Below are positions 1-64,000 of a stretch of 64,000 nt of DNA, in pieces. Each line of letters opens with the position of its first letter. The stretch's first letter is position 1. Origin of the DNA: Streptomyces sp. yr375. GTDB lineage: Bacteria > Actinomycetota > Actinomycetes > Streptomycetales > Streptomycetaceae. The notes beneath the pieces are model-generated. The model searched no databases and was not told where the DNA came from. It saw only the letters and a list, made by a program, of their open reading frames with translations. Location of the stretch: NCBI RefSeq assembly GCF_900110755.1, contig NZ_FOFF01000031.1, positions 1-64,000 of the forward strand. Reading direction: 5' to 3'. The position numbers and the translations under genes are program-made.

Positions 1-171
1 AGCGCCTGCGGCACCGTCCACGACCGGGACACCAACGCCGCGATCAACGTGAAGACGGCCGCCGGACTGGCGGTATCGGCCTGCGGAGCGCCGGTAAGAC
101 CAGAACTCGTTCTGGCACAGCGTGAAGAAACAGGAAGCCACGGATTCCCCATCGGAAACTGTGCCGCGTAG
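1..171 (+). CDS. tnpB: TnpB (IS200/IS605 OrfB) C-terminus, cut by window edge
   Basis: The first 56 codons read SACGTVHDRDTNAAINVKTA and onward to a TAG at 169-171. The Cys-x-x-Gly zinc-ribbon half followed by HDRDTNAAIN is the end of the TnpB family, where the Asp-rich NAA motif forms the last RuvC block. TnpB is an RNA-guided endonuclease that maintains IS200/IS605-type elements. Only the C-terminus lies in the window, so intactness, and whether a tnpA partner exists, cannot be judged. A conserved hairpin follows the stop, as expected for the element's right end. Confidence 0.85.
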   Translation, partial: SACGTVHDRDTNAAINVKTAAGLAVSACGAPVRPELVLAQREETGSHGFPIGNCAA

Positions 172-250
172 CGGCACAGCAACCGGTAGAGAAGGCCAGA
201 ATCCTCGTCCTTCAGGACGAGGAGCATGTCAAGACAGCTCTTCCTCGACT
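120..250 (+). ncRNA. Putative reRNA (omegaRNA) scaffold, element right end and guide
   Basis: Downstream of the tnpB stop lies an 8-bp hairpin (CCTCGTCC, loop TTCA, GGACGAGG; 203-222) and then GAGCATGTCAA, ending near 232. A stable hairpin followed by a TCAA-type end is how IS605-group right ends finish, and in this family the guide RNA overlaps the 3' end of tnpB and runs past the element boundary. The bases after about 233 would then be the guide. The RNA's 5' limit is not visible, so the coordinates are approximate. Confidence 0.6.
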
Positions 251-465
251 ACGACCACGCGCACGACCTCGACCCCGACGATCCCCGCATCGACGACCTC
301 GCCCGCCGGATCGCCGAGGCACATCGGGAACGCTACGGATCCGACGAAGCGCCCCAGATGGACACGGCCTCCGAGATCCCGGCGCTCATCCAGGGCACGG
401 TCAGCGCCTCGTCCCCGGCATGGCAGCGACTCGACACACTCATCCGCGCACACCTGGACGCGTGA
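226..465 (+). CDS. Hypothetical 79-residue protein abutting the IS end
   Basis: A short acidic frame ending RLDTLIRAHLDA with normal Streptomyces codon use. Its ATG lies inside the last bases of the element's right end (226-228), so the present start, and perhaps a lost N-terminal part, results from the insertion. The GGACGAGG hairpin arm could act as a ribosome site. I recognise no domain. It converges with the gene at 468-986, with only 2 bp between them. It may be a truncated gene rather than a working one. Confidence 0.45.
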   Translation: MSRQLFLDYDHAHDLDPDDPRIDDLARRIAEAHRERYGSDEAPQMDTASEIPALIQGTVSASSPAWQRLDTLIRAHLDA

Positions 466-467
466 CC

Positions 468-986
468 TCAGGCAAGTCCAGACTCCCGCAGAACCGCCTG
501 TACCGTCTCGTCGTCGATGCGTCGGACCATTCGGTCGAGGACGTCCGCTCCGTGGCGAAGCGTTCCGCGTCCCACGGAGCGGCGGACGCCCGTGTCCGGT
601 TCGTGCCAGAGCAGGGGATTGGCGGCGAGGACCCGGGGGTCGAGCTCCAGGCTGTGGCCGTGGACGTCCCGCAGGACCAGGTGGGAGGAGACGCCCTCGT
701 ACTGTCGTACGGCTGCCAGCGCGTCCGTGTGGACCAGGTGTCGGCGCCACGGGGTGCGTACCGCCAGCCAGCCGGGGCCCGCACTCACCCGCTGCGGCAG
801 GAGGACGACGCATACGGCGGCCGACATGGTGATCCAGAGCAGGCCGCGGAGCGGATTCAGGATTCCCGCGTCCGAGTCGACCAGAAGGCTCATGACGCAG
901 AACAGCAGGGCGCAGCTCACCGCGAGCCGCGCGCTGCCACGCCAGTGGCGGTCGCCGGCCTGGACCACCGGTTTGTTGTGCCGCAT
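468..986 (-). CDS. Two-TM membrane protein with PH-like C-terminal domain (paralogue 1)
   Basis: 172 residues from ATG 986. Two hydrophobic helices (about residues 20-45 and 50-70) are followed by a soluble part with RVSAGPGWLAVR, a charged strand and LVLRDVHGHSLELDPRVLA, which resembles a bacterial PH-like fold. It is clearly paralogous to the protein at 9873-10430: the order of PxRVSAGxGWL, VHTDALxxVR, LVLRD, LDPxVLxxNPxLW and the final SGL is shared. An upstream GTG at 1004 would precede the probable -10 (TAGCGT, 994-999), so ATG 986, seven bases after that -10, is preferred; the mRNA would then be leaderless. Function unknown; the shared operator links it to the potassium genes. Confidence 0.75.
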   Translation of the reverse strand: MRHNKPVVQAGDRHWRGSARLAVSCALLFCVMSLLVDSDAGILNPLRGLLWITMSAAVCVVLLPQRVSAGPGWLAVRTPWRRHLVHTDALAAVRQYEGVSSHLVLRDVHGHSLELDPRVLAANPLLWHEPDTGVRRSVGRGTLRHGADVLDRMVRRIDDETVQAVLRESGLA

Positions 987-993
987 GGAGCTG

Positions 994-1044
994 ACGCTAG
1001 GCACGTGTGTGCCTTGAGCGGCCGACGCTGACGGGCCCCTGACG
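994..1044 (-). promoter_or_regulatory. Operator half-sites and -10 for the 986 membrane gene
   Basis: On the minus strand, CGTCAG begins at 1044 and again at 1033, 11 bp apart. Two weaker matches lie at the expected positions 1065 (CGGCAC) and 1076. A TAGCGT -10 lies 28 nt beyond the last half-site (994-999), and the ATG follows seven bases later. The layout matches the operators at 10477-10520 and 2640-2685. Confidence 0.6.
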
Positions 1045-1190
1045 GAGAGCGGCTGGTGCGTGCCGAGAGAACATCGGGACGAGGAGGTCGGGGCCGGACA
1101 CCCGACGTCGCTTCGTCGTGGGGTCGGCTGCCTGCGGCCGGGCGGAACGCTTCGAGAGGTTCCGTCCGACCGCAGGGGGTGTGTCAGTGC

Positions 1191-2531
1191 TCAGCGGGTT
1201 GCGGTGACGGTTTGCCGGGCGGTGTGGATGCAGGTGTCGAGGATGTCGATCGCGGTGTCGACATCGGCGTCCGTGTGGTCCGCCATGGCCTGCATACGGA
1301 AGCGCGCCGCGTCGGAGGCGACGGCCGGCTGTTCGACGAGGTGCGCGACGAGGCCGGCGCGGGCGATGAGGCCCGAGGCGGTGCGGCCGGTGGGGGTGTC
1401 GCCGATGAGGACCGGGACGACCGGGCAGACCACGTCGCCCATGACCTCCAGGCCGCGGGCGGTGAGTCCCTCGCGCAGCCGGGTGGCGACGGCCGCGACC
1501 GCCGCCCGGCGCCGGGCACCTTCGGGCGAGGTCACGATCCCGAGGGACGCGAGGGCCACCGCGGTCTGTACGGGGGTGATGGCGCTGGAGAAGGTCTGCG
1601 GACCGCCGAACATCCGCACGAACTCCCGCGCCGAGGCGGACGGTGTGGCGAGGAAGCCGCCGGTGGTGGCGAAGGTCTTGGAGAAGGCGCCGACCACGAA
1701 GTCGACCTCGCCGAGGATGCCGTGCACCTCGAGCTGGCCGCCGCCCAACTCGCCCATGGCACCGAAGTCGTGGGCCACGTCGACCATCAACTGGGCGCCG
1801 AACTCCCGGCAGATGCCGAGCAGTTCGGCCAACTGCGGGGTGTCGGAGTCCATGGAGAAGACGCCCTCGGTGACGACGAGGACGGCGTTGGTGGTGTCGG
1901 TCGCGCGGATGCCCTCCAGATGGCGCCGTACGGCCTCGTTGTCGAGGTGCCGGAAGAACTCCACGCTCGCCCCGCTCGCGGCGGCGCCCTGGCGCAGCGA
2001 GTCGTGGGAGAGCTTGTCGAGCAGGATGTGGTCGCGGCGGTGCATCAGGGCCCGGATGGTGCCGAAGCCGGACGCCCAGCCGGTGGGGAAGAGCGCCACG
2101 TGCTCGGTGCGCAGGGCCTCGGCGAGGCCGGCTTCCAGCGCCCTGCTGATGGGGGTCGCGCCGCCGAGGGCCGGGGAGCCGGCGGTGAGGGGGCCGTAGT
2201 CGCGCAGGGCCTGGTGGGCGGCGTCGAGGACGGCGGGGTGGCCGGTGAGGGAGAGGTAGTCCTGGCCGCCGAAGTTGGGGCCTTCGGTGATCACGCCGGT
2301 GTCGGAGACGACGGTGGCGCGGGTGGTCAGGGCGGTGTCGTAGCGGCGGAAGTACGGCCACAGGTCAGCCTGTTGGCGGTCGAGCTGCCAGGCAAGGTAG
2401 GCGTCGTTGCGGGTGGTCAGATCCGGTCCGGACACCGTGCGGAAGCGCATGATGTCCTTTTCCCGGGCATCGGTCCGCCGGTCGCCCAGCGGCCCGGCCG
2501 CAAGGGTGGTGCCGGGCACGGTGGTGGTCAT
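1191..2531 (-). CDS. PLP-dependent alpha-oxoamine synthase family protein
   Basis: 446 residues, ATG 2531 with GAGGAG seven bases upstream. It is a fold-type I PLP enzyme of the AONS/KBL/serine palmitoyltransferase group: NFGGQDYLSLTGHPAV near the N-terminus, GSPALGGATPISRALEAGLA, the VDVAHDFGAMG Asp motif, and the PLP lysine at about residue 285 in GAFSKTFATTGGF, closest in style to serine palmitoyltransferases. Family members join an acyl-CoA or acyl-ACP to an amino acid with loss of CO2. No biotin, heme or polyketide genes are adjacent, so the product is unknown. Its promoter carries the operator seen at the potassium genes, which suggests its product is made under the same signal. Confidence 0.85.
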   Translation of the reverse strand: MTTTVPGTTLAAGPLGDRRTDAREKDIMRFRTVSGPDLTTRNDAYLAWQLDRQQADLWPYFRRYDTALTTRATVVSDTGVITEGPNFGGQDYLSLTGHPAVLDAAHQALRDYGPLTAGSPALGGATPISRALEAGLAEALRTEHVALFPTGWASGFGTIRALMHRRDHILLDKLSHDSLRQGAAASGASVEFFRHLDNEAVRRHLEGIRATDTTNAVLVVTEGVFSMDSDTPQLAELLGICREFGAQLMVDVAHDFGAMGELGGGQLEVHGILGEVDFVVGAFSKTFATTGGFLATPSASAREFVRMFGGPQTFSSAITPVQTAVALASLGIVTSPEGARRRAAVAAVATRLREGLTARGLEVMGDVVCPVVPVLIGDTPTGRTASGLIARAGLVAHLVEQPAVASDAARFRMQAMADHTDADVDTAIDILDTCIHTARQTVTATR

Positions 2532-2894
2532 GTTCGTTCAGCTCCTCGGTGCGGGCATGTGGGGCCCGCTGCGCAGGCGCCGGTCGGGCGCCCACGGCGA
2601 CGCTACGGCCCGGATCAGGGCCGACTGCCTCTCGTTGACGGGGCTTTGATGGGGCGGCAAGACCTTCCTAACGGCGGCCTTACCGAGGCTTTGAACTTCA
2701 CGTCGACGCAGGCCATGGCCCCGTCAGCCGCCCCGCACCACCCGATACGGCCCTGGGTCGCGCAGCCGGACCACGTTCGCCGCGCCTTCGGCGGGCGACA
2801 CGCCCTCGTGCGAGTACAGGGAGAGCAGCGCCGTGTCGCAGACGCCGGGGTCGGTGACGCGGGGGTCGGTGACGCGAGGGTCGGCCGCGAACAC
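2532..2894. other. Intergenic region with operator and unrecognised coding debris
   Basis: Apart from the promoter at 2600-2685 there is no credible intact gene. On the minus strand a frame ending in TGA at 2724-2726 (about [20 protein letters not shown]) looks like the tail of a former gene I cannot identify. A short direct repeat of GGGTCGGTGACGC lies around 2848-2880, just beyond the kdpB debris. Confidence 0.4.
2600..2685 (-). promoter_or_regulatory. Variant four-half-site operator plus -10 for the oxoamine synthase
   Basis: Minus-strand half-sites CGGTAAG (start 2685), CGTTAG (2673), CATCAA (2651) and CGTCAA (2640) step by 12, 22 and 11 bp, a looser version of the 11-21-11 pattern. TAGCGT follows at 2600-2605, 29 nt after the last half-site. 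The gene starts at 2531, leaving a leader of about 60 nt. Confidence 0.55.
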
Positions 2895-3213
2895 CGCCTC
2901 TCGTCGGCCAGGGACGACATCTGGGCCGCGTCGGCGAGTTGCCGTTCGTCGATGCCGGGCAGCGGAACGAAGGCGACGGCCTCGCGGTTGCCGAGGGGAT
3001 GGTGCCGGTCTTGTCGAGCAGCAGGGAGTTCACGTCACCGGCCGCCTCGACAGCCCGGCCCTGCGACATGGCGACCACGTTGCGCTGGACCAGGCGGTCC
3101 ATGCCGGCGATGCCGATCGCGGACAGCAACGCGCCGATGGTCGTGGGAATGAGGGTGACGAGCAGGGCGACCAGGACGGTCGTCGGCTGGGCGGCGTCGG
3201 CGTACTCGGTCAT
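2895..3213 (-). pseudogene. Decayed kdpB fragment
   Basis: From 3213 the minus strand reads [20 protein letters not shown], then [20 protein letters not shown] and LLLDKTGTI, nearly identical to the intact KdpB encoded at 14596-16731. Just after DKTGTI one base is missing (near 2995), and the homology continues in another frame through [11 protein letters not shown] to about 2895, where it ends. The transmembrane N-terminus and the whole ATP-binding C-terminal half are absent. It is a remnant of a second kdp copy and cannot encode a pump subunit. Confidence 0.9.
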
Positions 3214-3473
3214 CGGCTGGAGGGTGACACGGCGACGCGCGCACGTCGGCGAGGGAAGACGACGGGACGCCACACGCCGGTGCCTGCCGTTCGGTGGCAC
3301 ACACGAGGCCGCCGCGAGCCGCTCTTCGGATGGGGGACTCCGGAGCGGGTGAGGCGAGGCCGTCGACGCCCCGGCCCTCGGCGGCGGACCACAGGAGTCC
3401 AATCGCGACCAGCGGTCGAACAACCTTGCTCAGCAAGGAATTTGCGGCTTTCATGCGGATCCGGCGTGAACGC

Positions 3474-3522
3474 CGTCAAGGCCCCGTCAAACAAACCTGG
3501 CCAGCCGTCAGGAAGGTGTCAA
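3474..3522 (+). promoter_or_regulatory. Four-half-site CGTCAR operator
   Basis: CGTCAA at 3474 and 3485, CGTCAG at 3506 and TGTCAA at 3517 give steps of 11, 21 and 11 bp. A weak -10-like CAGACT lies at 3552-3557, 29 nt after the last half-site, and the gene begins at GTG 3610. Confidence 0.7.
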
Positions 3523-3609
3523 CGCAGTCCGTCCATGGCCTGATCCGGTCGCAGACTGAGCGGCAACGGGGGGCGGGGTCACCGTCCTCGGCATGGCGGG
3601 GGAGGGACC

Positions 3610-4575
3610 GTGACCATCACGGCCGGCGCATCGCACAGACCTCAGCCGGAGGCCGGTGCGCGGTCATCGCAGCCGGCGATCACCCCGCCAGTGGGCAGCC
3701 CCGGACCGCAGCGACAAGAGGCGTCGCGGACGGGCGGTCCGGGGCACCGCCCCGCGCAGCGGACCGTGGCCGCGTGGGCCGCTCTGCGCCGCCGCTACTG
3801 GGCCACCGTGCCCGCGCGGCTGCGCCTCCTGCGCGCGGCCACGGTCGTGCTCGCCGCGGCCCTGGCCCTGTTGCTGACACTCGCCGGACTCGCGGCCCTG
3901 GGCACCTGGAACAGCGTGGCCGACCGCGACGCGCCCCGGACCACCAGCGCCGCCGACCTCGATCTCGCCCTCAACGACATGGACGCGCAGGCTGCCAACA
4001 TCCTGCTGTCCAACGGCGACGCCGGCAAAGGACGCCTGCAGACGCCCTACCAGAAGGCTGTCGGCTTCTACGGTGGCGCGCGCAAGGAGATCGGCCACGA
4101 TCTGCGCACGCTCGCCGTCGCCGCGCAGGGCGACAAGACCGATGAGAAGAGCGTGGAGTCCCTCACCGACGACTTCGCCGAGTACCAGGAGCTGATCGGC
4201 CGGGCCCTGGAGAACGACGGGCACCACGGCGGCAAAGCGTCCGCGCTTGTCGACTACCGCAGGGCCACCGATCTTCTGCAACAGCAACTCGTCCCGGCAG
4301 CACGGACGTTGGTGTCCTCCAACGACAAGGCGTTCGACGCGGAGTACAGCTCCGCCCGATCCGCCCTGTCCTCCCAGCCCTCCAACGCGCACTTCGGGGC
4401 CTGGATGGCCGCGCTGGACAAGGTGACCGACATCAACCGCGCCCACTTCACGGCCTCGACCGACGCGGGCCGCTCGGCGGTCACCGGCCAGCTGCCCTGG
4501 GCGGGTGGACTGCTGCTCGCCGCGATGGCTCTCACGGCCCTCGGACTACGGCCCAGGCTGGCGGAGTTCCGTTAG
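3610..4575 (+). CDS. Membrane protein with extracytoplasmic sensor-like domain, no kinase
   Basis: 321 residues from GTG 3610, with GGGAGGG just upstream. A basic, proline-rich cytoplasmic N-terminus of about 75 residues is followed by a transmembrane helix (LRAATVVLAAALALLLTLAG), roughly 190 helical residues rich in Ala, Asp and Leu, and a second helix near the C-terminus (WAGGLLLAAMALTALGLRP). This resembles the four-helix ligand-binding module of histidine kinases, but no HAMP or kinase follows, only RLAEFR and the stop. It could act as an accessory sensor for one of the kinases nearby. Ligand unknown. A CGTCAR operator precedes it. Confidence 0.7.
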   Translation: MTITAGASHRPQPEAGARSSQPAITPPVGSPGPQRQEASRTGGPGHRPAQRTVAAWAALRRRYWATVPARLRLLRAATVVLAAALALLLTLAGLAALGTWNSVADRDAPRTTSAADLDLALNDMDAQAANILLSNGDAGKGRLQTPYQKAVGFYGGARKEIGHDLRTLAVAAQGDKTDEKSVESLTDDFAEYQELIGRALENDGHHGGKASALVDYRRATDLLQQQLVPAARTLVSSNDKAFDAEYSSARSALSSQPSNAHFGAWMAALDKVTDINRAHFTASTDAGRSAVTGQLPWAGGLLLAAMALTALGLRPRLAEFR

Positions 4576-4730
4576 GACCTGTCTGCCGGATCATCCTGGA
4601 TGCAGGGCTTGGCAGCCCCCTTTTTTTGGCGCGGGGCTGTATCAATATGCGGCTCCGCCGCGTGGGCGCGACAAGCCACGACGTCGCCGCAGACGACCAA
4701 CGACCGTATCTCGGCCCCCCAGCGGAGCGC

Positions 4731-6305
4731 TCACGAATCGGCCAGCCGAGCCTCCTCCAGGTCCAGTGACCGCTGCAGTCGGCGGCGGGTGGTGTCGCTG
4801 ATGGCGTGGCCGTCGTAGAGGCGCTGGAGTTCGCCCGTCTCGACGGCGATCAGGTCGCGGCGCAACTGTCGGTACACCAGGTCGGCGGACTCGGTCGTGG
4901 CTCCGTCGCCGTCCTGCTCCGCGAGGCGGTCGCGGGCGTCGTCGAGGCGGGCGGCCAGGCCGCGGCGGAGCCGGTCGAGGACGACGTCCGGTACGACCTC
5001 GAGCTCGCCCAGTTCTTCCAGGCGGGCCAGTCCCGCGTGGGCGAGGTGGGAGCGGGCCTCGGCCTCCTCGCGCGCGGTGTGGGCGGGCTCCAGGGCGATG
5101 CCGGCGCGGTGGACGACGGGCGCCAGGGTGAAGCCCTGCACCACGAGGGTGACGACCACGACCGAGGTGGTCAGGACGAGGACGAGCGGCCGTTCCGCGA
5201 GAGCGGTGCCGTTCTGCGCGACCTCCGGGATGGACAGGGCGGCGGCCAGCGGCATCACCCCTCGGGTGCCGGCCCAGGTCAGGACCACGGGGATCCGCCA
5301 GTTCATGCGGGTGATGCCGCCCTTGCGCTGCACCACCGCCGACAGGGGGGCCAGCCACAGCATGCGCACGGCGACGAGCGTGACGGCCACGGCGAGGGCG
5401 TACAGCGGCCAGGCACCGTCGCCGTCGTCCAGTGCCCGCACCTGGGCGGGCAGGGCCAGCCCGATGAGGCTGAAGACCACGCTCTCCAGCAGGAACACCA
5501 CCGTGCCGTACACGGCGTGCAGTTGGAGCCGGATGCGGGCGTTGGTGAGGCGGTCGCCCCGGCCGCCCAGGACCACGCCGGCCACCACGCACGAGGTCAC
5601 GCCGGAGGTGTGTGCCGCCTCAGCCAGCAGATAGGCCGCGTACGGGGTGACCAGGGCGATCACCGTTTCCAGGACCGGGTCCTCGGTGCGCCGCCGGATC
5701 AGGGCGATCACGCCGGCCACCGCTGTTCCGATCAGGGTGCCGCCGCCGGCCAGCAGCAGGAACTCGCCGCCCGCCGCGCCCCAGTTCGCGGCGGCGGACG
5801 CCACGGCGATGCCCGCGGCCACCCGGACCAGCACCAGGGAGGTCGCGTCGTTGAAGAGACTTTCCGCCTGCACGAGGACCTGGACCTTCGGCGGCAGGGC
5901 GAGGCGTCTGCCCAGCGCTGTGACGGCGACCGGGTCCGTGCTCGCCAGAATCGCGCCCAGGACGAAGGCCATCTGCCACGACAGCGGCGTCACCAGCGCC
6001 GCCACCGCGCCGACTGCCGCCGCGGACGCCAGGACCAGGCCGATGGAGAGGATCCCGACCGGTTTCCACACCGCGCGCAGCTCACGCCAGGGCATCTCCT
6101 CCGCGGAGGCGTAGAGCAGCGGCGGGAGTACGACGAGGCCGATGATCTCCGGGCTGATCTCGATCTGAGGGGTGCCCGGCAGCAACGCCACGCCGAGGCC
6201 GGCGACCACGAGCAGGGACGGGGCCGGGATGCGCCACCGGCGCGCGAAGGTGGCCACCATCGTGGCGAGGACCACGAGGGCGAGAACCGTACCTACGCTG
6301 CGCAT
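4731..6305 (-). CDS. CPA1-type Na+/H+ (or K+/H+) antiporter, NhaP-like
   Basis: 524 residues from ATG 6305, AGGAGG four bases upstream. About twelve hydrophobic helices run from residue 1 to about 400. The CPA1 signatures are ASTDPVAVTALGRRL and ESLFNDATSLVLVRV (the Asn-Asp pair of the ion site), with later THTSGVTSCVVAGVVLGGRG- and TWAGTRGVMPLAAAL-like segments. A charged cytoplasmic tail of about 130 residues, mostly helical, follows. Such proteins exchange Na+ or K+ for H+. It is divergent from the KdpD-like gene at 6541, the CGTCAR operator at 6398-6446 lies between them, and a TAGGGT -10 candidate lies on its own strand near 6380. Cation specificity cannot be read from sequence. Confidence 0.85.
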   Translation of the reverse strand: MRSVGTVLALVVLATMVATFARRWRIPAPSLLVVAGLGVALLPGTPQIEISPEIIGLVVLPPLLYASAEEMPWRELRAVWKPVGILSIGLVLASAAAVGAVAALVTPLSWQMAFVLGAILASTDPVAVTALGRRLALPPKVQVLVQAESLFNDATSLVLVRVAAGIAVASAAANWGAAGGEFLLLAGGGTLIGTAVAGVIALIRRRTEDPVLETVIALVTPYAAYLLAEAAHTSGVTSCVVAGVVLGGRGDRLTNARIRLQLHAVYGTVVFLLESVVFSLIGLALPAQVRALDDGDGAWPLYALAVAVTLVAVRMLWLAPLSAVVQRKGGITRMNWRIPVVLTWAGTRGVMPLAAALSIPEVAQNGTALAERPLVLVLTTSVVVVTLVVQGFTLAPVVHRAGIALEPAHTAREEAEARSHLAHAGLARLEELGELEVVPDVVLDRLRRGLAARLDDARDRLAEQDGDGATTESADLVYRQLRRDLIAVETGELQRLYDGHAISDTTRRRLQRSLDLEEARLADS

Positions 6306-6397
6306 GCCGCCTCCTGGAACTACGAGGGGAACCGACTTGGCTCCCCTGCCGACCAGGCTTCCCGGCACACCGCTTTCACCCTATCCGCTGCAGGTCA

Positions 6398-6446
6398 CGT
6401 CAAGACAGTGTCAAGGTCCGCGGGACCGGCGCCAAGGAAGCGCTAA
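6398..6446 (+). promoter_or_regulatory. Four-half-site operator between antiporter and KdpD-like kinase
   Basis: CGTCAA at 6398, TGTCAA at 6409, CGCCAA at 6430 and CGCTAA at 6441: steps 11, 21, 11. It could serve the kinase gene (6541), the divergent antiporter (6305), or both. A -10 for the kinase is unclear (TAGGAA at 6481 or CTTCCT at 6475). Confidence 0.65.
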
Positions 6447-6540
6447 CACGCGTACCTCCCGGCCCCCGGAGGGGCTTCCTTAGGAACAGCCCCCTTCATG
6501 AGAGGGGGAGTTGACCCAGTGATGGAGCGCGTCGGCGGCG

Positions 6541-9048
6541 ATGAGTGACGTACGGCCCGGACGACTGAAGGTCTACCTCGGGGCAGCCCCGGGAGTCGGC
6601 AAGACCTACCGCATGCTCGACGAGGGACGGCGCCGCGCCGCCCGAGGGGCGGACGTGGTGGTGGGATTCGCCGAGTGCCACGGCCGCCCCGGTACGGAGG
6701 CGATGCTCGACGGCCTGGAGGTCGTCCCCCGCGCCCGCTGCTTCTACCGCGGCGGACACTTCCAGGAGATGGACCTGGCCGCGGTCCTCGCGCGCCGCCC
6801 GCAGGTCGCGATCGTCGACGAGTTCGCCCACAGCAACGTCCCGGGCGACGGCCGCAACGCCAAGCGCTGGCAGGACATCGAGACACTGCTCGACGCCGGC
6901 ATAGACGTCGTCACCGCGCTGAACGTCCAGCACCTGGCCTCACTCAACGACGTGGTCGAGAAGATCACCGGGGTACCGCAGCACGAGACGGTCCCCGACG
7001 AGGTCGTACGGCGCGCCCACCAGGTCGAGCTGGTGGACATGCCGGCCGAGGGGCTGCGCCGCCGCATGGCGCACGGCAACATCTACACCCCCGAGAAGAT
7101 CGACGCGGCGCTCGCGAACTACTTCCGGCCCGGAAACCTGACCGCGCTGCGGCAGCTGGCGCTGCTGTGGGTGGCCGACCGGGTCGACGAGGCGCTCCAG
7201 GAGTACCGCTCCCAGCACGGCATCGGTGGGGTGTGGGAGACCCGGGAGCGGGTTGTCGTGGCTCTGACCGGCGGCCCGGAGGGCGACACGCTGATCCGCC
7301 GGGCCGCCCGTATCGCAGCCCGCTCGGCCGGGGGCGATCTGCTCGCCGTGCACGTGGCCCGCAGCGACGGCCTCGCGGCCGGAGTCTCGCACGCCTCCCT
7401 GGCCCGGCAACGGCGGCTGGTGGAGGACCTGGGCGGGAGCTACCACTCGGTCGTCGGCGACGACGTGTCCACCGCGCTGGTGGACTTCGCCCGTGCCGAG
7501 AACGCCACCCAGCTCGTCCTCGGCACCAGCCGCCGCGGCCGCTTCGAGCGGTTCCTGACCGGACCCGGCACGGGGGAGACGGTGACCGCCCTCTCCGGTG
7601 ACATCGACGTCCACCGGGTCACGCACGAGCGGGCCGGCCGCGGGACCCTGCTGCCGTCCCGGCGACGCACCCTGTCCACGCGGCGGCTGATCGCGGGTCC
7701 GGTCGCAGGGCTGGTGCTCCCGGTGCTGCTCACGGCCGTCCTGGCGCAGGTGCGCGGGACGGTGAACCTGACCAGCGAGGCGCTGCTGTTCCTGCTCGCC
7801 GTGGTGGGGGTGGCCTGCATAGGCGGGGTCACCTCGGCGGTGATCGCGTCGTTGACGGCGTCGCTGCTGCTCAACTACTGGTTCATCCCGCCCATCGGGC
7901 AGTTCACCCTGGACGATCCCAACGCCCTGTTGGCGCTGGGAGTGTTCGCGGTCGTGGCCGCCACCGTGGCCGCCGTCGTCGACCGCTCCCTGCGCCTGTC
8001 ACGCCGCTCGGCCCGTGCCACCGCCGAGGCCGAGACCATGTCGTCCCTGGCCGGCACCATCGTGCGCGGCGGCGCGACCATTCCGGCGCTGCTGGAACGT
8101 ACCCGGGAGACCTTCGGCATGGAGTCTGCGGAACTCGTGGACGAGCCGCCCGATGCCAACGGCGTGACAGCCGTGCCGGCCGGTCCCGACGCGTATCTCG
8201 TCCTGGCCGGCCGCACTCTGTCGTCGTCCGAGCGGCGGGTGCTGGCCGCCTTCGCCGCACACGTCGGAGCCGCGGTGGAACGGGCCCGGCTCGCCGAGGC
8301 CGCCGCCGAGATCGAGCCGGTCAAGGCCGCCGACCGGATGCGTACGGCGCTGCTGCGGGCCGTCGGCCACGACCTGCGCACACCGCTCGCCGCGGGCTGG
8401 GCCGCGGTCACCTCGCTGCGCAGCCGGGACGTCGAGTTCTGCGCCGAGGACCGCGAGGAACTCCTCGCCACCGCCGACGAGTCCATGGCCAAACTCAACC
8501 GGCTGGTGGAGAACCTCCTCGACCTCAGCCGTCTGGAGGCCGGAGTCCTCACCCTGAACCTCCGCGCCACCACGCTTGAGGAGGTGCTCCCCATGGCGCT
8601 CGCGGACACGACCGGCGTCGAAGTGACGGACACCCAGGGGATTCCCGCGGTGCAGGCCGATCCGCCCTTGCTGGAGCGCGTGATCGCCAGCCTGGTCGGA
8701 AACGCCGCCCGCCACACGCCTGAGGGGCAGAAGGCGCTGGTGACCGCCAGTGCACTGGCCGGCCGGGTCGAGTTGCGTGTCGTCGACCGGGGGCCCGGCC
8801 TTCCCGCCGACAGCCGGGAGCGGCTCTTCGAGCCGTTCCAGCGGCTCGGCGACACGGACAACACCACCGGGCTCGGCCTCGGGCTGGCCCTCGCCCGTGG
8901 TCTGACCGAGGCGATGAACGGCACCCTCACTCCCGAGGACACCCCGGGCGGCGGCCTGACCATGGTCGTGTCGCTGCCCTTCGCCGAACAGGCCGAATCG
9001 TCGGAGTACCCGGACCCCAGCGGTGCGCAGAGATTAGGAGGTGCCTGA
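6541..9048 (+). CDS. KdpD-like sensor histidine kinase (second KdpD)
   Basis: 835 residues with complete KdpD architecture. The KdpD N-terminal ATP-binding domain (residues about 8-220) has Walker A GAAPGVGKT and VAIVDEFAHSNVPG. A Usp-like domain follows (about 240-355), then four TM helices of the DUF4118 type (about 380-490), a GAF-like segment, HisKA with His610 in VGHDLRTPLA, and a HATPase with N, G1 (DRGPGLP) and G2 (GLGLGLALARG) boxes. It is a full-length paralogue of the kinase at 18223. No response regulator adjoins it; KdpE at 17543 is the likely partner, by inference. The ATG has no good Shine-Dalgarno. A nine-codon frame (6522-6548) with GGGGGAG upstream overlaps it as ATGAGTGA, suggesting coupling. 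Confidence 0.92.
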   Translation: MSDVRPGRLKVYLGAAPGVGKTYRMLDEGRRRAARGADVVVGFAECHGRPGTEAMLDGLEVVPRARCFYRGGHFQEMDLAAVLARRPQVAIVDEFAHSNVPGDGRNAKRWQDIETLLDAGIDVVTALNVQHLASLNDVVEKITGVPQHETVPDEVVRRAHQVELVDMPAEGLRRRMAHGNIYTPEKIDAALANYFRPGNLTALRQLALLWVADRVDEALQEYRSQHGIGGVWETRERVVVALTGGPEGDTLIRRAARIAARSAGGDLLAVHVARSDGLAAGVSHASLARQRRLVEDLGGSYHSVVGDDVSTALVDFARAENATQLVLGTSRRGRFERFLTGPGTGETVTALSGDIDVHRVTHERAGRGTLLPSRRRTLSTRRLIAGPVAGLVLPVLLTAVLAQVRGTVNLTSEALLFLLAVVGVACIGGVTSAVIASLTASLLLNYWFIPPIGQFTLDDPNALLALGVFAVVAATVAAVVDRSLRLSRRSARATAEAETMSSLAGTIVRGGATIPALLERTRETFGMESAELVDEPPDANGVTAVPAGPDAYLVLAGRTLSSSERRVLAAFAAHVGAAVERARLAEAAAEIEPVKAADRMRTALLRAVGHDLRTPLAAGWAAVTSLRSRDVEFCAEDREELLATADESMAKLNRLVENLLDLSRLEAGVLTLNLRATTLEEVLPMALADTTGVEVTDTQGIPAVQADPPLLERVIASLVGNAARHTPEGQKALVTASALAGRVELRVVDRGPGLPADSRERLFEPFQRLGDTDNTTGLGLGLALARGLTEAMNGTLTPEDTPGGGLTMVVSLPFAEQAESSEYPDPSGAQRLGGA

Positions 9049-9053
9049 CGATC

Positions 9054-9860
9054 ATGGAGACCGGCACAGGCCGGCTGTCGCACCGCACGGCAGGACCGCG
9101 CGTCGCGTCGGCGGGTGCCTGGCCACTGCGGGACCGGCTCGCCCTGACGGCGGGCCTGGCCGCTCCGTTCCTGGTGGCCCTCGCCCTGGTCCCGTTCCGC
9201 ACGGACCTGTCCCACACCAACGCCGCCCTCATCCTCGTCGTGGTGGTCGTCGCGGTCGCCGCGCTGGGGAGCCGTACGGCGGGTGCGCTCGCGGCGCTCT
9301 CCGCGGCGGCCTGGTTCGCCCGCGGCGTAGCCGCAATCGGACACAGCTTCCTCACGCGGCCGTACGAGACGTTCGACATCACCGCGTCCGCCGACGTCGA
9401 GACGGCCGTGCTCCTGTTGCTCGTCGGCATCATCGTGTCCCAACTGGCGGCCCGGGCGCGCCGGTTGGAGGTCATCACGGTGACCGACGCGGATCACCTG
9501 TCCCGGATCCACCGCACAGCCGCCCTCGCCCAGTCGGCCGACTCCGCGGACACCGTGGTCGACCACGTCCGCCGGGAACTCACCGACCTCCTCGCCCTGA
9601 GCGCCTGCCGCTTCGAGTACGGCACCCTCATCGGCCGCCCGCCCCGACTGTTGAAGGACGGCAGTGTGACGGGGGCGAGCGCCTGGCCACAGGATGAGAT
9701 CGAACTGCGGACCTACGGCAACGGCCACTACCTCGGCCGCTTCATGCTGACCCCCGGCCCGGGCCCCGTACCCCTGCTCCAGGCACGCCTGGTGGCACTC
9801 ACCCTGGCCGACCAGACGGGCGCGGCGCCGGACACGGCGGGGCCGGTGCGGGAGGACTGA
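9054..9860 (+). CDS. DUF4118 membrane receptor with GAF-like domain, no kinase
   Basis: 268 residues, ATG 9054, AGGAGG at 9036-9041 inside the end of the upstream kinase gene, so the two are cotranscribed. Four TM helices (about residues 30-135) include ARGVAAIGHSFLTRPYETFD, the short loop typical of the KdpD membrane domain (DUF4118). A soluble GAF-like half follows (about 150-250) with ADTVVDHVRRELTDLLAL and CRFEYGTLIG. There is no His box or ATPase. It resembles the membrane-plus-GAF middle of KdpD and could heterodimerise with a KdpD to change its sensing. That role is inference. Confidence 0.8.
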   Translation: METGTGRLSHRTAGPRVASAGAWPLRDRLALTAGLAAPFLVALALVPFRTDLSHTNAALILVVVVVAVAALGSRTAGALAALSAAAWFARGVAAIGHSFLTRPYETFDITASADVETAVLLLLVGIIVSQLAARARRLEVITVTDADHLSRIHRTAALAQSADSADTVVDHVRRELTDLLALSACRFEYGTLIGRPPRLLKDGSVTGASAWPQDEIELRTYGNGHYLGRFMLTPGPGPVPLLQARLVALTLADQTGAAPDTAGPVRED

Positions 9861-9872
9861 CAGCGGTGGCTA

Positions 9873-10430
9873 TTACTCCAGGCCGGAGATCCTGAACACG
9901 GACTCGGCGGTCTCGCGGTCCACGCGCTCCGAGACACGGCGCAGCGCGGTCTCGCCGCACACCAGCGTGCCGACCGCCACCGACTTCCGTGCGTCCTCGT
10001 CGAGGCGGTACCAGAGCTGGGGATTGGTCACGAGGACGTCCGGGTCGATCTCGACGCGTCCACCGAACGCGTCCCGCAGCAGGAGCCGTTGCGAGATGCC
10101 GTCCAGGCAGCGGACGGATACCAGCGCATCCGTACGGACCCGGTGCTCCCGCAGCATCCGACGTGAGGACAGCCAGCCCTCGCCGGCGGACACCCGGGCG
10201 GGAAACAACGCGACGAACAGCAGCCCTGCCAGGCCCAGCCACAGTGCGGCACGCCAGGGGGCGAGCCGCCCGGAACCCCAGTCGATCAGGAGGAGCAGGA
10301 CGAGCAGGACGCCCGCGCAGCGGACGGAACTCCACAACTCCTGTACCCACTGGAGGCCGTTGGTTGCCTCACCGGGCTTCTCTCCGTGTGCGTCGACCGG
10401 TTCGTGTCGCGCGTCGTCGCGGCGTCCCAT
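9873..10430 (-). CDS. Two-TM membrane protein with PH-like domain (paralogue 2)
   Basis: 185 residues from ATG 10430. Two hydrophobic helices (about residues 38-80) precede a soluble domain with FPARVSAGEGWLSSRR, VRTDALVSVRCLDG and LLLRDAFGGRVEIDPDVLVT, ending FRISGLE. It is paralogous along its length to the protein at 468-986, and its promoter has the same geometry, with seven bases from -10 to ATG (probably leaderless). A longer frame to 10565 would run through the operator and is rejected. It converges with the DUF4118 gene (12 bp gap). Function unknown. Confidence 0.75.
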   Translation of the reverse strand: MGRRDDARHEPVDAHGEKPGEATNGLQWVQELWSSVRCAGVLLVLLLLIDWGSGRLAPWRAALWLGLAGLLFVALFPARVSAGEGWLSSRRMLREHRVRTDALVSVRCLDGISQRLLLRDAFGGRVEIDPDVLVTNPQLWYRLDEDARKSVAVGTLVCGETALRRVSERVDRETAESVFRISGLE

Positions 10431-10437
10431 ACCGGTG

Positions 10438-10520
10438 ACGGTAGAGATCCGGAGAACCCGATCGGCACACTTTGATGCGCCTCTGACGGATATCCGCCGC
10501 TTCTTGACGCCCTGACTGCG
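10438..10520 (-). promoter_or_regulatory. Four-half-site operator and -10 for paralogue 2
   Basis: Minus-strand half-sites CGCAGT (10520), CGTCAA (10509), CGTCAG (10488) and CATCAA (10477): steps 11, 21, 11. TACCGT at 10438-10443 lies 28 nt after the last one, and ATG 10430 follows after seven bases. Confidence 0.7.
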
Positions 10521-10570
10521 GTGTACGGCAGTCCCGAGCGACGGAACGACAGTCGCCTGGATCACACGGC

Positions 10571-10619
10571 CGTCAAGATCCCGTCAGGGTCTGGCTCTTC
10601 AGCGCGAAGATGCCGCAAG
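10571..10619 (+). promoter_or_regulatory. Four-half-site operator for the KimA-like permease
   Basis: CGTCAA at 10571, CGTCAG at 10582, CGCGAA at 10603 and CGCAAG at 10614 keep the 11-21-11 steps; the downstream pair is weaker. It is separate from, and divergent to, the operator at 10477-10520. Confidence 0.6.
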
Positions 10620-10714
10620 GACCAGTCGGGAGCGACGGGATTCGGACAGAACCTGGAGTGCACCGCGCACTCCTCAGCCCCTGTGCGTGGCCTTGGAAGA
10701 AGGAGCACGCACCC

Positions 10715-12556
10715 ATGTCCGTCCTGACGACCGAGCCGGACGCCGTCCCCGCCGGTGAGGAACCGCCGGATACCGGCGAACGTCATCGCCTGACCACGCT
10801 CACCGGCCTCGCCGCGCTGTCGCTGGACGCGATGGCGTCGGTGGCGTACGGCCCCGAGGCGATCGTCCTCGTCCTGGCCGCCGCGGGTGGGCACGGACTC
10901 GGCTTCACGCTCCCGGTGACGCTGGCCATCGCGGGCCTGCTGGCGGTGCTGGTCGCCTCGTACCGGCAGGTGATCGCAGCCTTCCCGGACGGCGGCGGGT
11001 CGTACGCCGTCGCGAAGACGCACCTGGGCGCCCGTACGAGCCTGGTCGCGGCAGCCTCCCTCGTCCTGGACTACGTCCTCAACGTGGCTGTCGCCGTCAC
11101 GGCCGGCGTAGCCGCCCTGACCTCCGCCTTCCCGTCCCTCTACGACGACCGGCTGTGGCTCTGCCTGGCGGTGCTAGCCCTGATCACGGGCGTGAACCTG
11201 CGGGGCATCGTGGAGTCGGCGAGGGCGTTCATCGTGCCGACGGCGGTCTTCGTAGGCTCCATCTTCGTCCTCATCGCGGTCGGCCTGTTCCGGTCGGAAC
11301 CGGTGAGCACCGCCACCGCGGCGGGACACGCCACGGCACTCGCGGACAACGCCTCCACGGTGGGCGCGCTGCTCTTGCTGAAAGCTTTCGCCTCAGGTTG
11401 CGCCGCACTGACCGGAGTGGAGGCCATCGCCAACGCCGTGCCGTCCTTCCGCCGCCCGCGCGTGAAGCGGGCCCAGCGCGCGGAGGTCGCCCTCGGCGCG
11501 GTGCTCGGCGTGATGCTGATCGGGCTGTCGGTGCTGATCTCCCGCTTCCACCTCCAGCCGGTCCAGGGCGTCACCGTCCTCGCCCAGCTCGCGGACGCCT
11601 CGCTCGGCCACAACTGGGCTTTCTACGTCATCCAGTTCGCGACGATGATCCTGCTCGCCCTGTCCGCGAACACGTCCTTCGGCGGCCTGCCGGTGCTGCT
11701 GAAGCTGCTGGCCCGCGACAACTACGCGCCGCACGTGTTCGCGCTGAAGGCCGACCGCCAGGTGCACCGGCACGGCGTCCTCGCCCTGGCCGTGGTCTCG
11801 GCCGCGCTGCTGGTGTTCTCCGGCGGCGACACCAACACCCTGGTGCCGCTGTTCGCGATCGGTGTCTTCGTCGGCTTCACCGTCGCGCAGGTGGGCATGG
11901 TCCGGCACTGGCGGTTGGAGCGTGGGCCCGGCTGGAAGGGCAAGGCGCTGCTCAACGGGTTCGGCGCGCTCCTCACCGGCGTCGCGACCGTCGTCGTCAC
12001 GGCGTCGAAGTTCGAGGAGGGCGCCTGGCTGATCGTGATCGCGCTGCCCCTGCTGGTGCTCGCCTTCGAGACCGTCCACCGCGCTTACCGCCGGATCGGT
12101 GAACGCCTCGGCCTCGGCAGCATCCCCGAGCACCCCCACCGCGACCGCTCGGTGGTGATCGTGCCGGTCTCCTCACTGTCCCGCCTCACCTCGGAGGCCC
12201 TGACCGCCGCCGCCTCCCTCGGCGACGAGGTCCGTGCGGTCACCGTCTGCTACCCCGACCCCGAGGACCGGGCCCAGATGCACACCCTGGAGCGTGCGTG
12301 GGCGCAGTGGGACCCGGGCGTCCCGCTGGTCCGGCTGACGTGCGAGCGCCGCACCCTCGGCCGACCCATCGCCGCGTACGTCCGCGAGGTGACGGCGTCG
12401 GAGCCGGCCACCCGGGTCACCGTCCTGATCCCGGAACTGGAGCCGGAGCGGCTGTGGCAGCGGCTGCTGCAGAACCAGCGCGGCGCCGTCGTCGCGCACG
12501 CGGTACGGCGGGAAACCGACGCCGTGATCTGCAGGCTGCGCTTCCGGTTGTTCTGA
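10715..12556 (+). CDS. KimA-like APC superfamily potassium importer
   Basis: 613 residues, ATG 10715, AAGGAG upstream. About twelve TM helices (residues 25-470) are followed by a cytosolic domain of about 130 residues (HRDRSVVIVPVSSLSRLTSE onward) of Usp-like fold, as in Bacillus KimA, which is of similar length. LSLDAMASVAYGPEA keeps an Asp-Tyr pair seven residues apart, as reported for the KimA K+ site (D36/Y43), and TGVEAIANAVP and VLDYVLNVAVAV match other substrate-helix regions. KimA imports K+ with protons. Setting and operator support K+ over amino acid transport, although the broad family also includes amino acid permeases. No c-di-AMP riboswitch fits in the short leader. Confidence 0.8.
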   Translation: MSVLTTEPDAVPAGEEPPDTGERHRLTTLTGLAALSLDAMASVAYGPEAIVLVLAAAGGHGLGFTLPVTLAIAGLLAVLVASYRQVIAAFPDGGGSYAVAKTHLGARTSLVAAASLVLDYVLNVAVAVTAGVAALTSAFPSLYDDRLWLCLAVLALITGVNLRGIVESARAFIVPTAVFVGSIFVLIAVGLFRSEPVSTATAAGHATALADNASTVGALLLLKAFASGCAALTGVEAIANAVPSFRRPRVKRAQRAEVALGAVLGVMLIGLSVLISRFHLQPVQGVTVLAQLADASLGHNWAFYVIQFATMILLALSANTSFGGLPVLLKLLARDNYAPHVFALKADRQVHRHGVLALAVVSAALLVFSGGDTNTLVPLFAIGVFVGFTVAQVGMVRHWRLERGPGWKGKALLNGFGALLTGVATVVVTASKFEEGAWLIVIALPLLVLAFETVHRAYRRIGERLGLGSIPEHPHRDRSVVIVPVSSLSRLTSEALTAAASLGDEVRAVTVCYPDPEDRAQMHTLERAWAQWDPGVPLVRLTCERRTLGRPIAAYVREVTASEPATRVTVLIPELEPERLWQRLLQNQRGAVVAHAVRRETDAVICRLRFRLF

Positions 12557-12608
12557 CGCACCCCGACGCGCCCGACAGCGGCCCCTTGTCACAGGTCGGC
12601 GCAGGTGC

Positions 12609-12657
12609 CGTAAGAGTTCCGTCAAAGGTGTACGACACGCCGTAAGGGACCCGTCAA
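12609..12657 (+). promoter_or_regulatory. Four-half-site operator of the kdp operon
   Basis: CGTAAG (12609), CGTCAA (12620), CGTAAG (12641) and CGTCAA (12652): steps 11, 21, 11. A TCTAGT/TAGTCG -10 candidate lies about 35 nt downstream (near 12691). kdp promoters are classic KdpE targets, which anchors the proposed identity of the motif. Confidence 0.75.
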
Positions 12658-12756
12658 CGGCACTCGATTCCGGCCAGAGACGGGGTTTCCTCTAGTCGTC
12701 CGATCCGCTCGCGGACGAATCGCTGCGGATTCCAGAACCTCCTCTAGGAGCTCGCG

Positions 12757-12840
12757 ATGGCCGATCTGGCCTTCGTCGTCACCACGATCGCGGTGTTCGC
12801 GTTGGTGGCCCTCGTCGCCAAGGGGGTGACCAAGCTGTGA
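12757..12840 (+). CDS. 27-residue single-helix membrane peptide ahead of kdpF
   Basis: ATG 12757 with AGGAG seven bases upstream encodes [20 protein letters not shown] followed by AKGVTKL. It is one hydrophobic helix with a basic C-terminal end, so probably N-out. Its TGA overlaps the kdpF GTG (GTGA, 12837-12840), giving translational coupling. It resembles KdpF in size but not in sequence, since the PERF tail is lacking. It may be an extra small subunit or regulator of the KdpABC complex. Too short for firm homology; the ribosome site and coupling are the best evidence. Confidence 0.65.
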
Positions 12841-12926
12841 CCGCCGAGAACATCGTCGGCCTCGTCGTGGCCGTCGCCCTGCTGGGCTATCTCGTCCTCG
12901 CCCTGATCTTCCCGGAGAGGTTCTGA
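12837..12926 (+). CDS. kdpF: KdpF, small subunit of the K+-transporting ATPase
   Basis: GTG 12837 encodes 29 residues, [20 protein letters not shown] then LALIFPERF, the standard KdpF pattern of one TM helix ending in a Pro-Glu-(Arg/Lys)-Phe tail. KdpF stabilises the KdpABC complex in the membrane. It overlaps the upstream 27-residue frame by four bases and ends 8 bp before kdpA. Confidence 0.93.
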
Positions 12927-12934
12927 GACACGAC

Positions 12935-14599
12935 ATGGGTCCCGTACTTGCCGGCTTCCTCCAACTGCTCGCCCTGATAGGAGCACTGGCGCTCGCCTAC
13001 GTCCCGCTTGGCAACTACATGGCCAAGGTCTACTCCTCCGACAAGCACTGGCGTGTCGAGAAGTGGATCTACAAGGGCATCGGTGCCAACCCCGACACCG
13101 AGATGCGCTGGCTCGCCTATCTGCGCGGCGTGCTGGCCTTTTCCGCGATCGGCGTCCTCTTCCTCTACCTGCTCCAGCGGATCCAGGGCGTGCTCCCCGG
13201 TTCGCTGGGCTTCTCGTCGATCTCGCCGGCGCAGGCGTTCAACACCGCCACGTCGTTCGTCACCAACACCAACTGGCAGTCGTACTACGGCGAGCAGGCC
13301 ATGGGCCACGTCGTACAGACCGCCGGTCTGGCCGTGCAGAACTTCGTCTCCGCGGCCGTCGGCATCGCCGTCGCGGTGGCTCTCGTACGGGGCTTCGCGC
13401 GCTCCCGTACCGGTGAGCTGGGCAACTTCTGGGCCGACCTGGTGCGCGGCATCATGCGCATCCTGATCCCCGGCTCGATCATCGCGGCGATCGTGCTGGT
13501 CGCCTGCGGTGCCATCCAGAACTTCTCCGGGATCCACGAGGTCGGCCAGTTCATGGGCGGCCACCAGCAGTGGAACGGCGGCGCGGTCGCCTCGCAGGAG
13601 GCCATCAAGGAGTTCGGCACCAACGGCGGCGGCTACTTCAACGCCAACTCCGCGCACCCCTTCGAGAACCCGACCCCGTTCACGAACCTCTTCGAGATCT
13701 TCCTGCTGCTGGTGATCCCGTTCTCGCTGACGCGTACCTTCGGCGTGATGGTCGGGAGCGTGAAGCAGGGCTACGCGATTCTCGCCACCATGGCCACCAT
13801 CTGGCTCGGCTTCGTCCTCCTGATGATGTGGACCGAGTTTGCGCACCACGGCCCGGCGCTGCAGGCCGCGGGCGGTGCGTTGGAGGGCAAGGAAACACGC
13901 TTCGGTGTCGGGGCCTCGTCCATCTTCGCGGTGTCGACCACGCTGACCTCGACGGGCGCGGTGGACTCCTTCCACTCCTCGTTCACCGGTCTCGGCGGCG
14001 GAATCACCATCCTGGGCATGCAGCTCGGCGAGATCGCACCCGGTGGTACCGGCTCCGGCCTCTACGGCATGCTGATCATGGCGGTCATCGCGGTGTTCAT
14101 CGCCGGTCTGATGGTGGGCCGTACGCCCGAGTACCTGGGCAAGAAGATCGGCACCCGCGAGATGAAGCTCGCGGCCTGCTACATCCTGATCACACCGGCC
14201 CTGGTGCTGATCTTCGCGGCGGCCTCCATGGCGCTGCCGACCCCGCCGCACTCGATGCTGAACTCCGGCGCGCACGGCTTCTCCGAGGTGCTGTACGCCT
14301 TCACCTCCGCCGCCAACAACAACGGCTCCGCCTTCGCGGGCCTGAACGCGAACACCGACTGGTTCAACACCATGACCGGGCTCGCGATGGTGCTCGGGCG
14401 CTTCCTGCCGATGGTGTTCGTGCTGGCGCTGGCCGGTTCGCTCGCCGAGCAGAGGCCGGTCCCGGCGACCGCGGGCACCCTGCGCACCGAGAAGCCCCTG
14501 TTCACGGGGTTGCTGGTGGGCGCGATCCTGATCATCACCGGTCTGACCTACTTCCCGGCGCTGGCGCTGGGACCGCTGGCCGAGGGGCTGGCGTCATGA
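12935..14599 (+). CDS. kdpA: KdpA, potassium-binding and channel-like subunit
   Basis: 554 residues, the family's usual length, with about ten TM helices. All four selectivity-filter loops are present: [41 protein letters not shown] and [16 protein letters not shown]. KdpA takes K+ from outside and passes it by an internal tunnel to KdpB. ATG 12935 has GAGAGG at the end of kdpF as ribosome site. The stop overlaps the kdpB start (ATGA). No substitution in the filter loops was seen. Confidence 0.97.
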
Positions 14600-16731
14600 G
14601 CACTCGTATAGAGAAGTCAGAGGACTCGATGTCCACAGCCACCCCGACCAGGGCGCCGCACAGCGATGTGCCGACCGGTCACAAGGACGAAGGCAAGGTC
14701 GGCGCGGGCCTGTTCGACCCGAAGCAGTTGCTGAAGTCACTGCCCGACGCCTGCCGCAAGCTCGACCCGCGGGTGATGGTCAAGTCACCCGTCATGTTCG
14801 TGGTCCTCGTCGGCTCGGTGCTGACGACGATCTTCTCCTTCAAGGACCCGGGCGACTGGTTCGGCTGGACCATCAGCGCCTGGCTGTGGCTCACGGTCAT
14901 CTTCGCCAACCTCGCGGAGGCGGTCGCCGAGGGCCGCGGCAAGGCGCAGGCCGACACCCTGCGCAAGGCCAAGACCGACACGGTCGCACGCCGTCTGGGC
15001 AAGGACGGCAAGACCGAGGAGCAGGTGCCTGGCACCGAGCTCACGATCGGTGACCTGGTCGTGTGCGAGGCGGGCGACATCATCCCCGGCGACGGTGACG
15101 TCGTCGAGGGCGTCGCGTCCGTGGACGAGTCGGCCATCACCGGCGAGTCCGCGCCCGTCATCCGTGAGTCCGGCGGCGACCGCTCGGCCGTCACCGGCGG
15201 TACGAAGGTCCTCTCCGACCGCATCGTCATCAAGATCACGACGAAGCCGGGCGAGACCTTCATCGACCGGATGATCGCCCTCGTCGAGGGTGCCGCCCGG
15301 CAGAAGACGCCGAACGAGATCGCGCTGAACATCCTGCTCGCCTCGCTGACGATCGTCTTCCTGCTGGCCGTGGCCACGCTGCCGCCGTTCGCGGACTACG
15401 CGGGCACCCACCTCACGATGATCGTGCTGGTGGCCCTGCTGGTCTGTCTGATCCCGACCACGATCGGCGCGCTGCTCTCCGCGATCGGCATCGCGGGCAT
15501 GGACCGGCTGGTGCAGCGCAACGTACTGGCCATGTCCGGCAGGGCAGTCGAGGCGGCGGGTGACGTATCGACCCTTCTCCTGGACAAGACCGGCACCATC
15601 ACCCTCGGTAACCGCCAGGCGTCGGAGTTCGTGCCGGTGACCGGCACCACCGAGGCCGAGGTGGCGGATGCCGCCCAGCTCTCCTCGCTGGCCGACGAGA
15701 CGCCCGAGGGCCGCTCCATCGTCGTCCTGGCGAAGGAGAAGTACGGGCTGCGCGAGCGCCACCAGGGCGAGCTGGCCAACGCCGAGTGGATCGCGTTCAC
15801 CGCCCAGACCCGCATGTCGGGTGTGGACGTGGACGGGCGCAGGATCCGCAAGGGCGCCGCCGGTTCGGTCATCACCTGGGTCAAGGAGCAGGGCGGCACC
15901 GTTTCTGAGGACGCCGACACTCTCGCCAACCGGATCTCGGAGGCCGGCGGCACCCCGCTGCTCGTGGCGGTCGAGGACGAGCAGGGTGCCCGGATCCTGG
16001 GCGTCATCCACTTGAAGGACGTCGTCAAGGAAGGCATGCGAGAGCGGTTCGACGAACTGCGGCGCATGGGCATCAAGACCGTCATGATCACCGGCGACAA
16101 CCCGCTGACCGCCAAGGCGATCGCCGAGGAGGCGGGCGTCGACGACTTCCTCGCGGAGGCCACGCCCGAGGACAAGATGGCCCTCATCAAGCGGGAGCAG
16201 GCCGGCGGCAAGCTCGTCGCGATGACCGGTGACGGCACCAACGACGCGCCCGCGCTCGCGCAGGCGGACGTCGGCGTGGCGATGAACACGGGCACGTCGG
16301 CCGCGAAGGAGGCCGGCAACATGGTCGACCTCGACTCGAACCCGACCAAGCTCATCGAGATCGTCGAGATCGGCAAGCAACTCCTCATCACCCGGGGCGC
16401 CTTGACGACGTTCTCCATCGCCAACGACGTAGCGAAGTACTTCGCGATCATCCCGGCGCTGTTCGCGGCGGTCTACCCGGGCCTGGACAAGCTCAACATC
16501 ATGAACCTGTCCTCGCCCGACTCCGCGATCCTGTCCGCGGTCATCTTCAACGCGCTGGTCATCATCGCGCTGGTCCCGCTCTCCCTGCGGGGCGTGCAGT
16601 ACAAGCCGGTGAGCGCGGACAAGATGCTGCGCCGCAACCTCACGATCTACGGCCTCGGCGGGCTGATCGCGCCCTTCATCGGTATCAAGATCATCGACCT
16701 GCTCATCTCCCTCATCCCCGGAATCGGCTGA
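14596..16731 (+). CDS. kdpB: KdpB, P-type ATPase catalytic subunit
   Basis: 711 residues from ATG 14596; a second ATG at 14629 is possible. Motifs in order: TGES (actuator; its Ser is the inhibitory phosphosite in E. coli KdpB), [17 protein letters not shown] in the membrane core, the phosphorylated Asp330 in DKTGTIT, and [20 protein letters not shown] in the hinge. ATP hydrolysis here drives K+ uptake through KdpA. Homology begins near [20 protein letters not shown]; the first 35 residues or so are variable. A decayed copy of the DKTGT region lies at 2895-3213. Confidence 0.97.
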
Positions 16732-16737
16732 TCGGCT

Positions 16738-17406
16738 ATGAACAACTCGGTTACGAACACGGCCCGGTTGCTCTGGGCCGGTCTGCGGGCCCTGCTGGTA
16801 CTCACCGTGGTGACGGGCGTCATCTACCCGCTCGCCGTCACGGGGATCGCCCAGGCGCTGTTCAACGGCAAGGCGAACGGCTCGGAGATCAAGTCGGACG
16901 GCAAGGTCGTCGGCTCGTCCCTGATCGGGCAGTCGTACAACCTGCCGTTGAAGAAGGGGCAGGAGACCCCGGACCCGGATCTGAAGTGGTTCCAGGGCCG
17001 GCCGCAGAACGGGCTCGGCGCCAACAGCGTCAACACCCAGTACAAGCTGCTGCTGTCCGGTGCCACCAACCTCTCCGCCGACAGCAAGGTGCTCCTCCAG
17101 CAGGTGAAGGACGCCAAGGCCGCCGTCGTCAAGGACAACTCGGTGCCCGGCTACACGGTCAGGGCGTCCCAGGTGCCCGCCGACGCGGTGACCTCGTCCG
17201 GCTCCGGTCTGGACCCGGACATCTCCCCGGCCTACGCGGACATCCAGGTCCACCGCATCGCAGAGAAGAACGGGCTGTCCGTCACCCAGGTGCAGAAGCT
17301 GGTCAAGGACCACACCGACGGCCGTACCCTCGGCTTCATCGGTGAGCCCACCGTGAACGTGCTGGAACTCAACATCGCGCTCAAGTCCCTTGTGACGAAG
17401 AGCTGA
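16738..17406 (+). CDS. kdpC: KdpC, accessory subunit of the K+-ATPase
   Basis: 222 residues starting 6 bp after kdpB. One N-terminal TM helix (RALLVLTVVTGVIYPLAVTG) is followed by an external domain with GSSLIGQSYN, WFQGRP, SGSGLDPDISPAYADIQVHR and the final VNVLELNIAL, all KdpC hallmarks. KdpC contacts KdpA and raises the complex's affinity for ATP or K+. A strong terminator follows, separating the pump genes from kdpED. Confidence 0.96.
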   Translation: MNNSVTNTARLLWAGLRALLVLTVVTGVIYPLAVTGIAQALFNGKANGSEIKSDGKVVGSSLIGQSYNLPLKKGQETPDPDLKWFQGRPQNGLGANSVNTQYKLLLSGATNLSADSKVLLQQVKDAKAAVVKDNSVPGYTVRASQVPADAVTSSGSGLDPDISPAYADIQVHRIAEKNGLSVTQVQKLVKDHTDGRTLGFIGEPTVNVLELNIALKSLVTKS

Positions 17407-17429
17407 TGGCGTTAGGCGACGATCCGCGT

Positions 17430-17472
17430 GGGAGTCGGCGGCCGGGGACACGTCCCGGATCCGCCGACTCCC
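17430..17472 (+). terminator. Strong inverted repeat after kdpC
   Basis: GGGAGTCGGCGG (17430-17441) pairs with CCGCCGACTCCC (17461-17472), and an inner CCGGG/CCCGG pair extends the stem. There is no T-tract, as usual in Streptomyces. It implies kdpED are partly uncoupled from kdpFABC. Confidence 0.75.
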
Positions 17473-17542
17473 GTCGCATTGATGCCGGTTGTGCAGTTCC
17501 CGGACTTCACGACTGCCCGTACGACACGAAAGGCGCACACCC

Positions 17543-18226
17543 ATGACACGGGTGCTGGTGGTGGAGGACGACCCGCAGCTCGTACGGGCCCTCGTGATCA
17601 ACCTGCAGGCCCGCCAGTACGGCGTCGACGCGGCCCCCGACGCAGCCGCCGCGCTCCGGCTCGCGGCGGCGCGGCAGCCGGACGTCGTGATGCTCGACCT
17701 CGGACTGCCCGACATGGACGGCGTCGACGTCATCAAGGCACTGCGCGGCTGGACCCGCGTCCCGATCCTGGTGCTGTCGGCCCGGCAGGCGTCGGACGAG
17801 AAGGTCGCGGCGCTCGACGCGGGCGCGGACGACTACATCACGAAGCCGTTCAGCATGGACGAACTCCTGGCCCGCCTGCGGGCCGCCGTCCGGCGCAGAG
17901 AGGGCGCTCCGTTCGTTTCCGAGGCGACACTGGTGGAGACCGACGAGTTCACCGTCGATCTGCGTGCCAAGAAAGCCACCCGGGGCGGACACGACATCCG
18001 GCTGACCCCGACCGAATGGCACCTGCTGGAGATCCTGATCACCAACCCCGGGCGGCTGATCACCCAGAAGCACCTGCTCCAGGAGGTGTGGGGCGTCACC
18101 CAGAGCAACAAGACCAACTACCTGCGGGTCTATATGGCCCAGCTCCGCCGCAAACTGGAGACGGACCCCGCCCACCCCCGTTATCTGATCACCGAGCCCG
18201 GCATGGGTTACCGCTTCGAAGGATGA
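17543..18226 (+). CDS. kdpE: KdpE, OmpR-family response regulator
   Basis: 227 residues from ATG 17543. The receiver domain (1-120) has the DD pair in VVEDDPQLV, phospho-acceptor Asp52 in VVMLDLGLPDMDG, and Lys in YITKPFSMDELLARL. The winged-helix DNA-binding domain (about 130-225) carries LTPTEWHLLEILITNPGRLI and YLRVYMAQLRRKLE. It is phosphorylated by KdpD and activates kdp. OmpR-type dimers bind direct repeats about 11 bp apart, the spacing of the half-sites found here at eight promoters. No such site precedes kdpED itself. The stop overlaps the kdpD start (ATGA). Confidence 0.95.
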   Translation: MTRVLVVEDDPQLVRALVINLQARQYGVDAAPDAAAALRLAAARQPDVVMLDLGLPDMDGVDVIKALRGWTRVPILVLSARQASDEKVAALDAGADDYITKPFSMDELLARLRAAVRRREGAPFVSEATLVETDEFTVDLRAKKATRGGHDIRLTPTEWHLLEILITNPGRLITQKHLLQEVWGVTQSNKTNYLRVYMAQLRRKLETDPAHPRYLITEPGMGYRFEG

Positions 18227-20772
18227 ACATGGCTCGCGGCAAGCTCCGGATCTACCTCGGCGCGGCACCGGGCGTCGGCAAGACGTACGCGATGCTCTCC
18301 GAGGCGCACCGGCGCGTGGAACGCGGCACCGACTGCGTGATCGCTTTCGTGGAACACCACGGCCGGCCGCGCACCGAGGTGATGCTGCACGGCCTGGAGG
18401 AGATTCCGCGCAGGGAACTGGAGTACCGGGGCACGACGTTCACCGAGATGGACATCGACGCCGTCCTGGCCCGGAACCCAGAGGTGGCGATGGTCGACGA
18501 GCTGCCTCACACCAACGTCCCCGGCTCCCGCAACACCAAGCGCTGGCAGGACGTCGAGGAACTCCTCGCGGCCGGCATCGACGTCGTCTCGACCGTCAAC
18601 ATCCAGCATCTGGAGTCGCTCGGCGACGTCGTCGAGTCGATCACCGGTGTACGGCAGCAGGAGACCGTGCCGGACGAAGTGGTGCGCCGGGCCGACCAGA
18701 TCGAGCTCGTCGACATGTCGCCGCAGGCGCTGCGCCGCCGCATGGCGCACGGCAACATCTACAAGCCCGACAAGGTCGACGCGGCCCTCTCGAACTACTT
18801 CCGGCCCGGAAACCTGACAGCCCTGAGGGAGTTGGCGCTGCTGTGGGTGGCCGACCGGGTCGACGCCTATCTGACCGAGTACCGCAGTGAGCACCAGGTG
18901 TCGACGATCTGGGGCTCGCGGGAGCGGATCGTGGTGGGCCTGACCGGCGGACCGGAGGGCCGGACACTGATCCGCCGGGCCGCGCGGCTTGCCGAAAAGG
19001 GCGCCGGCGGCGAGGTGTTGGCCGTCTACATCTCCCGCAGCGACGGTCTGACCTCCGCCTCGCCCAAGGAACTGGCCGTCCAGCGAACGCTGGTGGAGGA
19101 TCTGGGCGGCACGTTCCACCAGGTCGTCGGCGACGACGTCTCGGCCGCGCTGCTGGACTTCTCCCGCGGGGTGAACGCCACCCAGATCGTGATGGGTGTC
19201 TCCCGGCGCAGGAGTTGGCAGTACGTGTTCGGTCCCGGCGTCGGAGCCACGGTGGCCCGCGAGTCGGGACCCGATCTCGACGTCCACCTGATCACGCACG
19301 ACGAGGCGGGCAAGGGACGCGGACTGCCCGTGAACCGTGGCGCACGGCTCGGCCGGGCCCGGATCGTCTGGGGCTGGCTCGTGGGCGTGCTCGGCCCCGT
19401 CCTGCTCACCCTGCTGCTGACCAGCGCCACACCGAATGTCGGCCTCGCCAACGACATGCTGCTGTTCCTGACCCTGACCGTCGCGGCGGCCCTGCTCGGC
19501 GGACTCCTCCCCGCGCTGGCCTCGGCGGTGGTCGGATCGCTGCTGCTGAACTGGTACTTCACCCCACCTGTACACACGTTCACCATCGCCGACCCCAAGA
19601 ACATCGTCGCCATCGCGATCTTCGTCGGTGTGGCCGTGTCGGTGGCGTCGGTGGTGGACCTCGCCGCCAGACGCACGGACCAGGCGGCCCGGCTGCGCGC
19701 CGAGTCCGAGATCCTGTCCTACCTCGCGGGCAACGTGCTGCGCGGCGAGACCAGCCTCGAGGCGCTGCTCGAGCGGGTGCGGGAGACCTTCGGCATGGAG
19801 TCGGTGGCCCTGCTGGAGCGGGCCGGCGAGCTGGATCCCTGGACCTGCGCGGGCAGTGTCGGCCCGCGCCCCTGCCAGAACCCCGAGCACGCGGACGTCG
19901 ACGTACCGGTCGGCGACCACATGTCCCTGGCCCTGTCGGGGCGCGTACTGCCGGCCGCCGACCGCCGGGTGCTCGCCGCGTTCGCCGCCCAGGCAGCCGT
20001 CGTCCTGGACCGCCGACGCCTGCAGCAAGAGGCCGACCAGGCCAAGGAGTTGGCCGAGGGCAACCGCATCCGCACCGCGCTGCTGGCCGCCGTCAGCCAC
20101 GACCTCCGTACCCCACTGGCCGGGATAAAGGCGGCCGTCACCTCCCTGCGCTCCGAGGACGTCGACTGGTCGGAGGAGGACCGGGCGGAGCTCCTGGAGG
20201 CGATCGAGGCGGGCGCCGACCGTCTCGACCAGTTGGTCGGCAACCTGCTCGACATGTCCCGCCTGCAGACCGGCACGGTCACCCCCATCATCCGCGAGAC
20301 CGACCTCGACGAGGTCGTGCCGATGGCGCTGGTCGGGGTGCCGGAGGACAGCGTGGAACTGGACATCCCGGAGACGCTGCCCATGGTTCATGTGGACCGG
20401 GGGCTGCTGGAGCGGGCCGTCGCCAACATCGTGGAGAACGCGGTCAAGTACAGCCCGCCGGAGGAGAAGGTCCTCGTGTCGGCGAGCGCCCTCGCGGACC
20501 GGGTCGAGGTGCGTGTGGTGGACCGCGGGCCGGGCGTCCCCGACGAGGCCAAGGACCGCATCTTCGAACCCTTCCAGCGCTACGGCGACTCTCCGCGCGG
20601 TGCCGGGGTCGGCCTCGGCCTGGCCGTGGCCCGCGGTTTCACGGAAGCCCTGGGCGGCACCCTGAGCGCGGAGGACACCCCCGGCGGCGGACTCACGATG
20701 GTGCTCAGCGTGCCGACAGCACCGGAGCGCCGGACGGAGCAGCCGGATCTGCCGGCCGCGGCCACGCCCTGA
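18223..20772 (+). CDS. kdpD: KdpD, potassium/turgor sensor histidine kinase
   Basis: 849 residues from ATG 18223; ATG 18229 is also possible. N-terminal KdpD domain with Walker A GAAPGVGKT and MVDELPHTNVPGSRN; Usp-like domain (about 245-360) with GVSRRRSWQYVFGPGVG; four TM helices (about 385-490) including NWYFTPPVHTFTI; GAF; HisKA with His626 in VSHDLRTPLAG; HATPase with DRGPGVP and GVGLGLAVARGF. It phosphorylates KdpE and, in the family, responds to low K+ and c-di-AMP. It is kdpE's operon partner, while the paralogue at 6541 has none. Confidence 0.96.
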   Translation: MNMARGKLRIYLGAAPGVGKTYAMLSEAHRRVERGTDCVIAFVEHHGRPRTEVMLHGLEEIPRRELEYRGTTFTEMDIDAVLARNPEVAMVDELPHTNVPGSRNTKRWQDVEELLAAGIDVVSTVNIQHLESLGDVVESITGVRQQETVPDEVVRRADQIELVDMSPQALRRRMAHGNIYKPDKVDAALSNYFRPGNLTALRELALLWVADRVDAYLTEYRSEHQVSTIWGSRERIVVGLTGGPEGRTLIRRAARLAEKGAGGEVLAVYISRSDGLTSASPKELAVQRTLVEDLGGTFHQVVGDDVSAALLDFSRGVNATQIVMGVSRRRSWQYVFGPGVGATVARESGPDLDVHLITHDEAGKGRGLPVNRGARLGRARIVWGWLVGVLGPVLLTLLLTSATPNVGLANDMLLFLTLTVAAALLGGLLPALASAVVGSLLLNWYFTPPVHTFTIADPKNIVAIAIFVGVAVSVASVVDLAARRTDQAARLRAESEILSYLAGNVLRGETSLEALLERVRETFGMESVALLERAGELDPWTCAGSVGPRPCQNPEHADVDVPVGDHMSLALSGRVLPAADRRVLAAFAAQAAVVLDRRRLQQEADQAKELAEGNRIRTALLAAVSHDLRTPLAGIKAAVTSLRSEDVDWSEEDRAELLEAIEAGADRLDQLVGNLLDMSRLQTGTVTPIIRETDLDEVVPMALVGVPEDSVELDIPETLPMVHVDRGLLERAVANIVENAVKYSPPEEKVLVSASALADRVEVRVVDRGPGVPDEAKDRIFEPFQRYGDSPRGAGVGLGLAVARGFTEALGGTLSAEDTPGGGLTMVLSVPTAPERRTEQPDLPAAATP

Positions 20773-20791
20773 AGGGTGAGGCCCATCGGCC

Positions 20792-21358
20792 TCAGGCATC
20801 GGGCGGCACGGTCTCGAACGCCTTCGCCACATGCCCGGTGTCCAGGCGCAGCCGCCAGGCGTTGCGGCGGTGCGCGGCGGCCAGTTCGGCCTCCAACGGC
20901 GACGGCGGCACAGCGAGGACGGGACATGTGGCGTGCGCGAGGCAGTAGCGGCTGACCGACGGCCACAGCGCGCGGTGCAGACGGCCGCGGGGCCCGGCAC
21001 CGACGACGAGGAGGTCGTCCTCGCGGTCGGCGATCTCGGTCAGCGCCCGGCCCGGGGAACCACGGACGACGAGGGCCTGCGTCGGAAGCCCCGTGTCCGT
21101 ACTGCCGACCACGTCACGGAGCGCCGTGACCAGCCGCTCCCGCGCCAGCCGCTTCCCCTCCTCGACCAGGTAGGACGCAGCCGGTGAACGACGTGCGGCG
21201 AGATCTCCGCCGGGCGGCTCCCAGGCCAGCACCGGCCACAGCTCGGCACCCCTGTGCCGTGCTTCGCCGGCGGCCCGGCACAGGGCGGCGAGACTGCCCG
21301 TGGAGCCGCTCACTCCGACCACGACACGAGCGGCTGGGGGCGCGTCGGACTCGGACAT
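20792..21358 (-). CDS. Universal stress protein family
   Basis: 188 residues from ATG 21358 with GGTGAAG upstream. A single Usp domain: VVVGVSGSTGSLAALCRAAG at the N-terminus and LLVVGAGPRGRLHRALWPSV, the ATP/nucleotide-binding glycine loop, then VSRYCLAHATCPVLAVP. A C-terminal extension of about 40 residues follows. Usp proteins bind ATP or cyclic nucleotides and modulate stress responses. It converges with kdpD (19 bp gap). A partial half-site pair on its strand (CGTCAG at 21485, CGCCAA at 21474) hints at the same regulation, but no clear -10 follows. Confidence 0.85.
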   Translation of the reverse strand: MSESDAPPAARVVVGVSGSTGSLAALCRAAGEARHRGAELWPVLAWEPPGGDLAARRSPAASYLVEEGKRLARERLVTALRDVVGSTDTGLPTQALVVRGSPGRALTEIADREDDLLVVGAGPRGRLHRALWPSVSRYCLAHATCPVLAVPPSPLEAELAAAHRRNAWRLRLDTGHVAKAFETVPPDA

Positions 21359-21512
21359 CACTTCACCGTTCTCCACGCGTCGGCGGTCGGTTCCCGCCGG
21401 CGATCCTCATCGGAACGCCTCCCATCTCACTCCTCGGCGAGGCGTTCGAAAAGCCCGCGGGCCAGTTCTTGGCGCCCTTCTGACGGACCCCGCCCGGGCC
21501 GCTCACCAGGCA

Positions 21513-21597
21513 CGTCAGCATCTCGTCAACGTCGTCCCGATCACCGTCAGCGTCCCGTCAGGAGGGGGCCGCCGACCCCGGTGGGCGGGCGTAACGT
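21513..21597 (+). promoter_or_regulatory. Four-half-site operator and -10 for the SAV_915-type gene
   Basis: CGTCAG (21513), CGTCAA (21524), CGTCAG (21545) and CGTCAG (21556): steps 11, 21, 11, the best-preserved copy in the window. TAACGT at 21592-21597 lies 30 nt after the last half-site. Confidence 0.75.
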
Positions 21598-21661
21598 CGT
21601 TGGTGAGCCCCGGTCCGCCTCCCCGCGTCCGGGGCACTTCAGCTCCTTCCGGAGGTATCCC

Positions 21662-22012
21662 GTGAAAGATCTCGTCTACGGCGAAGACCCCGAGCCCTGG
21701 GATCGGTTCCCGGCCGGACTCCTGTTCGTCCCGGTCCGGCCGGGCCCCTCACGGTGTGCGGCCCGCCTCTTCCGCACACCCCTCGGCGGTCGCACGGCCG
21801 TCGGCTTCACCTCCCTGCGCAGGCTGGCCGGGACGCTCGGTTCCGGCCAGACGTGGATCCGCCTCGCCGATCCCGCACTGCGCGCCCTGGTCGCACCGCT
21901 CGGTGTCACCACCGTCACGGTCGATCCCCGGTTCACCGCCCCGGCGCCCACACCGGTCGGACCGGCAGTTCCCGACTCGGCCCCGACCGTCCCGGCCCTG
22001 CGGGCCGGTTGA
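21662..22012 (+). CDS. SAV_915-type (SseB-like) small protein
   Basis: 116 residues from GTG 21662, with GGAGG seven bases upstream. The core FPAGLLFVPVRPGPSRCAAR, TPLGGRTAVGFTSLRRLAG and PALRALVAPLGVTTVTVDP resembles the SseB N-terminal-like fold of Streptomyces SAV_915 proteins; the last 25 residues are Pro/Ala-rich. Biochemical role unknown. A well-formed CGTCAR operator precedes it, and an mRNA tail carries three copies of GGCTGAGACC (22018-22046). Confidence 0.7.
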   Translation: MKDLVYGEDPEPWDRFPAGLLFVPVRPGPSRCAARLFRTPLGGRTAVGFTSLRRLAGTLGSGQTWIRLADPALRALVAPLGVTTVTVDPRFTAPAPTPVGPAVPDSAPTVPALRAG

Positions 22013-22061
22013 GAACCCGGCTGAGACCGGCTGAGACCGGCTGAGAGGAGAGCAGCAGTCG

Positions 22062-22265
22062 ATGACCACCCGTCACGAACCCGCCGTCCCTTCCACCTCC
22101 GTCGAACTGTCGGTGTGGTCGGGCCTCGACAGCCGAGCCCCGACCGGGCGACCTGGCCGTGGGCGGCGTACCGCTCGCGGAGATCGCCGACCGCTTCGGC
22201 ACCCCTGTCTAGGTCCTCGACGAGAACGAGGTCCGCGACCGCTGCTGCCGTGGGGCGGCCCGGAG
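22062..22265 (+). pseudogene. Remnant of a lysA-like PLP decarboxylase
   Basis: ATG 22062 with GAGGAG upstream opens a frame that shifts near 22135. The next frame reads GDLAVGGVPLAEIADRFGTP then V, stop (TAG), VLDENEVRDRC. This is the start of diaminopimelate decarboxylase-type proteins, where a Tyr codon normally sits at the TAG. Homology stops by about 22265. Frameshift, nonsense codon and 3' loss together mark a dead gene. Confidence 0.8.
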
Positions 22266-22304
22266 CCCGACCGGGAGACGAAGAAGTTCCCGCTACATGA
22301 CCCA

Positions 22305-22347
22305 CGAAACGGGTGGGCACAGCGATCTGCTGTGCCCACCCGTTTCG
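22305..22347 (+). terminator. Perfect 19-bp inverted repeat
   Basis: CGAAACGGGTGGGCACAGC pairs with GCTGTGCCCACCCGTTTCG around a 5-nt loop. It probably ends transcription from the left. The next 220 bp to the corA stop hold nothing I can support, although the minus strand around 22480-22510 (reading AAGENLGRM) resembles the tail of phage-type integrases. Confidence 0.75.
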
Positions 22348-22569
22348 GCGTTCCGCAAGGGAAGTTCGCTGCTCTCCGTGCTGATCCTTGCTCCCAGCCT
22401 GCGCTTCAACGGTGAGGCTTCCGCAGGTCAACGCCCGCGATCGCAGGAGACCGCTCGCATCGGAGCGCGGCTCATTCTCCCCAGATTCTCCCCAGCGGCC
22501 TGGAAGGAGTCGTCGGAGCCTGCGATCCGGGCCGTGCCCACTCCCGGGAGCGTCCTCCGAGGCGATTGC

Positions 22570-23700
22570 TCAGAGCCAGTCCTTCCGTTTGAAGATGATG
22601 TACAGGCTGGTGCAGACGACCGCCATCAAGACGATGGCGAAGGGGTATCCGAGCACCCAGTGGAGTTCCGGCATCCGGTCGAAGTTCATGCCGTAGATCG
22701 TCCCGACCAGTGTCGGGGCGAACAGGATCGCCGCCCAGGACGAGATCTTCTTGATCTCCTCGTTCTGTTCGAAGCCCGCTTCCGCCAACGCCCGCATTTC
22801 CGCGTTCTGTTGCTGGGTGACGAGGGTGGCGTTCACGGTGAGGATCTCGGTGAGGGCCTGGCGGAAGCCGTCGACGCGTTCGCTGGTGTGGGTGACGTGG
22901 TCGGCGACGTCCCGTAGGTAGCGCTGGAGTTCGTCGTCGGTGCCGTACTTGGAGAAGCCGGCCATCAGGGCGTGCAGCATGCCGACGAGGGGGCGGGTGG
23001 CGCGCTGGAACTCGACCATTTCGCGGGAGAGTTCGTAGATGCGGCGGGAGACCTCCGGGTCGCCGCGGAAGACCTCGGTCTCGATCTCGTCGATGTCGTT
23101 CTGGACGCCCGAGACGACCGGGAGGTAGCCGTCCACCACCGCGTCCAGGATCGCGTACAGCACCGCCTCCGGGCCCAGTTTCAGCAGTTCCGGCGTCTCC
23201 TCCATACGGCGGCGCACCGCCGACAGGTCGGGGGCCGCGCCGTGCCGGACGGTGAGGACGAAGTCGGGGCCCACGAACACGTGCAGCTCGCCGAAGTCGA
23301 TCTCCTCCTGGGCGTCGAGGTAGCGCGCCGCCCGCAGGACGACGAAGAGGGTGTCGCCGTAGCGTTCCAGTTTCGGCCGCTGGTGGGCCTCCTTCGCGTC
23401 CTCGACGGCGAGCGGGTGCAGGTCGAACTCCGCTGCCAGGGAGTGGAGTTCACCCTCCGTCGGGCGGGCCAGGCCGATCCACGCCATGCCCGACGGCTGC
23501 TCGCGCAGCGCCCGGTAGGTCTCCGAGAGCGTGGCCGGGGCGACGACGCGGACGCCGTCGCGGTACAGGACCGCCTGGACGATGCTGGCGGCCTCCGGAG
23601 ACTCCGTGGCCGGCGGCGCCGACGGGCGGGACGGCCGCGGTCGCGGCTGAGGTGCGGGCGGGGTGCGGCGCCAGACGGGTTTCCTGGGACGCTCGGGCAT
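22570..23700 (-). CDS. corA: CorA-family magnesium/cobalt transporter
   Basis: 376 residues from ATG 23700. A Pro/Arg-rich N-terminal tail is followed by the alpha/beta cytoplasmic domain, a long helical stalk (VEFQRATRPLVGMLHALMAG onward) and two TM helices with the signature GMN at about residue 337 (TIYGMNFD), ending FKRKDWL. It carries Mg2+ (or Co2+/Ni2+) inward as a pentamer. The start has only a moderate ribosome site (GAGGCAG). It is divergent from the glycosylase gene at 23875. Confidence 0.92.
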   Translation of the reverse strand: MPERPRKPVWRRTPPAPQPRPRPSRPSAPPATESPEAASIVQAVLYRDGVRVVAPATLSETYRALREQPSGMAWIGLARPTEGELHSLAAEFDLHPLAVEDAKEAHQRPKLERYGDTLFVVLRAARYLDAQEEIDFGELHVFVGPDFVLTVRHGAAPDLSAVRRRMEETPELLKLGPEAVLYAILDAVVDGYLPVVSGVQNDIDEIETEVFRGDPEVSRRIYELSREMVEFQRATRPLVGMLHALMAGFSKYGTDDELQRYLRDVADHVTHTSERVDGFRQALTEILTVNATLVTQQQNAEMRALAEAGFEQNEEIKKISSWAAILFAPTLVGTIYGMNFDRMPELHWVLGYPFAIVLMAVVCTSLYIIFKRKDWL

Positions 23701-23783
23701 CGCGGCTGCCTCTCGGTCGAGCCTACGTTTCGGTCGGGCCGGCCTGCGTTCGTTCGTCTTGCAGGTCGGCGTGATCACTTAGC

Positions 23784-23807
23784 CGGATATGCGGGATATT
23801 CAGGATA
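23784..23807 (+). repeat. Three GGATAT copies at 9-bp steps in a divergent promoter
   Basis: GGATAT at 23784, 23793 and 23802 between corA and the AlkZ-type gene, in an AT-richer patch. It may include the -10 of the right-hand gene (GATATAGG) or an operator. Confidence 0.5.
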
Positions 23808-23874
23808 TAGGGGGCAAACGGTCTGGGGGCGTTGCGGACAGCCGGTGTCCGCATGCCCCGTTAGCTTGCCGTGC

Positions 23875-24993
23875 ATGACGAAGACGACGCCCCCGGCGGC
23901 CCCCGTGCTCGGCGCCCGCGCCCTCAACCGTGCCACCCTCGACCGGCAACTGCTGCTGCGTCCCTCCTCGCTGTCGGCCGGAGCCGCCGTGGCGCACCTG
24001 CTCGGGTTGCAGGCGCAGAACGTCAAGCCGCCGTACTACGCGCTCGCCGCCCGCCTCGACGGCTTCGTACCGCAGGAGCTGTCGACGTTGATGGCCGAGC
24101 GTGCGGTCGTCCGGATCGTCAGTATGCGTTCCACCATCCACACCCACACCGCCGACGACTGCCTGACCCTGCGGCCGTTCGTCCAGCCTGCCCGCGACCG
24201 TGAGCTGACGTACTTCCGCAAGGGGCTCACCGGGGTCGATCTCGACCGGCTCGCCGCCGTCGCCCGGGACCTGGTCGAGGCCGAGCCGCGCACCATGAAG
24301 CAGTTGCGCGAGGCGCTGTCCGCCGAGTGGCCCGACGCCGATCCCCGGTCCCTCGCGGTCGCCGCCCGGTGCGGGCTGCCTCTCGTCCAGGTCACCCCGC
24401 GCGGGCTGTGGGGCCGGAGCGGGCAGGTCGCGCTGACCACCGCCGAGCACTGGCTCGGCCGGCCCGCCGAACCGGCCCCCGCCGCGGACACCGTCGTCCG
24501 GCGCTACCTGGCCGCCTTCGGTCCGGCCTCCGTCAAGGACATGCAGACCTGGGCCGGCCTGACCCGGCTGCGCGAGGCCTTCGAACGCCTCCGCCCGCAC
24601 CTGCTCACCTTCCGCGACGAGCACGGCGTCGAACTCTTCGACCTCCCCGACGCCGTGCGCCCCGACCCCGAGACCCCGGCCCCGCCCCGCTTCCTCCCCG
24701 AGTTCGACAACCTGCTCCTCTCCCACGCCGACCGCACCCGGGTCGTCCCACCCGAGTACTGGGGCCGCAGTTGGCAGGGCAACCAGGCCCACTGCACCCT
24801 CCTCGTCGACGGCTTCCTGGCCGGCCTGTGGAAGCTGGAGAAGGACGCTCTCGTCATCGAGCCCTTCGCCCGCCTCGCCAAGACCCGGCAGGCGGACGTG
24901 ACCCGGGAGGCCGAACGCATGCTGGCCACGATGTATCCACAGCAGCCACGGCATCAGTACGACATCCGCTTCGGTGCCGTCGTGCGCCCCTGA
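23875..24993 (+). CDS. AlkZ-type (HTH_42) DNA glycosylase
   Basis: 372 residues from ATG 23875. The winged-helix family now known as AlkZ/AlkX glycosylases has a catalytic Gln-x-Gln; here it is Q46-A-Q48 in LLGLQAQNVKPPYYAL. Other conserved parts are VRIVSMRSTIHTHTADD, FGPASVKDMQTWAGL and LLSHADRTRVVP, followed by LVDGFLAGLW. Such enzymes unhook interstrand crosslinks or remove bulky alkyl bases and sometimes give self-resistance to antibiotics. No biosynthetic cluster is adjacent, so general repair is likelier. No clear Shine-Dalgarno is seen before the ATG. Confidence 0.85.
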   Translation: MTKTTPPAAPVLGARALNRATLDRQLLLRPSSLSAGAAVAHLLGLQAQNVKPPYYALAARLDGFVPQELSTLMAERAVVRIVSMRSTIHTHTADDCLTLRPFVQPARDRELTYFRKGLTGVDLDRLAAVARDLVEAEPRTMKQLREALSAEWPDADPRSLAVAARCGLPLVQVTPRGLWGRSGQVALTTAEHWLGRPAEPAPAADTVVRRYLAAFGPASVKDMQTWAGLTRLREAFERLRPHLLTFRDEHGVELFDLPDAVRPDPETPAPPRFLPEFDNLLLSHADRTRVVPPEYWGRSWQGNQAHCTLLVDGFLAGLWKLEKDALVIEPFARLAKTRQADVTREAERMLATMYPQQPRHQYDIRFGAVVRP

Positions 24994-25018
24994 AATACCG
25001 CTGCCCCCGACAGCGAGA

Positions 25019-25044
25019 AGCCCCCACCCGTAGAGGTGGGGGCT
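25019..25044. terminator. Hairpin after the AlkZ-type gene
   Basis: AGCCCCCACC pairs with GGTGGGGGCT around a 6-nt loop. Confidence 0.7.
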
Positions 25045-25051
25045 GGATAGA

Positions 25052-25088
25052 GGGCGCTGCGGGCCGCTCGTGGAGGCTCGCAGCGCCC
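25052..25088. terminator. Second hairpin, likely for the protease gene
   Basis: GGGCGCTGCG pairs with CGCAGCGCCC around a 17-nt loop, between convergent genes. Confidence 0.65.
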
Positions 25089-25128
25089 CCTGGTATGTCC
25101 CTGAGGGGTGCTCAGGAAGTCTTGGGGG

Positions 25129-25920
25129 CTAGGAGTTGACCTGCGCGGTCACCAGGCTGGAGAAGGTGGTCAGCCGGGTGTAGACACCCGGGAAACCGGC
25201 CTGCGCGCAGCCTTCGCCCCAAGAAGTGATCCCTGCCAGGACGCCCCCGATGAGCAGGGGACCGCCGCTGTCGCCCTGGCAGGTGTCTGTGCCACCGGAC
25301 GTGAATCCGGCGCAAACCATGTCGGTCTGGACGAAGTCCGAACCGTAGGAGCTCTTGCAGCTCGCGTCGGACACGATCGGGACGGTCGCGGTCCGGAGCT
25401 GGTTGGAGGAGCTGCCGCTCTCCGAGGTGGCGCCCCAGCCGAGGATGCGGGCGGTGGTGCCGGCCGCGTAGACGCTGGTCTGGGACGAGGAGACGTACGA
25501 CGCCGTGGTGTACGGCATCGAGGTCGAGAGGGTCAGGACGGCCAGGTCGTCACCCTTGGTGGCGGTCGTGTAGTCCGGGTTGACCCAGATCTTGCTGACC
25601 CGGGCGACCGTGCCGTTGGTGCCGCTGAGGCTGGTGCGGCCACCGATGACGCGCACGCCGCTCGCGGTCTCGTCGACCATGCAGTGGGCGGCCGTGACCA
25701 CCTTGGTCGGCGAGACGAGGGTGCCGCCGCAGAACTGGTTCTGCGAGGCGTCCGTGATCTGCATCATGAACGGGTACGTGGTCGTGGTGGTCGTCGTGCC
25801 ACCGACGATCGGCTGCGGCGCTGCGACAGCGGTGGGGGCGCTGAGCAGAGTGGTCGCTGCCGCGGCGGCGGTCGCCACCACTACGGCGGCGGTCTTCTTG
25901 GCACGGTTGAGCCCGAACAT
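25129..25920 (-). CDS. Secreted trypsin-like serine protease (S1A)
   Basis: 263 residues from ATG 25920, GGAG upstream. A Sec signal peptide (MFGLNRAKK, then an Ala/Val-rich core to about AVAA, residue 34) and a very short propeptide lead to the mature start IVGGTTTTTTTYPFM. The triad is His in TAAHC, Asp in DDLAVL and Ser in CQGDSGGPL. The Asp six residues before that Ser (DTCQGDS) is the trypsin S1 Asp, so cleavage after Lys/Arg is expected. Six Cys are placed for disulfides. It is close to Streptomyces griseus trypsin and probably scavenges protein outside the cell. Confidence 0.93.
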   Translation of the reverse strand: MFGLNRAKKTAAVVVATAAAAATTLLSAPTAVAAPQPIVGGTTTTTTTYPFMMQITDASQNQFCGGTLVSPTKVVTAAHCMVDETASGVRVIGGRTSLSGTNGTVARVSKIWVNPDYTTATKGDDLAVLTLSTSMPYTTASYVSSSQTSVYAAGTTARILGWGATSESGSSSNQLRTATVPIVSDASCKSSYGSDFVQTDMVCAGFTSGGTDTCQGDSGGPLLIGGVLAGITSWGEGCAQAGFPGVYTRLTTFSSLVTAQVNS

Positions 25921-26027
25921 GAGTCTCCTTGCAACGGGATTGCCGGTGGGGGGTCGCGCGGGTGTGGGGGTGAGCACGGAGGTCGCGGGACCGACCCCCG
26001 TGTGCCCGGGCGAGCGGCACATCCCTT

Positions 26028-26056
26028 ACGCTAGGCCCGCTCCCTGCTCCCCCCAA
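26028..26056 (-). promoter_or_regulatory. Promoter of the trypsin gene
   Basis: Minus strand -35 TTGGGG (26051-26056) and -10 TAGCGT (26028-26033) with 17-bp spacing. The rest of 25921-26271 holds no gene; short repeats of GTCAGGGG occur at 26157-26175. Confidence 0.6.
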
Positions 26057-26271
26057 TGAGGGAACCCCCTAAGGGAGTTGGGGAAGGGAAAACCCTCGGT
26101 CCCTTCAGGGAACCCACAGGCGCCGCCGACCGTCCACGCAGGGAGGCCAGGGGACCGTCAGGGGAGAGTCAGGGGAATCCAGCAGAACCCGCCAAGGGTG
26201 CGTAGCCCCTGAGATGGTCCCCGAGGCGACCCGCGAGGCATCCCCTGACGGGGAGTTAACCCGCGGATTCC

Positions 26272-29103
26272 TCACTTCGCGTGACGTCCCGCCGCCAGTC
26301 GGACGATGTCCACCCGCGAGCGGATCCCCAGCTTGCGGTAGACCCGGGTCAGGGTCGCCTCGACCGTCTTGACGCTGATGAACAGCCGCGCGGCGATCTC
26401 CCGGTTGGTCGCGCCCTCCATGACGAGCGCGGCGACCTGACGTTCCATCGAGGCCAGGCCTTCGAGGGCGTCGGAGGACGCGGCCGCCAGCGGGGCGACG
26501 GCGGCCGGCTGCGCCTGACCCTCCGCCGCGGCCAGGTCCACCTGCCGCAGCCAGGGCAGCGCCCGGCACCGCCGAAACAGCCGCGCCGCCTCGTCGTACG
26601 ACGTCGGACCCGCGCCCGCCCCCGGCCGCAGGGTGCGCAGCCGGGCCAGCGCGAACGCCGCCCGCGCCTCCTCCAGGCCGTAGCCCAGCTTGGCGAGCCG
26701 GTCCTGCACGGACGTCAGCCGGGACAGCGCCGCCTCGTGGTCGCCGAGCGCCGCCCGCACCATCGCCTCCGACCGGTCGAGCACGGCGAGCACGCTCTCC
26801 CGGCCCAGCCGCAGCGCGTGCTCGCGCGTCACGTCGATGACGTCCTGCGCCTCGCCCGGCTCGCCGACCCGCACCAGCGCCTCGGCGAGGTCGCCCTGCC
26901 AGCGGCCGCGCGCCGGGTCGGTGATGCCCAGGCCCTGTTCCAACTCCCGCACCCGGCGCAGCGAGCCGACCGCGCCCGCCGCGTCCCCGGCCACCAACTG
27001 GGCGTGGCCGAGGGCGGCCAGGGCACGGGAGACGTACATCTGGTCGCCGTCCTCCTCGGCGTGCTCCGCCGCCTCCCGGGCCAGCGCCAGCGCCCGGTCG
27101 ACGTCACCGCCGGAGGCCTCGGCGAGGGAGGCGAGCATCGCGGACGCGCCCAGGCCGATGCCCGAGTCGCGGGCCAGCCGCAGGCTCTCGCGGGCCAGGT
27201 CGAGGGCGCGCCCGCAGTGCCCGGAGCGCAGTTCGGTCTCGGCGAGGAAGCGCTGGAAGTGCACCTCGCTCTCGACCATGCCGCGCCGGCGCACCTCGCG
27301 CAGCAGCGCGGTGATGGTCGAGCGGGCCTCGGGCAACTGGTCGCTCATCAGCAGCCAGCGGAAGCGGGCCGCGCCGACGCCGTTGTGATGGCAGGCCACG
27401 TAGGGGTCCTGAGGTTCCTTCAGGGCGCGCTTGATGGTCTGGGGGGCGTTCGGATGGCCCATCAGGGTCTCGGTGGACGACTGGAAGGACAGGGCCATCA
27501 GCTCGGTGCGCCGGTCGCCGCCGCGCGCGGCCAGCTCCGCCGTGTGCGCGGCCTCCTGGCGGGCCTCGGCGAAGTCGCCCTCGACGATCAGCTTGCGCCA
27601 GGCCAGCCGGTAGTGGACCAGGGCGAGCAGCCGCGGATCGTCGCCGGCGTCGGCCAGGGCCTGCGGGAAGACGGCGTCGACCTCGCCGAGGGACTGCCCG
27701 GCGGCCTCGATGACCACCTCCCAGGCGCGGATCCGTTCGGCGGGCACGGTGGCCCGGGTCAGCACCTCGCGCGCGATGTCCCGGGCGAGGTCCACCTCAC
27801 CGGCGGTGATCGCGTCCTCGGCGGCCTGGAGCCGGCGGTCGTCGGGCGCGGGTGTGCCGTCCGGCGGGGTGTGCCGGGCGGCGAGCAGCCCGAGCGAGGC
27901 GGCGACCGAGGGTGCGCCCCGGTCGCGGGCGAGCGCCGCCGCCTCGGCGAGCCGGGCCGCCACCTCCGGGTCGGTGCCGGTGGTGGCGAGGGCGAGGTTG
28001 CGGGCCCGCTCGATCGGGTCGGAGGCGGCCGTGGACAGCGCCGCGTGTACGGCCCGGCGCTCCTGCGCGGGTGCCTCCGCGTACAGCGCGGCGGAGATCA
28101 GCGGATGCGCGAACCGTACGGCCGGCCCTTCCGGCTCCGTCGCCAGCAGGCCGAGCGCGGCGGCCTGCGCGGTCTCGGCCTCGGCGTTCTCCCGGCCGGC
28201 CGCGTGCAGCAGGGCCAGGGTGGGGCGGGCGCCGGCGCTGGCCACGAGCAGGGTGCGGCGGGCCTCGTCGGAGAGCATGTCGAGGCGGCTGAGCACCAGG
28301 GCGCGCAGCGAGGTCGGCACCGGCAGGGGTTCGCCGGGGCGCGGCGGGGTCGGGCTCTCGCCCAGGGCGCGGCCCAGTTCCAGGGCGAACAGGGGGTTGC
28401 CGCCGCTGGTGCGGTGGATCTCGCGCATCGTCGAGCGGGGCAGGTCGGTGTAGCCGCGGTGGTCGAGCAGCGCGGAGACCTGGGCACGGGAGAGCGGGTT
28501 GAGGCGGACGGCGAGGGTGTCGGGCGGGGACGCGCGTAGATGACGGTCGTACTCCTGCCCCTCGGTGCGCACCGCGCACAGCAACTGGACCGGTGTGTCG
28601 CCCAGACGGCGGGCGGCGAAGCCGAGGAGTTCGGCGCTGGCGGAGTCCAGCCACTGGAGGTCGTCGGCGACGAGCAGGACGGGGCCGGTGGCGGCGAGGG
28701 CGCGCAGGGCGGACAGCACGGCCAGCCGCAGGGCGAGGCCGTCGCGTTGCAGAGTCGATTCGCCACGGCCGGTGAGCGCCGATTCCAGGGCGGTGCGCTG
28801 GGCGGCCGGCAGCTTGTCCGAGATTTCGTCAAGGACCAGGCCGAAGAGATCGGCCAGGGCCAGGAAGGGGAGGTGGGATTCGGACTCGGTCGCCGAGCAG
28901 CGCAGGACGGTGCGCGCCGACTCGCCGTAATCCGCGGCCAATGCCCGCAGCACGGTCGACTTTCCTATTCCGGCAGGCCCGTGCAGCAGCACACTGCCGC
29001 CGCGCGTCAACTGCTCACGGGCGGCCGTGAACAGCTCCTCCCTGCCGATGACCTGGTCGGAACGGCATCTGGCAGGCTCCTTGAAGTCCCGTCGCACGGT
29101 CAC
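26272..29103 (-). CDS. LAL-type LuxR transcriptional regulator with AAA ATPase
   Basis: 943 residues from GTG 29103 (AAGGGAGC upstream). The N-terminal ATPase domain carries Walker A LLHGPAGIGKST and Walker B LLVADDLQWLDSASAE. A long TPR-like helical middle (about 400-850) is rich in ALALAREA-type repeats. The C-terminal LuxR HTH (about 880-940) reads MERQVAALVMEGATNREIAA then LFISVKTVEATLTRVYRKLG. LAL regulators use ATP and an effector to activate sugar or secondary-metabolite genes. The neighbours give no clear target. The upstream extension to 29385 lacks coding character. Confidence 0.9.
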   Translation of the reverse strand: MTVRRDFKEPARCRSDQVIGREELFTAAREQLTRGGSVLLHGPAGIGKSTVLRALAADYGESARTVLRCSATESESHLPFLALADLFGLVLDEISDKLPAAQRTALESALTGRGESTLQRDGLALRLAVLSALRALAATGPVLLVADDLQWLDSASAELLGFAARRLGDTPVQLLCAVRTEGQEYDRHLRASPPDTLAVRLNPLSRAQVSALLDHRGYTDLPRSTMREIHRTSGGNPLFALELGRALGESPTPPRPGEPLPVPTSLRALVLSRLDMLSDEARRTLLVASAGARPTLALLHAAGRENAEAETAQAAALGLLATEPEGPAVRFAHPLISAALYAEAPAQERRAVHAALSTAASDPIERARNLALATTGTDPEVAARLAEAAALARDRGAPSVAASLGLLAARHTPPDGTPAPDDRRLQAAEDAITAGEVDLARDIAREVLTRATVPAERIRAWEVVIEAAGQSLGEVDAVFPQALADAGDDPRLLALVHYRLAWRKLIVEGDFAEARQEAAHTAELAARGGDRRTELMALSFQSSTETLMGHPNAPQTIKRALKEPQDPYVACHHNGVGAARFRWLLMSDQLPEARSTITALLREVRRRGMVESEVHFQRFLAETELRSGHCGRALDLARESLRLARDSGIGLGASAMLASLAEASGGDVDRALALAREAAEHAEEDGDQMYVSRALAALGHAQLVAGDAAGAVGSLRRVRELEQGLGITDPARGRWQGDLAEALVRVGEPGEAQDVIDVTREHALRLGRESVLAVLDRSEAMVRAALGDHEAALSRLTSVQDRLAKLGYGLEEARAAFALARLRTLRPGAGAGPTSYDEAARLFRRCRALPWLRQVDLAAAEGQAQPAAVAPLAAASSDALEGLASMERQVAALVMEGATNREIAARLFISVKTVEATLTRVYRKLGIRSRVDIVRLAAGRHAK

Positions 29104-29772
29104 CGCTCCCTTCCGAGTGTCGTGTCCGGGCCAAATTCTAGGCAACGTCTCTTTGAAATTCGGAGGCACGGCGTGGTGAGGGATATAACAACGTGACGCA
29201 TAGGGAAATTCAGGTTGACGATGAGTGAATGGTCTCTTGTCGTGTGGGACCTCCCTGGCTGGATGTGATCGCTGCTTGCGGGCATCCTGCACCGTCCGCG
29301 CTACGCCCGTGTTGCACACCCCCGCCCAAACGCGCCGCACCCCTCCCACCGACCCGCCTGCCACCCCTCCCACCCAGCCCCTCACGGGGCCCTCGCCGAG
29401 TTTTCGCGACTCTCCTGCCGAGCCGCTTGCTGGGCCCGGCCGAGCCCGTCGCCGGCCCCTGCGTAGCCCTTCAAGGGGGCCTGCCGAGCGATTCGCGGTC
29501 CTCCTGTCGGGCTGCTTGCCGGCCCCTGCCTGGTCCCTTCTCGCCTTCCTGGCTTGCCCTTCGTGGGCTGCCGAGCCCTTCGCGGCCCTCCCGTCGAGCC
29601 CTTGCCTGGTCCCTTGCCGCCCTGCTGCCTTGCCCCTCGTGGGGGCCTTGCCGAGCCCCCTCGCCCACCTCCTCCCTAGTTGCCTGGCGGCCCCCGTCGA
29701 GTCCTCGGGCCTCCCGTGTGGCCCCTCGCCGGGCTTCCGCCCGGCGTCTCGTCGGACCCCGCCAATTCCTCC
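29104..29772. other. Non-coding spacer, strongly A-poor and pyrimidine-rich
   Basis: No frame on either strand has convincing coding character. From 29401 to 29760 the plus strand has only about 15 A in 360 bases, with many short variants of CTTGCC, GCCGAGCCC and CCTGGTCCCTT, like a degenerate tandem repeat. The first 180 bp (to about 29230) are more AT-rich and probably hold the promoter of the LAL gene. Confidence 0.55.
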
Positions 29773-30621
29773 CTACGGCAGCAGGCCCGCTCTGCGGGCT
29801 GCGGCCACCGCCTCTCCTCGGGTGTGGGCGCCCAGTCTGCGCATTGCTGATCTGAGGTAGCCCTTGACGGTTTCCGGGCGTAGGCCCAGCCGCTCGGCTG
29901 CCGCCGCGTTCGTCGCGCCTGCCGCCACGCATGCCAGTACGTCCAGTTCGCGCGCGGCGAGTGTGACCCGTTGATCGCCGGTGTCGGACGTGAGCAGGCC
30001 GCAGGCGTCGAGGAGTTCGGCGCGCAGGGCCGGGTCGGTGATCCGGGGGGCCAGGGCGCGCAGGGCCGTGTGCGCCTCGCGCACCTGCTCCCAGTGGGCC
30101 GCCGTACCGGCCCCGCCGCTCGCCGCGCCCGGCCGGGCCGCCGCCGCCAGCAACAGGTCGCCGACCTCGTCCCCGACCACGAGCGCCTGCTCCATGTCCC
30201 GCGCCACCTGCACGGCCGCCGTCAGCGTGCGGTCGCCCAGCGGCTGCGCCGTACGCAGCGCGCCGTACAGCACCCCGCGCACCCGGCGTCGTACGACCAC
30301 CGGGATCGCCACCACCGAGCGCAGGCCCTCCTCGGCGACGGCCGCGTCGTACTCGTGGCTGATCTGCCGGGAGAGGGAGTAGTCGACCACGGCGCACGGG
30401 CGGGCCAGCGCGACCGCCTTGCCGCCGAGGCCGTTGCCCGGGGGCACCGCGAGCCGACGCAGCGCGAGACCGGTCCCGCCGCTGAACTCGCTGATCCGCA
30501 TCCGCTGCCGCCCCGGCTCCACCAGGCCGCCGAAGGCGACCGGCAGCCCCGTCGCGCGCCGCAGTCGCGCCAGCGCACCGCGCATCTCCATCGCTTCGGC
30601 CGAGTCTGCCGTCACGTTCAC
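29773..30621 (-). CDS. GAF-LuxR transcriptional regulator
   Basis: 282 residues from GTG 30621, with GGGCGAGG as ribosome site. The first 190 residues form a GAF-like sensor (LALRRLAVPPGNGLGGKAVA, ISHEYDAAVAEEGLRSVVAI, RRVRGVLYGALR). The last 60 are a LuxR HTH (LAARELDVLACVAAGATNAA then AERLGLRPETVKGYLRSAMR). It is divergent from the acyl-CoA ligase operon at 30804 and is its natural candidate regulator; such pairs often control aromatic or fatty acid activation. Ligand unknown. Confidence 0.85.
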   Translation of the reverse strand: MNVTADSAEAMEMRGALARLRRATGLPVAFGGLVEPGRQRMRISEFSGGTGLALRRLAVPPGNGLGGKAVALARPCAVVDYSLSRQISHEYDAAVAEEGLRSVVAIPVVVRRRVRGVLYGALRTAQPLGDRTLTAAVQVARDMEQALVVGDEVGDLLLAAAARPGAASGGAGTAAHWEQVREAHTALRALAPRITDPALRAELLDACGLLTSDTGDQRVTLAARELDVLACVAAGATNAAAAERLGLRPETVKGYLRSAMRRLGAHTRGEAVAAARRAGLLP

Positions 30622-30803
30622 GCCTCGCCCTTTCCGTGCGGCGGGTGCCGCACACCCCCGTTCGGGGGTAGTGAGACCTGCATCACGGATTACACGATGG
30701 CAGAGAGCCGCCCGGCAATGGTCCGGCACCACGGGAGTGAACCTCGGGGCGCATCCGCCGGGCGCGCCCCGGCGGTGGACGACCGCGAACGCGAGGAGGA
30801 CAG

Positions 30804-32486
30804 ATGACGACGGCGACGACGACAGCGACGCAGCTTTTCCGCACGGCCCGGGACTTCCTGTTGGCACACCGGGAGGACTACCCGACCGCCTACGAGCGTT
30901 TCGAGTGGCCCCGCCCGGAGCACTTCAACTGGGCCCTCGACTGGTTCGACGTCATCGCCGACGGCAACGACCGCACCGCCCTGCACATCGTCGAGGAGGA
31001 CGGCTCCGAGACCCGCCTCACCTTCGCCGAGCTGTCCGAGCGCTCCGACCGCGTCGCGAACTGGCTGCGCGGGCGCGGGGTCGCCGCCGAGGACCGGATC
31101 CTCGTCATGCTCGGCAACCAGGCCGAGCTGTGGGAGATCGCGCTCGCCGCGATGAAACTGCGCGCCGTCGTCATCCCGGCCACCCCGCTGCTCGGCCCCG
31201 CCGACCTCACCGACCGCGTCGAACGCGGCCGGGTCCGGCACGTCCTCACCCGGTCCGCGGACACCGGCAAGTTCGACGAGGTCCCGGGCCGCTTCACCCG
31301 CATCGCGGTCGGCGGCGCCCCCGAGGGCTGGCAGCCGTACGAGGACGCGTACACCGCCCCGGCCGGCTTCACCCCCGACGGCCCCACCCTCGCCGACGAC
31401 CCGCTGATGCTCTACTTCACCTCCGGCACCACCGCCCGCCCCAAGCTCGTCGAGCACACCCACACGTCGTATCCGATCGGGCACCTCTCGACGATGTACT
31501 GGATCGGGCTGCGCCCCGGCGACGTGCACCTCAACATCTCCTCGCCCGGCTGGGCCAAGCACGCCTGGTCCAACCTCTTCGCGCCGTGGAACGCCGAGGC
31601 GACCGTCTTCATCCACAACTACACCCGCTTCGACGCGGCCCGGCTCATGACCGAGATGGACCGGGCGGGCGTGACGACCTTCTGCGCCCCGCCCACCGTC
31701 TGGCGCATGCTCATCCAGGCCGACCTGACCCAACTGCGCACCCCGCCCCGCGAGGCCGTGGCCGCGGGCGAGCCCCTCAACCCCGAGGTCATCGAGCAGG
31801 TGCGGCGCGCCTGGGGACTGACCGTACGGGACGGCTTCGGCCAGACCGAGACGGCCGTGCAGATCGCCAACAGCCCCGGCCAGGAACTGAAGACCGGCTC
31901 GATGGGCCGACCCAGCCCCGGCTACCGGGTGGAGCTCCTCGACCCGGTGTCCGGCGCGCCGGGCGCGCGGGAGGGCGAGATCGCGCTCGACCTGTCGGTC
32001 CGCCCGGTCGGCCTGATGACCGGCTACCACAGCGACCCCGACCGTACGGCGGAGGCGATGGCCGGTGGCTACTACCGCACCGGCGACATCGGCAGCCGCG
32101 ACGAGAACGGGTACCTCACCTACGTCGGGCGGGCGGACGACGTCTTCAAGGCCTCCGACTACAAGATCAGCCCGTTCGAGCTGGAGAGCGCGCTGCTGGA
32201 GCACGAGGCGGTCGCCGAGGCGGCCGTCGTCCCCGCCCCGGACGAACTGCGCCTCGCCGTGCCCAAGGCGTACGTCGTCCTCGCGGCGGGCTGGGAGCCG
32301 GGCCCCGACACCGCGAAGGTGCTGTTCGAGCACTCCCGCCAGGTCCTCGCCCCCTACAAGCGGGTCCGCCGCCTGGAGTTCGCGCCGCTGCCCAAGACCG
32401 TCAGCGGCAAGATCCGCCGCATCGAGCTGCGCGAGGCGACGGCGGCGGGCTCGGCGGACGAGTACCGGGAGGAGGACTTCCGGTGA
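30804..32486 (+). CDS. AMP-binding acyl/aryl-CoA ligase (MACS type)
   Basis: 560 residues from ATG 30804, GAGGAGGA upstream. Adenylation motifs: YFTSGTTARPKLVEHTH (P-loop), RDGFGQTETAVQ, YYRTGDIGSRDENGYLTYVG, and the catalytic Lys in KTVSGKIRRIEL. The N-terminal ARDFLLAHREDYPTAYERFE is typical of acetyl-CoA synthetase-like or medium-chain acyl-CoA ligases. It forms acyl-AMP and then acyl-CoA; the substrate may be a medium-chain or aromatic acid. Its stop overlaps the GTG of the next ligase (GTGA). Confidence 0.88.
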   Translation: MTTATTTATQLFRTARDFLLAHREDYPTAYERFEWPRPEHFNWALDWFDVIADGNDRTALHIVEEDGSETRLTFAELSERSDRVANWLRGRGVAAEDRILVMLGNQAELWEIALAAMKLRAVVIPATPLLGPADLTDRVERGRVRHVLTRSADTGKFDEVPGRFTRIAVGGAPEGWQPYEDAYTAPAGFTPDGPTLADDPLMLYFTSGTTARPKLVEHTHTSYPIGHLSTMYWIGLRPGDVHLNISSPGWAKHAWSNLFAPWNAEATVFIHNYTRFDAARLMTEMDRAGVTTFCAPPTVWRMLIQADLTQLRTPPREAVAAGEPLNPEVIEQVRRAWGLTVRDGFGQTETAVQIANSPGQELKTGSMGRPSPGYRVELLDPVSGAPGAREGEIALDLSVRPVGLMTGYHSDPDRTAEAMAGGYYRTGDIGSRDENGYLTYVGRADDVFKASDYKISPFELESALLEHEAVAEAAVVPAPDELRLAVPKAYVVLAAGWEPGPDTAKVLFEHSRQVLAPYKRVRRLEFAPLPKTVSGKIRRIELREATAAGSADEYREEDFR

Positions 32487-34165
32487 CCTCGCACGAGTCC
32501 GGCTCGCCCACGCACGGTTCGTATGCGCACGGTTCGCCCACGCACGGTTCGTATGCGCACGGCACGAGTGGTACGGCTCTGCTCGGTGACACCATCGGCG
32601 CCAACCTCGTCCGGGTGGTGGCCACTTGGCCGGACCGCGACGCGCTCGTCGACGTGCCGTCCGGGCGGCGCTGAACGTACGCCCACTTCGGTGCGGACGT
32701 CGACCGGTTGGCGTCCGCGCTGCTGGCGAGCGGGGTCGTCAAGGGCGACCGGGTGGGCATCTGGGCGGTCAACTGCCCGGAGTGGATGCTCGTCCAGTAC
32801 GCCACCGCCCGCATCGGCGCGATCATGGTGAACATCAACCCGGCGTACCGCACCCACGAAATCGAGTACGTGCTCAACCAGGCCGGAGTGTCCGTCCTGT
32901 TCGCCTCCCTGAGTCACAAGGGGAGCGACTACCGGGCGATGGTCGACCAAGTGCGGGGCCGCTGCCCCGGGTTGCGGGAGGCCGTGTACATCGGCGACCC
33001 GAGCTGGGACGCGCTGCTGGCCCGGGCGGTCCCCGACCCCCACCACGAGGACGCGTCCTGCGACCTGTCCGGCGACCTGTCCTGCGACGACCCCGTCAAC
33101 ATCCAGTACACCTCGGGCACCACGGGCTTCCCCAAAGGCGCCACCCTCTCCCACCACAACATCCTCAACAACGGTTACTTCGTGGGGGAGTTGCTCGGCT
33201 ACAGCGAGCAGGACCGGGTCTGCGTCCCGGTGCCGTTCTACCACTGCTTCGGCATGGTCCTCGGAAACCTCGCGGCCACCTCGCACGGCGCCTGCCTGGT
33301 CATTCCCGGCCCGTCCTTCGACCCGGCGGCCACCCTGGCGGCGGTCCAGCAGGAGCGGTGCACGTCGTTGTACGGCGTCCCGACCATGTTCATCGCGGAG
33401 TTGAACCTCCCCGACTTCGCGGCCTACGACCTCTCCTCCCTGCGCACCGGCATCATGTCGGGCTCGCCCTGCCCGGTCGAGGTGATGAAGCGGGTGGTCG
33501 CCGAGATGAACATGGCGGAGGTGTCGATCTGTTACGGCATGACCGAGACCTCGCCGGCCTCCACCCAGACCCGCCGCGACGACGACCTGGAGCACCGCAC
33601 GGGCACGGTCGGCCGGGTCCTCCCACACGTCGAGGTCAAGGTCGTCGACCCGGCCACCGGCGTCACCCAACCCCGGGGCGTGGCGGGCGAGTTGTGCACC
33701 CGCGGCTACAGCGTGATGCTCGGCTACTGGAACGAGCCCGAAAAGACCGCCGAGGCGATCGACGCGGGACGCTGGATGCACACCGGGGACCTGGCGGTGC
33801 TGCGCGAGGACGGTTACGTCGAGATCGTCGGCCGCATCAAGGACATGATCATCCGGGGTGGGGAGAACATCTACCCGCGCGAGATCGAGGAGTTCCTCTA
33901 CACGCACCCGAAGATCAGGGACGTCCAGGTCGTGGGCGTCCCGCACGAGAGGTACGGCGAGGAGGTCCTCGCCTGTGTGATCCCGTACGACGCGACGGAC
34001 TCCCGGTCGGCCGAGCCCCTGTCGCTGGAGGAGCTGCGCGCGTACTGCCAGGGCCGGCTGGCGCACTACAAGATCCCGAGCAGGCTCCAGATCCTGGACG
34101 CGTTCCCGATGACCGTCTCGGGGAAGGTCCGCAAGATCGAACTGCGGGAGACGTACGGCCGTTAG
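32483..34165 (+). pseudogene. Acyl-CoA ligase interrupted by an in-frame TGA
   Basis: From GTG 32483 the frame runs through LLGDTIGANLVRVVATWPDR and DVPSGRR to TGA (32672-32674), then resumes in the same frame as [20 protein letters not shown]. Ligases of this family read RRWTYxxF here, so TGG (Trp) has become TGA. The rest is intact: [66 protein letters not shown] and the Lys in [10 protein letters not shown]. Restart at TTG 32708 would give 485 residues lacking the first 75. It may be dead, read through, or a single-base assembly error. Confidence 0.8.
32504..32563 (+). repeat. 30-bp tandem repeat in the ligase 5' end
   Basis: Two 30-bp units (32504-32533 and 32534-32563) differ only at the last base and encode SPTHGSYAHG twice, in the His/Gly-rich N-terminal extension of the broken ligase. 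Confidence 0.85.
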
Positions 34166-34175
34166 GAGCCGGCGA

Positions 34176-34898
34176 TCACCGGTTGCTGCCTCGGGCGTCG
34201 AGGGCGTCGGCCACCGCGTTGACCGGCTGCGGGGTGCCCGTGAGGTCCAGGACGAAGAGCGGGACGCGGAGGTGGTCGGCGCGGGCGCGGGCGTCGTCGT
34301 CGTATCCGGCGAGGGAGAAGTAGACGCAGTCCGCGGACTCCGTCATGGCCGTCAGCCACAGACACTCCACGTCCCGCAGCGAGGCCGGGTGCACGCTCGG
34401 GTCCACCTGGGCCAGCAGCCCGCGCGCGGCGAGACCGACGCCGGAGGTGGGCCGCTGGTCGGCCCGCCGGATGTCCCCGTGTCCGAGCCAGTTCAGATAC
34501 AGCGCGGTGGCCGTGACGGCGTCGCGTGCGGTGCGGATGGCGATGGGGCGGAAGGCACGCGGTTGCGCCGACGGTATCGGTGACGGTGACGGTGCCGGTG
34601 TCGACGGCGGGGGCTCCGGGGTGGCATACGGCGTGGCCACCGGGATGCGTAGCACCGTGCCGCAGGTGCAGCCCAGTTCCGGGTGCGGCCACTGGTCGCG
34701 GCGGCCGCAGGCGGGGCAGCACAGGGCGATCCAGTCGTCGTCCCATGTGCGGTGTGCGACGGTCGTCGGCGCCGTCCGCGCGTCGAGGACCGGCGTGACG
34801 GGGGCGCCGCACGCGCAGGGATAGGAAGGCGCGGTGTACAGGCGCTCGCGCCGACAGGCCGGGCAGCGCACCGGCACGCTCTCGGGCATGGCCCCCAT
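34176..34898 (-). CDS. Zinc-ribbon protein with possible restriction-endonuclease-like C-terminus
   Basis: 240 residues from ATG 34898 (AAGGAGGA upstream). Four CxxC/CxC pairs form two ribbons: CPACRRERLY with CACGAP, and CCPACGRRDQW with CTCGTV. A Pro/Ser linker leads to a C-terminal domain with AVTATALYLNWLGHGDIRRA, CLWLTAMTESADCVYFSLAG and ADHLRVPLFVLDLTG. The last part resembles Mrr-type nuclease folds, where a secreted-out Asp/Glu-x-Lys site is expected, but I cannot place the catalytic residues. It overlaps nothing and converges with the ligase gene. Confidence 0.6.
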   Translation of the reverse strand: MGAMPESVPVRCPACRRERLYTAPSYPCACGAPVTPVLDARTAPTTVAHRTWDDDWIALCCPACGRRDQWPHPELGCTCGTVLRIPVATPYATPEPPPSTPAPSPSPIPSAQPRAFRPIAIRTARDAVTATALYLNWLGHGDIRRADQRPTSGVGLAARGLLAQVDPSVHPASLRDVECLWLTAMTESADCVYFSLAGYDDDARARADHLRVPLFVLDLTGTPQPVNAVADALDARGSNR

Positions 34899-34960
34899 CG
34901 TCCTCCTTCGGCCCCCGCTTGTCCGTCTCTTGACGACCTTCGCGCACCCACTTACATTAT

Positions 34961-34996
34961 TTCCAGATAGTAGAAAATATTTTCCGCGATACGGAA
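34961..34996 (+). promoter_or_regulatory. Paired AllR-like operators upstream of gcl
   Basis: Two 15-mers of the pattern TTCC-N7-GGAA lie 21 bp apart: TTCCAGATAGTAGAA at 34961 (one mismatch) and TTCCGCGATACGGAA at 34982 (perfect). They sit in an AT-rich stretch about 165 bp before the gcl start. Confidence 0.75.
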
Positions 34997-35056
34997 TTTG
35001 TGAGGGCGGGAAGAAGAGTTCTCACCGCGGGGCGCGACGGGAGAGCGAATCCGACG

Positions 35057-35143
35057 GCAGGACCCGCTGAACCAGCAGTTCCAGCAGTTCCAGCAGGACC
35101 CGCTGAACCAGCCGATGCAGTCGAATCAGCCGATGCAGTCGAA
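35057..35143 (+). repeat. Direct repeats in the gcl leader
   Basis: GCAGGACCCGCTGAACCAG occurs at 35057 and 35093 (period 36), and CCGATGCAGTCGAA at 35112 and 35130 (period 18); TTCCAGCAG copies fill the gap. The repeats lie in the 5' leader directly before the ribosome site. Confidence 0.8.
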
Positions 35144-35156
35144 GCAGGAGTACTCC

Positions 35157-36941
35157 ATGGCTCGTATGACCGCTGCCCGCGCGGCAGTCGAGATCCTCAA
35201 GCGCGAGGGCGTCACCAGCGCGTTCGGTGTCCCCGGTGCGGCGATCAACCCCTTCTACGCGGCACTGAGGGCCTCCGGTGGCGTCACCCACACCCTCGCC
35301 CGCCATGTCGAGGGCGCCTCGCACATGGCCGAGGGCTACACCCGCACCCGCCCGGGCAACATCGGCGTCTGCATCGGCACCTCCGGTCCGGCCGGCACCG
35401 ACATGATCACCGGGTTGTACTCCGCCCTCGGCGACTCGATCCCGATCCTGGCCATCACGGGGCAGGCTCCGACCGCCGTGATCCACAAGGAGGACTTCCA
35501 GGCCGTCGACATCGCCTCCATCGCCAAGCCGGTGACGAAGATGGCGGTCACCGTCCTGGAGGCGGCGCAGGTTCCCGGCGTCTTCCAGCAGGCCTTCCAC
35601 CTCATGCGTTCCGGGCGGCCGGGCCCGGTCCTGATCGACCTGCCGGTCGACGTCCAGCAGACGGAGATCGAGTTCGACCCGGACACGTACGAGCCGCTGC
35701 CCGTCTACAAGCCGGTCGCGTCCCGCGCGCAGATCGAGAAGGCGATCCGGATGCTGAACGCCTCCGAGCGCCCGCTGATCGTCGCGGGCGGCGGCGTCAT
35801 CGCGGCCGACGCCACCGAACTGCTCGTGGAATTCGCCGAGTTGACGGGTACGCCGGTCATCCCGACCCTGATGGGCTGGGGCGCGATCCCCGACGACCAC
35901 GAGCTGAACGCCGGCATGGTCGGCCTCCAGACCTCGCACCGTTACGGCAACGCGACCTTCCTGGAGTCCGACTTCGTCCTCGGCATCGGCAACCGCTGGG
36001 CCAACCGGCACACCGGTCGCGTCGACGTCTACACGAAGGGCCGCACCTTCGTCCACGTCGACATCGAGCCGACCCAGATCGGCAGGATCTTCGCCCCGGA
36101 CTACGGGATCGCCTCCGACGCGAAGGCGGCTCTGGAGCTTCTCGTCACGGTGGCAAGGGAGTTGAAGGCGGCGGGGACGCTCCCCGACCGCTCCGCGTGG
36201 GCGACCGCCGCGCAGGAGAAGAAGGCGACTCTCCAGCGCCGTACGCACTTCGACGACATTCCCATCAAGCCGCAGCGCGTCTACGAGGAGATGAACAAGG
36301 CCTTCGGCCCGGAGACCCGTTACGTCACCACGATCGGCCTCTCGCAGATCGCCGGCGCCCAGATGCTGCACGTCTACCGGCCCCGGCACTGGATCAACTG
36401 CGGCCAGGCGGGCCCCCTCGGTTGGACGATCCCGGCGGCCCTGGGCGTGGCGAAGGCCGACCCGGAGGCGCAGGTCGTCGCGCTCTCCGGGGACTACGAC
36501 TTCCAGTTCATGGTGGAGGAGCTGGCGGTCGGCGCGCAGCACAAGATCCCGTACGTCCATGTCCTCGTGAACAACGCCTACTTGGGGCTGATTCGCCAGG
36601 CGCAGCGGGCGTTCGACATCGACTTCGAGGTGAAGCTGGAGTTCGAGAACGTCAACTCGCCCGAGCTGGGCGTCTACGGCGTCGACCATGTCAAGGTCGC
36701 CGAGGGCCTCGGCTGCAAGGCGATCCGGGTGACGGACCCCGCCGAACTGGGCGCCGCCTTCGAGCAGGCGAAGAAGCTCGCCGCCGAGTTCCGGGTGCCG
36801 GTCGTCGTGGAGGCGATCCTCGAGCGCGTCACCAACATCGCGATGAGCGTCACCAACGACATAGGAAACATCGTGGAGTTCGAGGAACTCGCCACCGAGC
36901 CGGAACACGCGCCGACGTCGATCAGGACACTGAAGGTCTGA
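35157..36941 (+). CDS. gcl: Glyoxylate carboligase
   Basis: 594 residues from ATG 35157, with GCAGGAG seven bases upstream. A ThDP enzyme with PYR, central and PP domains; the ThDP motif is [20 protein letters not shown]. Val51 ([14 protein letters not shown]) replaces the Glu that activates ThDP in relatives, the known peculiarity of Gcl at the same position as in E. coli. It joins two glyoxylates to tartronate semialdehyde plus CO2, using glyoxylate from allantoin. An in-frame ATG at 35115 lies inside the repeat leader and is less likely. AllR-like operators lie upstream and a strong terminator downstream. Confidence 0.96.
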
Positions 36942-36962
36942 CGCTCTGACGCCCTCCGCAGC

Positions 36963-37008
36963 ACACAGGGGCGGCCCCACCTCCCGAAGGGTGGGGCCGC
37001 CCCTGTGT
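36963..37008 (+). terminator. Strong GC hairpin after gcl
   Basis: ACACAGGGGCGGCCCCAC pairs with GTGGGGCCGCCCCTGTGT around a 10-nt loop; an 18-bp perfect stem between convergent genes. Confidence 0.85.
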
Positions 37009-37032
37009 GTGCATGCCATCCGCGTACGGGTC

Positions 37033-37653
37033 TCAGTCCGTCCCGCCGCCGCTGCCTCCGCCACAGGAGACATAGCTGCCCCCGCCGGTGCCGCCGCCCC
37101 GGGGCGCGCGTCGGTGGAATCCCTTGTCGGCGACCTCGGCCCGGGCAGTGAGTCCTGCCCGCAGGGCGAAGCGTGCGGCCAGGATGTTCAGGGCGGACTC
37201 CCCATGCAGGGCAACCGCGAGCAGGGTGTCGTCCGCCGAAAGCCCCTTCCGGTCGGCCGGAAGGGGCGGCAGGGGATGTTCGACGAGCAGGGCGCTCAGG
37301 GCGCGCCGGGCGGCGCGTGTCCGGCGCGGAGGAAGCGAACGCAGCATCCCGGCGGCCACAAGCCCGGCCCGCACCCCGGCGAGCGCCTCACGCACCTCGG
37401 GCCGGGCCTCCAACTCGGCGACACTCATGGGCCGTTGGAGCGCGGCGCGCACGGCTGCGGGCAGGACGGGAAGGGCGTTTTCCGTGCCCTCCGAGGGCGC
37501 GACTGCGCTCGCCCGGATCCTCCCCGGCCGGCCCACGTCGATCAATCCCCGTAGATGCAGGGCGAGTACGGCCACCGTGACCGCGGCGCGGGAACCGCCC
37601 CGCAGCAGCGCGACCTCGTAGGGCTCCAGCCGGACCGGCGTACCACCGCTCAT
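37033..37653 (-). CDS. TIGR04222 domain protein
   Basis: 206 residues from ATG 37653. It opens with VRLEPYEVALLRGGSRAAVT and VAVLALHLRGLIDVGRPG, the start of TIGR04222 proteins of Streptomyces, and continues with a helical part and the family's Gly/Ser/Cys-rich tail (GGGSYVSCGGGSGGGTD). Unlike many relatives no clear TM helix is seen, so this is a soluble short form. Function unknown. Confidence 0.75.
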   Translation of the reverse strand: MSGGTPVRLEPYEVALLRGGSRAAVTVAVLALHLRGLIDVGRPGRIRASAVAPSEGTENALPVLPAAVRAALQRPMSVAELEARPEVREALAGVRAGLVAAGMLRSLPPRRTRAARRALSALLVEHPLPPLPADRKGLSADDTLLAVALHGESALNILAARFALRAGLTARAEVADKGFHRRAPRGGGTGGGSYVSCGGGSGGGTD

Positions 37654-37786
37654 GTCGTCCCCCCTGTGACGACGGGGCCCGCCGCCCCCGTGCAGGCGGG
37701 CCCCGCGTGACGACAATGTGCCCTGTCCTGGGGGTGGTTGAAGCCTCCTGAACCATGTTCAGAGGTTCATTTGAGGTTGCCGCACC

Positions 37787-38023
37787 TCACGTCCCATGCG
37801 GCTCGGAGAGCCCCGGCCAGTCCTCGGGGCCGCCGCCCTGCCACTCGATGAGATCGCTCTCCTCCACCTCGATCCGGTCCAGATCGGCCAGCCGCAGGAT
37901 CTCGACGACATCATCGAGATGCGAGGCGACCCCGAGGACGGCGTCCCCGGCGGTGACCCGCCGCGACCCGTCGAGCGCCGGGCTGTGGACCACGATGTGC
38001 GGATACCGCGTCGGATTACCCAT
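37787..38023 (-). CDS. Small hypothetical protein, 78 residues
   Basis: ATG 38023 with AGGAGG upstream. The sequence (IVVHSPALDGSRRVTAGDAV, then SHLDDVVEILRLADLDRIEV) is acidic and soluble, with regular Streptomyces codon use. No domain recognised. It lies upstream of and on the same strand as the TIGR04222 gene, 133 bp away. Confidence 0.6.
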   Translation of the reverse strand: MGNPTRYPHIVVHSPALDGSRRVTAGDAVLGVASHLDDVVEILRLADLDRIEVEESDLIEWQGGGPEDWPGLSEPHGT

Positions 38024-38393
38024 GCCCTCAGCCTCCTGCGGACGGCGCGGATCCGCACGCCGACAAGGGCGAGGAGCGCTGGGCGGGGAGTACGGAGGTG
38101 TGGGGGGCACGGGTATGGCCGTCCGGCGGCGCGAGGCCGGGCGCGACGGGACGTTCGCGCCGCCGGACGGGGTTCGGTACGGCAGGGACCGCGGCGGGTA
38201 CGACGGAACCGGGCGTGCCTTCCCTCAGGTCGAGAAGGCGGCTCGGATCCTTCACCACCGCACTGGCTCACACGCCGCCGCGGTCCTCACCTCGCCCGCA
38301 TGCCGCCGACCGGTCAACCCTCATCCGGGCCGTTCGGCTGCTGCGGGCCGCTCCTGTGGTCAAAAAAGTGTGCGGATGGATTGGACGGTGGGT
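38024..38393. other. Intergenic region without a supported gene
   Basis: Open frames here are short and lack ribosome sites. GC stays high to about 38350, then a brief AT-richer patch with CAAAAAAG precedes the glxR stop. I see no terminator-grade hairpin. Confidence 0.5.
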
Positions 38394-39287
38394 TCAGACC
38401 CGGTCGCCCGAGAGGCGCTCCACCGCTCGCAGTAGGGCCGAGTGGTCCAGGTTGCCGTCGCCCTGGGCTCGTAGGCTTGCTACGAGTTGGGCTACCAGGG
38501 AGCCGACGGGGAGGGCCGCGCCGACGTTGCGGGCGGCGTCGGTGACGATGCCCATGTCCTTGTGGTGGAGGTCGATTCGGAAGCCCGGGTTGAAGTCGCG
38601 GGTGAGGAAGTTGTTCTTTTTGCGTGTCAGCACCGTTGAGCCGGCGAGGCCGCCGTTCAGGACGTCCAGCGCGGCCTTCAGGTCGACGCCCGACTTCTCC
38701 AGGAAGACCACGGCCTCGGCGCAGGCCTGGATGTTCACGGCGACGATCAGTTGGTTGGCGGCCTTCACGGTCTGGCCCGAGCCGTGCGGACCGCACAGCA
38801 CGATGGTCTTGCCGAGGGCCTCGAAGAGGGGCTTCGCCTCGTCGAAGTCGGCCTGCCCGCCGCCGACCATGATGGACAGCACGGCCTCGACGGCGCCGGC
38901 CTCACCGCCGGACACGGGGGCGTCGAGCACCCGGATGCCCTTGTCGTGGGCGGCCAGCGCGAGGTCGACCGAGGTCTGCGGGGTGATCGAGGACATGTCG
39001 ATCAGGAGCGCGCCGGACCGCGCGTTCTCCAGGATGCCGTCGGGGCCGTACGCGATGGCCTCGACCTGCGGGGAGGCGGGCACCATCGTGATCACGACGT
39101 CGGCGTCGCGGACCGCCTCGGCGATGGACGACGCCGCGCTGCCGCCGGCGGCGGTGAGCCGGTCCAGCTTGGCCTGCTCCAGGGTGAAGCCGGTGACGTC
39201 GTAACCCGCCTTGATCAGGTTCTCGGCCATGGGGGAGCCCATGATGCCGAGGCCGATCCAGGAGACCTTGGGGAGTGCGTTGCTCAT
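38394..39287 (-). CDS. glxR: Tartronate semialdehyde reductase
   Basis: 297 residues from ATG 39287. NAD-binding GLGIMGSPMAENLIKAGYDV at the N-terminus, substrate motif DAPVSGGEAGAVEAVLSIMV, and catalytic Lys in GSGQTVKAANQLIVAVN identify the 3-hydroxyisobutyrate dehydrogenase family. It reduces tartronate semialdehyde (or 2-hydroxy-3-oxopropionate) to D-glycerate. It follows hyi by 28 bp in one operon, directly after the Gcl step of the pathway. Confidence 0.94.
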   Translation of the reverse strand: MSNALPKVSWIGLGIMGSPMAENLIKAGYDVTGFTLEQAKLDRLTAAGGSAASSIAEAVRDADVVITMVPASPQVEAIAYGPDGILENARSGALLIDMSSITPQTSVDLALAAHDKGIRVLDAPVSGGEAGAVEAVLSIMVGGGQADFDEAKPLFEALGKTIVLCGPHGSGQTVKAANQLIVAVNIQACAEAVVFLEKSGVDLKAALDVLNGGLAGSTVLTRKKNNFLTRDFNPGFRIDLHHKDMGIVTDAARNVGAALPVGSLVAQLVASLRAQGDGNLDHSALLRAVERLSGDRV

Positions 39288-39315
39288 CGGGAATGCCTCT
39301 CGGTACGGGGGCGGG

Positions 39316-40140
39316 TCAGCGGGTCGGCAGCCAGTCGAAGGCCTCGGCGCTCGGGCGGTCGCCGGGCTTGTACTCCAGGCCGACCCAGCCGTCGTAGCCG
39401 GACTTCCGCAACTGGTCGAGGAGCTCCGCCAGTGGCAGCGTCCCCGTGCCCGGCGCGCCGCGGCCCGGGTTGTCGGCGATCTGCACATGGCCGGTCTTCG
39501 AGGCGTACCGCTCGATCACCGACGGCAGGTCCTCGCCGTTCATCGACAGGTGGTACAGGTCCATCAGGAACTTCGCGTTGCCGAGCCCCGTCGCCTCGTT
39601 GACCCGGTCGACGACCTCGACCGCGGCCGGTGCGCCGACCAGCGGATACCTCGGCGACTCGGGCCGGTTCAGCGCCTCGACCAGCAGGATCGCGCCGATC
39701 CGGTGCGCGGCCCGCGCGGCGCGGGCCAGGTTCTCCAGCGCGAGCGCGTCCTGTTCGGCCGGGGTCACGCCGTCGACGCGGTTGCCGTACAGGGCGTTGA
39801 GCGCCGTACAGCCCAGGGACTGCGCGAAGTCGGCGGCCACGTCGATGTTGGCGCGGAACCGCTCCGACTCCTCGCCGGGCAGCGACAGGGCGCCGCGGTC
39901 GGGGCCAGGCAGTCGGCCGGCGTAGAAGTTGAGCCCCGTGAGGTGCACGCCCGCGTCCTCGATCGCCTGCTTCAGCGCGGCGAGCTCGGACCGCTCGGGG
40001 GTGGGGGAGTCGATCCACGGCCACCACAGCTCGACCGCGGTGAAGCCGGCCGCGGCGGCTGCCGCCGGGCGCTCCAGGAGCGGGAGTTCCGTGAAGAGGA
40101 TCGACAGGTTGACGTTGAAGCGCTGCTCTTCGAAGCCCAT
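39316..40140 (-). CDS. hyi: Hydroxypyruvate isomerase family protein
   Basis: 274 residues from ATG 40140. A xylose isomerase-like TIM barrel: RFNVNLSILFTELPLLERPA start, VELWWPW, LVEALNRPESPRY, FLMDLYHLSMNGEDL and GWVGLEYKPGDRPSAEAFDW with the metal-binding acidic and His residues. It interconverts hydroxypyruvate and tartronate semialdehyde, feeding GlxR. First gene of the hyi-glxR operon; its promoter carries two AllR-like palindromes 21 bp apart. Confidence 0.93.
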   Translation of the reverse strand: MGFEEQRFNVNLSILFTELPLLERPAAAAAAGFTAVELWWPWIDSPTPERSELAALKQAIEDAGVHLTGLNFYAGRLPGPDRGALSLPGEESERFRANIDVAADFAQSLGCTALNALYGNRVDGVTPAEQDALALENLARAARAAHRIGAILLVEALNRPESPRYPLVGAPAAVEVVDRVNEATGLGNAKFLMDLYHLSMNGEDLPSVIERYASKTGHVQIADNPGRGAPGTGTLPLAELLDQLRKSGYDGWVGLEYKPGDRPSAEAFDWLPTR

Positions 40141-40189
40141 GGAGTTCCGCGCTCCCTTCCGTGTCGACTGTTTCTGTTTACCTTTATGT

Positions 40190-40225
40190 TTCCGTATTGC
40201 GGAAGTTCGTTTCTGCTTAATGGAA
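40190..40225 (-). promoter_or_regulatory. Paired AllR-like operators upstream of hyi
   Basis: TTCCGTATTGCGGAA at 40190-40204 (perfect) and TTCTGCTTAATGGAA at 40211-40225 (one mismatch), starts 21 bp apart, in an AT-rich promoter 50 bp before the start codon. Confidence 0.8.
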
Positions 40226-40375
40226 GATTGCCGCTCTGGGTCGGAGCTTGTCAAGGGGGGGTGCGGAAGTGGTCCCGCTGCCGTCCGGCGGGTCCGTTAA
40301 GGTCGAGGTTCGGGCGGTGACCTTCCGGTTCGGTCCGGTTCGGTTGGTTGGCTGGTTGAGAGAGGTGTGGGCGCG

Positions 40376-40624
40376 ATGCGGCTGAAAGTGGAGTTCACCA
40401 CCGAGCCCTTCGATCTCGACGAGGCGCCCGCGCACGCGCTGGTCGCCCGCGAGGTGATCGAGGCCGCCGACCTGGACACGGTGGACGTCGGACCGTTCGG
40501 CAACACCGCGGAGGGCGCCGGCGACGCGGTCCTCGCCGCCGTGGACGCCCTGCTGCGCAAGTCCCTCGGCGCGGGCGCCACCCGTATCTCCCTCCAGGTC
40601 AACGTCGTCGGGGAGGGCGCGTGA
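40376..40624 (+). CDS. Small MTH1187/YkoF-like (thiamine-binding type) protein
   Basis: 82 residues from ATG 40376 with GAGAGG upstream (GTG 40367 also possible). MRLKVEFTTEPFDLDE is followed by TVDVGPFGNTAEGAGDAVLA and AGATRISLQVNVVGE, which matches the pattern of the ferredoxin-fold MTH1187/YkoF family (GT.EG..D.VL....A....GA.R). Those bind thiamine pyrimidine, and Gcl in this pathway uses ThDP, but the link is inference. The stop overlaps the next gene's GTG. Confidence 0.55.
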   Translation: MRLKVEFTTEPFDLDEAPAHALVAREVIEAADLDTVDVGPFGNTAEGAGDAVLAAVDALLRKSLGAGATRISLQVNVVGEGA

Positions 40625-40989
40625 GTACCGGCGGCGACGAGGACTTCATTGCGGCCGTGAAGCCGCTGGTCGACGCGATGGGCGGGGAGATGCTCCCGCC
40701 GGACGAGGCCGGTCCCGACGACGTCGTGCTCGCCTGGGCGGGTGTCGACGCCGTCGCCGTACGCCTGCCGCAGCTCGCCGACTCCCTCGATCACATCCTG
40801 GCCGCCATGGAGCGCAAGAAGGGCAGGCCCCTCGCCGACCTCGACCGCAAGGCCAAGCAGGAGGTCGTACGGATACTCGAGGCGCGCGGCGCCTTCTCCG
40901 TACGGCACGGCGTGGAGACCGTGGCGAGCGCGCTCGGGGTGAGCCGCTTCACCGTCTACAACTACCTCAACCGGGAGAAAGAGGCCTGA
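40621..40989 (+). CDS. YheO/HTH_22-type DNA-binding protein
   Basis: 122 residues from GTG 40621, coupled to the upstream gene by a GTGA overlap. The C-terminal half, LDRKAKQEVVRILEARGAFS and GVETVASALGVSRFTVYNYL, matches the HTH_22 motif of YheO/DauR proteins. The N-terminal part is shorter than the usual PAS-like YheO domain. Its place just before uraD makes it a candidate regulator of the urate genes, perhaps via the TTCAAY palindromes. It could also act on its own operon. Confidence 0.7.
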   Translation: MSTGGDEDFIAAVKPLVDAMGGEMLPPDEAGPDDVVLAWAGVDAVAVRLPQLADSLDHILAAMERKKGRPLADLDRKAKQEVVRILEARGAFSVRHGVETVASALGVSRFTVYNYLNREKEA

Positions 40990-41029
40990 GGGGTCTGCCC
41001 GTAGGGGCGGCCCGCAGGGTTCCGGCGGG

Positions 41030-41063
41030 TTCCGTTACCCGGAATTTTCAACAAAGTGTTGAC
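41030..41063 (+). promoter_or_regulatory. Adjacent TTCCG and TTCAAC palindromes upstream of uraD
   Basis: TTCCGTTACCCGGAA (41030-41044) is a perfect AllR-like 15-mer. Two bases later TTCAACAAAGTGTTGAC (41047-41063) is a 17-bp palindrome of another type, also seen before allB and aceB. uraD starts at 41140. Confidence 0.75.
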
Positions 41064-41139
41064 GCGGTGTCGTGGAGGGGCGTTAGCTGAAGGCAGCCCG
41101 CTCACGCACGAAGGCCGTCCCGCGGCCACGGAGGCTCCC

Positions 41140-41655
41140 GTGACTTCGACTTTCCCGCCCCCGGGCCTGGCCCGGTTCAACGACCTCGAGGAGGCCGCGG
41201 CCCGCGCCGCCCTCCACGAGGCGTGCGCCGCCACGGCGTGGGCGGACCGACTGCTCGCGGCCCGGCCGTACGCCACCGTCGACGCCCTGTACGCCGTCAG
41301 TGACGCCGCGATGGCCGACCTGACCGCCGCTGACCTCGCGCAGGCGATGGCCGGACACCCCCCGATCGGCCGCCCCAAGCCCGGCGACCCGACCTCGGCC
41401 CGCGAGCAGCGCGGCATGGCCGGCGCGTCCGAGGAGCTGAAGGCCGAGATGCTCGAACTGAACCTGGCCTACCAGGAGAGGTTCGGCCATGTCTTCCTGA
41501 TCTGCGCCACCGGTCGCACCGGCGAACAGATGCGGGACGCGGTGATGGAACGGATCGGCAACCCGCCCGAGCGGGAGCGGGAGATCGTCCGCACCGAACT
41601 GGGCAAGATCAACCGTATCCGCCTGGCCGGTCTCGTACAGGAAGAAGCGGCATGA
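41140..41655 (+). CDS. uraD: OHCU decarboxylase
   Basis: 171 residues from GTG 41140 (GGAGG upstream). The UraD family marks are present: LARFNDLEEAAARAALHEAC, catalytic His in AGHPPIGRP, EQRGM, FGHVFLICATGRTGEQM and the Arg-rich end RTELGKINRIRLAGL. It decarboxylates 2-oxo-4-hydroxy-4-carboxy-5-ureidoimidazoline to S-allantoin, the last step from urate. First gene of a uraD-uraH-uricase-deaminase operon; its stop overlaps uraH (ATGA). Confidence 0.94.
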   Translation: MTSTFPPPGLARFNDLEEAAARAALHEACAATAWADRLLAARPYATVDALYAVSDAAMADLTAADLAQAMAGHPPIGRPKPGDPTSAREQRGMAGASEELKAEMLELNLAYQERFGHVFLICATGRTGEQMRDAVMERIGNPPEREREIVRTELGKINRIRLAGLVQEEAA

Positions 41656-42110
41656 GCACCGATACCCCCGCCTCCGACACCCCCGCCTCCGATACCACCA
41701 CGTCCGTCACCCCCGCCTCCGTGTCCACGCACATCCTGGACACCAGCGTCGGCCGTCCCGCCCGGAGCGTGGCCGTGCTGCTTGCCGCGCGGGCGGGGCG
41801 CGACGCCGACTGGCAGTCGCTCGGCGGCTCCGCGACCGACGCGGACGGCCGGTGCAAGGACCTCCCGGCGCTGCCGGAAGGCACCACCCACGTGCGGCTC
41901 GACTTCGCGGTCGAGGCGTACTTCGAGACATCCGCGAACAAGCAAGCCGATGCGCAGCAGGATGCCCCCGCGAATCGGGACAGCGGTACCGCCGGGGCCG
42001 GGGCGTTCTTCCCGGAGGTGGCGATCACGTTCGCCGTCGTGCCCGGCGAGCACTACCACGTACCGCTGCTGCTCAACCCGTTCGGCTACTCCGTATACCG
42101 AGGGAGCTAG
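41652..42110 (+). CDS. uraH: 5-hydroxyisourate hydrolase (transthyretin-related)
   Basis: 152 residues. The core VSTHILDTSVGRPARSVAVL, the Arg/His residues and the terminal YSVYRGS are the HIU hydrolase signatures. Two oddities occur: an N-terminal repeat of TPASD/TPAS units (about 25 residues), and an insertion of about 20 residues (KQADAQQDAPANRDSGTAG) between the AYFETS and FFPEV strands, where relatives have a short loop. It hydrolyses 5-hydroxyisourate to OHCU, between uricase and UraD. Confidence 0.93.
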   Translation: MSTDTPASDTPASDTTTSVTPASVSTHILDTSVGRPARSVAVLLAARAGRDADWQSLGGSATDADGRCKDLPALPEGTTHVRLDFAVEAYFETSANKQADAQQDAPANRDSGTAGAGAFFPEVAITFAVVPGEHYHVPLLLNPFGYSVYRGS

Positions 42111-42117
42111 CAGACAC

Positions 42118-43056
42118 ATGGCAGACAATTCCCGCCCCACCCAGCCTGTGGTCGCCCAACCTGTGATCACCCACCCGGTGATCCTGGGGCAGAACCAGTA
42201 CGGCAAGGCCGAGAACCGGGTCGTGAAGATCACGCGGGACGGCGCCACCCACCACATCAAGGACCTCAACGTCTCCGTGTCGCTCAGCGGCGACATGGAC
42301 GAGGTCCACCTCTCCGGTTCGAACGCCAACGTCCTGCCGACCGACACCACCAAGAACACGGTGTACGCGTTCGCGAAGGAGCACGGCATCGAGTCCGCCG
42401 AGCAGTTCGGCATCCACCTCGCCCGGCACTTCGTGACGAGTCAGGAACCGATCAAGTCGGCCCGGATCCGGATCGAGGAGTACGCCTGGGAGCGCACGAC
42501 GGGGGGCCACTCCTTCGTCCGCAAGGGCCAGGAGACCCGGCTCACCCAGGTCACGTACGACGGGCGGAGCTGGGAAGTCGTCTCCGGGCTCAAGGACTTG
42601 ACGGTGCTCAACTCGACGGACTCCGAGTTCTGGGGCTACGTCAAGGACAAGTACACGACGCTGCCCGAGGCGTACGACCGCATCCTGGCGACCGAGGTGC
42701 ACGGGCGCTGGCGCTTCAACTGGTCCGACGACGCACAGGAGATGCCGGACTGGGAGGAGTCCTACGCGCAGACGAAGCAGCACCTGCTCCAGGCCTTCGC
42801 CGAGACGTACTCGCTGTCGCTCCAGCAGAGCCTTTACCAGATGGGTGCGCGGATCATCGATCAGCGCGAGGAGATCGACGAGGTCCGCTTCTCGCTCCCC
42901 AACAAGCACCACTTCCTGGTGGACTTGACCCCGTTCGGCCTGAAGAACGACAACGAGGTGTACTTCGCCGCCGACCGCCCCTACGGGCTGATCGAGGCCA
43001 CCGTCCTGCGGGACGGCAGCGAGGCGAGGATCCCGGCGGACCTCACCAACCTCTGA
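42118..43056 (+). CDS. Uricase (urate oxidase)
   Basis: 312 residues from ATG 42118. Cofactor-free urate oxidase: the catalytic Lys in QYGKAENRVVKITRD, Thr in VLPTDTTKNTVYAFAKEHGI, and His in SLPNKHHFLVDLTPFGL. Two T-fold halves are visible. It oxidises urate with O2 to 5-hydroxyisourate and H2O2. The N-terminus has an extra VAQPVITHPVILG stretch of about 15 residues. It sits 8 bp behind uraH in the operon. Confidence 0.96.
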   Translation: MADNSRPTQPVVAQPVITHPVILGQNQYGKAENRVVKITRDGATHHIKDLNVSVSLSGDMDEVHLSGSNANVLPTDTTKNTVYAFAKEHGIESAEQFGIHLARHFVTSQEPIKSARIRIEEYAWERTTGGHSFVRKGQETRLTQVTYDGRSWEVVSGLKDLTVLNSTDSEFWGYVKDKYTTLPEAYDRILATEVHGRWRFNWSDDAQEMPDWEESYAQTKQHLLQAFAETYSLSLQQSLYQMGARIIDQREEIDEVRFSLPNKHHFLVDLTPFGLKNDNEVYFAADRPYGLIEATVLRDGSEARIPADLTNL

Positions 43057-43095
43057 CCCGAACCCGGCACGGCAGTACGGAAGTTAGGACGAACG

Positions 43096-44478
43096 ATGGG
43101 TACGACGGTTCAGCGCATCGTCATCGAGAACTGCGCGATCGCGACCGTGGACGCCGCCGACACCGAGTACACCACTGGGTACGTCGTCATCGCCGGCAAC
43201 CGCATCGAGTCGCTCGGCGCGGGCAAGGCGCCCGAGGGGCTGGCGGACGTGGTCCGGCGCATCGACGCGACCGGTCACCTGGTCACCCCCGGCCTGGTCA
43301 ACACGCATCACCACTACTACCAGTGGATCACCCGGGGCCTGGCCACCGACCACAACCTGTTCGACTGGCTCGTCGCCCTCTACCCGACCTGGGCGCGCAT
43401 CGACGAGCCGATGGTCCGCGCGGCGGCGCAGGGCTCCCTCGCGATGATGGCCCGCGGCGGCGTCACCACCGCGATGGACCACCACTACGTCTTCCCGAAG
43501 GGCTCCGGCGACCTGTCCGGCGCGATCATCGGCGCCGCCCGTGACATGGGCGTGCGCTTCACCCTCGCCCGCGGCTCCATGGACCGCAGCGAGAAGGACG
43601 GCGGCCTGCCCCCGGACTTCGCCGTCGAGACCCTCGAAGGCGCACTCGCCGCGACCGAGGAGACCGTCAAGCTGCATCACGACGCCTCCTTCGACGCCAT
43701 GACACAGGTCGCCGTCGCGCCCTGCTCACCCTTCTCCGTCTCCACCGAACTGCTGCGCCAGGGCGCTGAGTTGGCCCGTCGGCTCGGAGTGCGCCTGCAC
43801 ACCCACGGCTCGGAGACGGTCGAGGAGGAGAAGTTCTGCCACGAGCTGTTCGGCATGGGCCCGACCGACTACTTCGAGTCCACCGGCTGGCTCGGCGAGG
43901 ACGTGTGGATGGCGCACTGCGTCCACATGAACGACTCCGACATCGACGCGTTCGCCCGTACGAAGACGGGTGTCGCCCACTGTCCGTCGTCCAACGCCCG
44001 GCTGGCGGCCGGCATCGCCCGCGTCCCCGACATGCTGGCGGCCGGTGTCCCGGTCGGCCTCGGCGTCGACGGCACGGCGTCCAACGAGTCCGGCGAACTC
44101 CACACCGAACTGCGCAACGCCCTCCTCATCAACCGCCTCGGCGCTCACCGGGAAGCCGCCCTGAACGCCCGTCAGGCGCTGCGCCTCGGTACGTTCGGCG
44201 GTGCCCAAGTCCTGGGCCGGGCGCGGGAGATCGGCTCGCTGGAGCCGGGCAAGCTCGCCGACCTGGTGCTGTGGCGGATGGACACCCTGGCCCACGCCTC
44301 GATCGCCGACCCGGTGACCGCCCTGGTCTTCGGAGCGGCGGCCCCGGTGACCGCCTCCTTCGTGAACGGCCGTCAGATCGTCGAGAACGGACGCCTGTTG
44401 CACGCCGACGAGGACGAGATCGCCCGCTCCACCCGTGCCGAGGCCCAGCGCCTGGCACGCATCGCCGCGCAGGCGTAG
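43096..44478 (+). CDS. 8-oxoguanine deaminase (amidohydrolase)
   Basis: 460 residues from ATG 43096. Metal site residues: HxH in VNTHHHYYQWITRGL, His in LHTHGSE, His in MAHCVHMND, Asp in LGVDGTASNESGELHTELRN. This set and TTAMDHHYVFP fit the 8-oxoguanine deaminase / hydroxydechloroatrazine hydrolase-like group. Deaminating 8-oxoguanine gives urate, the substrate of the adjacent uricase, which supports the assignment; guanine deaminase is the alternative. Last gene of the operon, followed by a perfect hairpin. Confidence 0.85.
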   Translation: MGTTVQRIVIENCAIATVDAADTEYTTGYVVIAGNRIESLGAGKAPEGLADVVRRIDATGHLVTPGLVNTHHHYYQWITRGLATDHNLFDWLVALYPTWARIDEPMVRAAAQGSLAMMARGGVTTAMDHHYVFPKGSGDLSGAIIGAARDMGVRFTLARGSMDRSEKDGGLPPDFAVETLEGALAATEETVKLHHDASFDAMTQVAVAPCSPFSVSTELLRQGAELARRLGVRLHTHGSETVEEEKFCHELFGMGPTDYFESTGWLGEDVWMAHCVHMNDSDIDAFARTKTGVAHCPSSNARLAAGIARVPDMLAAGVPVGLGVDGTASNESGELHTELRNALLINRLGAHREAALNARQALRLGTFGGAQVLGRAREIGSLEPGKLADLVLWRMDTLAHASIADPVTALVFGAAAPVTASFVNGRQIVENGRLLHADEDEIARSTRAEAQRLARIAAQA

Positions 44479-44511
44479 GGCCGGCTGACGGCAGGGCTGA
44501 GTGCCTGAGAA

Positions 44512-44543
44512 CTCCGGCCGAGGGGGACGGCCCTCGGCCGGAG
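44512..44543 (+). terminator. 13-bp perfect hairpin after the urate operon
   Basis: CTCCGGCCGAGGG pairs with CCCTCGGCCGGAG around a 6-nt loop. Confidence 0.85.
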
Positions 44544-44625
44544 CCATGGACCCGAGCAGGGGTCATGGCGGACGGGTCGGTTCCGGGGCGCGCGTGGACA
44601 CGTGCGCCCCGGCCAGCTCAGTCGG

Positions 44626-45048
44626 CTAGAGGCCGAACAGGCCCGGGTCCGTGGCCAGTTCCTTGAAGTAGCCGTGGGGGTTCGTGATCATCCGGCGGTT
44701 CTCCAGGTCCAACAGGCCGCCGACCGAGGTGAGTTCGGCGGCGACCGTGCCGTCCGTCCTGGTGATGGTCTGCTGGATCCGGAAGGTCTTGCCGTCGCCC
44801 CACTCGAAGGCGCAGGTGACGTCGACCTCGTCCCCGGCGAGGAGTTCACGCCGGTAGCGGATGGTCGTCTCCAGGGCGACCGGGCCGACGCCCTTGCCGA
44901 TCAGTGCGGCTTGCGTGATGCCCGCGGCCTGGAGGAACGACCAGCGAGCGTGCTCCGCATAGTTGATGTACACGCTCTGGTTGAGGTGTCCCTGTACGTC
45001 GGTCTCGTACCCGCGGACAGTGACCCGGACGGAAAACGGCTCGCTCAC
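44626..45048 (-). CDS. Hotdog-fold acyl-CoA thioesterase
   Basis: 140 residues from GTG 45048 with GGGAAG upstream. Short 4HBT-type domain: YETDVQGHLNQSVYINYAEH carries the active-site Asp/His region, followed by ARWSFLQAAGI, RYRRELLAGDEVDV and TRTDGTVAAELTSVGGLLDL. It hydrolyses an acyl-CoA thioester; chain length unknown. It is 41 bp downstream of the gene at 45090 on the same strand. Confidence 0.85.
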   Translation of the reverse strand: MSEPFSVRVTVRGYETDVQGHLNQSVYINYAEHARWSFLQAAGITQAALIGKGVGPVALETTIRYRRELLAGDEVDVTCAFEWGDGKTFRIQQTITRTDGTVAAELTSVGGLLDLENRRMITNPHGYFKELATDPGLFGL

Positions 45049-45089
45049 TGCTTCCCCTTCTCGTCGACGGATCGATCTTGGCATGTCTG

Positions 45090-45728
45090 CTACACGCGGC
45101 GGGGGGAAGCCAGCAGATAGCGCGCTCTCGTCCGGGGATCGGTGTGCTCGCCGACCTGCCAGCCCGTCTTCTCCAGTGTCGCCGCGCAGGCCCGCAGCGT
45201 CGCGTCGTCCGGCCCGTGCACGGCCACCGCCTCCGGCTGCGGGGTGGCCCGCACCCGGTAGCCGTCCGTGCCCCGCGGTCCGGCGGGGTGGTGGCCGGCC
45301 GCCTCCAGGGCGAGCGCGGCGGCCCGTACGAGATGCGTCCGCTCCCAGCCGCAGGGCCGGTCCGTGCCCCCGTCCGGGTTGGTCATCCGGCGCAGCTCCA
45401 GCAGCCCCTGCCAGGCACTGTGCACCTCCCGGACCCGGGAGGGACCGCCCGCCCCGGCACCCTCCTCGCCCCCGACACGCGCGGCGAAGACGCCGGTATC
45501 ACCGGTTTCCGAGTCCGTCGCCGTCGGCTTCGAGGGCTCGGGCACCGCTTCCCGTATCCGATGTCCCGTCGGGGTCAGAAAGTGGTCGTGCGGTGGCCGC
45601 GGGTGGCGGAACGCGAGCCCATGTCTGACCAGGGCCGCTAGCTGAGCCTCCGTACCCCGCAGCCGCCCGGTGACCGGATCGGCGGCGTCGATCACCCGCC
45701 GCTGCGCGGCGGTCGGCGGTCGGGTCAC
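45090..45728 (-). CDS. Hypothetical protein, 212 residues
   Basis: GTG 45728 with GGAGGGG upstream. The N-terminus (TAAQRRVIDAADPVTGRLRG then TEAQLAALVRHGLAFRHP) looks like a small winged-helix or zinc-less DNA-binding domain of Streptomyces; a linker follows, and the C-terminal half (HLVRAAALALEAAGHHPAGP, LRACAATLEKTGWQVGEHTD) is alpha/beta. Not recognised. Its start lies 58 bp after the phosphatase gene, so one transcription unit is likely. Confidence 0.6.
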   Translation of the reverse strand: MTRPPTAAQRRVIDAADPVTGRLRGTEAQLAALVRHGLAFRHPRPPHDHFLTPTGHRIREAVPEPSKPTATDSETGDTGVFAARVGGEEGAGAGGPSRVREVHSAWQGLLELRRMTNPDGGTDRPCGWERTHLVRAAALALEAAGHHPAGPRGTDGYRVRATPQPEAVAVHGPDDATLRACAATLEKTGWQVGEHTDPRTRARYLLASPRRV

Positions 45729-45786
45729 GGCGTGTGCGCCCCCTCCGGGTGCGTGCCGCCCCTCGGCAGGGCGGCCTTCTCGAAGG

Positions 45787-46386
45787 CTACGACCCGGGGC
45801 TGACATTCCAGGCGGCGATCACCGGTCGCCCGTGCTCGGTGCCCAGCCGGCCGAGCGTTCCTGTCGCCAGTTGGAACAGTGCCCCTGCCGACGGGGGCAG
45901 TCCGAGGCGGCGGGCGGTCAGTACGCGTAGGAAGTGGCCGTGTGCCACCAGCATCACATCGCCGTCGGTGGCGGAATGTGCCGCCACTACCTTGGCCAGC
46001 ATTCGGTCGGCCCGTTCTCCGACCTGCTCGGGTGTCTCGCCGGGGTGGTCGGGTGGCCCGGGTGCGACGCCGTCCGTGAACAGGAACCAGTCCGGCCGGG
46101 TGCGCTGGATCTCGGCCGTCGTGACGCCCTCGTAGCCGCCGTAGTCCCACTCGTGCAGGTCCGGGTCGACCTGGACGTCGGGCAGGCCGATCAGCTCCGC
46201 CGTCTCCCGCGCGCGCTGCGCCGGGCTGGCGAACGCGGCCCCGATCCGGAGCGAGCGGACCAGCGGCGCGAGCCGCCGCGCCTCCTCGCGTCCGTGGTCG
46301 GTGAGCGGGAGGTCCGTCGAACCGGTGTGCCGTCCGGAGCGCGACCAGGAGGTCTCGCCGTGCCGGACGAGGAAAAGATCACCCAT
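45787..46386 (-). CDS. Histidine phosphatase family protein
   Basis: 199 residues from ATG 46386. The RHG motif LFLVRHGETSWSRSGRHTGS carries the phospho-His; Arg in FASPAQRARETAEL, the Glu in HEWDYGGYEG and the second His in MLVAHGHFLRVLTARRLG complete the site. It resembles acid phosphatase/phosphoglycerate mutase-like GpgP or CobC; substrate unknown. It follows the aminotransferase gene by 30 bp on the same strand. Confidence 0.88.
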   Translation of the reverse strand: MGDLFLVRHGETSWSRSGRHTGSTDLPLTDHGREEARRLAPLVRSLRIGAAFASPAQRARETAELIGLPDVQVDPDLHEWDYGGYEGVTTAEIQRTRPDWFLFTDGVAPGPPDHPGETPEQVGERADRMLAKVVAAHSATDGDVMLVAHGHFLRVLTARRLGLPPSAGALFQLATGTLGRLGTEHGRPVIAAWNVSPGS

Positions 46387-46416
46387 GGGTACAGGCTGGC
46401 ACACAGTCGGCCGGCG

Positions 46417-47625
46417 CTACTGCCGGTACCCGCTGAGGAACCGTCCGATCCGTCCGATCGCCGCCTCCAGGTCGTCCGCGTGCGGGAGGGTGAGGATGCG
46501 GAAGTGGTCGGGGGTGGGCCAGTTGAACCCCGTGCCCTGGACCACCTGGATCTTCTCCCGCAGCAGCAGGTCCAGGACGAACTTCTCGTCGTCGTGGATC
46601 GGATGCACCTTGGGATCGATGCGCGGGAACGCGTACAGCGCGCCCTTGGGCTTCACACAGGACACGCCCGGGATCTCGTTGAGCTTCTCCCAGGCCGTGT
46701 CCCGCTGGTCGTACAGCCTGCCGCCCGGCACGGTCAGCTCGCGGACGGACTGCCGGCCGCCGAGCGCCGCCTGGATGGCGTACTGGGCGGGCGCGTTGGC
46801 GCACAGGCGCATGGAGGCCAGCATGGTCAGGCCCTCCAGGTAGTCCCTGGCGTGCTGCCTGGGGCCGCTGACCACCAGCCAGCCCGAGCGGAAGCCCGCC
46901 ACCCGGTACGTCTTCGACAGGCCGCAGAAGGTCAGGACCACCAGGTCGGGGGCGAGCGCGGCGGCCGAGTGGTGGACGGCGTCGTCGTACAGGATCTGGT
47001 CGTAGATCTCGTCGGCGAAGACCATCAGGCCGTGCCGGCGGGCGAGGTCGAGGATGCCCTCGATGATCTCCTTGGGGTAGACCGCGCCGGTCGGGTTGTT
47101 CGGGTTGATGATGACGACGGCCTTCGTGCGGTCGGTGATCTTCGACGCCATGTCGGCCAGGTCCGGGTACCAGTCGGCCTGTTCGTCGCAGAGGTAGTGC
47201 ACCGCCTTGCCGCCGGCCAGCGTGGTGACCGCCGTCCAGAGGGGGAAGTCGGGGGCCGGGATGAGGATCTCGTCGCCGTCCTCCACCAGCGCCTGTACGG
47301 CCATCGACACCAGCTCCGAGACGCCGTTGCCGAGGAAGACGTCGTCGACGCCGACCTCCAGACCCCGTTCCTGGTAGCGCTGGGCGACGGCGCGGCGGGC
47401 CGAGAGGATGCCGCGCGAGTCCGTGTAGCCGTGCGCCCGAGGGAGCATCCGGATCATGTCCTGGAGGATCTCCTCCGGCGCCTCGAAACCGAAGAGCGCG
47501 GGGTTGCCGGTGTTCAGGCGCAGGACGCTGTGGCCCGCCGCCTCCAGCGCGTCGGCGTGCTCGATCACCGGGCCGCGGATCTCGTAACAGACCTCGCTCA
47601 ACTTGTTCGACTGCCGGAACTCCAT
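46417..47625 (-). CDS. AlaA-like PLP aminotransferase
   Basis: 402 residues from ATG 47625. Fold-type I: LNTGNPALFGFEAPEEILQD, GYTDSRGILSARRAVAQRYQ, VIINPNNPTGAVYPKEII, FADEIYDQILYDD, and the PLP Lys in CGLSKTYRVAGFRSGW. The N-terminal FRQSNKLSEVCYEIRGPV is typical of glutamate-pyruvate aminotransferase AlaA. It transaminates pyruvate and glutamate to alanine and 2-oxoglutarate, or related pairs. Divergent from an HxlR regulator with a palindrome between them. Confidence 0.9.
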   Translation of the reverse strand: MEFRQSNKLSEVCYEIRGPVIEHADALEAAGHSVLRLNTGNPALFGFEAPEEILQDMIRMLPRAHGYTDSRGILSARRAVAQRYQERGLEVGVDDVFLGNGVSELVSMAVQALVEDGDEILIPAPDFPLWTAVTTLAGGKAVHYLCDEQADWYPDLADMASKITDRTKAVVIINPNNPTGAVYPKEIIEGILDLARRHGLMVFADEIYDQILYDDAVHHSAAALAPDLVVLTFCGLSKTYRVAGFRSGWLVVSGPRQHARDYLEGLTMLASMRLCANAPAQYAIQAALGGRQSVRELTVPGGRLYDQRDTAWEKLNEIPGVSCVKPKGALYAFPRIDPKVHPIHDDEKFVLDLLLREKIQVVQGTGFNWPTPDHFRILTLPHADDLEAAIGRIGRFLSGYRQ

Positions 47626-47665
47626 GCGCGCTCGCCCCTCCGGTTCGTTGTGTCGCTTGGTTTTA

Positions 47666-47681
47666 CCAAGTATCAGCTTGG
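47666..47681. promoter_or_regulatory. CCAAG-N6-CTTGG palindrome in divergent promoter
   Basis: CCAAG (47666-47670) and CTTGG (47677-47681) lie in an AT-rich patch between the aminotransferase and the HxlR gene, 32 bp from the latter's start. Probably the HxlR regulator's own operator. Confidence 0.6.
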
Positions 47682-47712
47682 AAAGTCCAACGACATGTCT
47701 AGACTGCGTGCC

Positions 47713-48357
47713 ATGTCACCTCGCCGAAGCTACGACCAGTACTGTTCCGCCGCCCGCGCGCTCGACACCGTCGGCGACCGCTGGACCCTGCTGATCGTCC
47801 GGGAGCTGCTCGCCGGCCCGCGCCGCTACACGGACCTGCACGCCGACCTGCCGGGCGTGAGCACGGACGTGCTCGCCTCGCGGCTGAAGGACATGGAGCG
47901 CGACGGCCTGGCCACCCGGCGCAGGCTGCCTCCGCCGGGCGCGGCCTACGTGTACGAACTCACCGGCCGGGGAGGGGAGTTGCTGCCCGTCCTCCAGGCG
48001 CTGGGCACGTGGGGCGAGGGCGAACTCGGCGAACGCCGGCCCACCGACGCCCTGCGCGCCCACTGGTTCGCCCTGCCCCTGCTGCGCGGCCTGGAGGGCG
48101 AGGGGCTGGGAGGGGGCGGGGGAGTCGTCGAAGTCCGTTTGGCAGAAGGAGAGTTCCATCTGTTCGTCGGTGCGGAAGGTGGGCCGGTGTACGGCTATGG
48201 GCCCGCGCTCGTGGAGCCGGACACGCGGCTCGGCCTCGACACGGACACCTGCACGGCCATCGCCCAGGGGGAGTTGACCGTGTTCGACGCGGTGCGTGCC
48301 GGGCGGATCGACGTGAGCGGTGACGGCGCTGTGGCCAAGGCGCTGCGAGAGGCATGA
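47713..48357 (+). CDS. HxlR-family transcriptional regulator
   Basis: 214 residues from ATG 47713. The HxlR winged helix occupies residues 1-100: YCSAARALDTVGDRWTLLIV, RYTDLHADLPGVSTDVLASR and LKDMERDGLATRR. The C-terminal 100 residues (GGVVEVRLAEGEFHLFVGAE onward) form an SCP2-like domain, as in many Streptomyces HxlR proteins. Presumably controls the divergent aminotransferase gene and itself. The transcript ends in a 15-bp hairpin. Confidence 0.88.
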   Translation: MSPRRSYDQYCSAARALDTVGDRWTLLIVRELLAGPRRYTDLHADLPGVSTDVLASRLKDMERDGLATRRRLPPPGAAYVYELTGRGGELLPVLQALGTWGEGELGERRPTDALRAHWFALPLLRGLEGEGLGGGGGVVEVRLAEGEFHLFVGAEGGPVYGYGPALVEPDTRLGLDTDTCTAIAQGELTVFDAVRAGRIDVSGDGAVAKALREA

Positions 48358-48387
48358 AGGCCCGCCACGATGTCGTGGCGGGCCTTC
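48356..48387 (+). terminator. Hairpin overlapping the HxlR stop codon
   Basis: GAAGGCCCGCCACGA (48356-48370) pairs with TCGTGGCGGGCCTTC (48373-48387), loop of 2. Confidence 0.85.
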
Positions 48388-48408
48388 TGATGATGCGTCA
48401 AGCCTGGG

Positions 48409-49260
48409 TCAGGCGCCTGGCGGTACCTGGCGTGGGCGGCCCGATCCACGGGTCAGCGTGTAGCCGCCGATGCCGGCGAGGGCGGCCAGCATCGCGCCGA
48501 TCGCGGTCCACACCCAGCGGTCGGACCACCAGCCGGACGCCCACCCGTCGTCCGGCTCGATGCTCGACAGCACGGCCGAGGCCGACGAATCGTCCTTCTC
48601 CGCCTCGGACTTGACCGCGATGCCCGGAACCAGCGGCTGCGAAAGCGAACCGTCGACGGCCGCGGCTCCCCCGATGTCCTTGGAGTCCACCCGCAGTTCG
48701 GTACTGACCGGCAGGCCCAGGTCGGACGGCTTCAGGTCGAGTACCGTCAACCGCACGTAGTAGGTGCCCGGCAGCGGGTCGTTCGCCCACGGCTCCGACC
48801 AGGCGCGGACCGTGCGCAGCACGCAGGTCAGTTCGACGGAGGCCGCGTCGGCCGCGGCGGTGCGGGTCTGGGCGCCGTACTGGCAGGCCTGACGGCGTCG
48901 CAGACCGTCGTACACGTCGACCTGCCAGGTCTGCGCGGTGTGCGCCTGAGGAAGCTTCACCGTCGCCTTCACGGTGGGGCGTTGACCCGAGTCCGCCGGG
49001 AACGACCAGTACAGGTAGTCGCCCGCCGAGCCGCTCGCCGTCGCCGTCTGGCCCTGGTCGACCTCCGTCGCCGTACGGAACGACGTGCCCGCCTCGGTGG
49101 GCGCGGAGCCGCCGCCGGACGGGCTCGCCGACGGGGTGGAGTCGGCGGCGGCCGGCGAGACCGCCGGGCCGAGCGTCAACCCGGCCGCCAGGGCGAGCGA
49201 CAGGCCCAGCGACAGTCTCAGCGTCGGCAAGGTGCTGCTCAACACACGTGTGATACGCAT
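48409..49260 (-). CDS. Secreted, membrane-anchored protein of a VWA module
   Basis: 283 residues from ATG 49260. A signal peptide (MRITRVLSSTLPTLRLSLGL then Ala-rich to about 40), a Ser/Pro/Gly linker, a beta-rich domain (GDYLYWSFPADSGQRPTVKA, WQVDVYDGLRRRQACQYGAQ) and one C-terminal TM helix (VWTAIGAMLAALAGIGGYTL). The domain resembles the C-terminal part of its upstream partner. ATG overlaps the partner's TGA, so the two are coupled. Function unknown; outside of the cell. Confidence 0.75.
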   Translation of the reverse strand: MRITRVLSSTLPTLRLSLGLSLALAAGLTLGPAVSPAAADSTPSASPSGGGSAPTEAGTSFRTATEVDQGQTATASGSAGDYLYWSFPADSGQRPTVKATVKLPQAHTAQTWQVDVYDGLRRRQACQYGAQTRTAAADAASVELTCVLRTVRAWSEPWANDPLPGTYYVRLTVLDLKPSDLGLPVSTELRVDSKDIGGAAAVDGSLSQPLVPGIAVKSEAEKDDSSASAVLSSIEPDDGWASGWWSDRWVWTAIGAMLAALAGIGGYTLTRGSGRPRQVPPGA

Positions 49261-50522
49261 CAGTTGGTCCTCCAGACCGCTACCCGCCAGCGTGACAGCC
49301 AGCCCCACAGGACACCCGCGAGGAAGCCGGCCAGCACCAGGACGCCCAGCAGCCACCAGCCGCGGCCGAGGCCGAAGGAGGCCACGTCGCTCGCCTGCGA
49401 CGGGCCGTCGACCACGTCCACGGTCAGCTCCAGCGGCATGCCCGGCGTGGTCTTCACACCGGCCGCCGCCGAGTAGGAGTTGGTCACCTGCACGCACACC
49501 GTCTCGGCGGGCGCGTCGTCCTCGTCGCTCTCCGCCTTCGGATAGCGCAGACCGGTCGAGACGACGTCGGTACGGCCGTTACCGGCCGCCTCGCCGCGCA
49601 CGATCTCCCGGCCGTGCGCCGTGACCGCCCGCAGCAGCACCCCGTAGTCGGGGTTCATGGCCCGGTCCGCCGACACGCTCACCGAGGCCCGCAGCTCCTG
49701 GCCCGGCTCGACGTCGACCCGGTACCAGCGCTCCTGGCCGAACTCCTCGCGGTCCGTGTACAGCCCGGACTTCAGCGTCGGCGCCTTGGCGCAGGAGGCC
49801 GCGCCCTCGGTGGCCACCGGCGTCACCACGGGGTCGGCGGCCCGGTCGACCAACTGGTTGACGCGGTCGGCGAGTTCGTCGGTGTGCTCCACCGACGTGT
49901 AGGTGCCGCCGGTCGCCTCGGCGATGCAACTGAGCTGCTGGCGCATCTTGACGTTGGGCACCAGGCCCAGGGTGTCGATGGTCAGGCCGATGCCCTTGGC
50001 CGCGATCTCGCGGGCCACCACGCACGGGTCGAGCGGAGCGCAGGTGTCCTCGCCGTCACTGATCAGCACGATGCGCTTGGAGCCGGTGCCGCCGTCGAGA
50101 TCGTCGGCCGCCTTCAGCAGGGCCGGACCGATCGGCGTCCAGCCGGTCGGCGACAGGGTCGCCACCGCCGTCTTCGCCTCGGTCCGGTCCAGCGGGCCGA
50201 CCGGGTAGAGCTGCGCGGTGTCCTTGCAGCCCGTCTTCCGGTCGTCGCCCGGGTAGTTGGCGCCCAGGGTGCGGATGCCCAGGAGCACGTTCTCCGGGGT
50301 CGCGTCCAGCACCTCGTTGAACGCCTGCTTGGCCGCGGCCATCCGCGTCCCGCCGTCCATGTCCTTCGTCCGCATCGAACCGCTGACGTCGAGGACCAGG
50401 TCGACCTTGGGCGCGGTGGCGGTGGTCTCGTCGGCGACCGCCCCGGCCGGGAACGCGATCCCGGCCGCGAGCGCGGCGAGCAGGGCGCAGACGCCCGCCG
50501 CCAGCCGTTGTGTTCTGATCAT
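49260..50522 (-). CDS. Secreted VWA-domain protein, membrane-anchored
   Basis: 420 residues from ATG 50522. Signal peptide (MIRTQRLAAGVCALLAALAA to about residue 30), a VWA domain (about 38-225) with intact MIDAS: DVSGS, Thr in SPTGWTPIGPAL, and ISDGEDTC. A beta domain (YRVDVEPGQELRASVSVSAD) and a C-terminal TM helix (WWLLGVLVLAGFLAGVLWGW) follow. It probably binds a partner through a divalent metal on the outer face. Coupled to the gene at 48409; the pair looks like a surface module of unknown purpose. Confidence 0.85.
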   Translation of the reverse strand: MIRTQRLAAGVCALLAALAAGIAFPAGAVADETTATAPKVDLVLDVSGSMRTKDMDGGTRMAAAKQAFNEVLDATPENVLLGIRTLGANYPGDDRKTGCKDTAQLYPVGPLDRTEAKTAVATLSPTGWTPIGPALLKAADDLDGGTGSKRIVLISDGEDTCAPLDPCVVAREIAAKGIGLTIDTLGLVPNVKMRQQLSCIAEATGGTYTSVEHTDELADRVNQLVDRAADPVVTPVATEGAASCAKAPTLKSGLYTDREEFGQERWYRVDVEPGQELRASVSVSADRAMNPDYGVLLRAVTAHGREIVRGEAAGNGRTDVVSTGLRYPKAESDEDDAPAETVCVQVTNSYSAAAGVKTTPGMPLELTVDVVDGPSQASDVASFGLGRGWWLLGVLVLAGFLAGVLWGWLSRWRVAVWRTN

Positions 50523-50601
50523 CGGCGGATCCTATTGATCAGAGGCGTCCCGCCACAAAACGGCGACCGGTCCGGTATCGATACTGGTATCGAAAGCACC
50601 C

Positions 50602-52146
50602 TCAGTTCGCGTCCGTGCGCAACGGGTTGGGCAGCAGGGCCCACTGGTCCCCGGGTGTCCCCGGCGACAGCCGCATCAGCGTCAGCGCCTTCGTCGGGAG
50701 CGGGTTCTCGCACAGCGCCACGAGGTCCGGGGTGCGCGGCAGGTCCCGTACGGCCGTCTCCAGGGCCGCGCGCAGGGCCGGGCGGCTGCCGGCCGTCGCC
50801 GCGAGCGCGCCCGCCACCAGGGAGCCGAACAGCTTGCGGCGCAGCGCCGTCACGTCGTCGGTGAGGATCCGCGCGGGCAGGCCGTCGGGCAGCGGGACGC
50901 CGTGCCGGGCCAGCCGGGCCGGGCTGACGCGGATGTCGGCCAGGTCGCGGTAGACCAGCCGCAGCGGCGCGCCCGACGCCGACAGCACGACCAGCAGGTT
51001 CTGGCCGTGCGCCTCCAACGCCACGCCCAGCTCCAGCAGTCGCAGTCCGACGGCGAGCGAGAGCCGCGCGAACCGCGCCAACCAGGCGGCAGAAGCGAGC
51101 AGTTCGGTCCCGGCGAGGGCCGCCACCGGGACGACGTGCTCGCCCGGCGCGCCGTATTCGCGCGGCGACTCGCGCAACACGGCCGCCAGATCGGGGGAGT
51201 CGGCGGTGGCCGCGCCCAGGGTGCGGGTCATGTGCAGCAGGCCGTCCGTGCGCGGCGCAAGGCTCTCCGCGAACGCCGACAGGGTCGCGGAGGCGGCGAT
51301 GGAGCCGATGGAGATGTCCCGCACCGAGGACGTCAGCCGGGTGCTCAGCGCGGTCTTGACGTGCGGCCCGTCCGGCAGCGCGAGCGTGCGCAGCGACATC
51401 AGCGGATGCGCCACGACACCCTCCGCGCAGGACCGCTTGAGCACGTGCGCCGCCTGCCACGGGTGCACCGGGATCAACAGCCGCCCCCCGTCCCGCAGAT
51501 GCTCCGGCCACGCGCCCGACACCAGGCACTCGCCGGCCGGCACCGGCAGCAGCCCCAGTTGCACCGACGGCCGGTGCTCGGGCCCGTACGCCAACTGCTC
51601 GGCCACCGAGAAACCGGGCCGGGTACGGCAGTTGGGGTGATACGGATGCCCGTCGACCACCCGCTGCTCCCACTCCCAGTCGGCCACCGGCCACGCCCGC
51701 CGGTCCGCCAACAGGGCATGACCGGGCTCCTGTCCGGCCCGTGACAGTGCCAACGACGCGACGCTGTGGCCGAGTTCGGCGGCGAAGGCCGCGCCGTGCG
51801 GCACCCCCAGCTCCGTCATCAACCGCGCCGGATCGTCGTACGCCACCCCCGCCAGCCGTACGTCCGTCACATAGGCGGCGGTCGCGTACGGGTCCGCGCG
51901 CGGGCCGTGCAGCCGGCGGCCGTCGCGCAGCCGCACCGAGCTCTCCGCCCCCGGCTCCCCGGGCCCCCTCGACACCTCCCGGCGCTCGATCCAGGGCAGC
52001 GGCTCGTGGACGAGGGCCCGCCACAGCCGGGTCAGCACGGCCGCCCGGGCCCCGGGCAGCGCGGCCGCGTACCGCGCGCCGAGAGCGGGGCGGACGGCCT
52101 CCAGTTCCGCGGCGACCTCGGCCTCGGCGGTGGGGGAACGGTGCAC
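50602..52146 (-). CDS. NIS siderophore synthetase, IucA/IucC type (A)
   Basis: 514 residues from GTG 52146. Signatures: DGHPYHPNCRTRPGFSVAEQ (ATP-binding His/Arg region), LIPVHPWQAAHVL, MSLRTLALPDGPHVKTALST, LEAHGQNLLVVL and VYRDLADIR. NIS synthetases join citrate-like acids to amines through acyl-adenylates in siderophore assembly. It is shorter than typical members (near 580-600). Divergent from a second NIS synthetase 122 bp away. No iron box of the DmdR type was found between them. Confidence 0.88.
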   Translation of the reverse strand: MHRSPTAEAEVAAELEAVRPALGARYAAALPGARAAVLTRLWRALVHEPLPWIERREVSRGPGEPGAESSVRLRDGRRLHGPRADPYATAAYVTDVRLAGVAYDDPARLMTELGVPHGAAFAAELGHSVASLALSRAGQEPGHALLADRRAWPVADWEWEQRVVDGHPYHPNCRTRPGFSVAEQLAYGPEHRPSVQLGLLPVPAGECLVSGAWPEHLRDGGRLLIPVHPWQAAHVLKRSCAEGVVAHPLMSLRTLALPDGPHVKTALSTRLTSSVRDISIGSIAASATLSAFAESLAPRTDGLLHMTRTLGAATADSPDLAAVLRESPREYGAPGEHVVPVAALAGTELLASAAWLARFARLSLAVGLRLLELGVALEAHGQNLLVVLSASGAPLRLVYRDLADIRVSPARLARHGVPLPDGLPARILTDDVTALRRKLFGSLVAGALAATAGSRPALRAALETAVRDLPRTPDLVALCENPLPTKALTLMRLSPGTPGDQWALLPNPLRTDAN

Positions 52147-52268
52147 AGGGGGGCTCCTGGGGGTACGGGTACGGCGTCGACGTCCACGGGTACGACGTCA
52201 CGGAGGGCCGCGACGCCAGCGATACTGATCGTCTCCGCCCCGAAGAACCGTAGGGAACCAGGGAACCA

Positions 52269-53828
52269 GTGGATCGCGTGGACCTCATATCCCCGGCCGC
52301 CGGGGCCGCCGAGCCCGTGGCGCCCGCCGACGGCGTCGCCGAGCGCGCCGACGCCTACGCGGCCGCGCCGCTGCTCAACTGCCTGCTGCGGGAACTCGCC
52401 GAACCCCTGCCCGGCGCGCCGGGCGGCGCGGGCCGGTCCGGGTACCGGCTGCCCGCCAGCGGCCGGCTGCTGCGGGTACGCGGCACCCGGCGGCCCGCCG
52501 CGCCCGAGGTGCACACGGCGGGCGCCTGGCACCGCCTCGGCCACCCCGAGCTCGTCGCACTGGTCGCGGACGAACTGCGCCGGCACACCGGGCTGGCCAA
52601 CCACGAGCTGCCCGCCGAGATGACCGACAGCCGGGACGCGGTCGCCGCGCTGCTCACCGCACGCGCGCGTGCCACCCCGCCGGACTCCCCCTACCTGCGC
52701 TCCGAGCAGTCCCTGATCACCGGCCACCCCCACCACCCGGCCCCCAAGGCGCGCGGCGGCGGCCCGCCCGCCGGCTGGCTGCCGTACGCCCCGGAGGCGC
52801 ACGCGCGCTTCCCGCTGGCGCTGCTGGGGCTGCGCGAGGACCAGGTCGTCGAGGAGGGCGACACCTCCGCACTGGACGCCCTCGGCGAGGCCCCGCCCGG
52901 CTACCGGCTGCTGCCCGCCCACCCCTGGCAGCTCGACCTGGCCGGGCCGCGCCTCGCGCCCGCCTTCGCCGACGGCCGCCTGCTGCGGCTCGGCACGACC
53001 GACTTCGACGCCTGGCCGACGGCCGCCGTACGCACGCTGTACGCGCCCGAGCGCGACCTGTGCCTGAAGTTCAGCCTCGACGTCCGCATCACCAACGACA
53101 TCCGCCGCCTGTGGCGCCACGACCTGCTGAAACTGCGCCGCACGGACACGGCGGCGGCCCGCGCCTTCGAAACCTGTGGACCCCCTGCGGTCTGGCTGAG
53201 CGACCGCGGCTACCGCACCGCCGCCTTCGCCTTCGAGGAGCTCGCCGCCCTGGTCCGCGACGGTCTGGACGGCCATCTGCTGCCCGGCACGACCCCGCTG
53301 CTCGCCGCGGGCCTCGTGGAGGGCTTCGACGGCAGCCCGCTGGCCGCCGCCGCGGACCCGGCGGCCTGGTGGGAGGCATACCTCGCCGTCGTCGTGCCGC
53401 CGGCGCTGCGCGCCTTCGCCGACCACGGCGTCGTCCTGGAGGCGCACCTACAGAACACCCTGGTCGCCGTCGACGCCGACGGCACCCCCGTGCAGGCCCT
53501 GTTCCGGGACGCCGAGGGCGTGAAACTGCTGCCGGACGTGGAGCGGGCGGCCGGCTGGGAGCGACTGGTGTACTGCCTGGTCGTCAACCACCTCTGCGAG
53601 GTCGCCGCGGCCCTCGCCGAGCACCACCCCGGCCTCGACCCCTGGCCCGCCGTCCGCCGCGAACTGGCCCGCCACGACCTCCCCGAGGCCGCCGCCCTGC
53701 TCACCGCGCCCACCCTGCCCGGCAAGACGAACCTGCTGCTGCGCTGGACGGGCGCGGACGGCGCGGACGCCCGCTACCTGCCGCTGCCCAACCCGCTGGC
53801 CGGGGCCGCCGAGCCGTTCGGCACGTGA
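52269..53828 (+). CDS. NIS siderophore synthetase, IucA/IucC type (B)
   Basis: 519 residues from GTG 52269 (GTG 52278 also possible; weak ribosome site). It shows LITGHPHHPAPKARGGGPPA, LLPAHPWQLDLAGP, RTLYAPERDLCLKFSLDVRI then TNDIRR, LEAHLQNTLVAVDADG and FRDAEGVKLLP. The FRDxEG wording and KARxG motif differ from protein A, so the two probably do different condensations. No monooxygenase, acyltransferase or exporter for a full siderophore pathway is in the window. Confidence 0.88.
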   Translation: MDRVDLISPAAGAAEPVAPADGVAERADAYAAAPLLNCLLRELAEPLPGAPGGAGRSGYRLPASGRLLRVRGTRRPAAPEVHTAGAWHRLGHPELVALVADELRRHTGLANHELPAEMTDSRDAVAALLTARARATPPDSPYLRSEQSLITGHPHHPAPKARGGGPPAGWLPYAPEAHARFPLALLGLREDQVVEEGDTSALDALGEAPPGYRLLPAHPWQLDLAGPRLAPAFADGRLLRLGTTDFDAWPTAAVRTLYAPERDLCLKFSLDVRITNDIRRLWRHDLLKLRRTDTAAARAFETCGPPAVWLSDRGYRTAAFAFEELAALVRDGLDGHLLPGTTPLLAAGLVEGFDGSPLAAAADPAAWWEAYLAVVVPPALRAFADHGVVLEAHLQNTLVAVDADGTPVQALFRDAEGVKLLPDVERAAGWERLVYCLVVNHLCEVAAALAEHHPGLDPWPAVRRELARHDLPEAAALLTAPTLPGKTNLLLRWTGADGADARYLPLPNPLAGAAEPFGT

Positions 53829-53866
53829 CCGCGCCGAGGTCCGGCGGCTCCTTGCGAAGGCGCAGG

Positions 53867-54652
53867 TCAGAGGCCGTAGCCGCCGTCGACCCCCAGGGAC
53901 TGGCCGGTTATCCAGCCGGCCCGCGGGGACATCAGGAAACCGACCGCCGCGGCGATGTCCTGGGCGGTGCCGAACCGGCGCAGGGCGATGGCGCGCAACG
54001 TGGTCCGCAGGACGTCGTCCGGGAGATGACGCTCCTTGAGTTCGTCCCACATGCCCGCCTCGACCGCGCCCGCGCCGACGCTGTTGGCCCGTACGCCGTA
54101 CCGTCCCTCCTCGGCGGCGACCGCCCGGACGACCGCTTCGACGGCTGCCTTGGGGCCGACCGAGAGAACGTCCCGCTTGGCGTACCGGCGCAGCGCGGCG
54201 GTGCTCACGGCGACCACGGCACCGGCGGTGAGGCGCAGTTGGGGCAGAATCGGCTGAAGGACGTTGAAGAAGCCGACGGCGTCCTGGGAGACCTGTTCCC
54301 GGAACCGGCCGGGAGCCGTCTCGGACACGTACTGCATGGTCACGAAGGGCCCCGCCGCGTAGACGAGGCCGCCCAGCGGTGCCTCGGCACCGAGGCGGGC
54401 CACGAGGTCGGCGGCCGCGGCCTCGTCCGTCAGGTCGAGGGCGTGGACCGACGTGCCGCGGCCTCGCGCCACCACGTCCTCGTAGGTCCGGCGGGCGGCC
54501 TCCTCGTTACGGTGATAGGTGAGCGCCACATCGCGGCCGTCGTCGGCGAGGACGCGGCAGACCGCGCTGCCGATACCTCCCGAGCCGCCCACGACGAGCA
54601 CCTTGCCGGGGGCGGCCTCCGGGCCGTTCCGGGAGGCGGATGAAACCGACAT
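53867..54652 (-). CDS. SDR-family protein lacking the catalytic Tyr
   Basis: 261 residues from ATG 54652, CAGGAGA upstream. Rossmann motif VLVVGGSGGIGSAV and C-terminal RFGTAQDIAAAVGFLMSPRA then GWITGQSLGVDGGYGL are classic SDR. But the YxxxK motif reads SVGPK (LSVGPKAAVEAV): the Lys is present and the Tyr is Ser; the catalytic Ser region is VAVSTAALRRYAK. It may bind NADP(H) yet act by another route or be inactive. The leader contains a 17-nt poly-C run, 20 bases before the start. Confidence 0.85.
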   Translation of the reverse strand: MSVSSASRNGPEAAPGKVLVVGGSGGIGSAVCRVLADDGRDVALTYHRNEEAARRTYEDVVARGRGTSVHALDLTDEAAAADLVARLGAEAPLGGLVYAAGPFVTMQYVSETAPGRFREQVSQDAVGFFNVLQPILPQLRLTAGAVVAVSTAALRRYAKRDVLSVGPKAAVEAVVRAVAAEEGRYGVRANSVGAGAVEAGMWDELKERHLPDDVLRTTLRAIALRRFGTAQDIAAAVGFLMSPRAGWITGQSLGVDGGYGL

Positions 54653-54672
54653 CTGCGGAGTCTCCTGACTGC

Positions 54673-54689
54673 GGGGGGGGGGGGGGGGG
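54673..54689. repeat. 17-nt homopolymeric G (C on the SDR strand) tract
   Basis: Seventeen consecutive G on the plus strand, followed by TGGG. It lies between the SDR ribosome site and the acyl-CoA dehydrogenase remnant. Confidence 0.9.
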
Positions 54690-54712
54690 TGGGTGAGGCC
54701 GAAGTGCGGATC

Positions 54713-55144
54713 TCAGAGGGAGCGGGCGATGAGTTCCTTCATCAGCTCGTTCGTGCCGCCGAAGATGCGCTGCACCCGGGCGTCGGCGAAGGCACGCGCG
54801 ATCGGATACTCCGTCATGTACCCGTAGCCGCCGAAGAGTTGTACGCATTCGTCGACCACGCGGCCCAGCCGGTCCGAGGCCCACCACTTGGCCATCGAGG
54901 CGGTGGCGTCGTCCAGCGTGCCGTTGTCGAACCGCTGGATGCACTCGTCGACGAAGGTGCGGGCGACGGTCGCCTCGGTGGCCGCCTCGGCCAGTTTCAT
55001 CCGGGTGTTCTGGAACCGGATCAGTTCGCGGTCGAACGCCGTCCGCTGTTTGACGTATTCGACGGTGGAGGCCAGCGCCTGTTCCATGATGGCCACGCAG
55101 TCGATCGCCACGACCAGCCGCTCGCGCGGGAGTTGCTGCATCAT
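54713..55144 (-). pseudogene. Acyl-CoA dehydrogenase C-terminal fragment
   Basis: From 55144 the minus strand encodes MMQQLPRERLVVAIDCVAIM, FQNTRMKLAEAATEATVART, LFGGYGYMTEYPIARAFADA and RVQRIFGGTNELMKELIARS, the last 140 residues of an acyl-CoA dehydrogenase including the GGTNE site near the flavin. The first 240 residues, with the acyl-binding and beta domains, are missing. The MMQQLP start is an internal position in relatives, so this is a truncated remnant. Confidence 0.85.
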
Positions 55145-55382
55145 CGAGGAACCCGGTGGCGGATGCGGTCGCGAGCAGGTCGTGGGCGGCGCCGAAGGAG
55201 CCGCGGCCGGACGGGGTGCGGGCCCGCTCCCGCAGCCAGCTCCAGACCTCCTCGGTCCGGCCGGGGTCGATCGCCGTGAGGGCGTCGTGTTCGGCCCGGG
55301 CCAGGCGGTCGAGCGCCGTGGCACCCGTGCGGGCAGCGGCTCTGAGGGAGGAGGACGAAGGCAGACGAGAGATGCGTGGCAT
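55145..55382 (-). pseudogene. N-terminal fragment of an unidentified gene fused to the dehydrogenase remnant
   Basis: ATG 55382, with CAGGAG six bases upstream and a palindromic operator before it, opens MPRISRLPSSSSLRAAARTG, then LDRLARAEHDALTAIDPGRT and FGAAHDLLATASATGFLDD. Codon use is normal, but the frame runs out of register into the dehydrogenase fragment at about 55140. I do not recognise the protein. A deletion joining two genes would explain both fragments. Confidence 0.5.
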
Positions 55383-55439
55383 GAGCAACTCCTGCGGGAC
55401 CGCAGGCGAGTGGCCTGCGTCGGGGCATGTTGTCCCGAG

Positions 55440-55469
55440 ATGTCATCGTTGACGTATGTCATCGTTGAC
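55440..55469. promoter_or_regulatory. Duplicated near-palindromic operator
   Basis: ATGTCATCGTTGAC occurs at 55440 and 55456 (period 16); each contains GTCA-N4-TGAC. The tandem looks like a TetR-family operator in the promoter of the fragment starting at 55382. The stretch 55470-55758 shows nothing else, apart from being the promoter region of the HipA-like gene. Confidence 0.6.
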
Positions 55470-55758
55470 ACTGCTTGCGAGGATGATGGACCCGGTCCCC
55501 GGTAACGTCAATGCTTTGCGCCCGTCACGCATCGGCAATGCCCGCGGCCGGTCTCTCGCCCGATACCGCTCTACGGCCGCCCGCACCGTGCCCGTTCCGC
55601 GGGCGCTCCCCGGTGACGTGCTCGGATACCCGCTTTCCGGCGATCACCCCCGGTTACTATGCTCACTTCCCAGGGCCGTCGACGGGTCGTTCCCGCTGTC
55701 GCACCCCTCTGGGGCAGGTCGTGGATCATAAGGCTAAAGAGACAGGTGGCCTGGGAAA

Positions 55759-56673
55759 ATGCTGAGAGAGGTCACCGCGACCCGCTACATCGAACCCCTG
55801 CGTGAGGGCGGCTCGCTGCCGGGACTCGTCGAGGCCGACGACCTCGGCACGTACGTCGTGAAGTTCACCGGCTCCGCGCAGGGCCGTAAGGCGCTGGTCG
55901 CCGAGGTGATCGTGGGCGAGCTGGCGCGCGCCCTCGGCCTCAGGTTCCCCGAGCTGGTGCTCGCGCACTTCGACCCGGCGATCGCCGACGGCGAGCCCCA
56001 CCAGGAGGTGCGGGAACTGCACGGCGCGAGCGCGGGCCTCAACCTGGGGATGGACTACCTGCCGGGCGCGCGGGACTTCACCCCGGAGGTCGCCGAGAGC
56101 TTCAAGGTCGACCCCCTGGAGGCGGGCCGGATCGTCTGGCTCGACGCCCTCACCGTCAACGTCGACCGTACGGTGCACAGCTCCAACCTCATGGTGTGGC
56201 CGACGCTCGGCATCGCGCCCCCGCGCCTGTGGCTGATCGACCACGGCGCGGCCCTCGTCTTCCACCACCGCTGGGACGCCTCCGACCCCGCCAAGGCCTA
56301 CGACTTCCGGCACCACGCGCTCGGCCGCCACGCGCCCGATGTGCGGGCGGCCGACGCGGAGTTGGCCCCCCGGGTGACGCCCGAACTCCTGCGGGAGATC
56401 ACGGCCGTCGTCCCGGACGCCTGGCTGGCCGACGAGGAGGGCTTCGCCGGCCCGGACGCCGTCCGGCAGGCGTACGTGGACTACCTCCACGCGCGCGTGC
56501 GGGCCGCCGCGGCCTGGCTGCCCACCGACTTCCCCACCCGGGAGGAACTCGCCGCCGAGGAGGCCCAGCGGGCGGCGAGGACACAGGAAGGCCGGCCGAA
56601 CTGGCTGAAGCGGGTCCCCGACCTGCACGGCAGACCGGCGGCGGAACAGGATTGGTCGGTGCACCTCGGATGA
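55759..56673 (+). CDS. HipA-like kinase
   Basis: 304 residues from ATG 55759. A PI3/4-kinase-like/HipA fold: YVVKFTGSAQGRKALVAEVI with the ATP Lys, then WLDALTVNVDRTVHSSNLMV (catalytic Asp/Asn) and RLWLIDHGAALVFHH (metal Asp). Such stand-alone proteins without HipB occur throughout actinobacteria. It presumably phosphorylates a protein or other acceptor; target unknown. Its TGA overlaps the next ATG (ATGA), so it is coupled to a SelW-like protein. Confidence 0.82.
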   Translation: MLREVTATRYIEPLREGGSLPGLVEADDLGTYVVKFTGSAQGRKALVAEVIVGELARALGLRFPELVLAHFDPAIADGEPHQEVRELHGASAGLNLGMDYLPGARDFTPEVAESFKVDPLEAGRIVWLDALTVNVDRTVHSSNLMVWPTLGIAPPRLWLIDHGAALVFHHRWDASDPAKAYDFRHHALGRHAPDVRAADAELAPRVTPELLREITAVVPDAWLADEEGFAGPDAVRQAYVDYLHARVRAAAAWLPTDFPTREELAAEEAQRAARTQEGRPNWLKRVPDLHGRPAAEQDWSVHLG

Positions 56674-56954
56674 CGGATGTCCAGCGCGTGGAGATCGAGT
56701 ACTGCACCCAGTGCCGCTGGCTGCCCCGCGCGGCCTGGCTGGCGCAGGAGCTCCTGACGACCTTCGAGACCGAGCTGACGGAACTGTTCCTCAAGCCCGG
56801 CAAGGGCGGTGTCTTCGTCGTCCGCGTGAACGGCGAGGTCGTCTGGGACCGCCGCGAACAGGGTTTCCCGGAGCCGACGGCGGTGAAGAGGCTCGTACGC
56901 GACCGAGTGGCCCCGGGAAAGTCCCTGGGCCACTCGGACCAGCCTGCCTCTTGA
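56670..56954 (+). CDS. SelT/SelW/SelH (Rdx)-family redox protein
   Basis: 94 residues. VEIEYCTQCRWLPRAAWLAQ holds the CxxC redox motif of the Rdx family (Cys in place of Sec), followed by GGVFVVRVNGEVVWDRREQG and FPEPTAVKRLVRDRV. Thioredoxin-like fold. Translationally coupled to the HipA-like kinase, a pairing that suggests a common task. Confidence 0.9.
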   Translation: MTDVQRVEIEYCTQCRWLPRAAWLAQELLTTFETELTELFLKPGKGGVFVVRVNGEVVWDRREQGFPEPTAVKRLVRDRVAPGKSLGHSDQPAS

Positions 56955-56971
56955 TGCTCAGTGCTTGATGC

Positions 56972-58606
56972 TCAGCCCTTGAGCTGCTCGTACGCGGGGA
57001 GGGTGAGGAAGTCCGCGTAGTCGTCGTCGAGGGCGACCTCCAGGAGGAGGTCGTGGGCCTGCTGCCAGTGGCCGGCGGTGAAGGCCTCCTCGCCGAGCTC
57101 GGCGCGGATGTTCGCCAGTTCCTCGGCTGCGACCTCGCGGGCCAGCTCGGGCGTCGCCTTGACGGTCTGCCCGCCGTGCTCGAACTCGACGCCGGCGTTG
57201 ATCCACTGCCAGATCTGCGAGCGGGAGATCTCGGCGGTGGCCGCGTCCTCCATGAGGTTGAAGATGGCGACCGCGCCGAGGCCGCGCAGCCAGGCCTCGA
57301 TGTAACGGATGCCGACCTGCACGGCGTTGACGAGACCGGCGTACGTCGGCGCGGCCTTCAGCGAGTCGATCGCGATCAGTTCGCCCGCCTCGACGTGGAC
57401 GTCCTCGCGCAGCCGGTCCTTCTGGTTCGGCTTGTCGCCGAGGACCTTGTCGAAGGACTCCAGGGCGATCGGGACCAGGTCGGGGTGGGCGACCCAGGAG
57501 CCGTCGAAACCGTCGCCGGCCTCGCGGTCCTTGTCGGCGCGGACCTTCTCGAAGGCGACCTTGTTGACCTCGGCGTCCCGGCGGGACGGGATGAAGGCCG
57601 CCATGCCGCCGATCGCGTGCGCGCCGCGCTTGTGGCAGGTGCGCACAAGGAGTTCGGTGTACGCGCGCATGAACGGGGCCGTCATCGTGACCGCGTTGCG
57701 GTCCGGGAGGACGAACTTGGCACCGCCGTCACGGAAGTTCTTGACGATGGAGAACAGGTAGTCCCAGCGGCCCGCGTTCAACCCCGAGGCGTGGTCGCGG
57801 AGTTCGTAGAGGATCTCCTCCATCTCGTACGCGGCCGTGATCGTCTCGATCAGGACGGTGGCGCGGACGGTGCCCTGCGGGATGCCGACGTAATCCTGCG
57901 CGAAGACGAACACGTCGTTCCACAGGCGGGCTTCGAGGTGCGACTCGGTCTTCGGGAGGTAGAAGTACGGGCCCTTGCCGAGGTCGAGCAGACGCTGGGC
58001 GTTGTGGAAGAAGTACAGGCCGAAGTCGACGAGCGCGCCCGGGACCTGACTGCCGTCGGCGTCGACGAGGTGCCGCTCGTTGAGGTGCCAGCCGCGCGGG
58101 CGCATGACGACGGTGGCGAGCTCGCTGTCGTCCTTCAGCGCGTACGACTTGCCCGACCTCGGGTCGGTGAAGTCGATGTTCCGGGTGTACGCGTCGGCCA
58201 GGTTGACCTGACCGAGGACGACGTTCTCCCAGGTCGGCGCGGAGGCGTCCTCGAAGTCCGCGAGCCAGACGCGGGCGCCCGAGTTGAGGGCGTTGATGGT
58301 CATCTTGCGGTCGGTCGGGCCGGTGATCTCGACCCGGCGGTCGTTCAGCGCCGCGGGGGAGGGGGCGACCCGCCAGGAGTCGTCCGCGCGGATCGCGGCG
58401 GTCTCCGGGAGGAAGTCGAGCGTGGAGGTGCGGGCGATCTCGGCGCGGCGCTCGGCGCGGCGGGCGAGGAGCTCGTCACGGCGCGGCGTGAACCGCCGGT
58501 GCAGCTCGGCCACGAAGGCGAGCGCCGCCTCGGTGAGGACCTCCTCCTGCCGCGGCAGGGGCTCGGCGTCGACGATGGCCAGCGGGGACGGCGCTGGTGC
58601 GGACAT
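56972..58606 (-). CDS. aceB: Malate synthase A
   Basis: 544 residues from ATG 58606. Malate synthase TIM barrel: [40 protein letters not shown] with the catalytic Arg, [40 protein letters not shown] and [20 protein letters not shown] with the catalytic Asp. It condenses glyoxylate with acetyl-CoA to malate. With AllR-like sites at its promoter, this copy serves glyoxylate from allantoin rather than a glyoxylate shunt; no isocitrate lyase is nearby. Confidence 0.96.
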
Positions 58607-58687
58607 GAACGGTCACTTCCTTCAGCGGTGGCACCAGGTGCCAGTCGAACCGGGGTACGGCGAGCAGGTCCCCGGACGGGCCGGGGC

Positions 58688-58741
58688 TTCTGAACAGTGG
58701 ATACTAGTTTCCTCATCGTGGAAGTTCAATGGTTTGTTGAT
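58688..58741 (-). promoter_or_regulatory. AllR-like pair and TTCAAT palindrome upstream of aceB
   Basis: TTCTGAACAGTGGAT at 58688 and TTCCTCATCGTGGAA at 58709 start 21 bp apart. One base later TTCAATGGTTTGTTGAT (58725-58741) matches the second palindrome type. All lie 80-135 bp before the start codon. Confidence 0.7.
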
Positions 58742-58789
58742 ATCAAGATTCTCCGGGTCGAGGCAAGGTGGCTCTCGGTGCCAGGCTCC

Positions 58790-59401
58790 TCACTCAAGGT
58801 GCACCAGGTCTTCAGGGGTGTCGATGTCGAACGGCCGGGCCACGTCCCCGCACTCCACGAGCATGATCGCCGCCTGGTGTTCCGTCAGGTAGGCACGCGC
58901 CCCCCGGTCGCCGGTCGCGCTCGCCCCGATGCCCGCCCAGTGAGCGGCCCCGAACAGGACGGGGTGGCCGCGTACGCCGTCGTAGGCGGCGGAGACGAGC
59001 GACGACTCGTCCTCGTACCCGGCACGCACCCGGGCGACCGCCTCCGGCCCGATGCCGGGCTGGTCGACGAGCGACACGAGCGCGGCCCGCGCCCCCGTCC
59101 CGGCGAGCGAGGCCAGCCCCGCCCGCAGTGACGTGCCCATGCCCTGCGCCCACTCCGGGTTCGGCACGATCACACACCCCGCCAGCCGCGCCCGCGCCCG
59201 TACGGTGTCGGCGGCGGCCCCGAGGACGACGTGCACGCGCGTGCAGCCCGCCGTACGCAGCACCTCGACCGCGTGCTCCACCAGGGGCCGCCCCCGGTGT
59301 TCGAGCAGCGCCTTGGGCCGCCCGCCGAGCCGCCGGCCCCCGCCTGCGGCCAGCAACAGGCCGACCACCTCGTCGTCGGGCGGGTCTTGCTTGTGCGTCA
59401 T
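58790..59401 (-). CDS. MobA-like nucleotidyltransferase
   Basis: 203 residues from ATG 59401. GT-A fold with the nucleotide loop GLLLAAGGGRRLGGRPKALL, then VHVVLGAAADTVRARARLAG, LVSLVDQPGIGPEAVARV and FDIDTPEDLVHLE. This is the MocA/MobA-like molybdenum cofactor nucleotidyltransferase family. Such proteins mature xanthine dehydrogenase-type enzymes, which would fit purine breakdown, but no such enzyme is in the window. Confidence 0.85.
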   Translation of the reverse strand: MTHKQDPPDDEVVGLLLAAGGGRRLGGRPKALLEHRGRPLVEHAVEVLRTAGCTRVHVVLGAAADTVRARARLAGCVIVPNPEWAQGMGTSLRAGLASLAGTGARAALVSLVDQPGIGPEAVARVRAGYEDESSLVSAAYDGVRGHPVLFGAAHWAGIGASATGDRGARAYLTEHQAAIMLVECGDVARPFDIDTPEDLVHLE

Positions 59402-59591
59402 GGGTCCTGCATACCCGACTGCCTGCCCCGGTACCGACCGCGCGGTCTGCCGGGGCTGAATTTCCGTCCGCGTGGTGGCGCACCCGGCATCGGGTGGCGT
59501 TAACTGACCCGCGCGTCCTCCGGCGCCCGACGCGCCATGGGGACGCGGGGCGGGACCACGCGCGCGTGCGTGTGTGCGAGGGGGGAGAGCT

Positions 59592-59912
59592 GTGTTGCGG
59601 AGCTTGGGGCAGAGAGCAGTGACCGGCAGCGACGAGGATCCGAGGGTGGCGGGACTGCGGACCGCGGTGTCCCGGCTGCGCCGCGAACTCGCCGCGCACC
59701 CGGCCGAGTTCCCCGACCGGGTCATCGCCGAGGACGAACTCGCCGCGCTCGCCGCGATGGCGACCCACGGCGTCCCCGAGATCCGCCGGTTACGCCGCTC
59801 CCTGCTCCTGATCGTCGGCGCGATCGGCTCGGTGAGCGCGCTGAACCGGGGCCTGTCGGACGTCCGGGACGCCGTGGAACGGTTCGGGGACGCGCAGCCG
59901 CCGCATCGCTGA
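59592..59912 (+). CDS. DUF5955-type small protein
   Basis: 106 residues from GTG 59592 with GGGGGAGAG four bases upstream (GTG 59619 also possible). VAGLRTAVSRLRRELAAHPA, LAALAAMATHGVPEIRRLRR and LLLIVGAIGSVSALNRGLSD fit the Streptomyces DUF5955 family. It may have one weak TM or amphipathic helix (SLLLIVGAIGSVSALN). Function unknown. Confidence 0.65.
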   Translation: MLRSLGQRAVTGSDEDPRVAGLRTAVSRLRRELAAHPAEFPDRVIAEDELAALAAMATHGVPEIRRLRRSLLLIVGAIGSVSALNRGLSDVRDAVERFGDAQPPHR

Positions 59913-59942
59913 GCCGTGCCGGGTGTCTGCGGGTGGCAGGGT

Positions 59943-60740
59943 CTAGGCCGCCGGGCCCGAACTCGTCAGCGCTTCCGACAGTTCCACCGCCACCTGTTGC
60001 AGGACCGGCACGATCCGCTCGATGGCCGACTCCGTGACGCGGCCGGCCGGGCCGGAGATGGAGATGGCCGCGGCGGTGGGGGAGTCCGGCACGGTCACCG
60101 CCAGGCAGCGGACGCCGATCTCCTGCTCGTTGTCGTCGACCGCGAACCCGGTCCGGCGTACGTCCGCGAGCGCGGCGAGGAAGCCGTCGGGTGTGGTGAT
60201 CGTCTTCTCGGTGGCGGCGGGCATGCCGGTGCGGGCGAGCAGGGCGCGCACCTCGCCGTCCGGGAAGCCCGCGAGGAGCGCCTTGCCGACGCCCGTGGAG
60301 TGCGGCAGCACCCGGCGTCCGACCTCGGTGAACATCCGCATCGAGTGCTTGGACGGCACCTGCGCCACGTACACGATCTCGTCGCCGTCGAGCAGCGCCA
60401 TGTTCGCCGTCTCGCCGGTCTCCTCGACCAGGCGGGCCAGGTAGGGGCGGGCCCAGGTGCCCAGCAGCCGGGACGCGGACTCGCCGAGCCGGATCAGCCG
60501 CGGGCCCAGCGCATAGCGGCGGTTGGTCTGCTGGCGGACGTAACCGCAGGCCACCAGGGTGCGCATCAGACGGTGGATGGTGGGCAGTGGCAGCCCGCTG
60601 CTCGCGGAGAGTTCGCTCAGGCCCACCTCGCCTCCCGCGTCCGCCATCCGCTCCAGCAGATCGAAGGCGCGCTCGAGGGACTGGACCCCTCCGCCGGCGG
60701 ATTTGGCGGAGTCGGTGGTGCTGGCGCTGGACGTCGGCAC
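59943..60740 (-). CDS. allR: AllR, IclR-family repressor of allantoin genes
   Basis: 265 residues from ATG 60740. N-terminal winged helix (about 20-80): VQSLERAFDLLERMADAGGE, LSELSASSGLPLPTIHRLMR then TLVACGYVRQ. The IclR effector domain follows: EETGETANMALLDGDEIVYV, LPHSTGVGKALLAGFPDGEV, GFAVDDNEQEIGVRCLAVTV. Relatives repress allantoin genes and bind allantoate or glyoxylate. Next to allB, with paired palindromes at its own promoter, so autoregulation is likely. Confidence 0.9.
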   Translation of the reverse strand: MPTSSASTTDSAKSAGGGVQSLERAFDLLERMADAGGEVGLSELSASSGLPLPTIHRLMRTLVACGYVRQQTNRRYALGPRLIRLGESASRLLGTWARPYLARLVEETGETANMALLDGDEIVYVAQVPSKHSMRMFTEVGRRVLPHSTGVGKALLAGFPDGEVRALLARTGMPAATEKTITTPDGFLAALADVRRTGFAVDDNEQEIGVRCLAVTVPDSPTAAAISISGPAGRVTESAIERIVPVLQQVAVELSEALTSSGPAA

Positions 60741-60820
60741 GGCGCGTTCCTTTCGAAACTGGCGGGAAGGGCTGAAGCCTACCCGTCGGTCGGTTGACTC
60801 CTCGCTTGTGCGTAGCTACG

Positions 60821-60856
60821 TTCTGCTTGTCGGAATACTAATTCCGCTTTGTGGAA
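60821..60856 (-). promoter_or_regulatory. Paired AllR-like operators at the allR promoter
   Basis: TTCTGCTTGTCGGAA at 60821 and TTCCGCTTTGTGGAA at 60842 start exactly 21 bp apart, 80-115 bp before the allR start. Confidence 0.8.
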
Positions 60857-60941
60857 ACGTCCAGAGTGGCGGTGGTCGGCGATGGCGGGTGCACTGGGGA
60901 AAGTGTGCCCTTGACGGTACGAAGGCGGGAGTGAAGACTCC

Positions 60942-60973
60942 TTCAACAGAACGTTGAATTCCGTTACGTGGAA
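60942..60973 (+). promoter_or_regulatory. TTCAAC and TTCCG palindromes upstream of allB
   Basis: TTCAACAGAACGTTGAA (60942-60958) is immediately followed by TTCCGTTACGTGGAA (60959-60973). No second TTCCG site lies 21 bp away; the 11-bp array follows instead. Confidence 0.75.
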
Positions 60974-60980
60974 GTTTCTG

Positions 60981-61035
60981 ACGGAAAACGAGCGGAACAC
61001 GAGCGGAAAACAAGCGGAAATCAAGCGGAACACGA
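60981..61035 (+). repeat. Five 11-bp repeats with phased CGGAA in the allB leader
   Basis: Five units of the form GCGGAAMAMRA begin at 60981, 60992, 61003, 61014 and 61025. CGGAA recurs at exactly 11-bp steps, ending a few bases before the allB ribosome site (GAGAGGGG). Confidence 0.9.
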
Positions 61036-61046
61036 GAGGGGTCCGG

Positions 61047-62384
61047 GTGTCCGACGCCGAACTGGTACTGCGCTCGACGCGCGTCATCACTCCCGAAGGG
61101 GAGCGGCCCGCCGCGGTCGCCGTCGCGGGCGGCGAGATCACGGCCGTCCTGCCGTACGACGCCCCCGTCCCCGAGGAAGCCCGGCTGGAAGACTTCGGCG
61201 ACGACGTCCTGCTGCCCGGCCTGGTCGACACGCACGTGCATGTCAACGACCCCGGCCGCACCCACTGGGAGGGCTTCTGGACCGCCACGCGCGCGGCGGC
61301 GGCCGGCGGCATCACCACCCTCGTCGACATGCCCCTCAACTCCCTCCCGCCGACCACCACGGTCGAGCACCTCCGCGTCAAGCAGCGGGTCGCCGCCGAC
61401 AAGGCGCACGTCGACGTCGGCTTCTGGGGCGGCGCGCTCCCCGACAACGTCAAGGACCTGCGCCCGCTGCACGACACCGGCGTCTTCGGCTTCAAGGCGT
61501 TCCTCTCCCCGTCGGGCGTGGACGAGTTCCCGCACCTCGACCGGGACGGACTCGCCGCGTCGCTCGCCGAGATCGCCGCCTTCGACGGCCTGCTGATCGT
61601 GCACGCCGAGGACCCGCACCACCTGGCCGCCGCCCCGCAACAGGGCGGCCCCAAGTACGCCGACTTCCTGGCCTCCCGCCCCCGCGACGCCGAGGACACG
61701 GCCATCGCGCACCTCGTCGCCGAGGCGAAACGCCTCCACGCGCGCGTGCACGTCCTGCACCTCTCCTCCAGCGACGCGCTGCCGCTGATCGCCGCCGCGA
61801 AGGCGGAGGGCGTCCGCGTCACGGTCGAGACCTGCCCGCACTACCTGACCCTCACTGCCGAGGAAGTCCCGGACGGGGCAAGCGAGTTCAAGTGCTGCCC
61901 GCCCATCCGCGAGTCCGCCAACCAGGACCTGCTGTGGCAGGCCCTCGCGGACGGCACCATCGACTGCGTGGTCACCGACCACTCCCCGTCCACGGCCGAC
62001 CTGAAGACCGACGACTTCGCGACCGCGTGGGGCGGCATCTCCGGCCTCCAACTGAGCCTGGCGGCCGTCTGGACGGAGGCGCGCAGGCGCGGCCACGGCC
62101 TGGAGGACGTCGTCCGGTGGATGTCCGCGCGCACCGCCGCCCTCGCGGGCCTCACCCGCAAGGGCGCGATCGAGGTGGGCCGCGACGCCGACTTCGCCGT
62201 CCTCGCCCCCGACGAGACCTTCACCGTCGATCCGGCCGCCCTCCAACACCGCAACCGCGTCACGGCGTACGCCGGCAAGACCCTGTCCGGCGTCGTGAAG
62301 TCCACCTGGCTGCGCGGCGAACGGATCGTCGCCGACGGCGAGTTCACCGACCCGAAGGGCCGCCTCCTCACCCGCACCCCCTGA
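61047..62384 (+). CDS. allB: Allantoinase
   Basis: 445 residues from GTG 61047 (GAGAGGGG upstream). Cyclic amidohydrolase with binuclear metal site: HxH in [17 protein letters not shown], the carboxylated Lys in [12 protein letters not shown], His in LLIVHAEDP and VHVLHLSSS, Asp in [22 protein letters not shown] is typical of allantoinase over dihydropyrimidinase. It hydrolyses allantoin to allantoate. The longer upstream frame would encode the 11-bp repeats, so GTG 61047 is chosen. Followed by alc after 92 bp. Confidence 0.95.
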
Positions 62385-62476
62385 GGGGTTACGGGCACCC
62401 GCACCCCATACGTCATACGCACCCCCCCGCACCCGCACCCGCACTGGCCGACCCCCGAAAGGCAGACCTGATCACC

Positions 62477-63592
62477 GTGACGGCGATAGAGAGCTTCACC
62501 GGCGACGCGAACCCCTACGGCGGCGGCGACCCGTACGCGGACTACCGCACCGCCGACTTCCCCTTCACCCGGTACACCGACCTCGCCGACCGGCAGCTCG
62601 GCGCCGGCGTCATCGCCGCCAACGACGAGTTCTTCGCCGAGCGCGAGAACCTGCTGCTGCCGGGGCCGGCCGAGTTCGACCCCGAGCGCTTCGGGCACAA
62701 GGGCAAGATCATGGACGGCTGGGAGACCCGCCGCCGGCGCGGCGCGTCCGCCGACCACCCCTGGCCAACCGCCGATGACCACGACTGGGCGCTGGTCCGC
62801 CTCGGCACGCCCGGCGTGATCCGCGGCATCGTCGTCGACACCGCCCACTTCCGCGGCAACTACCCGCAGGCGGTCTCCGTCGAGGGCACCTCGGTGGCGG
62901 GCTCGCCGTCCCCCGAGGACCTGCTCGGCGACGACGTGAAGTGGACGACGCTGGTCCCGCGCACGGCCGTCGGCGGCCACGCGGCGAACGGCTTCGCGGT
63001 GTCGGCGGAGCAGCGCTTCACTCACCTGCGGGTCAACCAGCACCCCGACGGCGGCATCGCCCGCCTGCGCGTGTACGGCGAGGTCGTCCCCGACCCCGCG
63101 TGGCTCGCGGCGCTCGGCACCTTCGACGTCGTCGCCCTGGAGAACGGCGGCCGGGCCGAGGACGCCTCCAACCTGTTCTACTCCCCGGCCTCCAACACCA
63201 TCCAGCCGGGCCGCTCCCGCAAGATGGACGACGGCTGGGAGACCCGCCGCCGCCGCGACAACGGCAACGACTGGATCCGCTACCGCCTCGCGGCCCAGGC
63301 GCAGATCCGCGCCCTGGAGATCGACACCGCGTACCTGAAGGGCAACAGCGCCGGCTGGGCCACGGTCTCGGTCAAGGACGGCGAGAGCGGCGAGTGGACG
63401 GAGATCCTCCCCCGCACCCGCCTCCAGCCCGACACCAACCACCGCTTCGTCCTACCGACCCCGGCCGTCGGCACGCACGCACGCGTGGACATCTACCCCG
63501 ACGGCGGAATCTCCCGCCTACGCCTCTTCGGCTCCTTGACGGACACAGGCACAACATCCCTGACAGCCCGCCACCAGGAACTGGGCGCCTGA
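62477..63592 (+). CDS. alc: Allantoicase
   Basis: 371 residues from GTG 62477; the ribosome site (AAAGGCAG) is rather distant. Two homologous jelly-roll halves: KGKIMDGWETRRRRGASADH with GIVVDTAHFRGNYPQAVSVE, and SRKMDDGWETRRRRDNGNDW with LEIDTAYLKGNSAGWATVSV; each ends with HPDGGIARLRVYG or YPDGGISRLRLFG. It cleaves allantoate to ureidoglycolate and urea. No ureidoglycolate lyase was found in the window. A strong terminator follows. Confidence 0.95.
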   Translation: MTAIESFTGDANPYGGGDPYADYRTADFPFTRYTDLADRQLGAGVIAANDEFFAERENLLLPGPAEFDPERFGHKGKIMDGWETRRRRGASADHPWPTADDHDWALVRLGTPGVIRGIVVDTAHFRGNYPQAVSVEGTSVAGSPSPEDLLGDDVKWTTLVPRTAVGGHAANGFAVSAEQRFTHLRVNQHPDGGIARLRVYGEVVPDPAWLAALGTFDVVALENGGRAEDASNLFYSPASNTIQPGRSRKMDDGWETRRRRDNGNDWIRYRLAAQAQIRALEIDTAYLKGNSAGWATVSVKDGESGEWTEILPRTRLQPDTNHRFVLPTPAVGTHARVDIYPDGGISRLRLFGSLTDTGTTSLTARHQELGA

Positions 63593-63632
63593 CCCACCGT
63601 CCACCACGGCGAACCACGAAACCGACGCGAAC

Positions 63633-63669
63633 CACGTGAACACCCCGGCGGGAACGGGGTGTTCACGTG
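63633..63669 (+). terminator. Terminator after alc
   Basis: CACGTGAACACCCCG pairs with CGGGGTGTTCACGTG around a 7-nt loop, followed by TTTT. Confidence 0.85.
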
Positions 63670-63670
63670 T

Positions 63671-63919
63671 TTTGCGTACGACAGCTTGGCCGGGTACTGG
63701 CCGAAGAACACCGATCCGGCCGACCCGGTCGCGGGCAAGCCGAACGCGCTGCCGAAGCATGTGGTCTCCGCGACGCTCGGCGACCCCGCCTGGGCGGGCA
63801 CCACCGTGCTGCGCGGCGACGACCTCGCCAACGAGGTCACCGCCCTCAAGGAGCGCACCGACGGCGAACTCCAGGCTGTTCGCTCGTACGCACTCCCGGA
63901 CGACGGGGCAGTGGCATAA
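63671..63919 (+). pseudogene. Remnant of a RibD/DHFR-family reductase
   Basis: The frame YWPKNTDPADPVAGKPNALP then KHVVSATLGDPAWAGTTVLR and ANEVTALKERTDGELQ matches the middle of YyaP/YwjB-type dihydrofolate reductase family proteins (NALPKYVxSxTL...TVLxGD). The N-terminal NADPH-binding start is missing, and the C-terminus breaks off at RSYALPDDGAVA, where relatives continue with GS.xLv. Truncated at both ends. Confidence 0.75.
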
Positions 63920-64000
63920 CGCTTCTTGATGGTCGAAAGAAGGGTTTGCTATTGGACACGTGGCCGAAAGCGTGTTGGTATTGCCCCGAAATATCGTGGG

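Follow-up and report, generated by a model that had tools for sequence, protein, structure and literature searches.

Why does the leader of an allantoinase gene carry five evenly spaced copies of what appears to be one half of a regulator's operator? In the window, by which we mean the whole 64,000-nucleotide stretch of Streptomyces sp. yr375 DNA that was analysed, CGGAA starts at positions 60982, 60993, 61004, 61015 and 61026, with an exact period of 11 bp, shortly before allB. We analysed this array together with the surrounding genes and with the corresponding leaders of related genomes. The features of the locus are the following.

60982..61036, forward strand: array of five 11-bp units (CGGAA count, Tandem Repeats Finder, shuffles)
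61034..61041, forward strand: inferred allB ribosome site GAGAGGGG, sharing the final GAG of the array (61034-61036)
61047..62384, forward strand: allB, allantoinase (TIGR03178, 640 bits, cut-off 358)
60911..60939, forward strand: inferred allB promoter (TTGACG, 17 bp, AAGACT), kept in most of the relatives' leaders printed
59943..60740, reverse strand: IclR-family regulator, AllR by position (PF09339 and PF01614)
56972-58606, reverse strand: malate synthase

The array and the allB leader

The units follow one another head-to-tail as CGGAAAACGAG, CGGAACACGAG, CGGAAAACAAG, CGGAAATCAAG and CGGAACACGAG. CGGAA is invariant among them, with variation at positions 6, 7 and 9, and the base before it is G or A in all five, so that every unit fits RYGGAA. 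Tandem Repeats Finder delimits the array at 60982-61036 (period 11, 5.0 copies, 84% matches, no indels, score 75), within one base of the 60981-61035 given in the original prediction. Such a score is not exceptional in the window, where seven other tandem-repeat rows of the same program reach at least 70. A pattern of three CGGAA-N6 units with at most two mismatches has three matches in the window, all of them in the array, against 0.14 expected, and none of 100 dinucleotide shuffles reached three. The linkers between the units are alike at 17 of 24 positions (0.71), and at 14 of 16 when their first two bases are set aside (a hand count on the same rows). Given this high likeness, the array is a tandem duplication, and its constant period and high identity are those of a minisatellite (VNTR).

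The allB gene has its GTG start codon at 61047. The GAG that closes the array also belongs to the ribosome site, which the array does abut, as had been proposed. The reading frame is open back to a TTG at 60954, but a longer protein is disfavoured because most relatives share the GTG and its ribosome site, and also because 11 is not divisible by 3. Further upstream, most of the allB leaders printed keep the series TTGAC, spacer, AAGACT, followed by TTCAACAGAACGTTGAA or a near match to it. A strict scan for the sigma-70 consensus made no call at 60911-60939; it is from the conserved arrangement that we infer a promoter there, whose transcription start would lie under or close to the first palindrome. 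If this promoter is right, the array would be transcribed, at roughly +36 to +90.

A transcribed, purine-rich leader of CGGAA repeats adjoining the ribosome site might act in the RNA, as the original prediction had also suggested, and its effect would then be on translation or stability. The leader does not fold unusually well (z = -0.34; 67 of 200 shuffles were at least as stable), and Rfam gave no match at E up to 1. Among species, the leaders vary widely in sequence and in length (13 to 124 nt), and a role in RNA gives no expectation of the helical spacing described below. Action through the mRNA leader is thus quite improbable.

Putative operator palindromes near the array

The regulator gene is divergent from allB, which is itself followed by the allantoicase gene. 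Against NF007548, the NCBIfam equivalog model of Escherichia coli AllR, the regulator scored 119.8 bits and did not reach the cut-off of 406; it also stayed below the cut-offs of the other NCBIfam models listed, so that 'AllR' is a name by position only. The palindromes between the two genes are as follows.

60842..60856, no strand: allR-side palindrome TTCCGCTTTGTGGAA, matching TTCCRYNNNRYGGAA
60942..60958, no strand: conserved palindrome TTCAACAGAACGTTGAA, adjoining the operator palindrome (core in 175 of 180 loci)
60959..60973, no strand: operator palindrome TTCCGTTACGTGGAA, matching TTCCRYNNNRYGGAA, whose right half RYGGAA is the core of the array

TTCCRYNNNRYGGAA corresponds to a form of the group-1 motif of the IclR family (PMC8222616). 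Sites 60842 and 60959 fit the group-1 pattern TTYCRY-W3-RYGRAA as TTCCRYNNNRYGGAA, the W3 of site 60959 being TAC, one base off that pattern. With at most one mismatch, TTCCRYNNNRYGGAA occurs seven times in the window, compared with 1.09 expected, and none of 100 shuffles reached seven.

34982: upstream of gcl (glyoxylate carboligase)
40190 and 40211, 21 bp apart: upstream of hyi-glxR
41030: upstream of uraD
58709: upstream of aceB
60842 and 60959: upstream of allR and allB, respectively

The genes behind all seven are allantoin or glyoxylate genes. The assignment of hyi (315 bits) is below its cut-off of 353, and its palindrome falls within the longest ORF, yet before the region of family similarity, which begins at residue 44; the palindrome of uraD lies just before the longest ORF, in which the family match begins at residue 34. 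The seven sites appear to form a compact allantoin/glyoxylate regulon within one window. Since all of them precede such genes, the identification of CGGAA as the half-site of the local IclR-type regulator is supported by a putative regulon, beyond mere resemblance. The earlier proposal that CGGAA is the right half of an AllR-like palindrome is thus backed by seven palindromes in a window that also holds an IclR-family gene beside the array. The array itself forms no such palindromes: even when one mismatch was allowed, TTCCRYNNNRYGGAA matched nothing within 60982-61036.

Among relatives, the palindrome TTCCG-N5-YGGAA is found with at most one mismatch in 73 of 109 leaders, and exactly in 58 of them. 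The adjoining TTCAAC-N5-GTTGAA is the best-kept element of the allB promoter in these relatives, ahead of the TTCCG palindrome. Its single exact copy in the genome is the one at allB (60942-60958), and it was rejected as a marker of a wider regulon; similar copies stand beside the palindromes of uraD (41047-41063, one mismatch) and, as a looser match, of aceB (58709). Genome-wide, TTCCRYNNNRYGGAA is found in 17 places, of which 14 were examined in addition to allB itself and two are without a locus. Outside the window, three are clearly inter-ORF by a crude filter (L266, L274 and L275) and one, L267, is near a contig end. The L266 site faces a pyruvate kinase gene, and NCBIfam models gave no match at E 1e-10 to the tested neighbours of L274 and L275; given these sites and their neighbours, we make no claim of a TTCCRYNNNRYGGAA regulon beyond the window. 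At L266 (1501 onward; G000:C21:144487 onward), TTCCGTCTGGCGGAA is followed by two direct CGGAA at 9- and 11-bp steps, a half-site architecture like that of allB yet upstream of an unrelated gene.

The original prediction placed the five copies on one helix face. This holds inside the array, whose 11-bp period keeps the phases of its units close together (R = 0.91 at 10.5 bp per turn), and fails relative to the operator. The array starts 13 bp past the right arm (TGGAA, 60969), which turns its units by about 86 to 154 degrees from that arm at the same helical pitch. The array is therefore a quarter turn or more out of line with the operator arm.

Half-site spacing in the leaders of other species

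A search with the allB protein matched all 295 genomes of the genus at E ≤0.001, the weakest matches being probably other amidohydrolases, and a DNA search with the promoter and gene start matched 390 of 392 genomes. The leaders compared come from 175 loci (138 unique) in about 150 of the 392 genomes, those most like the window in allB, which means that distant species are under-sampled. The comparison set has one genome per species. Contig stretches were also obtained for 12 of 20 requests, 8 of them being short whole contigs, and none of these stretches contributed to the counts. A recognisable leader core was absent from 5 of 180 loci (1 of 110 in an earlier count).

For the count of spacings, the leader of the window was removed and 36 of the other 137, shorter than 40 nt, were left out. 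The remaining 101 unique leaders hold 17 adjacent YGGAA pairs at 9-11 bp and 17 at 18-23 bp; at other spacings there are 2 at 6 bp, 3 at 13 bp and 6 at 30 bp or more. When a single leader was kept for each of 37 clusters, made by a crude similarity clustering, 7 pairs were at 9-11 bp, 5 at 18-22 bp and 2 at 13 bp. Shuffles that preserved dinucleotides and kept the first 15 bases fixed gave means of 0.32, 0.55 and 0.31 for the same classes, with no more than 3 in 1,000 for any of them. The 4-mers that recur most often at 9-11 bp are CGGA (21), GGAA (19) and GAAG (16), followed by GTTA (11). The helical spacing of half-sites noted in the original prediction is therefore found again in other species, as direct YGGAA pairs at 9-11 bp in their allB leaders. 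The class around 20 bp is partly a second whole palindrome, which is a known tandem arrangement of the IclR family.

The linkers between the half-sites of other species are alike at 0.46 of all positions. The two linker bases next to the half-site probably belong to it, and beyond them the likeness falls to 17 of 53 (0.32), compared with 0.33 from composition. These linkers being no more alike than composition predicts, the half-sites of other species are not simple tandem copies. Judged by their sequences, direct half-sites at one-turn spacing look selected in these species, as protein contacts would leave them, and old duplications with drifted linkers may lie behind them. The 9-11 bp trait occurs in 15 unique leaders besides that of the window. 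In a tree of 72 allB rows, in which seven genomes appear twice and 16 rows (including that of the window) have the trait, it requires 10 changes, and well-supported branches make at least 6 of these unavoidable. The rows with the trait also group together on the tree: shuffling gave a mean of 14.5 changes, and 2 of 500 shuffles were as low. We regard this recurrence of helically spaced direct half-sites across the allB leaders of the genus as a more valuable result than the array.

More than two consecutive steps of 9-11 bp were found in no other leader of the 175 loci compared, and the array is thus absent from them. In the genome nearest on the allB tree (G375, 92% identity), there is a single CGGAA, after which the leader ends CGCACGAGAGGGG. 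The array is lineage-specific among the genomes compared. It also differs in its offset from the operator: the extra half-sites of other species have a mean phase of -20 degrees (R = 0.69, n = 36 offsets, second palindromes included). The 13-bp step is found in three other unique leaders as well.

Among characterised systems, the nearest case appears to be PcaU. As described in PMC8222616, the operators of PcaU, PobR and HmgR consist of a palindrome and an external direct half-site, which PcaU, itself of the IclR family, requires as a third half-site. The allB locus resembles these systems in its predicted palindromic operator and its candidate direct half-sites about one turn apart, beside an IclR-family gene. 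It differs in having five direct predicted half-sites at an exact 11-bp period, made by tandem duplication, and in the start of the array 13 bp from the palindrome, whereas the extra half-site of the PcaU type lies about 10 bp from it and in register. The tandem palindromes of the family, 18-22 nt apart (PMC8222616), have likely counterparts in the hyi-glxR promoter (40190 and 40211) and in many relatives' allB leaders; the array, which has no left half-sites, is not a set of palindromes. Finally, it resembles bacterial minisatellites in its head-to-tail 11-bp units outside a gene, in one lineage among the genomes compared, but the core of its unit equals the half-site of the adjacent operator. 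The literature searched, a scope that leaves the S. coelicolor AllR study outside, gave no description of such an array, and we do not claim that it is unpublished.

Possible repressor contacts or a minisatellite

We tentatively prefer, at somewhat less than even confidence, to see the array as a tandemly amplified, weakly bound auxiliary half-site for an IclR-type repressor. The right half-site (RYGGAA) would have been amplified in the allB leader, directly downstream of two operator palindromes, and would offer the neighbouring repressor (AllR by position) additional places of weak contact. A dimer or tetramer anchored at the palindromes would put a single DNA-binding domain on each of these, and together the contacts would stabilise repression or act as a graded roadblock. 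The original prediction had suggested that the array could titrate or polymerise the repressor. Both the binding of the regulator to the array and its effect on allB expression are what we infer here. Several observations are consistent with this reading: the core of the array is the half-site of the regulon palindrome, in all five units; the one-turn spacing recurs in other species with linkers at chance likeness, and its 10 changes on the allB tree point the same way; and PcaU, in the account of PMC8222616 cited above, sets a precedent for a required direct half-site. Other observations count against it. The array is out of register with the operator arm, unlike the average extra half-site of other species, its units lack the left half-sites that a palindrome would require, and no other leader compared exceeds two consecutive steps. 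The 20-bp class elsewhere is in part a second palindrome, CGGAA triples occur at 16 places in the genome, and tandem duplication explains the repetition without selection.

This last point leads to the MINISATELLITE rival, a close one and nearly as credible, which the original prediction did not list: a neutral minisatellite, in which slippage duplicated an 11-bp segment containing CGGAA and merely lengthened the leader, the stretch from operator to ribosome site being tolerant of length changes. The linker likeness within the array fits this well, as does the one CGGAA at the same place in the nearest relative. In other species, repeats with unrelated units stand in the same leader segment, from operator to ribosome site (L238, L350 and L329, by eye), so that this segment looks like a hot spot of tandem duplication. 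The pattern CGGAA-N4-7-CGGAA-N4-7-CGGAA has 25 matches in the genome, against 11 for its reversed control; they fall at 16 places, and three of the matches are the allB array. Of ten other loci examined, five are outside the ORFs retained by a crude composition filter; one has seven CGGAA at 10-bp spacing. This seven-copy series, at L354 (G000:C26:42772-42836), and a degenerate 11-bp CGGAA array at L036 (G000:C34:5568) both lie outside any crude-filter ORF.

Across the genus, triples of CGGAA-N6 occur in 118 of 295 genomes and those of CGGAA-N5 in 104 of 295. A genus-wide CGGAA-N6 element was accordingly rejected, arrays of 10 bp being about as common. In both searches, the control with the reversed pattern seems to give lower values than the pattern itself, but we place little weight on it because its dinucleotides differ. 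The allB operator was absent from the printed flanks of 13 of the at least 80 CGGAA-N6 loci and of the genome's own second array. With CGGAA minisatellites in the genome and genus, and other repeats in the leaders, a chance duplication is entirely plausible. What speaks against it is that the core of the unit is the half-site of a regulator whose operator sits 9 bp away, and that GGAA recurs at helical spacing in other leaders without linker likeness. Within the array, CGGAA is also constant from unit to unit, against variation at three of the six remaining positions, a weak argument given the few changes.

The near equality of 10- and 11-bp triples across the genus also bears on a further candidate, another protein that recognises directly repeated sites spaced by roughly one helical turn. 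Some actinobacterial response regulators are known to have direct-repeat operators with a period near 11 bp, and the exact 11-bp period would suit such a protein; the near equality argues against it. Phased A-runs that bend the DNA are a variant of this explanation, and those of the array are just 2 to 4 bases long. We consider this whole class highly improbable; even taken together with a role in RNA, it stays rather improbable.

The preferred reading, of an amplified auxiliary half-site, can be extended to the genus, in a form that we regard as unlikely. The allB leader would be a landing strip, on which an IclR-type repressor spreads from the palindrome along half-sites one turn apart. The number of half-sites would set the strength of repression, as an evolving, countable rheostat of single half-sites; point mutation would alter that number in most lineages, and tandem duplication would have done so in this one.

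Either outcome for the array would be informative. An unbound array would be a clear-cut case of a minisatellite with a core resembling the operator next to it, and a warning for motif-based prediction of regulons. If the array is bound, related species would offer a natural series, from one to six half-sites, for the effects of number and phase on repression by the IclR family.
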